Virus record (IMG/VR): IMGVR_UViG_3300025011_000133 | Location: 1 to 32,986 of that record | Reading direction: 5' to 3' (one strand) | From: a virus | Length of the DNA stretch: 32,986 bases | Shown: one piece after another, positions 1 to 32,986 of the stretch | Layout of the letters: each line of letters starts with the position of its first letter | Numbering within the stretch: position 1 is the stretch's first letter | Translations under genes and position numbers: made by a program | Notes under the pieces: model-generated | Told to the model about the DNA's origin: nothing | Seen by the model: the letters and a program-made list of their open reading frames with translations, nothing else | The model's database searches: none

Positions 1-120
1 TATTAAAAAAATTAAACTAAAAAAAAAGAAGTTAAAATAGATAACTTAATACTTAAGATACTTAAATTTAAAATTCATACTTAATGTATGAATTTTAATC
101 CAGCATAGGCTAATAATTTC
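1..120. other. AT-rich intergenic stretch downstream of the helicase
   Basis: No gene is visible. The stretch is very AT-rich, with an A-run at 21-28 that reads as a T-run on the minus strand, and three copies of the string tacttaa (48-54, 59-65, 79-85). It holds the hairpin listed separately at 68-98. It may also contain the promoter region of the next gene beyond the window, but no convincing -35/-10 pair can be picked. Confidence 0.5.
68..98 (-). terminator. Hairpin after the helicase gene, possible terminator
   Basis: A perfect 13-bp inverted repeat (arms 68-80 and 86-98, 5-nt loop) lies 22 bases past the helicase stop. The stem is AT-rich, and the following minus-strand sequence is only moderately T-rich until the T-run at 28-20. 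It could be an intrinsic terminator of modest strength or an mRNA 3'-end protecting stem. Confidence 0.5.
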
Positions 121-1716
121 TCATAACCTATGAATTTCAAACTCTTCTTCTTGACATATTCTTAACCTTTCCATGGAGTGCTCTAAAAGATACTCATTGT
201 GGTAATCTATGCAATCATATATTTCAAGGCAGCTCCCATCTACTTTCTTTCTCAATCCTCTACCTATACGCTGAAGCAATTGTCTCATAGACTTTCCACC
301 AGCTAATATAAATAGACAATTAATACCAGAAACATCAACCCCCTCATCCAGTATGGGGGTTGCTATAAGCATCTGTAGCTCACCGGATTTTAGGCCATTA
401 AGGGCTTTATCCCTAAATTTACCAGTTTCCTTACCATTGCTAAACATAACAGACATGTTAAGAGGCTCTAGTATCTCAAGTATGGTGTTGCCATGCTCAA
501 TCTCGTTCACAATAATTAAACACTGTTTCCCGATCTTTGCTCTTTTTATTATTTGTTCTATGAACTTCATATTTCTATGGTCATTCTGAATAATGCCTAG
601 AGATCTAGCCTCTTGGTATTCTACATTTCCGACATCATGGTCTTCGCTCACTTCTAGAAAATGAACCACAGGTTTAGCAGAATACCCGTTTTCTATTAAA
701 AACTTGTTGGTTATCTTTGTTATAATAGGACCAGTGCAGCCAAACAGCCGTTTTACGGCTAACGGCTGGGACTGGTCTACTGTTCCAGTCAATCCAAATC
801 TACAGTATGCGTTAGACATGGACATAAATACATCGTACCAAGATGTAGAAGAAGCGTGATGCACTTCATCACCTATAAAGGCTACTACACTTTTAAGATA
901 GGCCTTAGCCTTTGATACATTATTCTTAAGTTTTGTCCACTCCATATCTTCTAGTTCTTGTATTCTATCCTTAACTTCAGCTATTTGGTTAGTAAGTAGT
1001 ATACTGTGTGGGTTGTGACGTAATTCAGATACTAGCTTCTTAACTTTGGCCTCTAATAGAGTACGGCTCTTATTTTTGGGCAATTCCTCAGGAAGCCTAA
1101 GATATTTACCAATAGTCGGTATCATAACAATAGTAACAATTTGTTCTTCCCAATTACCATCCCCAATAATACCAATTTTTATGCCTAACCTAGATTCCAA
1201 TCGTGCATGGGATTGTATAAGTATTTCCCTAGAGTGGGTGAAGAATGTTATTTTCTCGCCTTTTTTTAATTGTGGGAGAAGTTGCTTAATAATACCACAG
1301 GCTACTTCACTTTTACCGCCATTAGTGGCTATATTAATAACTCCCCTCCCTAATTCTAGAGCTTTTACAACTGAGTCATATTGATAGTCTCTAAGAACTA
1401 TGCTACCTAATTTTTCATCTGAGAGCAGTATCTGCTCCTCAGGTTTAACATATTGCAAAGGTTTTCTTTTATCTATGAATTTTATCTCTTGTTTAGCCTC
1501 AGTATATACTGCAGTTAGAGCTTCACTTAACAACCCAGTAGGGAAGGAACCCCTGGTAAAAAATCTTGTCCTACCATCCCAGAACCCCTTCTTAAAACTC
1601 GGAGAATATTCATGCCCTGGTGTAAGGACTGATAGGGATTTATCTAAAACTTTAGTCATCTTCTCATCCAAACCTGTAATTTTACACTTTAAGTTGGAAA
1701 TTTCTATTGTGATCAT
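121..1716 (-). CDS. UvsW-like superfamily 2 DNA helicase
   Basis: This is a 531-aa DEAD/DEAH-type helicase. Its N-terminal part (about 1-65) has the PSFKKGFWDG signature seen in the DNA-binding domain of T4 UvsW-like helicases. Next come a Walker A variant ATNGGKS (130-136), motif II DEVHH (283-287), motif III GLTGT (308-312) and motif VI QRIGRGLR (482-489). The likely role is ATP-driven remodelling of branched DNA in phage replication or recombination. About 75 charged residues (205-280) separate motif Ib from motif II and look helical. The ATG at 1716 is chosen because GGAGG lies 6 bases upstream; the longer frame to 1824 would start inside the preceding terminator. The gene follows that terminator and so probably begins a separate, non-structural unit. 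Helicase identity is sure; the UvsW assignment is likely. Confidence 0.9.
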   Translation of the reverse strand: MITIEISNLKCKITGLDEKMTKVLDKSLSVLTPGHEYSPSFKKGFWDGRTRFFTRGSFPTGLLSEALTAVYTEAKQEIKFIDKRKPLQYVKPEEQILLSDEKLGSIVLRDYQYDSVVKALELGRGVINIATNGGKSEVACGIIKQLLPQLKKGEKITFFTHSREILIQSHARLESRLGIKIGIIGDGNWEEQIVTIVMIPTIGKYLRLPEELPKNKSRTLLEAKVKKLVSELRHNPHSILLTNQIAEVKDRIQELEDMEWTKLKNNVSKAKAYLKSVVAFIGDEVHHASSTSWYDVFMSMSNAYCRFGLTGTVDQSQPLAVKRLFGCTGPIITKITNKFLIENGYSAKPVVHFLEVSEDHDVGNVEYQEARSLGIIQNDHRNMKFIEQIIKRAKIGKQCLIIVNEIEHGNTILEILEPLNMSVMFSNGKETGKFRDKALNGLKSGELQMLIATPILDEGVDVSGINCLFILAGGKSMRQLLQRIGRGLRKKVDGSCLEIYDCIDYHNEYLLEHSMERLRICQEEEFEIHRL

Positions 1717-1755
1717 TGTGTACCTCCTTTTTATTAAAGATAAAAGCTGAGATTT

Positions 1756-1784
1756 ATTATCTGACACCTGTAATGGTGTGTATA
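1756..1784 (-). promoter_or_regulatory. Candidate sigma-A-type promoter for the helicase
   Basis: On the minus strand TATACA (1784-1779) and GATAAT (1761-1756) are separated by exactly 17 bases, just after the terminator and 40 bases before the helicase start. Each hexamer matches consensus only partly. A 5-bp inverted repeat, ACACC/GGTGT, sits in the spacer and could be an operator or chance. The call rests on position and spacing only. Confidence 0.3.
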
Positions 1785-1800
1785 GAATTGTGGCAGCGCA

Positions 1801-1835
1801 TAAAAAATAAACCTCCGAGTGCATTTCGGAGGTTT
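1801..1835 (-). terminator. Strong intrinsic terminator after the lysis genes
   Basis: A perfect 10-bp stem (arms 1809-1818 and 1826-1835, 7-nt loop) with a GC-containing core is followed on the minus strand by ATTTTTTA (1808-1801). It starts 20 bases past the holin stop. This is the clearest intrinsic terminator in the window and separates the lysis genes from the helicase. Confidence 0.9.
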
Positions 1836-1854
1836 ACCTAGATGAACCTATTTA

Positions 1855-2349
1855 TCACGTGGTTTCTGTAACTTGATTGACTGCATCTTGTATGGTCTTG
1901 TCTATAACTCCCTGTATGGCTTTACTAGCGGCATCTTGGGCAGTGGATTGTATCTGTGATTCTATGGCTTGTGTTATAGACTGCTGAAGAGAACCTGTGG
2001 AGGATTTTATAGTTTGTGATCCTCCCTGTGTAGCGTTGTATATTGAGCGAGACTCATTTAACACAGATTTTATTAGGCCAGACCATTGTTCGTCACTTAG
2101 CTTAATACCAAAAGAACCAACTTGTAGCTTTGCCTGCTCGATAGCAGCATTAAGTTTCTCTTCACCTTTAATCCCCAAAGTATGTTGCAGTTCATCAGCA
2201 AATTTTACACCTAGTTTGGCTAAAGACTTTGAGGTTTCCACCTGTTTTGCAGTATAATGCTGTTTCACATAGGCTGCTATAAATGTCATTAGTATGCCAC
2301 CAATTAACTTTATAGCATCATTTAGGAATGCCGTAATTTGTGCATCCAT
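1855..2349 (-). CDS. Phage holin, LL-H type (superfamily 6)
   Basis: The 164-aa product has one N-terminal hydrophobic segment (about residues 10-28, around KLIGGILMTFIAAYV). A long hydrophilic, helical part follows, with the pattern typical of LLH-type holins: a block around KFADELQHTLGIKGEEKLNAA and a later helix around EQWSGLIKSVLNESRS. LLH holins form membrane lesions that release or activate the endolysin. The ATG at 2349 is preferred over the one at 2370 because AGGAG sits 7 bases before it. The upstream stop is only 3 bases away. The C-terminal third is rich in Gln, Ser, Thr and Ala. It is the third small membrane-protein gene in a row and is followed by a terminator. Confidence 0.75.
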   Translation of the reverse strand: MDAQITAFLNDAIKLIGGILMTFIAAYVKQHYTAKQVETSKSLAKLGVKFADELQHTLGIKGEEKLNAAIEQAKLQVGSFGIKLSDEQWSGLIKSVLNESRSIYNATQGGSQTIKSSTGSLQQSITQAIESQIQSTAQDAASKAIQGVIDKTIQDAVNQVTETT

Positions 2350-2351
2350 TG

Positions 2352-2732
2352 TTATTCTCCTTTGTTGCATGAATTAGTTAAATTGTTGTTCAGTAATTTC
2401 ATTTCCTTCAAGGTATCATGATGACATTTGTGTAGATATTTTAGTTCCTTCATTTCCAGTGAGTGTTTATTAAGTTCTTCCATAACAATATCATGAGTCT
2501 CTTTTAGAACTAGCTCCTGCCGTTCGCCCGCTATGCGGGCAACATAGGCGAGCACGGGAAGTGCTACTCCTTGAAAAAAGGATTGTACAATGTATTGCAC
2601 CCATCCTACCAAATCATGAGGTCTCTGGAATAATAGAGGTATTAAGACAAATGTAGAAATGATGTAGAAGGTCACCATAGTAGACAAACCATAAGATAGT
2701 TTATTCCCCAGCCAGTCATTAAATGTTTTCAT
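2352..2732 (-). CDS. Small two-helix membrane protein, putative lysis-associated
   Basis: The 126-aa product has two hydrophobic segments, about residues 15-35 (LSTMVTFYIISTFVLIPLLF) and 48-66 (IVQSFFQGVALPVLAYVA), then a charged, probably coiled-coil C-terminal half containing several His, Cys and Lys residues. An AAGGAG site lies 5 bases before the ATG. It sits between an XhlA-like gene and an LLH-type holin gene, so a holin or holin-partner role is inferred from context and topology; I do not recognise a specific family. An antiholin or a superinfection-related membrane protein are alternatives. Confidence 0.6.
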   Translation of the reverse strand: MKTFNDWLGNKLSYGLSTMVTFYIISTFVLIPLLFQRPHDLVGWVQYIVQSFFQGVALPVLAYVARIAGERQELVLKETHDIVMEELNKHSLEMKELKYLHKCHHDTLKEMKLLNNNLTNSCNKGE

Positions 2733-2742
2733 TAGTGACTCC

Positions 2743-3042
2743 TTACATGTAAAGTTTAATAGCTGTCATGAGAACTCCAGCAGAAGTTATTATATACCCC
2801 GCCCACCATCTGCGGGTAGTGCGGTCTTTCTCCTCATGGTCCTTGATTAGTGACGAGGAGTTTTCTTCGTACTTTTTTATTAAGGTTAATACCTCTTTTT
2901 GGCAATCTGACTTATCTTTACGGGTGACATATTCACCGGCTATAGATACCCTCATGTCATTGACCATAGTAAAGATTTCCTTTAGACTGGCTTTTATCTC
3001 AGCAATATCTTCTTTTAGTGCCTTAACTTCTATGTCACCCAT
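2743..3042 (-). CDS. XhlA-like membrane-associated lysis protein
   Basis: The 99-aa product has a hydrophilic N-terminal part (about 1-75) with heptad-like coiled-coil character and a single C-terminal transmembrane segment (about 79-97, WWAGYIITSAGVLMTAIKLY). This is the layout of XhlA (hemolysin XhlA family), a membrane-associated factor that works with a holin in PBSX-type lysis. A strong AGGGGGAG site precedes the ATG. It is the first gene of the lysis unit and its stop codon lies at the ribosome binding site of the next gene, so the three are probably co-translated. The family assignment rests on size, topology and context. Confidence 0.6.
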   Translation of the reverse strand: MGDIEVKALKEDIAEIKASLKEIFTMVNDMRVSIAGEYVTRKDKSDCQKEVLTLIKKYEENSSSLIKDHEEKDRTTRRWWAGYIITSAGVLMTAIKLYM

Positions 3043-3057
3043 ATGTGCACTCCCCCT

Positions 3058-3097
3058 TTATATGCTACCTATTATATGCTACAATACAACATGTCTA
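3058..3097 (-). promoter_or_regulatory. Candidate promoter with direct repeats before the lysis genes
   Basis: On the minus strand a perfect TATAAT (3076-3071) has TAGACA (3097-3092) upstream with a 15-base spacer, shorter than ideal. The string ttatatgctac occurs twice, at 3058-3068 and 3073-3083, exactly 15 bases apart, overlapping the -10 region, as a regulator binding site might. It lies between the fibre terminator and the first lysis gene, where a promoter is expected. Confidence 0.4.
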
Positions 3098-3191
3098 TTA
3101 TTTAAATTCTCGTTTAGGTATGGAAGTGAAACAGGTCCATCAGATTTGCCCTCCCAGTTACTAATTTTAGGTTCTTGATACTAAATCTATG

Positions 3192-3481
3192 CTATTGGGA
3201 ATGATATCTGTTGTATGATTTCTTCCTATTCTCATCTGTTATCGTTGCATACACTTGAGTGGATAATGGATCTGAATGTACAAGAAGGGATTGTGCATAA
3301 GACAAGGGAGCTCCGTTATTAAGGTCAGGGGTAGAAAATTTTTGGTGCTCAGGACTGGAGTGGTACTTGGTAAGTATGTCTGATATCAGGGTCTCAGCGT
3401 GTTAACTTCAATATTAGGGTAGCATTCTTGTATGGAATGTAGAATTTCTTCATTTAGGAATGTTATGCTGACTCTCTTCAT
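3192..3481 (-). pseudogene. Broken small ORF: ribbon-helix-helix-like start, recombinase-like end
   Basis: From ATG at 3481 a frame reads MKRVSITFLNEEILHSIQEC and on to a stop at 3386. The overlapping frame is open from 3401 to a TAG at 3192. Joined near 3400 by one indel they give about 96 residues. The strand-helix-helix pattern across the join (RVSITF, then NEEILHSIQ, then AETLISDILTKYH) resembles ribbon-helix-helix DNA-binding proteins. The last 50 residues instead recall the end of tyrosine recombinases: LNNGA, then HSDPLSTQVY with the His-to-Tyr spacing of 9 typical of that active site, then ITDENRKKSYN. No good ribosome binding site precedes the ATG and a terminator hairpin lies directly upstream. 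It is probably a remnant; a sequencing error in a live gene is possible. Confidence 0.45.
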
Positions 3482-3525
3482 ATAATAAAACACAACCCTT
3501 CTTTTTTATAGAAAAGAAGGGTTGT
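3482..3525 (-). terminator. Intrinsic terminator after the beta-helix fibre gene
   Basis: A perfect 14-bp stem (arms 3492-3505 and 3512-3525, 6-nt loop) is followed on the minus strand by TGTTTTATTATA. It lies about 115 bases past the fibre stop and ends the structural unit before the lysis genes. Confidence 0.8.
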
Positions 3526-3605
3526 TCAGAATATTTCTGAGTTCCCCCGTAAAGTTAGGGCATACTCGTCGAGAAGAAACTTATACCTAAAGAGTCTCTG
3601 GGTTC

Positions 3606-3646
3606 AATGATTTCAGAGAGTTGTTTCGCTTTTTCTGTCAACTACG
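3606..3646 (-). repeat. 41-bp direct repeat, copy A, at the 3' end of a fibre gene
   Basis: Positions 3606-3646 match 10535-10575 at 39 of 41 bases; the only differences are at 3614-3615. Each copy contains the TAG stop of its fibre gene plus the next 38 or so bases. After the TAG the fibre frame stays open to 3555 and encodes LTEKAKQLSEII and 16 further residues. This suggests the 3' scar of an exchangeable receptor-binding cassette, or a stop-codon readthrough tail. Confidence 0.9.
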
Positions 3647-5813
3647 CATTAAGTTCAACCAAATTGTTACCGTGGCTCCAAGGAGTTAAATTGATCTTGC
3701 CCGACAAATTACCTGTCGTTTTTGCTGTTATACTAACTACGTTAGTAATTCCATTCTGGTCGCAATACCCTGTGTTACCTATAAAAGTAACATCCATTCC
3801 TACGTCACCAGAACTCAAATCATCCGTAATACTCACAACTTTATTATTTACGGATCTGAACAGAGAATTTCTAGCTTCAAATTTTTGACCAGTTACATCG
3901 GCTCCAGCCCCAGAATGGCAAAGTAATGCACCATTAATTGTATGAGATACACCAACATCCGTATAGGCATACATTTCGCAATTATCTATTTTTATGGATT
4001 GATCTTGATGTAAACCAATGCCAACTGCTGCTGATGTATTAGATTTCATAAGACAATTAAAGAGTTCGACATCTCCTGCTCCTTCATAATCTAAATGAAC
4101 AGCATACGCGTATAAGTCTTGCAGAACAGGGTCTACTAAATCGTCATAAGTGTTAATAATAGATAACCCTTCAATTCTACCTATCCCTCTATAATCAAGG
4201 GTAGAGATCGGATATTGTGCAGTATCGTCCCTTATAATGCAGGATAGTTTATTTACGCCTATCAAAGAGATATACCTGCCAACAGGGACGAGGATTCTCT
4301 CATAGTACGTTCCAGGATAAATCTTAATAGTGACAGGGTTATTAACTGAATCGTTTGCGTTGGCTATCGCAGTAACAATCGAACTGAAATCCCCCCAACG
4401 CTTTGCTACCTCGATGAATCCCTTTGGGATAATGATATTAGCTTTTTTGACCAAATAACCGTCAGGTATTGCTACTGGCGGTACATAATCTATTTGCATA
4501 AAAACAAAAGCAGATAAATTGACCGTTAATGTATTAACCCTAATAAATACGGCACTAACAGGTGACGTAAGCAATCCCTTACTCGTAATCAACTGAGCCT
4601 GAGACAACCCACTAATGAATACCTTACTACTATTATAAAACGCAACTTGCTCATTAAAATTGATTGTATAAGGCGTTTCTGCCGTTATTGGGATATAGTC
4701 TGAAACGGTATATGAAGCGTTTGTCCCTAATGTTCCATCAGTGTATTTCGCAAATTTACCAGATGTTGCGGTACTTTTATTGAATAAATTGTGAATATCA
4801 TCCAAAATATTTACCACTTTACCCACGGTACCAGATAAGGTGGTAGCATTGACTAAAACGTCAAAATCAGATGTTTTAATCACATCTGGTTCTATAAAAA
4901 ACTTATCATAGGATACGTATGAGCTCTTTATGCTGCCTAGTTCTAACTGCTGAATTGCTAAATTTGCGGTTAAAGTATTAACCCTAACATATGCTGCCCC
5001 CACAGGAGTGGTAAATTTACCATCAGCAGCAATTAATGTGGCTTGGGATAAGCCACTAATAAATACCTTACTACTATCATAGAAAGGTAGAAGTTCGATA
5101 GATGATAAAATATAAGCTGTTTCGGCTGTTACAGGTATAAAGTCGGAAACTGAATAAGTTGCACTCGCTTGTAATACTCCTGTATCCGACCTTGCGAAAA
5201 AACTATCTGTTACATCATCTTCATTAAATAGGTTTACCCCAACCTTCATAAAGTCAGCCTTTATTCTAGTGACCGATCCGTCTGCTATTCCTGACCCCTG
5301 ATAAATGCCTCCCGATACCCAAGATGCACTATTCCAGTAGTACCACTCTCCATCTGTTGTAACAAGGTAGATGCCAGTGTCTCCAGTCGGTAAAGCAGTT
5401 TCCAGATCAATTAATGTTGCATATACGCCTTTAGGAGATCCACTTGCGACCGTAGCAATTTTGGTGTCAACGTAGTCCGTTGATGCTTTCAATGTTAACT
5501 CTAACGTATTCTCTGCCTTGAACGAAACAAGAGAATCCGAAACCCCCTTTAGGGTCTCAGTGGTTCTACCAATCCCGGCTAAATCTAACACACCACCCCT
5601 AACTTCATTAACCGCTTTAACTAAGCTAGACTTATCTACTGTATTTAGCTCTGCCACACTACCAACCTCTTTTTTAGAGGTCATTTTCTTTGGTCCACCA
5701 GGGGTACCAATGTATAGCTCCTCTTCAGCCACCACATAACCAGGTTCATAGGATCTTAATTTATCAACACTGGTTATTGAACCACTTGTTATCTGTATTA
5801 GATCTTTAGCCAT
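3642..5813 (-). CDS. Tail fibre / receptor-binding protein with beta-helix domain
   Basis: The product has 723 aa. Residues 1-50 form an attachment module with the EEELYIG motif, shared with the other fibre in this window. Residues 55-120 look like a helical stalk containing SFKAEN. Residues 193-296 and 342-440 are tandem copies of one domain, sharing the strings SSKVFISGLSQA and RVNTLT. From about 455 a right-handed parallel beta-helix is likely, with a pectin-lyase-like signature, KIYPGTYYERILVP (497-510), and repeated short strands. Such folds bind or cleave surface polysaccharide; I cannot point to catalytic residues. A GAGGAGG site precedes the ATG. The gene is last in the adsorption block, and the receptor-binding part seems richer in CG dinucleotides than the structural genes, consistent with horizontal exchange. 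Confidence 0.85.
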   Translation of the reverse strand: MAKDLIQITSGSITSVDKLRSYEPGYVVAEEELYIGTPGGPKKMTSKKEVGSVAELNTVDKSSLVKAVNEVRGGVLDLAGIGRTTETLKGVSDSLVSFKAENTLELTLKASTDYVDTKIATVASGSPKGVYATLIDLETALPTGDTGIYLVTTDGEWYYWNSASWVSGGIYQGSGIADGSVTRIKADFMKVGVNLFNEDDVTDSFFARSDTGVLQASATYSVSDFIPVTAETAYILSSIELLPFYDSSKVFISGLSQATLIAADGKFTTPVGAAYVRVNTLTANLAIQQLELGSIKSSYVSYDKFFIEPDVIKTSDFDVLVNATTLSGTVGKVVNILDDIHNLFNKSTATSGKFAKYTDGTLGTNASYTVSDYIPITAETPYTINFNEQVAFYNSSKVFISGLSQAQLITSKGLLTSPVSAVFIRVNTLTVNLSAFVFMQIDYVPPVAIPDGYLVKKANIIIPKGFIEVAKRWGDFSSIVTAIANANDSVNNPVTIKIYPGTYYERILVPVGRYISLIGVNKLSCIIRDDTAQYPISTLDYRGIGRIEGLSIINTYDDLVDPVLQDLYAYAVHLDYEGAGDVELFNCLMKSNTSAAVGIGLHQDQSIKIDNCEMYAYTDVGVSHTINGALLCHSGAGADVTGQKFEARNSLFRSVNNKVVSITDDLSSGDVGMDVTFIGNTGYCDQNGITNVVSITAKTTGNLSGKINLTPWSHGNNLVELNA

Positions 5814-5826
5814 GTTATTTCCTCCT

Positions 5827-6282
5827 CTATTCCACTATATCATCAAAATCTCCCCCGTTAATAGATTTACTTATTAACGGGTCGAACACATCATCAAAAC
5901 TCCCACCATTTAGACTATAGCTATCTTCCACATACACCACAGACATTTTGGTATTTACTGAGTAGTACCTAACCCTAACCACCTGACCTAACTCCAAAGG
6001 CTCAGTGACACTAAAACTTGTCCTTGAGGTTTCGTTAAATCCTTGATGTAAGTATTGTGGGACGTTATCAATGGATACCTCCAGAGTGTGGGTTTGGGGG
6101 GTGTATTCTCCGTTTTCTAGATTAAACACTGTTTGACCATCTGAAGCTATGAAAGTTTCCTCATGTATGACTGCCCCCACTTTTTGTAGTTCTTCATTGA
6201 CTGCGGTAGTATTTGAGGACAACTTGTCAAAAATAACCTCAAAAGTATCTAAATTCAGATTTAATGGTGTTAATTCAACCAT
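5827..6282 (-). CDS. Small beta-rich fibre or baseplate accessory protein
   Basis: The 151-aa product starts with a helical stretch (about 1-40). A beta-rich domain follows with the pattern FIASDGQTVFNL, then TLEVSIDNVPQY, then VVRVRYYSV, seen in small domains of phage tail-fibre and fibre-adaptor proteins. The C-terminus carries two copies of a Gly-Gly motif, SLNGGSFDD and SINGGDFDD, like those in the gpI-like baseplate protein at 12218-13483. AGGAGG lies 9 bases before the ATG. Its place directly before the fibre gene suggests it connects or decorates that fibre. I do not recognise a named family. Confidence 0.6.
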   Translation of the reverse strand: MVELTPLNLNLDTFEVIFDKLSSNTTAVNEELQKVGAVIHEETFIASDGQTVFNLENGEYTPQTHTLEVSIDNVPQYLHQGFNETSRTSFSVTEPLELGQVVRVRYYSVNTKMSVVYVEDSYSLNGGSFDDVFDPLISKSINGGDFDDIVE

Positions 6283-6293
6283 AGGTAAACCTC

Positions 6294-6494
6294 CTATTGA
6301 TTACTAATCAATGAGTTAATCATTTCTTCAAGAAGTAAGTATTTGGCCTGTAGATCTGTGTTAACAGCTTTAAGCTCCTCATACCCAGCTACCAAATCTT
6401 CTGTACTTTCCCTCAATTCCCTGAACTCCTTTTCCGCTTCCGTTCTTTTATACATAACAGCACCGTGCTCTTTATCTATTACCTTAGTAGGCAT
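6294..6494 (-). CDS. Small coiled-coil protein, function unknown
   Basis: The 66-aa product is almost wholly charged and helical (around YKRTEAEKEFRELRESTEDL), with heptad spacing that suggests a coiled coil. The ATG at 6494 is preferred because AAGGAGGT lies 8 bases upstream; the longer frame to 6551 would begin inside the preceding terminator. It sits between the DUF4815-type gene and the small beta-rich gene. A tail-fibre assembly or stalk role is possible, but only position supports it. Confidence 0.55.
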   Translation of the reverse strand: MPTKVIDKEHGAVMYKRTEAEKEFRELRESTEDLVAGYEELKAVNTDLQAKYLLLEEMINSLISNQ

Positions 6495-6521
6495 AAAGGT
6501 ATACCTCCTTAAATAAAAATA

Positions 6522-6568
6522 GGTCATTAAATAAAATACGGGGATAATCATAGTATTAATTATCCCCG
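6522..6568 (-). terminator. Intrinsic terminator after the DUF4815-type gene
   Basis: A perfect 10-bp stem (arms 6539-6548 and 6559-6568, CGGGGATAAT) with a 10-nt loop is followed on the minus strand by ATTTTATTTAATGACC (6537-6522). The same 16 bases follow the terminator at 22935-22985. It begins 8 bases past the upstream stop. Confidence 0.8.
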
Positions 6569-6576
6569 CAGGTGTC

Positions 6577-9500
6577 TTAGTATTTCAAGATGTTCATCAA
6601 TTTCTTAGCTCTAGGTCGAGCTAGTGGATTTGTGGTAGTCAGAACTATTTTCACTCTGAATTCTTTGGCATTGATATCCACTTTATTCCACTCATACCTG
6701 GAAAATTCCTCATCCACAGGTATTATGGAAGGCGTTAGCAACTCATTCCACACCTCAGATACATCAGTATTCATGTAGTACACATGGCACGCAGTACCTG
6801 AGGGCAGTGTAAGATCCAGCAACACCTTTATTTTTGTGAATGACTCATCCATAACAATATTTTTTGAGACATACGTGCAAGAGGTTTTATCAGTAAACCC
6901 CACCACATTTACTGCATCCACTGCTAACATAGGAGAAGTTGAGTCGGCTACATTAAAAACAGCTTTTAATGATATGCTGTTGGCGATAGAGGATAATTCC
7001 CTATCTACATATGTTTCTATAGGTAACCATGAACTGGAGTTTACCTTATAGTACCATTCTATGCCAGCATTTCTGTAATCTAAAACTTGAGCAGCAAGTA
7101 AGAGCCTATTCAAGGCAAGCCCTGTTACATCATTAAATACAACTTGTCCATTACTAGTAAAATTAGCCTTATACACATCAAATTTTAAGTCTTGGGTCTG
7201 GTGTGCGGTCCAAGTGAGAGCATTAGAGGAGCTAAATAACACTCCCGTGGAATAAGGTTGGCTAGTGACATAATTATTTGTTATAAGATCTCTGGCCCCC
7301 AGTGTAGCGGTGAATACACTATAAACATTGGAATCTGATAGCACACATATACAGTATTGTTCGTTGGATCTGCAATACACTGGCTGATTCAGGTCTACCA
7401 GTGTGGCTGTCTGACCCTTATCAGACACAGTAATGGCACTAGAAGGCACAGTAGTTTCAGCATAGCAAGTGGTACCTGGATAACCATTTACCATATTTCT
7501 GATCTGCACTACTATGGCCTTACTTGGATCTTTTGTCGCAAAATACAACCCAATCCTGGTTATAATAGTGTCAGACTCAAATGAAAAGGATTGAGCCAAT
7601 GGGTCTATGGGCACCATAACTATAGTAGTGGTAAGAACTGTATTAGTAATAATCTGTTTCCTGCCCTGTGCTCGGTATATGGCGGTTCCATGTCCAGTGG
7701 CTGAAGATAATTTAACCTCAACACTACCACAGGGGGTATTGGCGGGTACTGTAAATTGAGCAGTGAACGTTCCTTGCGTACCGGCCCTTACCGTACCTGC
7801 TTGAGTACCAGCAACGGTAGGTGCTAATGGGGTTAATGGAACCACGGTGTCGTTAAAACGACACACTATATTGTCAACCGAAGGGGTAAAATTTTGCCCT
7901 GTAACTTTAACGACTTTTTGTCTCATATACATGATAGCTTCATCTAAAGTAATGGATGAACTGGTACTAACAACGGAAGTAGAAGACCCCCACCCTAAGG
8001 ATGCTCCCCCATCAACTAGGCCAAGGGCTATCCATTTTAGTCTCTCTTCTTCTGCCCAACTTTCTCCTCTGTGATACCACCATCTCCTAAGTGTGGTTGT
8101 TTTTGTCTCGGTTTTATTTAGAAGAATCTTGGTGGAGTCTATCCAGTTATCTACGGCAGGTATAACTGAAATTAGGCTCATGGGATTGTACACGGCATAA
8201 GGATTGACTAAAAAGCTCTCTGTAGAAAAAGTTTGGCTCAAAGCCTTTAAGTGTGTAAATGGTGCCATCATAATTCTACCTATTGAAGAAACCTGGGTTT
8301 CGTAGGTCTGAGTATTGGGTGTCATTTCACTTATGCCAATCGTAAATGGAAGGGTTAATTCTTCATTATCTAAGTCTATAGTTGCATCATACTCTGGATG
8401 GGTTAAATCAGATTTAGTGACACCTATAAACCCATCTGTAAATATGCCCTTAAGATCAGTAGCTGCCTCTCCATCTGCCGCCTCTTTGTCTAAATCCGTC
8501 ATGGCTTGATTGTACTCTATGTCATCAACCCTTTTGGACAGTCTAAACAGGTCAGATTGGGATAGCCTCACTGTGTTGAAGTTACTTATGTCCATTTTTC
8601 CTGAATTTGGATACACTAGAACCGTACCAATTATGAGTTTAGTGGTGTCTTGATTTAGGGGGGTTTCGGATAGTCTGACAATCTCTGGTTTACCCTCAAG
8701 GACATTGGCAACTCCGTCCTTGTCTAAGGTCACTAAGTCTTTCCTAGCCAGATAAAAGTTATAACTAGCGTCAACGGTAGTCCCGGTTACTGGACGATCA
8801 CCGTCGAGGAAATGGAGATAATGGTTATATTCAAACAGCTCTAACTCTATATCTGTTCCTAAAACCATGATTTTGTTATATTTATAAGTTACGGTATACG
8901 TGGTACCGATACTGGGATCTATGCCTGGGAGGGACCAGTCCACCCCATCATTAGTTAGTTGATAGTCAACCCCATTAACATATGTGGTTCCACCAGCTAC
9001 GACTGAAACAATATTAACTACAGGAGTTTTAGATAAGTAGTCGATACCACCCGACACGTTACCCCTAGTTAAGATGTCTACCTTTTGCACAGTTGCTTTT
9101 ACCTGAGTGATCTCCTTAACAGGCTGATTGTTTAATAGGTATCTATCAATACCTGTGATATATCCTTTGGGCTCATTTAAAACTTGTCTGGTAGTTTGGC
9201 TATAGTTTATAGAAACTGTGGAGGCAGCAGGTTTTATCATTTCAAACCCCTGAATGTACGCCTTACCCTCTGTGAGAGATATGAGGAGTTTGCCATCTCT
9301 AACCTCGTTTCTATCTCTTAGGTCTAATCCATTTATTTTGTAGTTACCATTTTCATCATAAGTCCTGCGTGCCAGCACATCAGTAATAACATCAATTTCT
9401 GGTGATATATCTGACTTTAAAAGAACCCCACCTTCCAACCTAAAAATGGTTGTAAATTCAGGGTTATTTCTAGCAAATTGGACAATCTCCTTTGACCGAT

Positions 9501-9909
9501 GTGCGCCAGTTTGACCAAAATTCTCGTATCCCATGGCGGGATCTCTAAGTGTGGGGTCTTCTATTTCCGTTACTATAGTTGTGATCAGTTTAACTCCAAT
9601 GACTTCTGACCCCACCCCGTCGATAGTAAGAGTAACACCATCCACCAATCTAACTAAGCCATCCATGTATATCCTGCCAGATGAGATGACGGCGTCATTA
9701 CCACTAACCGTCAAAACACACCCATCCACTACTGACCCATTTTTCAGTATAGTGTCGCCAAGTCTACCTATATGGTCGTATAGGGTAGTTTGGATTTGTG
9801 TAAATTCCCTGGCTTGCTCTGCTGAGCCTGGTACAGCCAATATAGTGGTATACCCTTTAGAAGGGTCATAATCATCATAGTAAGGAGCAGTTATGATGGG
9901 GTTTGGCAT
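6577..9909 (-). CDS. Large DUF4815-type tail/baseplate protein
   Basis: The 1110-aa product begins MPNPIITAPYYDDYDPSKGY and continues with a block around EFTQIQTTLYDHIGRLGDTI. A beta-rich region follows (around GSVVDGCVLTVSGNDAVISS). This N-terminal pattern matches the DUF4815 family of large structural proteins in Gram-positive myoviruses. The middle and C-terminal parts look beta-rich, with a hydrophilic helical stretch around residues 455-490. Proteins of this kind sit at the baseplate periphery and are thought to hold fibres. The ATG at 9909 is chosen because GGAGG lies 8 bases upstream; the GTG at 9918 overlaps that site. It is followed by a terminator. Confidence 0.8.
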   Translation of the reverse strand: MPNPIITAPYYDDYDPSKGYTTILAVPGSAEQAREFTQIQTTLYDHIGRLGDTILKNGSVVDGCVLTVSGNDAVISSGRIYMDGLVRLVDGVTLTIDGVGSEVIGVKLITTIVTEIEDPTLRDPAMGYENFGQTGAHRSKEIVQFARNNPEFTTIFRLEGGVLLKSDISPEIDVITDVLARRTYDENGNYKINGLDLRDRNEVRDGKLLISLTEGKAYIQGFEMIKPAASTVSINYSQTTRQVLNEPKGYITGIDRYLLNNQPVKEITQVKATVQKVDILTRGNVSGGIDYLSKTPVVNIVSVVAGGTTYVNGVDYQLTNDGVDWSLPGIDPSIGTTYTVTYKYNKIMVLGTDIELELFEYNHYLHFLDGDRPVTGTTVDASYNFYLARKDLVTLDKDGVANVLEGKPEIVRLSETPLNQDTTKLIIGTVLVYPNSGKMDISNFNTVRLSQSDLFRLSKRVDDIEYNQAMTDLDKEAADGEAATDLKGIFTDGFIGVTKSDLTHPEYDATIDLDNEELTLPFTIGISEMTPNTQTYETQVSSIGRIMMAPFTHLKALSQTFSTESFLVNPYAVYNPMSLISVIPAVDNWIDSTKILLNKTETKTTTLRRWWYHRGESWAEEERLKWIALGLVDGGASLGWGSSTSVVSTSSSITLDEAIMYMRQKVVKVTGQNFTPSVDNIVCRFNDTVVPLTPLAPTVAGTQAGTVRAGTQGTFTAQFTVPANTPCGSVEVKLSSATGHGTAIYRAQGRKQIITNTVLTTTIVMVPIDPLAQSFSFESDTIITRIGLYFATKDPSKAIVVQIRNMVNGYPGTTCYAETTVPSSAITVSDKGQTATLVDLNQPVYCRSNEQYCICVLSDSNVYSVFTATLGARDLITNNYVTSQPYSTGVLFSSSNALTWTAHQTQDLKFDVYKANFTSNGQVVFNDVTGLALNRLLLAAQVLDYRNAGIEWYYKVNSSSWLPIETYVDRELSSIANSISLKAVFNVADSTSPMLAVDAVNVVGFTDKTSCTYVSKNIVMDESFTKIKVLLDLTLPSGTACHVYYMNTDVSEVWNELLTPSIIPVDEEFSRYEWNKVDINAKEFRVKIVLTTTNPLARPRAKKLMNILKY

Positions 9910-9938
9910 GCAGTACACCTCCGTTTATTTTAATGTGT

Positions 9939-10487
9939 CTAGAATTCTACGATTAAAACTAATTGTTCTCTCTGATCAGGATCCCTATACACTGGCTTTC
10001 TATTGTCAATAACTTCAATAATGCCAGGGTCTGTGACCTCACCAGGTAACAGGACATATTGCCCTATCGGAACACTAACTTGCTTAACCAACCTAGTGTA
10101 GGCAGCAATCTGTCTATAAACTATGTCTGTTGGTAATTCTGAATAGGACAAAAAGGTAGAAATGTACACCCATCTAGCACCTTGAGAAAGTGCATCAGCA
10201 TAGGAAACTATCTTCCATTTAGTATTACGATAGGTCAACTCACCAGAAGGGTCAGGCCTTACTAAAAATATGGATTCTACCTTTTTGTATGCTATGGGAT
10301 CTATGAGCTCATCTGTGTTGGTGGGGGTGGGTGGATAGGATTCTCCTATAACCGTGGTGGTGGGGGTGGCTGTGGTTCTATCTGCCTCCGTCCAGGCAGT
10401 AGGCTTACCTATGCCAAAATACACATCAGGTTTGTTATAAAAGTCCATAGCCCTAGATACGTGGCCTTTTAGATGGGTTACTGACAT
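9939..10487 (-). CDS. Baseplate wedge protein, T4 gp8-like
   Basis: The 182-aa product has a block YNKPDVYFGIGKPTAWT near the N-terminus, a Pro/Thr-rich linker (about 40-60), then IAYKKVESIFLVRPD and GARWVYISTFLSYSELP. Proteins with this pattern, beside DUF4815 genes in large myoviruses, are usually annotated as gp8-like baseplate wedge or structural proteins. GAGGAGG lies 7 bases before the ATG. It is placed between the SGNH fibre and the DUF4815-type protein, consistent with a baseplate-to-fibre connection. The gp8 link is from remembered family patterns and is moderate. Confidence 0.6.
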   Translation of the reverse strand: MSVTHLKGHVSRAMDFYNKPDVYFGIGKPTAWTEADRTTATPTTTVIGESYPPTPTNTDELIDPIAYKKVESIFLVRPDPSGELTYRNTKWKIVSYADALSQGARWVYISTFLSYSELPTDIVYRQIAAYTRLVKQVSVPIGQYVLLPGEVTDPGIIEVIDNRKPVYRDPDQREQLVLIVEF

Positions 10488-10534
10488 ATTGTTACCTCCT
10501 CTTCTTATTGGGGTGTTTCCTAGTTTTCTCCCCT

Positions 10535-10575
10535 AATGATTTTGGAGAGTTGTTTCGCTTTTTCTGTCAACTACG
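10535..10575 (-). repeat. 41-bp direct repeat, copy B, at the 3' end of a fibre gene
   Basis: This is the partner of the copy at 3606-3646 (39 of 41 identical). It contains the TAG stop of the SGNH fibre gene. The frame stays open after the TAG and encodes LTEKAKQLSKIIRGEN before a second TAG at 10520-10522. Confidence 0.9.
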
Positions 10576-12205
10576 AACTAGCTATAATCTTAAACGTCCG
10601 TAGTATAGCCTTTAACTCATTTACCTCCGTTTCTAATTCACCCAATGTTGCACCACTGGTGTTAGGGTTTGCCGCACCAGTAACCCCATTCGCAAGTGTG
10701 TGAAAAGCCGTAAAAGCGTTGCCACTTATGTCAAACGTCCTAAATGCTATCTCCGGAGTCTCCCCATACCCCACATTCAATACCAAGGTAACGCCGTCAG
10801 CCTGTTTAAAAGTAAACACAGCACCGTCAATCAGAAAGCCTGTCGTTGCCCTATACATAGATACGTCAGCAGGATATCTATTATAGTTATCCGTAATTTC
10901 TCTATGCTCCACGCTATTAGGCACGTTAAAAATCTGGGGGAAGACCTCCCATTCATTCCAGCTATCCGTTAAATTATTGGATGTTCTAAAAGCTAATTCA
11001 GATTTTCCTGCGTTATAAGGTGTATTAAACTGATAAGCTGCACCGTCAACCTGCTTAACTGTTTTAAGTAAACCGTCATAAGGTACTGAACCTTGCGCCC
11101 TATTTAACGTAATTCCGTTATTAAAAGTCGAGGGTAATTCCGTGCCATCCAGTATGACCGTACTAGCAGGATAATTAATAAAGCCATACCATCTTAACGC
11201 TTCTGGGATGATAACTGGAGTTAACAATGATGTTATCCAGACATTTCCAATATTTAACGGATGAATATGCCGACCGTCTGCATAAGGATCATCTTGCCAT
11301 ACTACATTCGTTGAATCTAATAAATAATTGTAGGTGTCCACGAAACAACAAAAATAATCTCTACACGCCCTTTTTATCACTGGGGTAATTGCATCGAACC
11401 AAGTCGCGTCCCTGCCATTAGGACTATCATTCATTGAGTTTGGCATCATTAACACAATACTCATCTGTTGAACCGTTTTACTTGCCCGTATAGTGGCAAG
11501 TCCAGTTCTTAGTTTTGTTTCGAACGCGTCCACTTTTGCTTGTGTAAATGGCAGACCACCTGAGTCATTTGGTCCCCATTGAACAAAATAAGCATCTGGA
11601 TTTTCGGCCATATCCTCAGTAATATAAGAATCTAACCATGTTTGAACAGACATTCCACTATGACCTTTATTCAAGCAGGTCGCATTGTGAACACCATAAA
11701 GGGTTAATATATCCCTAGATGCTGTGGACAGTATCCATTTTGGGTCTGTTATAGCATCCCCTTCAATAGTGCTAGGGCCTGAAAATGATAGTGTAACTGC
11801 TTGTTTTAACCTTAACTTTTCTTGGTAAGCAACTAGGTACTCCCTGCCGAAAATATACTTAGTATGTTTCACATTATCTGCCTTGAACGAAGCAAAGTCC
11901 TCCTGATTTGTTTTAAGGACTACCTTTGCTACTTCTGCCTTTTCTGCACTGGTATAATCATTAGTAGATAGTCCTTTACCCTCTACCTTATCAACCTTTA
12001 GTAATAATCCCTCCTCGGTATCAGAGGAAAGACTTTCAATCATATTCCTAACAGTCTGGGTAGCTTTTCTGGGTTCCACCCCAACCCCCTTACCTATATA
12101 TAACTCCTCTTCATCTGTGATGTAAACTGGCTCGTTCTCAGCAGGAGTGCCTAGATTAACCTTTAAACCATACCTCAGTTGTATTAGATCTCTTCCGTCT
12201 GCCAT
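10571..12205 (-). CDS. Tail fibre with SGNH/GDSL hydrolase domain
   Basis: The product has 544 aa. Residues 1-48 are the attachment module (EEELYIG at 33-39), shared with the beta-helix fibre. Residues 50-115 are stalk-like and contain SFKADN. Residues about 135-335 form an SGNH-hydrolase-like domain: block I is GPST with Ser145 in place of GDS, block II is Gly181 in KGHSGMSV, block III is GPND (211-214) and block V is DGRH (Asp310, His313). The likely activity is de-acylation of a cell-surface polymer such as teichoic acid or capsule. Residues about 345-510 contain repeated carbohydrate-binding-like units, and 520-540 look like a short trimerising coiled coil. GGAGGAG precedes the ATG. Ser145 as nucleophile is inferred from spacing. 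Confidence 0.85.
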   Translation of the reverse strand: MADGRDLIQLRYGLKVNLGTPAENEPVYITDEEELYIGKGVGVEPRKATQTVRNMIESLSSDTEEGLLLKVDKVEGKGLSTNDYTSAEKAEVAKVVLKTNQEDFASFKADNVKHTKYIFGREYLVAYQEKLRLKQAVTLSFSGPSTIEGDAITDPKWILSTASRDILTLYGVHNATCLNKGHSGMSVQTWLDSYITEDMAENPDAYFVQWGPNDSGGLPFTQAKVDAFETKLRTGLATIRASKTVQQMSIVLMMPNSMNDSPNGRDATWFDAITPVIKRACRDYFCCFVDTYNYLLDSTNVVWQDDPYADGRHIHPLNIGNVWITSLLTPVIIPEALRWYGFINYPASTVILDGTELPSTFNNGITLNRAQGSVPYDGLLKTVKQVDGAAYQFNTPYNAGKSELAFRTSNNLTDSWNEWEVFPQIFNVPNSVEHREITDNYNRYPADVSMYRATTGFLIDGAVFTFKQADGVTLVLNVGYGETPEIAFRTFDISGNAFTAFHTLANGVTGAANPNTSGATLGELETEVNELKAILRTFKIIASS

Positions 12206-12217
12206 TTGTATCTCCTC

Positions 12218-13483
12218 CTAACCTTCTATCACTTGTTGCACATATTCGTATAAACCTAATTCACCACCACTGATACTTCCTGTGATGGGTAAGGCATCCC
12301 CTAATTCACCACCATATAGGGAGTCCCCAGAAATTCTGTGTATATACACTTCTACCCCACCACTGTAGTCCTCAACAATGTCTCGTATCTTCTTATCCTT
12401 TACAACGGACACAGTGTACAGATTACTGGTTGGGAATATTTCCATAATCTTTGTGTTTCCATCTATTTCCCCCGTGTAAGTCCCTGATAGAGAGTATCTA
12501 CCGCTTCTCATACCAGAATAGCTACTTCTAGTGCAGATGCCTTTATGTTTTATCCTCACCTCATAGCTAGGAACCTCAAAATCTAAATTGTGCATGACAA
12601 GGTCTAAGGAGTTATTCAATTCTCCACCATACAGCACTTCACCTATAGGTAAGTCATCACCCAGTTCCCCACCATTTATGCTCACATCTATTTGAGGTTC
12701 CCCTAACAACCCACCAGTAAACTCCCTATCATATGACCTAGGTGCTATATCTAAGAGCATTGATGCTCCAAACACTTGTTGTATTTCTTGGGTATCAAAG
12801 GTAACCTGCCTACCGGAACGAAGACCCCTACCAGAATATGCACCACTAAACACGCAGGTTTCCAGCTTATCCTTGATAGGCATATCACAGTGCAAAGAAT
12901 AAAATTGAGTTAAGACCCACTCACCAAAAGATACTTCACCATAATTCCCATCTCCACCTAGTATAGAATTAGCTTGGTAGTAAGCTTTTATGCCTGCCCC
13001 CTTAGATCTCTGTATCTCTTGCATCATTGATTTGTTAGATTCTGGGGAGATAATGTCAACTACCCCAGACCTATAATAACTTCCACTTTGTAGCTTATCT
13101 TTACCACTGAATGCAGATTTGTTAAAAGTAAATATGTTATTAAAAGGCTCATATATCTGAGAAATATTGCCAGGGTCATCAACATATGACTCCACGATAC
13201 TCTTTAAGGCAGGGGCGGTAATCCTGGGTTTTGTGAGCACTAACAGTATCCTAGTACGATAAGACTCATTCAATTCCTCCGCAGATCTAGGAACACCAAA
13301 CCATTTACCCCATTCTTCAAGCCACTCGCCTGTAGATGTAGTTATGTTGTACTCTAAGTTTAGTAAAGACTGGTCATTCCATAACTCCATAAAAGAATTA
13401 TTGACACAATCTGTCAGACATTTTAACTCACCTTTTGGCGTGTTGTTGAATATGGATATTAAACTATTAAATATTTCACCCAT
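12218..13483 (-). CDS. gpI-like baseplate protein with extended Gly-rich C-terminus
   Basis: The 421-aa product follows baseplate J, the usual place of P2 gpI or DUF2313-type wedge proteins. Residues 50-110 fit that family: EWLEEWGKWFGVPR, then SYRTRILLVLTKPRITAPAL. It is about twice the usual length. The extension contains three related Ser/Gly/Arg segments (near 125-141, 212-226 and 321-340, for example SGAYSGRGLRSGR) and four GGEL motifs (271, 286, 391 and 406), two within GGELGD-x-LPI. The extension may bind fibres or neighbouring wedge proteins. AGGAGG lies 6 bases before the ATG, and the J gene ends 10 bases upstream. Confidence 0.7.
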   Translation of the reverse strand: MGEIFNSLISIFNNTPKGELKCLTDCVNNSFMELWNDQSLLNLEYNITTSTGEWLEEWGKWFGVPRSAEELNESYRTRILLVLTKPRITAPALKSIVESYVDDPGNISQIYEPFNNIFTFNKSAFSGKDKLQSGSYYRSGVVDIISPESNKSMMQEIQRSKGAGIKAYYQANSILGGDGNYGEVSFGEWVLTQFYSLHCDMPIKDKLETCVFSGAYSGRGLRSGRQVTFDTQEIQQVFGASMLLDIAPRSYDREFTGGLLGEPQIDVSINGGELGDDLPIGEVLYGGELNNSLDLVMHNLDFEVPSYEVRIKHKGICTRSSYSGMRSGRYSLSGTYTGEIDGNTKIMEIFPTSNLYTVSVVKDKKIRDIVEDYSGGVEVYIHRISGDSLYGGELGDALPITGSISGGELGLYEYVQQVIEG

Positions 13484-13493
13484 ATTCCACCTC

Positions 13494-14546
13494 CTAGCTA
13501 ACTATAACGACTACATCATCTGGTCTTACTAATTCATTTTCTTGGACCACTATGTTGGAAGAAGGGGAGATGTGAACATCGTATATGACATCAGCATCTA
13601 AATTACGTATAAAAGAAATTAGCTCCGAGATCACAACACTCTCAGATACTGTGTACTGACTCAAAAATAAAATTACTGAAGTTAGTATTAATTGTTGATA
13701 CATAAGTTTGTCTATGTCTTCGTCCTCCGTTAATTGTACGTATACCGTCAGATTTACAGTTTTTTTGGACACTGGGAGTATTTCTACCTTTATGCCAGCC
13801 GGCCTATAATCCTCTAGAGACGCAACCACAGCATCCCGTAAATCTGGGGGTAATTCACCATCTGCATTATGAGCATATATTCTTACAGCACCTATACCAT
13901 CAATTATTATAGCCCCAGTAACTCCTGGAACAGTTAGGCACCCATATTTCAGGGCGGCATTCGTCCCTTTGGCTAAAGTATCCACATAGGCCGAGAACCT
14001 AATTCTCAGTTCTTCTGGGGTTTCTTCCACCTTTCCATTATAAAAAGCCTCGTTATTAGAAATTGAGTAAATTTGCTCCAAATTAGTCATACTTGATTTT
14101 ATTGAGCCCGCTGATACATTACCGATTTTACCGGGTTGGGTGCACTGAATTAACATATCCACACTTTGGGAACCCACAGGTATCAAATTATCAGAGGTTG
14201 TTTCAAAGTATATCAAATTATTAGAGGAGACAGCATAAAATCGAAATCCCGAAGGTATAGTCATCGCACTGGATATGGGATACTTAAAGGTGATGGTTAT
14301 AGTGCCAGATGAAGGCACAGAGGGGTATTTCTCAAAGCCAAAGCTATTCAATGCAGAGTTCTCCACGGCACTGATAAATGCTTTATACATCTGGTAATAA
14401 GAAGATTCTAACTCAACGGCTATAGATTCAAGCATAGTTCTGGATACTGAACCCACTGAAAAATTAGTTATTTTGGAGTTGTTAGACTTAATCCAGTTTA
14501 TCATATTATTGAGTATAACGTCAAATGTTTTAATAGTTAGACCCAT
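13494..14546 (-). CDS. Baseplate J-like protein
   Basis: The 350-aa product matches the Baseplate_J family (P2 gpJ, T4 gp6, PBSX XkdT). It has an N-terminal helical part with SVSRTMLESIAVELESSYYQ, the beta region SSGTITITF, then EETPEELRIRF with KGTNAALKYGCLTVPGV, and the C-terminal ALEDYRPAG-type block (SLEDYRPAGIKVEIL). It forms the ring of baseplate wedges with the gp25-like and gpI-like proteins. The ATG at 14546 is preferred over 14564 because GGGGGT lies 5 bases before it; the longer start would overlap the previous stop by one base and lacks a site. Confidence 0.9.
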   Translation of the reverse strand: MGLTIKTFDVILNNMINWIKSNNSKITNFSVGSVSRTMLESIAVELESSYYQMYKAFISAVENSALNSFGFEKYPSVPSSGTITITFKYPISSAMTIPSGFRFYAVSSNNLIYFETTSDNLIPVGSQSVDMLIQCTQPGKIGNVSAGSIKSSMTNLEQIYSISNNEAFYNGKVEETPEELRIRFSAYVDTLAKGTNAALKYGCLTVPGVTGAIIIDGIGAVRIYAHNADGELPPDLRDAVVASLEDYRPAGIKVEILPVSKKTVNLTVYVQLTEDEDIDKLMYQQLILTSVILFLSQYTVSESVVISELISFIRNLDADVIYDVHISPSSNIVVQENELVRPDDVVVIVS

Positions 14547-14563
14547 TGTGAACCCCCATTTCA

Positions 14564-15208
14564 TTACAGAGTACTATATATGCTATATGAACCCTTAGAA
14601 GTAACTATCTTACAACTAATGCTGACTGACTCATCTAGAGAGGTCACGCTAACATCTAACACATCAACAACTCTAGAATCACTTCTAAATGTTTTGATAA
14701 GCTCTATAACGGCTTTATCTCTCCAGTTTGTATCACCCTTATTTCCGATTATTTCCATAAAATTACTACCATACTCAGGGTGATAAACTAGAGTACCTTT
14801 TTTAGTTCTAAGACGATGCACTAAATCCTGTTTTAAGCATTGAATCCCAGACACAACTGCGTAGTCTAGAGTGGATGTATCAACTTTTAAGTCATCTTGA
14901 CCAGCTTGAGATAAATTTGAATCATCCCTAGACAGCATAAAATCTGACCCAAATATCAGGTCACCTGCATTCACATCTACGTTAGTCACGGAAGAACTCA
15001 GAATTTCCACAGGTATCAGAATTACATCCCCAGGTTTCTTGACATTTACCCCTAATGAATTGTAGTATCCCATCCCGACTATAAATGGGTAATCTAACTG
15101 ATTATATATCACTATATCAGACCATTTATTGGCATTCAGTAGCACTTTCTGCGCAATGCCTCTTATGGTGTCTCCTTCGCGTACAGTATATTTTTCTATT
15201 CTTTCCAT
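14564..15208 (-). CDS. LysM-gp25 fusion baseplate wedge protein
   Basis: The product has 214 aa. Residues 1-60 form a LysM module (YTVREGDTIRGIAQKVL, then IVIYNQLDYP, ending in PGDVILIP). Residues about 120-214 are a GPW/gp25-like or DUF2634-like wedge domain: KKGTLVYHPEYGSNFMEIIG, then RSDSRVVDVLDVSV. gp25-like proteins join the hub to the baseplate wedges and help start sheath polymerisation. In many Gram-positive phages the LysM lies in the XkdP-like gene instead; here that gene (15886-16443) lacks it. AAAGGAGT precedes the ATG, and baseplate J follows with nearly overlapping ends. Confidence 0.85.
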   Translation of the reverse strand: MERIEKYTVREGDTIRGIAQKVLLNANKWSDIVIYNQLDYPFIVGMGYYNSLGVNVKKPGDVILIPVEILSSSVTNVDVNAGDLIFGSDFMLSRDDSNLSQAGQDDLKVDTSTLDYAVVSGIQCLKQDLVHRLRTKKGTLVYHPEYGSNFMEIIGNKGDTNWRDKAVIELIKTFRSDSRVVDVLDVSVTSLDESVSISCKIVTSKGSYSIYSTL

Positions 15209-15874
15209 TTAGGTTACTCCTTTCAGGCTAAAATAATTATTAGACTGGTTAGAGTAGGAATCGAGAAATAAGAAGTCCATACGCTTTACATATGCTACAG
15301 TTCTCTGCAAATCCCGTAAGACATGTATTAATTCAATTGGTAACTTACCGTTTCTGTATTCCAGGGATTGAGTAACAACTCTTATATTATGATCTATACG
15401 GGATAGATCAAATTTAGTAACTCCCTGCATGATGCTAGAAAGGGTGCTTGTCTTTAATTCTCCATAGATACTTAGAGCCTCTATATATAAGACATTACAC
15501 CATACACGATCTAAGCCCCCTAATGCATGCGAGTATCTTAATAAGGGACTGTCAGACACCACATAAGAGGTCATGCTAGGCAGCACTATCATAGGATCAT
15601 TTTTTAGCAGTTTTGAGTGAACCTCCACGGACTTGCTGGATACTTCCCCTATGAAACTAGATTCTAAAAAAGCCTTAGTCAAGTCTATACGTGTATTAAC
15701 GACTACTCCTGGGGGAATTAATGTGTAATCCCTCAGCGCAGATTTACAGGTGGATCTGGGGATATATCCTTCTGTGTCACCAAGTATGGCACTAAGATTA
15801 TAGCAAGGGGATAAGATCTTATCTAACACACTGTTGTCCAGGGTATATCTAAAATACTCTAAAGTATTTGACAT
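15209..15874 (-). CDS. Baseplate protein of unknown family
   Basis: The 221-aa product has no motif I recognise. It looks mixed alpha/beta: a block around ALRDYTLIPPGVVVNTRIDL, then LPSMTSYVVSD, and C-terminal helices around IELIHVLRDLQRTVAYVKRM. The ATG at 15874 is chosen because AGAGG lies 8 bases upstream; the GTG at 15883 overlaps that site. It lies between the XkdP-N-like and LysM-gp25 genes and is packed tightly with both, so a baseplate hub or wedge role is inferred from position alone. Confidence 0.6.
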   Translation of the reverse strand: MSNTLEYFRYTLDNSVLDKILSPCYNLSAILGDTEGYIPRSTCKSALRDYTLIPPGVVVNTRIDLTKAFLESSFIGEVSSKSVEVHSKLLKNDPMIVLPSMTSYVVSDSPLLRYSHALGGLDRVWCNVLYIEALSIYGELKTSTLSSIMQGVTKFDLSRIDHNIRVVTQSLEYRNGKLPIELIHVLRDLQRTVAYVKRMDFLFLDSYSNQSNNYFSLKGVT

Positions 15875-15885
15875 AGTATCCACCT

Positions 15886-16443
15886 CTAATCATATTGTAC
15901 ATACTCAAGGGTATCAATAAACTCCCAGTTACTCACACTCTGATCAGAGGGTATAAATGCAGGGCGTACGCAAATTAACTGTATATTATATTGGTAAATT
16001 AAAGGTCTTGAGGCGGATCTGAGTAATTGAAATACTTGCGGTATAACTATCCAGTGTTCGCCATCAGTATAATTCTGAAAGATGAGCTCCTTATCCGGAG
16101 TAACTTCAGACCCAGGTGGCAACTTATCATAATATTCCCTGAGTAAGTCTCTTAACTGCTTGAATTTAGCAAACCCAGATTGTACAGTGCTGTCTTTATT
16201 AGCACCTTTCCATCCAGTAGTACCTTTCATAGTTATAGAAGGTAAACCTGATCCAAAGTCATCTACCCACGCACCACCTTTGGTTTGGGTAACAGTAACT
16301 CTAGCACTCTCTACCTGAACATACTCCTCAGGATTCAGCGCAAATTTATAGAATTTTCCCATAAATCCAAACTCTATACGCTTAAGATTATTTATGCCAT
16401 CACTTTGCATATTATTAGTATGAAATTTGACTACATCAGACAA
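15886..16443 (-). CDS. XkdP N-terminal-domain-like baseplate protein, without LysM
   Basis: The 185-aa product resembles the N-terminal domain of XkdP-type tail proteins: FALNPEEY, then VTQTKGGAWVDDFGSGLPSI, then TTGWKG, then FKQLRDLLREYYD, ending HWIVIPQVFQLLRSASRPL. XkdP normally continues into a C-terminal LysM module; this protein stops before it and a LysM is found instead at the start of the gp25-like protein. It probably sits at the hub-tube interface. The start is TTG at 16443, with AGAGG 9 bases upstream. Confidence 0.7.
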   Translation of the reverse strand: MSDVVKFHTNNMQSDGINNLKRIEFGFMGKFYKFALNPEEYVQVESARVTVTQTKGGAWVDDFGSGLPSITMKGTTGWKGANKDSTVQSGFAKFKQLRDLLREYYDKLPPGSEVTPDKELIFQNYTDGEHWIVIPQVFQLLRSASRPLIYQYNIQLICVRPAFIPSDQSVSNWEFIDTLEYVQYD

Positions 16444-16460
16444 TCCACTTCACCTCTATT

Positions 16461-17510
16461 CTAAGCACCATCAATTGTGTGAACTCTTCCAGATGCCTTT
16501 ATTATAATATCCCCATTCTCATCAAATCTTATGAAACTACCTGTATTATGATTTATGCTGATTTCCCCGGATGAGGATATAAGGTAGCTACTGTCTCCCT
16601 TAGAAGTATGTCTGATTACTGAAATAGAACCGTCTATGTCTATTATACTTTCTGAGTAATCCGCTCCCAATCCATGGGTGTTAGAGTCGATTTGCCTGCG
16701 TGATATTAGCTTTCCTTCTGGAGATATCTCGTGATAGGATAGGGTACCATCATTGTTATCTCTGGTTATGCGTGGCATTCCTGTCTTACCAATAAAGAGT
16801 TTGGTACAGGTAGAAACTGCATCATCAAAATTAGACCTGTGGCAAAACAGTATATTCAGGGGAAAGGTGCTAGGTTCGTCCCTCCCCTCTCGTACCTTTC
16901 CTATGAGTTGATCCAACTCAGACAAATCCTTGTGATCGTACCCGTTGTGACTATCGGTTATAACATCATATGGATCATATCCCATCTTAAAAAAAGTCTT
17001 AGAGGAGTGAGAGTGCTCTACCCCTCCATCCCCGTCCACTTTATCGTAGGACTGACAAGGAAACACTTTTAAATATTTGAGAGCCTCTGCCTTATCTTGT
17101 GGGTTATCCTGATTTAATGGATAAATGGTAGTAAGGATATTCTTGAAAGAGTCTTCAGTATCTGGCAAAACCCCCAGGATAATAGGTTTAGTTCTAGCTG
17201 CATCTAGAAAAGCTAAAAGTACTAACTGTCCTTCCATTATAGGTTCCGTTGTACCCCATGAAGTCATAGTTTTTACGCTAAATCCTCCACTAGAGGATAG
17301 TATTTTTGGGGAATACTTGCCTTCTAGAGAGGTGGGACAACTAAATACATCACTCGTGTTTACTATCTGCACATCTGCTGTGCAATGTTTATGGTGGACG
17401 TTAAGTATTTTGGCTATAGCCATATACCCCTGCATTTTACTACCGGGTTTATAGGAATCCTCAGCTCTGCCAAGATGAGGCTGAGTTACTATTTTAGGTT
17501 CTTCTACCAT
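16461..17510 (-). CDS. Baseplate spike / gp5-gpV-like protein
   Basis: The product has 349 aa. Residues about 28-125 fit the OB-fold of gp5/gpV-like spikes (GYMAIAKILNVHHKHCTADV, then VLLAFLDAARTKPIILGVL). The last 80 residues carry repeated beta-strand units (SISVIRHTSKGDSSYLISS, GEISIN, FDENGDIIIKASG) typical of the triple-stranded needle. It pierces the cell envelope at the tail tip. No lysozyme domain is present; the wall-degrading activity is in the neighbouring hub protein. AGGAGG lies 5 bases before the ATG, which is 9 bases after the hub stop. Confidence 0.8.
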   Translation of the reverse strand: MVEEPKIVTQPHLGRAEDSYKPGSKMQGYMAIAKILNVHHKHCTADVQIVNTSDVFSCPTSLEGKYSPKILSSSGGFSVKTMTSWGTTEPIMEGQLVLLAFLDAARTKPIILGVLPDTEDSFKNILTTIYPLNQDNPQDKAEALKYLKVFPCQSYDKVDGDGGVEHSHSSKTFFKMGYDPYDVITDSHNGYDHKDLSELDQLIGKVREGRDEPSTFPLNILFCHRSNFDDAVSTCTKLFIGKTGMPRITRDNNDGTLSYHEISPEGKLISRRQIDSNTHGLGADYSESIIDIDGSISVIRHTSKGDSSYLISSSGEISINHNTGSFIRFDENGDIIIKASGRVHTIDGA

Positions 17511-17519
17511 ATTGACCTC

Positions 17520-19604
17520 CTATACGATAAACACTCTAACTGGTCTCCTACCAAAATCCAATGCCCTGGACTCATTTTCCGCAGTAGGTATCTTAGGGTC
17601 ACCGAGGAATATGTCAATTCTGGCCCCTTTCATATTTATGGAGCTATCTAGCTTCCCAGTGTCTTCTGCTATATATGTTCCGTTAACACTGGGGTATTCT
17701 GAACACTCCACTCTGACAGTTGACCCTTTAGGTATCACACTAAAATCCACTGCTATAGTTCTACCTTCTATGGGCCAGGTTTGACTAGCAGTTTGATTAC
17801 CTGTTGCTATATACGCGGTGGCAATCATTAACATTGTGTTTTGTCCTGGGGTGTATTCAAATACATCCCTAGCCTCAGTAAAGTGGCTATCAAACCACCC
17901 ACCTGTGAATCGGTGTATGCTAACTCCCACCCCTGAGTTGTTGTCTAAAACCATGTCGTTACCTACGTACATGCCCACATGCTGATAAGGATTAGACTTA
18001 GCACTAGTATTTGTTTTCTCACCAGCAAATATCAGATTTCCTGGTTTAAGGTCTGCCTTGCTGACTTTATAACCTTGCTTTGCCTGTCCGTAGGTGTCTC
18101 TTGCAAGGCTTATACCAGCTGACTGTTTAAACACATATTGCATAAAGGAAGAGCAGTCCCATGTCAAAGTTTCGGGACTATTTCCTCCATACACGTAGGT
18201 CACCCTACCTATAAAGGTTTTAGCATATTCCACAACACTACTAGCACTCCCAGTAGTGGTAGGAATTTTATCTCCAGTAACCGGATCTACAACCACAGGA
18301 TCTTTCAAAGTTGCCATCCAAGGTACGCCACTGAATGGGGTGCTTTTTCCATAAGGAGGTGTAAATCTATCCTTAGCTGGGCAACCCCTAGTGAGTCCTA
18401 TCACTGTCAACCAAGAACCAAAATTGATAAAATCATGAGACACAGATTTTATATAGTATTCAATGGCCGTACCATCCTCAATGGATTGATAGATCAGTTT
18501 GGTGCCAATCTTGTAACCGTTGCCCCCTTTCACTAACAAAGTACCATTAAACATGGAATTGTTTTTTATATTCCAGTTAAATAAATCTTCTTGGAACTTC
18601 TTCACTATAATGGTAACTCCAGGTCTGTCCTCCACAGTCTGATAGGCCGCGTATAAACTCTCAACATGTAATCTCCGGGTACCATATTTTTTAGAATATG
18701 GCTCATACCATATGGGCATTAATCCAAATGTGTTAAATGGATTAGAAGAAGTTCCGCCTATTTTCATACCTACTGAGTACACCGTGTATGTCTCCACATC
18801 ACTTCTACCTATCTCATCCAATACCACATCCTCATCAGTGACGGTGACAGAATCAAGAGACTTCCAGCTACCTTCACTGAAAGGAGTTGGCCTCAGATAC
18901 AAAGTGGGCTTATCATCCACCCCGATCTCCCAGAATAGCTCATGAAATGGAGGATCGGACACCTCTACCATAAATGCCCACATACTTTTCTGCCAGTTTA
19001 AGAGGGCAAGCCCATTCATCATTGTTACTCCATCTATACTAGAGGTGTTTTTTGATATTTTGTCAAATAAGTTACCATTAGAGAATTCATAGTTAGCATT
19101 TGGTTTAGCTATCTTTTCCCAAACAAGGTTTATAAGTTCACTAGGAGATAAACCAGATAGAGTAGACCCAAGTGAGAGTGATAATGACCCAAGATAACTC
19201 AGGTCCTCCACTTCAGGCATTTGACCTAGCTGAAACTGTATAAAGGCTTTACTAACTCCCCTACCTGTTATAGTTATTATCCTCTGTGGCTTATTATCCT
19301 GTATTACCACTTTCTTACGCACATCATCTACTAATCCCATGAACACTAATTTTCTAGACTCAGGAGGCCTCCACATTTCTATGGTTACGAGGTCATTAGA
19401 CTCCACCCACAAATGCCAAGGTTTTTTTCTAGATAGAAGTATAGAAAAAATGGGGCTATCCGCCCCCATATCCCGCTCTGTGTGAATGCTCAGAATGTCA
19501 TTGTCAATAGAAGATCTGGGGTCGGTAGTGGTTCTAAGAACAAGATTTTGCGTATCTGTGTATATGGTGACTATAGATTGTGGTTTATACCTCTTAGCCT
19601 GCAC
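17520..19604 (-). CDS. Baseplate hub with NlpC/P60 and 3D cell-wall-degrading domains
   Basis: The product has 694 aa. Residues about 1-410 resemble gp27/XkdQ-like hub proteins (RIITITGRGVSKAF near 108-121 and repeated beta barrels). Residues 453-585 are an NlpC/P60 peptidase: VYGGNSPETLTWDCSSFMQY with Cys484 as nucleophile and HVGMYVG with His542. Residues 593-694 are a 3D (DDD) domain: TAYIATG near the start, the Asp pair AEDTG (646-650) and RIDIFLGD (662-669), like MltA/YocH-type muralytic enzymes. It probably opens peptidoglycan during DNA injection by cutting both peptide and glycan bonds. The start is GTG at 19604, with AAGGGGTGAG upstream. It lies between tape measure and spike, the usual hub position. 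Confidence 0.9.
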   Translation of the reverse strand: MQAKRYKPQSIVTIYTDTQNLVLRTTTDPRSSIDNDILSIHTERDMGADSPIFSILLSRKKPWHLWVESNDLVTIEMWRPPESRKLVFMGLVDDVRKKVVIQDNKPQRIITITGRGVSKAFIQFQLGQMPEVEDLSYLGSLSLSLGSTLSGLSPSELINLVWEKIAKPNANYEFSNGNLFDKISKNTSSIDGVTMMNGLALLNWQKSMWAFMVEVSDPPFHELFWEIGVDDKPTLYLRPTPFSEGSWKSLDSVTVTDEDVVLDEIGRSDVETYTVYSVGMKIGGTSSNPFNTFGLMPIWYEPYSKKYGTRRLHVESLYAAYQTVEDRPGVTIIVKKFQEDLFNWNIKNNSMFNGTLLVKGGNGYKIGTKLIYQSIEDGTAIEYYIKSVSHDFINFGSWLTVIGLTRGCPAKDRFTPPYGKSTPFSGVPWMATLKDPVVVDPVTGDKIPTTTGSASSVVEYAKTFIGRVTYVYGGNSPETLTWDCSSFMQYVFKQSAGISLARDTYGQAKQGYKVSKADLKPGNLIFAGEKTNTSAKSNPYQHVGMYVGNDMVLDNNSGVGVSIHRFTGGWFDSHFTEARDVFEYTPGQNTMLMIATAYIATGNQTASQTWPIEGRTIAVDFSVIPKGSTVRVECSEYPSVNGTYIAEDTGKLDSSINMKGARIDIFLGDPKIPTAENESRALDFGRRPVRVFIV

Positions 19605-19625
19605 TCACTGCTCACCCCTTAACTT

Positions 19626-22166
19626 TTATCTCAAGGTTTTAACTGTTGAAAGACCATATCCACCTCTTGAGGAGTTAAATCCAGATATATAGTCAACTAT
19701 GCCATTGGAGACTTTTGACTGATTATCAACAGTCATCCCTTCCACTTTACCTGAGATATTTATGCTGTGTTGTATCGTGGCATCGGGAGTTGGAGTAGAC
19801 CCAACCTTTTCATTATAATTCTTAGAAGAGATGGCACTAGAATTCATATCCTTAACCTGAGACTGTATATTGATAGTCCTGGCGTTTAGTGTCTGAACAT
19901 CAGCAGTAGAAGTGTCAATTGAACTACCAGTGTAAGAACTAGTGTCTGGAGTCTTTTTACCATGCAGTTTATCCCACAGCTTACCAGCTCCTAAAGCACC
20001 AGCCATAGATCCCCCACCTACCAAGGCCCCAGAAGCTAATAAGCCGACCCCACCAGTACTAATTCCTGCTAGTCCGGCAGCCCCCATACCCAGGGCACCT
20101 CCAATGAGACTACCCGCCCCCTTAAATAAGGATTTACCAAAGCTATTACCGCTAGCCATGTCTAATCCCACTCCCACGGTAGTCCCAACAAGGGGTATAG
20201 GTTTTAAAGCTGTCTTACCTAATGCCTTTAATCCACTAGAACCAGAGGAGAGGAGGGACTTTGAGTTGCCTAGTATTGTTTCAGGAATATTTTTCCATCC
20301 ACCTGTTTCTGGACCTAGTTTAGTTAGCACGTTTTTAGCTATGTTTCTGGCTCCAGAAATGGGTTGAGGCGTACCATTATAGTTGGAGCTGTTTAATATA
20401 TCTATCCCGGAACCTGCTGTAGGGGCTGTACGTGCCCATCTAGACAGGCCAGCCCCTATGCCTCCTGGACCTGGTGGTATATTTCCACCAATATTTCTTA
20501 ATAAGCTACCACTAGCACTTCGTAGTGCTGTGCCACCTCCTATACCAGCAGCAAACATTCCACCTAATTGTAAAGTGGCAGGTAATCTATTAAATTGGGT
20601 CATCACATTGGTACCTATATTACCCGCCCATGTTCCCATAGTATTTGCCCTTTCTTCTTTATAGGCATCAGCAACAGCTTGCTTACCAGATGTGGACGAA
20701 TCATATAGTTTTTTTGCTTCTTCCTCTGACGATAACCCATAGGTCACGAGGGCATCCGAGTATTCTTTACCCTTCATGTTGCTTATTTTGTCTAGAGTAC
20801 CATTCCTGTTTAATGTCTGGACAGTCTCCATCTTGTCAGTCCAACCAAATTGCTGGGCTATAACCATTTCTTGGTTTGCTAAAGTGTCCCCAGGTGAAGC
20901 CCCGCCCTGTATCCTCCTAGCACCTGATAGCATGTCCTTTAGATTTTGTGGATCAGCTAAACCTTTTTGTCTTTGTATCTGTAGGTCTTGGTACCCAGAA
21001 ATGCCCTGCCATCTTTTATTAGTACCAAGTCCCATTAACAGATTACCAAGGTTATCACTGCTTTTTATGCCGGCATCCATGCTGGAGAGTAATGATGCAC
21101 CCCTCTCCCCCTTCAGAGTAGGATTACCCTGACCAAGTATAGTTTGGGCACCTACTACAGAACCCAGCTGATCAGTGGACATCTGTGTCATAGAATTACC
21201 TACTTGTTGGACTAAGGCAACAGTAGAGCGTATAAGTTCTTCCTCACGCCCCCTCATATTAGTTTTCTTTATGGACCCTGCCAGTAAGTCAGCAAACCTG
21301 CGTTGATCCCCTTCTTTTACAGCTCCTATTTGGGAGAGTATGCCGCCAGCACCAGCAATGAGGTTAGGATCAACCCCATGTATTCTACCAAATTGTTGTC
21401 CATAGGTTATGTCTTGGTTAATTTTGTTCTTATCGCCTGAGGTGCCCTGGAGAGACAGTAATGTGCTGGCAGTGTCTAGGGTCTGTTGACTTGTATATCC
21501 ATTTTTTATACCCACATCTTGTAAGTCTTCAAGGGTACCACCATTTATACCAGAAAAATTGTTACCGTAAGATCCCATCTTCATCCCATACCTAGCAGCT
21601 TGGGATTGCCTTTGACGTTGAGAAGTTACAGAGGAATCTATGTATTGTCCTGCTCCATGTATTCCCCCAAATGGCAACAAACGAGATAAGGGGTTTAACG
21701 CCTTGTCCCCTTTAGCTAAAAGATCAGATTCCCTCATTTCTCCTATCTGACTATGATATTGGCTGGCCATAGTCTGAGATGCTCTAGCTTGTTGTAGAAG
21801 GTTGTTGAGGTTGTCACTTCTAGCCTTAGCCTGAGTGTATGCGTATTTTAATTTGTTTTCCTTTTTAGTATCTGTTCCAGTGTAATCCATATAGGCTGTT
21901 TGAGCCTTGGAGACAACTGCATCCAATCCAGACTTTTTAGACTGGAGGTAAGACATAGCACTCTCAGACTGGGACTTAAGGCCACTAGCATACTTCATCT
22001 GTTTTGAAGACATAAAGCCTTTTTGAACATGTTCTGCCTGTGAGGCTAATCTCTTAACAGACCTTAATAAGGTCTCTAGTTCTCTGAGTTTATCTTTGGC
22101 TTGAGCAGTTTCAACCATAACATCAACTTGATATTGGGTTTTTGCCTTTTTTGGTGGTGTTGCCAT
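19626..22166 (-). CDS. Tail tape measure protein
   Basis: The 846-aa product lies directly after the chaperone frames, which is its standard place. Residues 1-150 are charged helices with coiled-coil character. Two Gly-rich hydrophobic segments lie near 531-547 and 684-728, as in tape measure proteins that enter the host membrane. The C-terminal 100 residues are Ser/Thr-rich. It sets tail length and is ejected before DNA; at about 0.15 nm per residue it predicts a tail near 125-130 nm (inference). No peptidase or transglycosylase motif is seen. GGAGGAGG precedes the ATG, 5 bases past the upstream stop. Confidence 0.92.
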   Translation of the reverse strand: MATPPKKAKTQYQVDVMVETAQAKDKLRELETLLRSVKRLASQAEHVQKGFMSSKQMKYASGLKSQSESAMSYLQSKKSGLDAVVSKAQTAYMDYTGTDTKKENKLKYAYTQAKARSDNLNNLLQQARASQTMASQYHSQIGEMRESDLLAKGDKALNPLSRLLPFGGIHGAGQYIDSSVTSQRQRQSQAARYGMKMGSYGNNFSGINGGTLEDLQDVGIKNGYTSQQTLDTASTLLSLQGTSGDKNKINQDITYGQQFGRIHGVDPNLIAGAGGILSQIGAVKEGDQRRFADLLAGSIKKTNMRGREEELIRSTVALVQQVGNSMTQMSTDQLGSVVGAQTILGQGNPTLKGERGASLLSSMDAGIKSSDNLGNLLMGLGTNKRWQGISGYQDLQIQRQKGLADPQNLKDMLSGARRIQGGASPGDTLANQEMVIAQQFGWTDKMETVQTLNRNGTLDKISNMKGKEYSDALVTYGLSSEEEAKKLYDSSTSGKQAVADAYKEERANTMGTWAGNIGTNVMTQFNRLPATLQLGGMFAAGIGGGTALRSASGSLLRNIGGNIPPGPGGIGAGLSRWARTAPTAGSGIDILNSSNYNGTPQPISGARNIAKNVLTKLGPETGGWKNIPETILGNSKSLLSSGSSGLKALGKTALKPIPLVGTTVGVGLDMASGNSFGKSLFKGAGSLIGGALGMGAAGLAGISTGGVGLLASGALVGGGSMAGALGAGKLWDKLHGKKTPDTSSYTGSSIDTSTADVQTLNARTINIQSQVKDMNSSAISSKNYNEKVGSTPTPDATIQHSINISGKVEGMTVDNQSKVSNGIVDYISGFNSSRGGYGLSTVKTLR

Positions 22167-22170
22167 TGTA

Positions 22171-22542
22171 CTATACCTCCTCCCAATCTGAGATACCCCT
22201 GCATTTCTCTGGGATTAACACCTCTTCACTCTCGTCAAAGATTTGAGGTACAGAATTTGCATCCATTTCCTTACAACCTTCTGAGGACATCTCGTTCCAT
22301 TCATCCATAAAATCTGGATCGTGGTATGACTCGGAGTCCTGTGACGGGGTTGTATCCTCGGCATCTAATCTATCCGTGTCTATGAGATAGTGAATGAACA
22401 TTAAGTCCAGTTGTTCGTTAGTTAAATCCATGTATTTAGTATCTGTGGGAAGAACCTTAAAAGTCTTCTGTACCCACCATTGAAATCTAGCATCATTTGT
22501 TTTCGCTATTTCCTGGAGGTTCGCTGTCTGTAGGTCTTCTAC
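22171..22542 (-). CDS. Tail assembly chaperone, downstream frame made by +1 frameshift
   Basis: This frame has no start of its own. It is open from 22641, but no ATG, GTG or TTG with a ribosome binding site precedes its protein-like part, which starts near VEDLQTANLQEIAKTNDARF. It overlaps the upstream chaperone in the +1 frame, the layout of gpG/gpGT-type tail chaperones. Shift at the TTT-C site (22546-22543) would give a fusion of 123 upstream residues and 123 residues from this frame, 246 aa. The C-terminal half is highly acidic (around DTDRLDAEDTTPSQDSE), as in other T domains. The fusion would bind the tape measure during tail assembly. Confidence 0.75.
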   Translation of the reverse strand, partial: VEDLQTANLQEIAKTNDARFQWWVQKTFKVLPTDTKYMDLTNEQLDLMFIHYLIDTDRLDAEDTTPSQDSESYHDPDFMDEWNEMSSEGCKEMDANSVPQIFDESEEVLIPEKCRGISDWEEV

Positions 22543-22912
22543 GAAAAGAATCCCTCCAGGACAAATACTGCAGGAAGACATCTTCCATGATTTCGTACTC
22601 CACATCTGGGTCAAACACATCAAACCACTCTGGAAACTCACTTAGCACTACGTCTAAGGTAGATATAACAGTAGCTATATTGTCTGTTAGTACATCCACA
22701 CTCAAATTACCGCCCAGCAAAGCTGATTTTAGAGTTCCTATCTGGAGTACTTCCATTTGTGAGGGATGGTGTACTACGAATCTACCTACAAATCTTTCAT
22801 TTATATCACTGTAATCAACATTTATAGAATGTGTGCGTCCCTTACCCTGGTTCACTTTTTGTAGGGTGTTGGAACGTAAAGTCCTTAAGACATCTGGTTG
22901 AACTACTGTCAT
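22493..22912 (-). CDS. Tail assembly chaperone, upstream frame (gpG-like)
   Basis: The 139-aa product lies between tail tube and tape measure, where tail chaperones are found. It is mostly helical, with GTLKSALLGGNLSVDVLTDN in the middle and EFPEWFDVFDPDVEYEI near the end, recalling small chaperones of Gram-positive myoviruses. The last 20 residues, after the frameshift site, are polar and low-complexity (RRRPTDSEPPGNSENK), as expected for a tail made only by non-shifted ribosomes. AGAGGGGG lies 7 bases before the ATG. A terminator just upstream separates this gene from the tube gene. Confidence 0.8.
   Translation of the reverse strand: MTVVQPDVLRTLRSNTLQKVNQGKGRTHSINVDYSDINERFVGRFVVHHPSQMEVLQIGTLKSALLGGNLSVDVLTDNIATVISTLDVVLSEFPEWFDVFDPDVEYEIMEDVFLQYLSWRDSFRRRPTDSEPPGNSENK
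22543..22557 (-). promoter_or_regulatory. Probable +1 programmed frameshift site with SD-like stimulator
   Basis: In the upstream frame the codons read TGG AGG GAT TCT TTT CGT. The GGAGGG (22557-22552) can pair with 16S rRNA and ends 5 bases before TTT (22546-22544). A phenylalanyl-tRNA on TTT can slip to TTC and keep full pairing, moving into the +1 frame with GTA next. An SD-like sequence close to the slip codon is the known stimulator in release factor 2 mRNA. AAA-TGA at the end of the upstream frame is a weaker alternative site. Confidence 0.55.
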
Positions 22913-22934
22913 CGATATTCCCCCTCTTATTAAT

Positions 22935-22985
22935 GGTCATTAAATAAAATGGAGACACAGGTATGTTTTAAAATACTTGTGTCTC
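22935..22985 (-). terminator. Intrinsic terminator after the tail tube gene
   Basis: A 13-bp stem with one G-T pair (arms 22952-22964 and 22973-22985, 8-nt loop) is followed on the minus strand by ATTTTATTTAATGACC (22950-22935), identical to the 16 bases after the terminator at 6539-6568. It lies 22 bases past the tube stop and would reduce expression of the chaperones relative to sheath and tube. Confidence 0.8.
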
Positions 22986-23007
22986 TCGTGACTTGTATCT
23001 AGTTATC

Positions 23008-23451
23008 TTAGATCTTGTTGCTAGCCTTGAGGTAGGTGAAAGTGGCGTTTTCTCCAGCGATGGCATTTACACGGAAAGTCTCACGGTAATTTACAATAGT
23101 GCAGCCCTCATAAGAACGGATGAGGGTAGGGGGGTCAACAGTCTTATCATAAACCGCGATAGTTATAACATCCTTTTTTAATACTTCCTCCCCTAAGGAG
23201 GCAAACCCGGCTTTAGCTAGGTCACCCTTTGAAACACTAGACGTACGAACAAAGAATCTCTCTAAAGTAAGAGAGCCCTCATATCTGTTGTTAACATGCT
23301 CCACTGGCATTATGCTACCAATTTCGTATACCCCTTCTGTGCCAAAGGAACGCTCTCCCTCTAACCCTTGTGCTTTACCCACCACTACTGTACCAATTTG
23401 TATTTGTATGGAGTGGCCTGAGTGGACTGTTTGCTTAGATTCCATTGTCAT
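23008..23451 (-). CDS. Tail tube protein
   Basis: The 147-aa product directly follows the sheath gene and has the size of myovirus tube proteins (XkdM or gp19-like). It is rich in beta strands: IQIQIGTVVVGKAQGLEGER near the N-terminus, MPVEHVNNRYEGSLTLERFF in the middle, and VNYRETFRVNAIAGENATFT near the end. It polymerises into the inner tube around the tape measure. The ATG at 23451 has GGGAGG 9 bases upstream; a second in-frame ATG 6 bases on is less well spaced. Confidence 0.88.
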   Translation of the reverse strand: MTMESKQTVHSGHSIQIQIGTVVVGKAQGLEGERSFGTEGVYEIGSIMPVEHVNNRYEGSLTLERFFVRTSSVSKGDLAKAGFASLGEEVLKKDVITIAVYDKTVDPPTLIRSYEGCTIVNYRETFRVNAIAGENATFTYLKASNKI

Positions 23452-23473
23452 TTGTGATCACCTCCCATTAATT

Positions 23474-25174
23474 TTAGATGTCAGTGACGAAATGTGAAGT
23501 TATGAGTATGAAGTTTATGGGATCAAGATAGGCTACATCATAATCCACTCTGATGATGGACCCAGCGAAGGTAACCACGATGTTTCTAAAGGCTGCTATT
23601 TCTTCGTTAGCTACTGCTGCTGTTAATATACTTTTTGCAGCTAGGGCAACAGTGGTTACATTTACTGGTGTACCCTTACGGCCTACAAAAGTAGCTTCTA
23701 AAGATTGAGTAACTTTACCGGATAGGGCATCAGATCCACGCCTGAGTGACAACTCCCTGAAGGGAGATCCGATTTTAAGATCGGTGGTAACGGATTGGGC
23801 TAATCTTATGCCCCCACCATACACTTTTTCAAGTGTTGCTACCCCGGAAGTTATAAGGTCATCTATGTCAGGGTCCCCTGCCATTAAGTCTTTTTCTAGA
23901 GCAATAAGATTAAAGTAATCAAAGGTTAACGGCTCTGATGGGTCTACCCCGGAAGCACGTCCGGCTAGCATAGCAGCAGTAAAATAAGATGGCACCAACT
24001 TTGTAATTTCTGAGGTGGGGTCTTTGATGTATATGCCTGGATATGCTAGGACCACCCTAGAACTGTTAAGGAATGATGCCCTTAGCTTAGTTTCATCTAC
24101 TGTCTCATCCAAGGCTCCGCCAACAAATGCTATTCTCCTTTGCCCTATAGTAGACATGTACTCTACATGAGATTCCGCTTCAGCGTGTATGGTGTTTGAG
24201 GAGGATAAAACACATAATATATCAGAGGTCTCCTTAGACAGGGAATCAAAATAGGTGGACCAGCTAGATGGTGAAGAGCCTGTTGCCCCCCCAGTTAAAG
24301 TAGTGTTAGCAAAATTAACTATAGAAGTACCAGAAGCAACTACTGGTATATTGATCAAGGAAGAGACTTTGTTGATCTGATTAGGTATATCTTGGGACAC
24401 AGCCAGAATGTTATATGGGGATGTTTTAATATCTGCTGCCACAACTGGATCTAAAGAGCTAGAAGGCAATGAGTTGTCGGAATATACCACTTTGTATCCA
24501 TCTATAGATGACAAATACTTAGCCAATTGAGTAATGGTGGCATATTGAGAATCAGTCAAGTCAACAGTAACATCTACAGTAGCAGATCCAGCGTCTAGCC
24601 CGCTCTTAATAACTAGGGAAATGGCTTTCTTAGAAGAAGCATCAACAGCTACAGTAATTGCTGCATAGGCATCTGTTCCCATATACTGTATTGACATCAT
24701 TGCCCCAAGATTATCAAATATCTCAGTGATGCCTAGATCCCAACGGGAAATAGTAAATAGCTTACTTCCCGTAATTGTGCCATTTTCGAGTCTAGCAGTT
24801 ATCCTGTTACCGCCGGTACCATACTCAATAGAATTCAGGGTCATACCGCCAGCTATTGCACTTGATTTTAGGAGAGCATTTGTGGGCAGCACTCCCACAA
24901 GGCTAGCTCCACCACCACCTTCTGGTGAGGGGGAAAACACTAGATCTAACATATCATACAATTCCCCACCCCTCAGGTATTTTCTAGCATCAGGGGCTGA
25001 AGAGAACCATTTTACTACACCCGGTGCTCCAGAATCTGATTCACCCAGATATATTGGCCTGTTGGTACTTCCTAAAGTTGTTATGGGTAGCTTACTAGTA
25101 TCTATAGCATCATATGCTCCGGGATGAACTATCCTGCGTCCATTAAATATTACACCGTAGTCATTGATAGGCAT
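23474..25174 (-). CDS. Tail sheath protein
   Basis: The 566-aa product fits contractile tail sheath proteins in length and in its position before the tube gene. The N-terminus resembles sheath starts (RRIVHPGAYDAIDTSKLPI, then RPIYLGESDSGAPGVVKWF), and the C-terminal part contains the conserved block with GGGIRLAQSVTTDLKIGSPF and the final strand around GSIIRVDYDVAYLDPINFIL. It forms the contractile outer tail and drives the tube into the host. An AGAGGTG site precedes the ATG. The middle (about 120-330) is the variable insertion domain. Confidence 0.9.
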   Translation of the reverse strand: MPINDYGVIFNGRRIVHPGAYDAIDTSKLPITTLGSTNRPIYLGESDSGAPGVVKWFSSAPDARKYLRGGELYDMLDLVFSPSPEGGGGASLVGVLPTNALLKSSAIAGGMTLNSIEYGTGGNRITARLENGTITGSKLFTISRWDLGITEIFDNLGAMMSIQYMGTDAYAAITVAVDASSKKAISLVIKSGLDAGSATVDVTVDLTDSQYATITQLAKYLSSIDGYKVVYSDNSLPSSSLDPVVAADIKTSPYNILAVSQDIPNQINKVSSLINIPVVASGTSIVNFANTTLTGGATGSSPSSWSTYFDSLSKETSDILCVLSSSNTIHAEAESHVEYMSTIGQRRIAFVGGALDETVDETKLRASFLNSSRVVLAYPGIYIKDPTSEITKLVPSYFTAAMLAGRASGVDPSEPLTFDYFNLIALEKDLMAGDPDIDDLITSGVATLEKVYGGGIRLAQSVTTDLKIGSPFRELSLRRGSDALSGKVTQSLEATFVGRKGTPVNVTTVALAAKSILTAAVANEEIAAFRNIVVTFAGSIIRVDYDVAYLDPINFILITSHFVTDI

Positions 25175-25201
25175 TATATTACACCTCTTTCTGTGTTATA
25201 T

Positions 25202-25393
25202 CTACTTGTCTCGGTATTCTTTTATCTTCTGCTCCCACGCATTTCTGCGCATGTACTGCACTACACCCATGTAGGCTTTAAAACCGGCCTTTTGCATATC
25301 AGACAGATTGGAGGTCATTAGTGCCTCATTTATATTAATACGCGGGGGGATAGATTCTGTCATAGGAATTTCTTTTATATCCTTATCTGCCAC
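25202..25393 (-). CDS. Small protein before the sheath gene, function unknown
   Basis: The 63-aa product is helical and basic towards the end (GFKAYMGVVQYMRRNAWEQK). The start is GTG at 25393, with GGAGG 9 bases upstream, and the stop lies 27 bases before the sheath start. It belongs to no family I recognise. Small genes at this position in related phages are annotated as structural or tail-completion proteins, but that is by position only. Confidence 0.6.
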   Translation of the reverse strand: MADKDIKEIPMTESIPPRININEALMTSNLSDMQKAGFKAYMGVVQYMRRNAWEQKIKEYRDK

Positions 25394-25397
25394 TTAC

Positions 25398-26009
25398 TTA
25401 TTCCTCCTCAGTATCAATTACAACTTGCTCAGATATATAGTGATCGGTAATAACAACTCCAGTAACGGGATCTCCAGAAGATACTAGTAGCACAGATTCC
25501 ACAGTCTGACACCAAAATGTTAATGCTCTTCTGTACACAAATATGGGGAAGTATTCAGGGGCAGGTTCAAAATCTGTACCTCCGAGCTTTTGGTTAAAAA
25601 GTCCCTGTTTTATTAGGTCCTTTCTTCCAGAAAGTAGTGCCCATTTTAATAAATGGTATAATTCTACAGTTAAGTCACCATTGTCTGACCATACTTCAGC
25701 TCTATAACTGGATGAGTATAGAACCTCCAGTAGTTCATCGTCAGTATCCTCATCCATTTCTATATTCCCTAGTCCATCTTGGGTTTCATCATCATTTGAT
25801 AGAAGAATACATATGCATGGTAGATCACTAGGAGTCCTAGGGAAACCCCGTATAACTTTTAAGGGCATTTTTTGCACATACTGGGAAATTCTCGCCAGTC
25901 GGGTGGGATTTATGTTTAGTATTTTAGGTATAACTGAGGGGGTATTTTTAAGGTAGGATAACTTTGATTCTATGATTTCACTTAGTTGATCCTCTATTAT
26001 AGATAGCAC
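25398..26009 (-). CDS. Putative tail terminator or neck protein
   Basis: The 203-aa product lies just upstream of the sheath block, where tail terminator or neck proteins are found. It has an N-terminal helical part, an alpha/beta section LPCICILLSNDDETQDGLGN, an acidic patch (EMDEDTDDELLEV) and a C-terminal region with ALTFWCQTVESVLLV. The pattern of strand, helix (WSDNGDLTVELYHLLKWALL) and strand is consistent with tail-completion proteins that cap the tube. The start is GTG at 26009, with GGAGG 6 bases upstream. The assignment is from position and rough fold. Confidence 0.5.
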   Translation of the reverse strand: MLSIIEDQLSEIIESKLSYLKNTPSVIPKILNINPTRLARISQYVQKMPLKVIRGFPRTPSDLPCICILLSNDDETQDGLGNIEMDEDTDDELLEVLYSSSYRAEVWSDNGDLTVELYHLLKWALLSGRKDLIKQGLFNQKLGGTDFEPAPEYFPIFVYRRALTFWCQTVESVLLVSSGDPVTGVVITDHYISEQVVIDTEEE

Positions 26010-26025
26010 TTCGTACCTCCTTTTA

Positions 26026-26352
26026 CTACACTCTGCGTGTGGGTCTCATATGGCCCAGTATGTCCTGAACAGTGCCTAAATTTAAGTGGTCATGAATATT
26101 GCGCAAAGTGTGAGATTTGAGTGATGTGTACTTTTTTGTCCGGCTTAGGGTACCCCAAATTGGTGCCCTAGAACCAGCATACCTACGATTAAGAGGTTTA
26201 CCTAGACCAGCATATTTGTACACGTCTATAGGTTTTACTAGTGGGGGGCTTGTATTAAGCTCAAGATAACCTGTGTTAGAAATATCGGAAGCATATTCTT
26301 TAGACATACTTAAGATATCCTGGTGTAGGTCTAAGTTATCTTGTTGACTCAT
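26026..26352 (-). CDS. Small basic neck-region protein, function unknown
   Basis: The 108-aa product is basic towards the C-terminus (RTKKYTSLKSHTLRNIHDHL, ending RPTRRV). It overlaps the end of the previous gene by 17 bases, with GGGAGGA before its ATG, so translation is probably coupled. Its place between two connector candidates suggests a head-closure or neck component. No family is recognised. Confidence 0.5.
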   Translation of the reverse strand: MSQQDNLDLHQDILSMSKEYASDISNTGYLELNTSPPLVKPIDVYKYAGLGKPLNRRYAGSRAPIWGTLSRTKKYTSLKSHTLRNIHDHLNLGTVQDILGHMRPTRRV

Positions 26353-27070
26353 GTAGGAAGTCCTCCCGCTTCAACTGATATTTCTTAGGTAAGGCTACAA
26401 ATTTCTCACCACCCAGTGCATGAGACACCACCCAGCTACCTCTAATCTCATGCTCTATGTTTATCACAATGTACACTGGCTTAGTGATGTATAGAATTGA
26501 ATAGTTGTCACCTGGAACAATGGACTCTGTTAACCACAACAATTGTCTTGGGCTGTTAGGGTCCACTATAAAATCCTCTTCAATAGTAAAAATCATGTCT
26601 AACTGACGAACACAATTAATGGAGGTAACCGGATACCTCAAGATATCAGGTATCCCGACAGGTTGACGCTCTACCACTTCAGAGAATCTCGTAGTGAAAT
26701 CAGTAAAGGTGAATCTATCTCTGAATCCCACTAGATCTGAGGTTTTTGTAGTAGCATAAGCGTACCCAACGTCATTTAGTCCTATCCTGTCTTGCTGCTT
26801 ATTTCCAGCTATGCTGGCTACCGCTATTCTAGTTTCAACTGGATTAAAGTACACATATCCCAAACCATGGCAAGTATCGCACTCATAATTAGGTTGACCA
26901 GAAGTCGAGTAACATGAGCAGAACATAGCCTGTTCCCAGGTAACCCTATACCCCTTCTGATGTATGAGGAGATCAAATTGCTCAGGCTTTAGGTCTACTC
27001 TAGGACCACCAGCATGAATGTTCTCAGTTTCAAATATGATATTCGTCATATCAATTGGAGTTTCAGGCAT
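26336..27070 (-). CDS. Head-tail connector/neck protein with zinc-binding Cys motif
   Basis: The 244-aa product carries Cys51-x-Cys53 and Cys64-x2-Cys67 (FCSCYSTSGQPNYECDTCHG), which looks like a structural zinc site. The rest is beta-rich (LIHQKGYRVTWEQA, IVPGDNYSILYITKPVYIVI). Similar Cys-knuckle proteins appear in the neck region of large Gram-positive myoviruses next to the connector genes. It is placed between the connector candidate (27082-27825) and a small basic gene, overlapping the latter. A neck role is inferred; the zinc motif is seen. Confidence 0.6.
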   Translation of the reverse strand: MPETPIDMTNIIFETENIHAGGPRVDLKPEQFDLLIHQKGYRVTWEQAMFCSCYSTSGQPNYECDTCHGLGYVYFNPVETRIAVASIAGNKQQDRIGLNDVGYAYATTKTSDLVGFRDRFTFTDFTTRFSEVVERQPVGIPDILRYPVTSINCVRQLDMIFTIEEDFIVDPNSPRQLLWLTESIVPGDNYSILYITKPVYIVINIEHEIRGSWVVSHALGGEKFVALPKKYQLKREDFLHESTR

Positions 27071-27081
27071 GTTCTCACCCC

Positions 27082-27825
27082 CTAAATAACAACCATGTTT
27101 ATACCCAAATAAGTATTCTTAAGCATCTTTTCAAGGATTTTCATATCATCAGTATAATTCTTAATACGGGCACCCGCACCTGAAAACTCTGGGGATTGGG
27201 TAGTCCCAATAGACTGTGACAGACCATCTATGCTGATAGTTTGGTTTGCTATTCCAGCTCCGATAATAAGGTCCCCCCACACTTGGAGTATACCTATGGA
27301 TGCTCTCTTCATTATATACTCTACTAGGTCATCGGGTATTTCTTCCATGCCAGCTCTATAGGAGGCGTGTATGATTTGTGGAGCATAGCTGAATGACCCC
27401 ATCATTAAAGGAAGAAAATTACCCCCAGCAGATACAATCATGGAACCTGCGGTCCCAGAGGTAGGAAAAAGCTGTATTTGCCCAGATTTGCCATTAACTC
27501 TTATCCAGTCATGGGGGAAGGTTATCATCTGTTGCTCACCAAAAAACATCCCGAGGCTATGCACTTCCATGACTGGTCTTTTATACAACTGGAGATAAGA
27601 CCAACTTAGGTAGTCACTTGCATAATAATCATGCAGTTCATCGTCTACTTCTATGGGTTCAATAGTAATTTGGAACATGCGTTGAGCGTATTGAACCGCT
27701 GCTTTTAAGTAGTGATCTAGTAATCCTGCACTCATCTGATTTCCATAAATATCTTCCAGAGGTATGCCAAATAAATAGTTGTCTATTAAGAACTGAGAGT
27801 TGATCTCTGAAAAGGATATACCCAT
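27082..27825 (-). CDS. Putative head-tail connector (head completion) protein
   Basis: The 247-aa product has a helical N-terminal part (LLDHYLKAAVQYAQRMFQIT), then a beta section (WSYLQLYKRPVMEVHSLGMF, then RVNGKSGQIQLFP) and C-terminal helices (DDLVEYIMKRASIGILQVWG). The phrase pattern YKRPV-x4-S matches the gp6/gp15-like adaptor proteins that sit below the portal. It lies downstream of the capsid gene, the usual place. GGAGGGGG precedes the ATG. Family membership is inferred. Confidence 0.6.
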   Translation of the reverse strand: MGISFSEINSQFLIDNYLFGIPLEDIYGNQMSAGLLDHYLKAAVQYAQRMFQITIEPIEVDDELHDYYASDYLSWSYLQLYKRPVMEVHSLGMFFGEQQMITFPHDWIRVNGKSGQIQLFPTSGTAGSMIVSAGGNFLPLMMGSFSYAPQIIHASYRAGMEEIPDDLVEYIMKRASIGILQVWGDLIIGAGIANQTISIDGLSQSIGTTQSPEFSGAGARIKNYTDDMKILEKMLKNTYLGINMVVI

Positions 27826-27836
27826 GGCTCCCCCTC

Positions 27837-28175
27837 CTATCTTTTAGTCTTGATGGAAGCGTGGGCAACAAGCTTCGCTTTTACCTGCTCTGTAACTTGT
27901 TTTGCTGTTGTAGGTTCTGTAGCAGTGAGGGTGACAGGTTCTACAACAGGTTCTACAACAGGTTCTACAACAGGTTCTACAACAGGTTCTACAACAGGTT
28001 CTACAACAGGTTCTACAACAGGTTCTACAACAGGTGTGAAGTTAGGCAATTTAATAACACCCTTATAAATCTCTTCATCGGTAATTTCACCCACGCCATT
28101 TTCATCAAAACTTATTGATCCACATGAAAATGTTACTTCTTTACCAGCAAATCCAATGTTTAGTACTTTAGACAA
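27837..28175 (-). CDS. Small capsid-linked protein with VVEP tandem repeats
   Basis: The product has 112 aa. Residues 1-48 form a small domain (VLNIGFAGKEVTFSCGSISF, then EIYKGVIKLPNF). Eight identical VVEP tetrapeptides follow, then a Thr/Ala-rich basic tail (ending KTKR). The Pro-rich run should be an extended, negatively charged rod. Directly after the major capsid gene, such a protein may be a capsid fibre or decoration protein, or a connector linker; this is inference. The start is TTG at 28175, with AAGGGGG 6 bases upstream. A terminator-like hairpin precedes it, so it is probably made in lower amount than the capsid protein. Confidence 0.65.
   Translation of the reverse strand: MSKVLNIGFAGKEVTFSCGSISFDENGVGEITDEEIYKGVIKLPNFTPVVEPVVEPVVEPVVEPVVEPVVEPVVEPVVEPVTLTATEPTTAKQVTEQVKAKLVAHASIKTKR
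27937..28032 (-). repeat. Perfect 12-bp tandem repeat, eight units, coding VVEP
   Basis: The unit ggttctacaaca (plus strand) occurs eight times without a single mismatch, inside the small capsid-linked gene and in frame. Perfect identity at third codon positions points to recent expansion by slippage or recombination. Copy-number change would lengthen or shorten the protein by four residues per unit without breaking the frame. Confidence 0.97.
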
Positions 28176-28186
28176 ATTTATTCCCC

Positions 28187-28229
28187 CTTGTATAAAATAT
28201 GGGGCGTAAGGTTTAATCCCTACACCCCA
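28187..28229 (-). terminator. Imperfect terminator hairpin after the major capsid gene
   Basis: Arms 28200-28208 and 28221-28229 pair with one mismatch (TGGGGCGTA against TACACCCCA), and the pairing can extend inward. On the minus strand ATATTTTATA follows. It lies 24 bases past the capsid stop and probably lowers readthrough into downstream genes. Confidence 0.6.
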
Positions 28230-28252
28230 TTAAGGTAGTATCACATATTAGA

Positions 28253-29671
28253 TTACATGCCCGACCCTAGGAAGCTGGGGACATCAGCTTTGATATTTAC
28301 ATAACGCATCCATTTCTTGGGGGCATACAAGATGGGAACTCCATACATAAGCACCATCCAGCGTATCACTGGTCCCAGTGTTGCTAGATCCATTTTCATC
28401 ATAGGGGCGAGTTGTTTAAAAGCAATGACTTCAGGACTCATCTCGCCCATAAAGGCTGAATAGGTGTTAGGAAGAATAGAGTTCTTATCGGTGAAGACGG
28501 TCACAGCCCCACCAGCAGAGCTAGTAACGGCAAGTTTGGCAATCTCATAAAGGACAGTTCCATCTTTTTCACTGCGGTATACCTTCATAAATTCAATAGG
28601 GAATGCCGTGGATGCCGGATTGGTGGCAGTGATGGTAACATTCTTAACAAGATCCCCACCAGCAAGCACAACAGACTCAACATTACTAGGGATGGAATCA
28701 CCATGGGAATTGCAAAAAGTTACTGCGTATTTGTATGTGCCCGCACCAGTGGTGCCAAATCTTCCGTCTGTGGCCAATGCAACTATAGCACTAGCGATGC
28801 TGCCCACAGCAGGGGATTTAAGACTGGTAGCATTGGAGTTGATGGGGCGAGTTTTAGTTAAGAAGATATTAGGATTAAACTCCACTTCCCCACCATGAGT
28901 CATGAACTTGTTAACCATTACACCTGCTTGATAGCCGGTATTAGTGGGCATCAATACACGTTCTTTAGGGAAAAATGCCTCGCTGAATTGGGCCATTACC
29001 TCAAAGGGTAAGTATAGATCAGAAGGAGTACCAAAGTTCTGAATGAGCATTTGAGCTCCCCAGTTAATGTGTTTCTCCTCCAGGTATTGCCCAGCAAGGT
29101 CGATTACGTTGCCAGAATCAATCATGTTGACTAAGCCATCCCACTCAAGACCCTCGTTACCTCCAGGTGCCAATTTGGAGTTACCCCAGAATAAGGATTG
29201 TTCCACCTTCTTCAAGAGCCACAAGATACCATCTTGATTTTGTTTAGCAACTACATTACCGAACGCACTGTTTACAAGTGTCATCGGGTGGCTGACTTCA
29301 CGGGTCGTACCCATGAACTTGACGAATGCAGCTTTACGTACGTAGGTGCTATCATTGGAGTCGGGCAAACCACCTTCACCAACGAATCCCCCACCTTCAC
29401 GCCCATAGTCCAATTGTTGACCGTATTGTTCCACAGTAGAATATGCTGGTGTTTTAGGAATTTTCTTCCACATTTTGATATGTTGATCACTATATGTGAG
29501 GACTTTTAGGCTATTTTCTAAGGACTCCACCCGGAAAGCTCCCCCACCTGTCAGAGATAGGGGATTTACCTCGTACCCGGCAGTTAAAGCCTTATTAAGT
29601 GCATCCACATCTGATTGAGATGCCATACCAAAGCCATTAATTCCATTCTGATAATCGCTCAAACCTACCAT
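28253..29671 (-). CDS. Major capsid protein (HK97 fold)
   Basis: The 472-aa product matches the major capsid proteins of large Gram-positive myoviruses: FRVESLENSLKVLTYSDQHI, then KKIPKTPAYSTVEQY, then GREGGGFVGEGGLPDS, then KFMGTTREVSHPMTLVNSAF and GILWLLKKVEQSLFWG. These are the N-arm, E-loop and P-domain blocks of the HK97 fold. About 110 residues in the middle (275-385, around GTYKYAVTFCNSHGDSIPSN) look like an inserted Ig-like or fibronectin-like domain. The N-terminal 60 residues are similar to part of the prohead protease. GGAGGTG lies 6 bases before the ATG, and a terminator-like hairpin follows. Confidence 0.95.
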   Translation of the reverse strand: MVGLSDYQNGINGFGMASQSDVDALNKALTAGYEVNPLSLTGGGAFRVESLENSLKVLTYSDQHIKMWKKIPKTPAYSTVEQYGQQLDYGREGGGFVGEGGLPDSNDSTYVRKAAFVKFMGTTREVSHPMTLVNSAFGNVVAKQNQDGILWLLKKVEQSLFWGNSKLAPGGNEGLEWDGLVNMIDSGNVIDLAGQYLEEKHINWGAQMLIQNFGTPSDLYLPFEVMAQFSEAFFPKERVLMPTNTGYQAGVMVNKFMTHGGEVEFNPNIFLTKTRPINSNATSLKSPAVGSIASAIVALATDGRFGTTGAGTYKYAVTFCNSHGDSIPSNVESVVLAGGDLVKNVTITATNPASTAFPIEFMKVYRSEKDGTVLYEIAKLAVTSSAGGAVTVFTDKNSILPNTYSAFMGEMSPEVIAFKQLAPMMKMDLATLGPVIRWMVLMYGVPILYAPKKWMRYVNIKADVPSFLGSGM

Positions 29672-29691
29672 TTATTACACCTCCAAATATT

Positions 29692-30426
29692 TTATTTGCC
29701 AGTTACGATAGCCATGGCCTCGGGAGATAGTACCCTCATGTCACCCATTGATTCATATGACAAGATGTCATTCAGTAAAGCATGATTACCTGCCCCATGG
29801 GCGAGAGTAAGTTTGGCTAGAACTTCTGATTTACTAAGCGTGGCTGGAGCATTATCTCCTATGCTAGCCTTAAAAGATTTTTCGACCACACTGGTTACAG
29901 ATTTTCGTGCTTGTGGTTGGGACTCAATAGTTTCCATACGTTTACTGAGTCTACGAATGGACTTTGATAACTCAGATTGAGTTTCTAGTACAGCACGTTG
30001 TGACTTGAGAATACCTTGGAAGGATTTGGCCAGTATTTCTGAGCTTTGTGTAGAGGCTTCTAAGGATTTATTAAGAGAATCCTTCTGACCATCCAATACA
30101 GCAGAGAGTCCCTTAATCAATCCTGCTAGGAACTCACTAACCTCTAAGGCTTTACGGACACTATCATCCGAGGTGAGCTCATCTTCTAGCGATTTCTCCG
30201 CATCCTCCCCTGGCTCGTCTTCGTCCATCTCGTCCTCTTCACCCTCTTGTCCCTCCTCAGCTTCTTCAGTAGGAGTTTCAGAGTCTTCCTCCTCTTCGTC
30301 GGGAGCATTATCTGAGATTTCATTAGGCTGCGGTTCAGCTTTTACAATAAGATTAGTACCGGCCTCACTAGCCAGTTGATCTAAGTCTTCTAGGGACTTA
30401 GCAATGATGTCATCCAATTTAGCCAC
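29692..30426 (-). CDS. Scaffold-like protein
   Basis: The 244-aa product is strongly acidic in residues 30-85 (runs of Glu and Asp around EEEEDSETPTEEAEEG) and then helical with coiled-coil character (100-180, around GQKDSLNKSLEASTQSSEIL). It lies between prohead protease and major capsid protein, the standard place of the scaffold, which guides procapsid assembly and is removed by the protease. The GTG at 30426 is chosen because AGGAGGT lies 8 bases upstream; the longer frame to 30459 would begin within the protease gene with no site. The protease stop overlaps this ribosome binding site. Confidence 0.8.
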   Translation of the reverse strand: MAKLDDIIAKSLEDLDQLASEAGTNLIVKAEPQPNEISDNAPDEEEEDSETPTEEAEEGQEGEEDEMDEDEPGEDAEKSLEDELTSDDSVRKALEVSEFLAGLIKGLSAVLDGQKDSLNKSLEASTQSSEILAKSFQGILKSQRAVLETQSELSKSIRRLSKRMETIESQPQARKSVTSVVEKSFKASIGDNAPATLSKSEVLAKLTLAHGAGNHALLNDILSYESMGDMRVLSPEAMAIVTGK

Positions 30427-30439
30427 AGGGGTGCACCTC

Positions 30440-31189
30440 CTAGTTAATAGTGTTAGCAAAGTTCATACACTTGCCGTAAGACCAACCTTTAGTTAGCTGG
30501 AGGTATAGCACCAGCTCGGATTTTGTAAAGGACTTTTTAGTTGAGAGCTTCTGTTTAAGAATTTTCTTGTTTGCCTCATCACCTATCACATATGATAAAT
30601 TATGAAGTTGTTTCTCTAAGTCTTCCTCACGAAAGACACTACCACCATCCATTTCTAAGGGGTTGATTGCATGCCCTGCATCTAGGGACTTATCAAGATT
30701 ATAGTCACCTTGAAAAGATTTCACTATAGCATCCCAAGTACAGTTAGTGTTAACTGGATTAGTGGTTATAGCTACATTGTATATTTTAGCTTTTAAGATT
30801 CTAGTACCTTCCCTTTGTATAATCTTCCCTTCTACAGAGAACCCTACATTTCTAGGTGCCCTGGATTTTCTTAGGGAGAGGGCTAAATTCCACATGCGGT
30901 CTGCCATCTCAACCCCTTTTAACAGGGTTCCTTCCACATACATGCCTATCTCATCTACACGCGTTGGTGGTAGTGGGTATCCCAATATCTGGCTATTATC
31001 ATGATCGTAGTTAAAAAATCCATGGTTCAAAAAATTAGTAATATCCAATCCTTTATGCATCATAGTCTCACCTTGTCTATCCTCCTCAGGAGTAGAGGCA
31101 TATCCTTTGATAAGACGTATTTCTTCTCCGTGTTCACTTGACTTCTCTACATCTGCATCTAGGTGGAATCTAAACATATCGTCATACAA
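30440..31189 (-). CDS. Prohead protease (HK97 U35-type serine protease)
   Basis: In 249-aa numbering (TTG start) this has the HK97-protease layout: KGYASTPEEDRQGETMM, then FFNYDHD with the candidate catalytic His63, then GFSVEG with the candidate Ser118, and AITTNPVN. It cuts scaffold and capsid N-termini during maturation. The C-terminal 90 residues are unusual: residues 164-200 resemble the capsid protein N-terminus (NPL, GG, FR-x-E, LE blocks in the same spacing), followed by a basic helical end. The TTG at 31189 is preferred because GGAGG lies 8 bases upstream; the ATG at 31204 overlaps that site and has none of its own. The start choice is moderately sure. Confidence 0.9.
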   Translation of the reverse strand: MYDDMFRFHLDADVEKSSEHGEEIRLIKGYASTPEEDRQGETMMHKGLDITNFLNHGFFNYDHDNSQILGYPLPPTRVDEIGMYVEGTLLKGVEMADRMWNLALSLRKSRAPRNVGFSVEGKIIQREGTRILKAKIYNVAITTNPVNTNCTWDAIVKSFQGDYNLDKSLDAGHAINPLEMDGGSVFREEDLEKQLHNLSYVIGDEANKKILKQKLSTKKSFTKSELVLYLQLTKGWSYGKCMNFANTIN

Positions 31190-31248
31190 GATATTCACCT
31201 CCATTACACATAAAATATTTAGGTTTAGTTAAATCTACAAATACGTTA

Positions 31249-32814
31249 TTACCCTTCGTAGTTTTGTCCTATGCTATCTTCAATCTGTTTGGTTTCCTCC
31301 TGTTCTTGTTGTTCTTCCGGACTAATCTCTTCTTGCTCTTCTCCATCTACTGGAGGGGCATTGGGGTCTTCTTGCTGCTGCTGCATTTGTTCTGCTTGCT
31401 GTTTTTGCAGTAGATAATTAGTGTATGTGGGATCTAGTATAATCTCCCCACCTTCTATTGGGGGATCATCATTTTCCTTACGTATCTCGTTAATGGTTTT
31501 ACGGGTACGAACTAGCTTTTCATTTAGCTCCGCTTTTTCTGATTCTGTTTCTTGATCCAACCCTACAAAGTTAAAAGTGTACTCCTGGCTGAATCTATAT
31601 ATAATGTTCTGGTTTATAGTGGCTTCAAGGAACCTTAATAGTGGTCTTAATCCTTTGTCTTTAGAGTTCTTTAGCCTAGACTCCATACCACCTTCCATGA
31701 TACCTGAAGATCCCCCACCAGAACCCCCCCTATTTGGGAAGTTGATTTCTGATGGATCTATCTGATAAACAGCAGACACTATATTTATTAGGTAATTCAT
31801 CCACATTTCGAATTCCATCTCTCTATTGCTCTGAGAGACATTAATGTACTCCAGACCTTCTACTGAAACTACAGGTGTCTTCCAAGCACCCATCATGCCG
31901 GATACTTGAGCAGTCCATTGTCTACGGAAAGCATCTAACTGCTCCTTGGTGATGTCTTGCCCTTTGAGATTTAGAATACCTTTCGTAGTACCTCCTTGAG
32001 AGAAGAACTTTGAGTTATACTCCTCAGCCCATAAGTGGGCGGTTATTTGGTTTATAAGCATCTCTAATTCAGAGAATCCGTAGGGTTGAATAAGAATATC
32101 AGTGCGGGGATTTCTAACACCAAAAGCTAGCTCTAAAGGAGTGAACTTAGATACAATCACCCCGTCTACAACCTGCACCCACCCAAACCCATCATCCTCC
32201 ATATCAGTAAAAGTTACATGTCCCCCCGCAACAACGGATTCTTCGTTTTTCATAGTGGCTGAACGTATAGTGGAGGCATCTACAGCATAAAATTCCGCTG
32301 GCCTACCTATTCTATCTGGAACTATCTCAAAAGTAACTTGATCGTATACTAGCGAGTCTCTTACCACTTTACGCAGAAATGAGTCAAAGGAGTCTCTAGC
32401 TGGATTATTGGAGAACCCACATTTTTCAAGAAAAAGTTCCAAGGCAAGCATGACTTGTCTTTGTTGCTCTGTAGGGCTCTTTTTAGGGTCTCTTAGACGG
32501 ATTTGGAATCCGATCCCATCATTAGTAAATCTGGCAGGTTGGGAAAATGAGGATATTTGGTTTACACGGGTTAATATCACGGATGCTACCACAGAGTTTC
32601 TAGATGACATCTTCTTTAAGGTATCATAAGTTATAGAACTGGGTCTATCTTTATACCCCAACTGGCTAACTAGGCGTAGCGGATCTTCAATTACAGCCTT
32701 AGATTCTTGTATCCTTTCAGATTTAGATATATCGTCTGAAGCTATGGGAATGTTGTCTACCTTTGAAGGGCTACCAATCCAAAATGCCTTAGATAAGTTA
32801 CTAAAAATTCCCAC
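31249..32814 (-). CDS. Portal protein
   Basis: The 521-aa product fits the phage portal family: [20 protein letters not shown] near the N-terminus, then [37 protein letters not shown], and near the C-terminus [20 protein letters not shown]. The last 60 residues are Gln/Glu-rich and probably disordered. The portal is the twelve-subunit ring through which DNA is packaged and ejected. The start is GTG at 32814, with AAGGAGGT 7 bases upstream. It is the first full gene of the head block; the terminase should lie beyond the window. Confidence 0.93.
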
Positions 32815-32986
32815 ACCTGTACCTCCTTGCTACAAATTATAAGGATCACAAATTGTTCTACACATACATTAAAAATCTAAGCAGACACAGAAATGGCATA
32901 CCCATAACATGTATGCCCCTGTTAACAGCAATTATACTATTGCCTGCTCTGTCCCCTTCTGCTTACCTGTTCTTATCTTAGATTTC
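32815..32986. other. Intergenic stretch before the portal, with nested inverted repeats
   Basis: A short inverted repeat, GGCATAC/GTATGCC, lies at about 32895-32917. Around it, aaatctaagcaga (from 32874) is mirrored by tctgctta and tagattt near the window end, with about 14 extra bases between the two halves of the right arm. On the minus strand a frame reading KSKIRTGKQKGTEQAIV ends in TAA at 32932 and may be the C-terminus of an upstream gene, possibly the terminase. The inverted repeats may form the end of that transcript, but no good T-run follows. Confidence 0.4.
32932..32986 (-). CDS. Possible C-terminal end of an upstream gene
   Basis: Only 17 codons are visible before the TAA at 32934-32932 (KSKIRTGKQKGTEQAIV). 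The peptide is basic and plausible for a protein end, and a terminase large subunit gene is expected upstream of the portal. Too little is present to be sure that this frame is used. Confidence 0.3.
   Translation of the reverse strand, partial: KSKIRTGKQKGTEQAIV

Follow-up and report, generated by a model that had tools for sequence, protein, structure and literature searches.

Swapping of host-recognition parts is a known kind of process in phages (PMC11414711, PMC10684548, PMC10579305). In the Ackermannviridae, a single genome carries several receptor-binding genes, the tail spike genes tsp1-4, which have homologous 5′ ends and different C-terminal receptor-binding parts, and within one genome tsp4 has been seen, in the laboratory, to recombine with an added tsp5 (PMC11414711). 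Domain mosaicism of receptor-binding proteins, in which the same N-terminus is joined to non-homologous C-terminal domains, reflects exchange across distant phages and lifestyles, with pectin-lyase-like domains prominent (PMC10684548). In Alteromonas phages, fibre modules have spread across distant phage groups by horizontal transfer (PMC10579305). The exchange of receptor-binding bodies decides host range, and the DNA borders of such exchange are rarely visible; the literature searched gave no direct precedent for short borders at the 3′ ends of fibre genes.

The window, that is, the whole 32,986-nucleotide stretch of DNA analysed here, is a complete 33-kb IMG/VR record that carries the structural genes of an SPO1-like myovirus on its minus strand. 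Its two fibre genes resemble each of these systems in part. Like tsp1-4, they are receptor-binding genes of one genome with related 5′ ends and different C-terminal parts, but the common 5′ modules of the Ackermannviridae (XD, TD) are long, whereas the window has a 5′ patch of about 23 bp and a 41-bp 3′ repeat (PMC11414711). The mosaicism study compared proteins between phages and was agnostic as to process, while the window offers two sites in one genome, borders in the DNA and a compositional signature (PMC10684548). Whole fibre-chaperone modules move in the Alteromonas phages, in contrast to C-terminal bodies only in the window, where no chaperone was seen (PMC10579305). The two-site signature is a neat one. 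At both sites of this genome, the breaks in homology, the composition and the repeats largely agree on where the borders lie. The reading favoured here, at a probability of roughly two in three, is that both fibre genes are chimeras of an N-terminal attachment module (Mtd_N type) and an imported C-terminal receptor-binding body, the borders being candidate sites of exchange. The presence of foreign receptor-binding bodies on native attachment modules is well supported; that bodies are exchanged by recombination at the borders they have in common, and that the two sites have passed sequence to each other, can reasonably be inferred. The features concerned are as follows.

3201 to 3392, minus strand: remnant of a XerC/D-like tyrosine recombinase, a broken C-terminal part that lacks the HxxR box but keeps the catalytic Tyr (41% over 64 aa to Enterococcus XerC).
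3492 to 3525: near-perfect inverted repeat, a strong hairpin between copy 1 of the 41-bp repeat and the next gene, likely the transcription terminator of the fibre operon.
3606 to 3646, minus strand: 41-bp 3′ border repeat, copy 1, opening with cgTAG (the stop of the beta-helix fibre), the remainder non-coding; 39/41 identical to copy 2.
3642 to 5507, minus strand: beta-helix receptor-binding body of foreign composition (CpG o/e 0.86), with Streptococcus prophage relatives.
5508 to 5530, minus strand: 5′ junction in the beta-helix fibre, coding for (V)SFKAEN; 21/23 identical to the other copy, with the same rare codons.
5508 to 5813, minus strand: attachment module at the N-terminus of the beta-helix fibre, with EEELYIG and a native-like CpG level (o/e 0.41).
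6577 to 9918, minus strand: DUF4815 virion protein, a relative of SPO1 gp16.2 by domain and homology matches, used as phylogenetic anchor.
9939 to 10487, minus strand: baseplate wedge 3 tail fibre network component (BW3TFN, PF25691), by domain match.
10535 to 10575, minus strand: 41-bp 3′ border repeat, copy 2, opening with cgTAG (the stop of the SGNH fibre); 39/41 identical to copy 1.
10571 to 11872, minus strand: receptor-binding body of SGNH-hydrolase fold, foreign in composition in its 3′ three quarters (CpG o/e 0.86).
11873 to 11895, minus strand: 5′ junction in the SGNH fibre, coding for (A)SFKADN just ahead of the SGNH fold; 21/23 identical.
11873 to 12205, minus strand: attachment module at the N-terminus of the SGNH fibre, of Mtd_N type (PF18454, E=1.4e-4), with a native-like CpG level (o/e 0.30).

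The genes are arranged as in an SPO1-like myovirus, running from baseplate through fibre, BW3TFN, DUF4815, fibre and holin to a UvsW-like helicase, and the baseplate synteny around DUF4815 and BW3TFN is conserved with SPO1 and GXN1; the phage is an SPO1-like (Herelleviridae-type) myovirus of virulent type. Its DUF4815 protein is 59% identical to the counterpart in L003, a 142-kb IMG/VR phage, 47.5% to that of Streptococcus phage vB_SagM-GXN1 and about 41% to SPO1 gp16.2. Gram-positive hosts are suggested by the relatives that this protein and the two fibre bodies have in sequence comparison. Megablast of the fibre region against phage records gave no match, and single-protein seeds for the two fibres retrieved no close relatives, whereas alignment queries did find relatives.

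To assess the borders, the two fibre genes with their 3′ flanks were compared by their best local alignments without gaps, and 200 codon-shuffled pairs served as control (mean score 11.6, maximum 15). The 3′ repeat, CGTAGTTGACAGAAAAAGCGAAACAACTCTC(TG/CA)AAATCATT, matches at 39/41 positions with a score of 35 (plus-strand positions 3606-3646 and 10535-10575), far above the chance level. Both copies start two bases ahead of the TAG and are otherwise wholly 3′ non-coding. The junction, TTG(T/C)TTCGTTCAAGGCAGA(G/T)AAT, is in frame and matches at 21/23 positions with a score of 17, just above the chance level; its codons are identical in both genes, including the rare TCG (2.1% of native Ser codons), and such codon identity, given the same amino acids, has a P of about 0.011 under native codon usage. 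The repeats and the junction to which the earlier note had drawn attention are thus real, at the positions it gave. The DNA of the EEELYIG patch scores 14, inside the shuffle range, and a fourth alignment, AGATCTAATACA, scores 12. The 20-base core of the 41-bp repeat, with up to 3 mismatches, occurs in two copies in the window against 0.00 expected, and there is no third. Outside the window, no copy was found by exact 22-mer search of IMG/VR and 85,000 species genomes, nor by blastn against phage records. Two bodies lie between similar borders in this one genome; in the collections searched, neither border turned up in any other phage. Among 120 loci surveyed, the window alone has a 3′-end repeat common to two genes with unrelated C-termini; the one other 3′-repeat pair, in L025, follows homologous C-termini.

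Read-through of the in-frame TAG, which would add LTEKAKQLS(E/K)II, was considered as well and rejected: the extension has no family match of weight, reading frames that stay open for 28 and 16 codons are nothing unusual, and genes nearby use TAG as a regular stop codon.

The position of the 41-bp element, opening at the stop codon with the rest non-coding, would also suit a functional 3′-UTR element (a hairpin, an mRNA end or a translational element), kept by selection or copied once and involving no recombination border. Its two mismatches fall in what may be one arm of a hairpin, the other arm being supplied by flanks that differ between the copies (TCTCTG..CAGAGA versus TCTCC..GGAGA). Around copy 1, the 3′ region has a better fold than its shuffled versions (z=-3.2), mainly by way of the terminator. 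The region of copy 2, however, folds no better than shuffles (z=-0.9), and shuffled flanks form equally large stems in 11% of cases for copy 1 (6 bp) and in 21% for copy 2 (5 bp), so that the covariation of the hairpin is not significant. Nor does the element have copies elsewhere or any Rfam match at the gathering threshold, the matches below it being weak and at chance level. This explanation is regarded as unlikely.

The N-terminal modules of the two fibres have LIQ, EEELYIG and SFKA(D/E)N in common and are strongly different outside these three patches; the claim of the earlier note that everything that differs lies between the two borders is therefore wrong. The EEELYIG patch is a real homology at the protein level, of the Mtd_N type (PF18454), the match of the SGNH fibre (E=1.4e-4) being just below gathering. 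The Mtd_N domain takes its name from the Bordetella phage DGR target. The module of the beta-helix fibre is similar to a GXN1 gene at the same site (L005:11006-11404), itself Mtd_N. The Mtd_N matches of the SGNH fibre and of this gene, together with the native-like CpG of the window modules, mark a phage-specific attachment module. In the AlphaFold model of the SGNH fibre, the linker lies in a predicted helix (101-115, of low confidence) right ahead of the SGNH fold.

The SGNH body matches PF13472 (E=9e-9), and it is predicted to be of the SGNH/GDSL esterase fold: in Foldseek its model matches acetyl-xylan esterases (E about 1e-8) as well as acetyl-mannan esterases. The model was used for the body fold only, with pLDDT mostly 70-89 over residues 120-260 and poor values in the N-terminus and residues 423-544. 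S145, N213 and H315 of the catalytic blocks are invariant, and the GDS motif reads GPS, its D replaced by P144. Relatives of this body occur at 16 viral loci and carry other N-termini; in 13 of the 16, similarity begins at residue 112-120, adjoining SFKADN (106-111). Matches in phage records likewise start at 116-118 in PPWS2, Caulobacter and Lactococcus phages, and the closest relative, L095, is 57% identical over 117-424, on a siphovirus-type contig with a lysozyme-like gene and a different N-terminus. The best PHROG matches of the beta-helix fibre begin at residue 107, and the Streptococcus prophage Javan569 matches it convincingly from about residue 104. The pneumococcal prophage IPP23 aligns to its last residue (NNLVELNA/NNLEYFNA), weakly overall at 24% identity; the alignment ends at the stop codon, which is the start of the 41-bp border. 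The same bodies are thus found behind unrelated N-termini, with the break at the module border (112-120 in the SGNH fibre, about 104-107 in the beta-helix fibre). This contradicts the idea, named in the earlier note as the outcome that would speak against exchange, that bodies are always inherited together with their flanking genes.

Composition gives a separate view of the same borders. The window outside the fibre region is depleted of CpG (o/e 0.41), as are its relatives SPO1, GXN1, L007, L008 and phi18 (0.36-0.42) and, at 0.51, L003, while relatives without depletion exist (SBSphiC 1.01, LysYB1 0.81). Both bodies stand at 0.86, like temperate Streptococcus phages (0.85 and 0.97). A segmentation blind to gene information, with score parameters taken from the bodies, returned two CpG-rich segments.

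10556 to 11527: top CpG-rich segment, found blind, score 13.9; edges within 2 log units 10308-10691 and 11407-11734.
3548 to 5613: second CpG-rich segment, found blind, score 12.4; edges within 2 log units 3383-3717 and 5471-5736.

Both scores exceed the maximum of 500 nulls (10.9); under a fixed 1.9-fold ratio, the ranking of the segments is unchanged and their scores, 12.5 and 9.8, are both above the 95% null value of 7.7. At a tolerance of 2 log units, the repeat borders fall within three of the four edges, and both 3′ edges are compatible with the 41-bp repeats. The SGNH gene has the exception at its 5′ edge, which spans 11407-11734, does not include the junction and lies about 140-490 bp from it inside the gene, the CpG-rich part starting about 350 bp in. 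Synonymous NCG use agrees: 25/160 (0.156, p=6e-6) in the beta-helix body and 24/114 (0.211, p=4e-8) in the SGNH body, against 111/2059 (0.054) in native genes, with 0.145 in Streptococcus prophage fibres. Residues 113-226 of the SGNH fibre stand at 0.033; this low value and the 5′ edge off the junction mark a second, internal border, and the SGNH gene is therefore mosaic at another place too, inside the gene. The interpretation in the earlier note is supported in part: homology breaks, CpG and NCG alike show the bodies behaving as foreign, exchangeable cassettes, while the 5′ compositional border in the SGNH gene departs from the junction.

An ancient duplication of a whole fibre gene, with bodies that later diverged, a 3′ end homogenised by gene conversion and no import, would account for N-termini that have their three patches in the same frame at similar spacing. 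The bodies contradict it, with unrelated folds, separate relatives in different phages and a composition unlike that of the phage; as an account of the whole it is improbable, and the N-terminal modules taken by themselves may fit it.

In the chimera reading, each fibre would keep an N-terminal attachment module ending in the helical SFKA(D/E)N linker, and the bodies would be imports from a different population of phages, probably temperate ones that infect Gram-positive bacteria, each body ending at the stop codon where the common 41-bp 3′ border begins. The borders could then serve as matching stretches for body exchange by recombination, in co-infection or from prophages, and one 3′ border may have been copied to the second site or have arrived with both imports from a common pool. 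Homologous DNA is present on both sides of the exchanged part (21/23 and 39/41), in short lengths, and a junction of 19-23 bp is short for RecA-type recombination. Also against this reading, no phage was found with these borders around another body, the 5′ CpG edge of the SGNH body lies off the junction, the natural edge of the SGNH domain would by itself put homology starts near residue 116, the closest SGNH relative, L095, is NCG-poor (0.043), and the C-terminal match of IPP23 lies within a weak alignment.

Between copy 1 and the next gene, about 210 bp beyond the repeat and on the same strand, lies the dead XerC-like fragment. A site-specific recombinase might accordingly have moved the cassettes, with this broken C-terminus as the remnant of the enzyme and the 41-bp repeat, which has short inverted arms (AGTTG..CAACT), as a remnant attachment site. 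The arms, however, are of 5 bp only around a 15-nt centre, unlike usual core sites; on inspection of the sequence, the repeat has no core-site structure, and the dead fragment is the only trace of a recombinase, with no intact enzyme or att-like sites. The fragment itself is native-like (CpG 0.30) and outside the CpG-rich segment, its named relatives are of the XerC/XerD type, one of them in a housekeeping hslV neighbourhood, and nothing resembling it stands beside copy 2, all of which makes this origin very improbable. Finally, a metagenome assembly artefact around the repeat, conceivable in a 33-kb IMG/VR contig, is exceedingly improbable, since a misjoin at one repeat cannot yield two ordered copies with conserved baseplate synteny (DUF4815 and BW3TFN, as in SPO1 and GXN1), and body composition and homology borders agree independently.

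It is possible, if doubtful, that the lineage keeps a two-site cassette system, in which all donor fibres of a common pool would have identical 5′ linker codons and an identical 41-bp 3′ border, and any body would fit either site. If so, such a system would be an open-ended alternative to a relative's retroelement in this region. Downstream of its DUF4815 gene, L003 carries an intact diversity-generating retroelement, with an RVT_1 reverse transcriptase (E=2e-17), VR at 16781-16895 and TR at 17104-17218; these agree at 89/115 positions, and 25 of the 26 differences fall at a template A. It serves to vary host recognition, and does so with a TR and a reverse transcriptase that direct mutagenesis to A positions of a C-type-lectin-like target. 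None of this was seen in the window: within the contig ends, the proteins examined near the fibres include no reverse transcriptase, and the repeats of the window include no VR/TR pair. The same region in relatives holds imported cassettes or a diversity-generating retroelement, which would let these two ways of changing host recognition be compared directly. The CpG contrast between a depleted virulent-type lineage and undepleted temperate donors also provides a simple blind finder of imported fibre bodies in such phages. In the SPO1-like L008, the strongest CpG-rich segment lies at the C-terminus of a fibre gene and ends about 110 bp past the stop; the repeated border is seen in the window only, and import of a fibre C-terminus, given L008, may not be unique to the window phage.

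In L008, a SPO1-like phage relative, the C-terminal part (18261-19703) of a fibre gene is rich in CpG and ends about 110 bp beyond the stop codon; it is likely to be a second import. The beta-helix fibre of the window carries an internal direct repeat of 126 bp (4515-4640 and 4959-5084, 71% identity), the copies of which are two related domains, both matching the same single domain in the fibres of Staphylococcus and Streptococcus phages. Near this gene, on the minus strand at 3201-3392, lies a XerC/D-like tyrosine recombinase reduced to a broken C-terminal fragment, which retains the catalytic Tyr and has lost the HxxR box. In the body of the SGNH fibre (whole gene 10571-12205), GPS replaces the GDS motif at residue 144, and Ser145, Asn213 and His315 are retained. 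A tandem 12-bp repeat, ACAGGTTCTACA, occupies 27934-28041 within a small ORF (27837-28175).

In L003, the closest relative, a GIY-YIG/NUMOD3 homing-endonuclease-like gene (9039-9839), weakly matching SegE, is an insertion separating the BW3TFN (baseplate wedge) and DUF4815 (virion protein) genes. An intact diversity-generating retroelement (15545-18502) lies 3′ of the DUF4815 gene, comprising:

16781-16895, variable repeat (VR)
17104-17218, template repeat (TR)
17405-18502, reverse transcriptase

The two repeats differ at 26 positions, 25 of which are adenines in the template.
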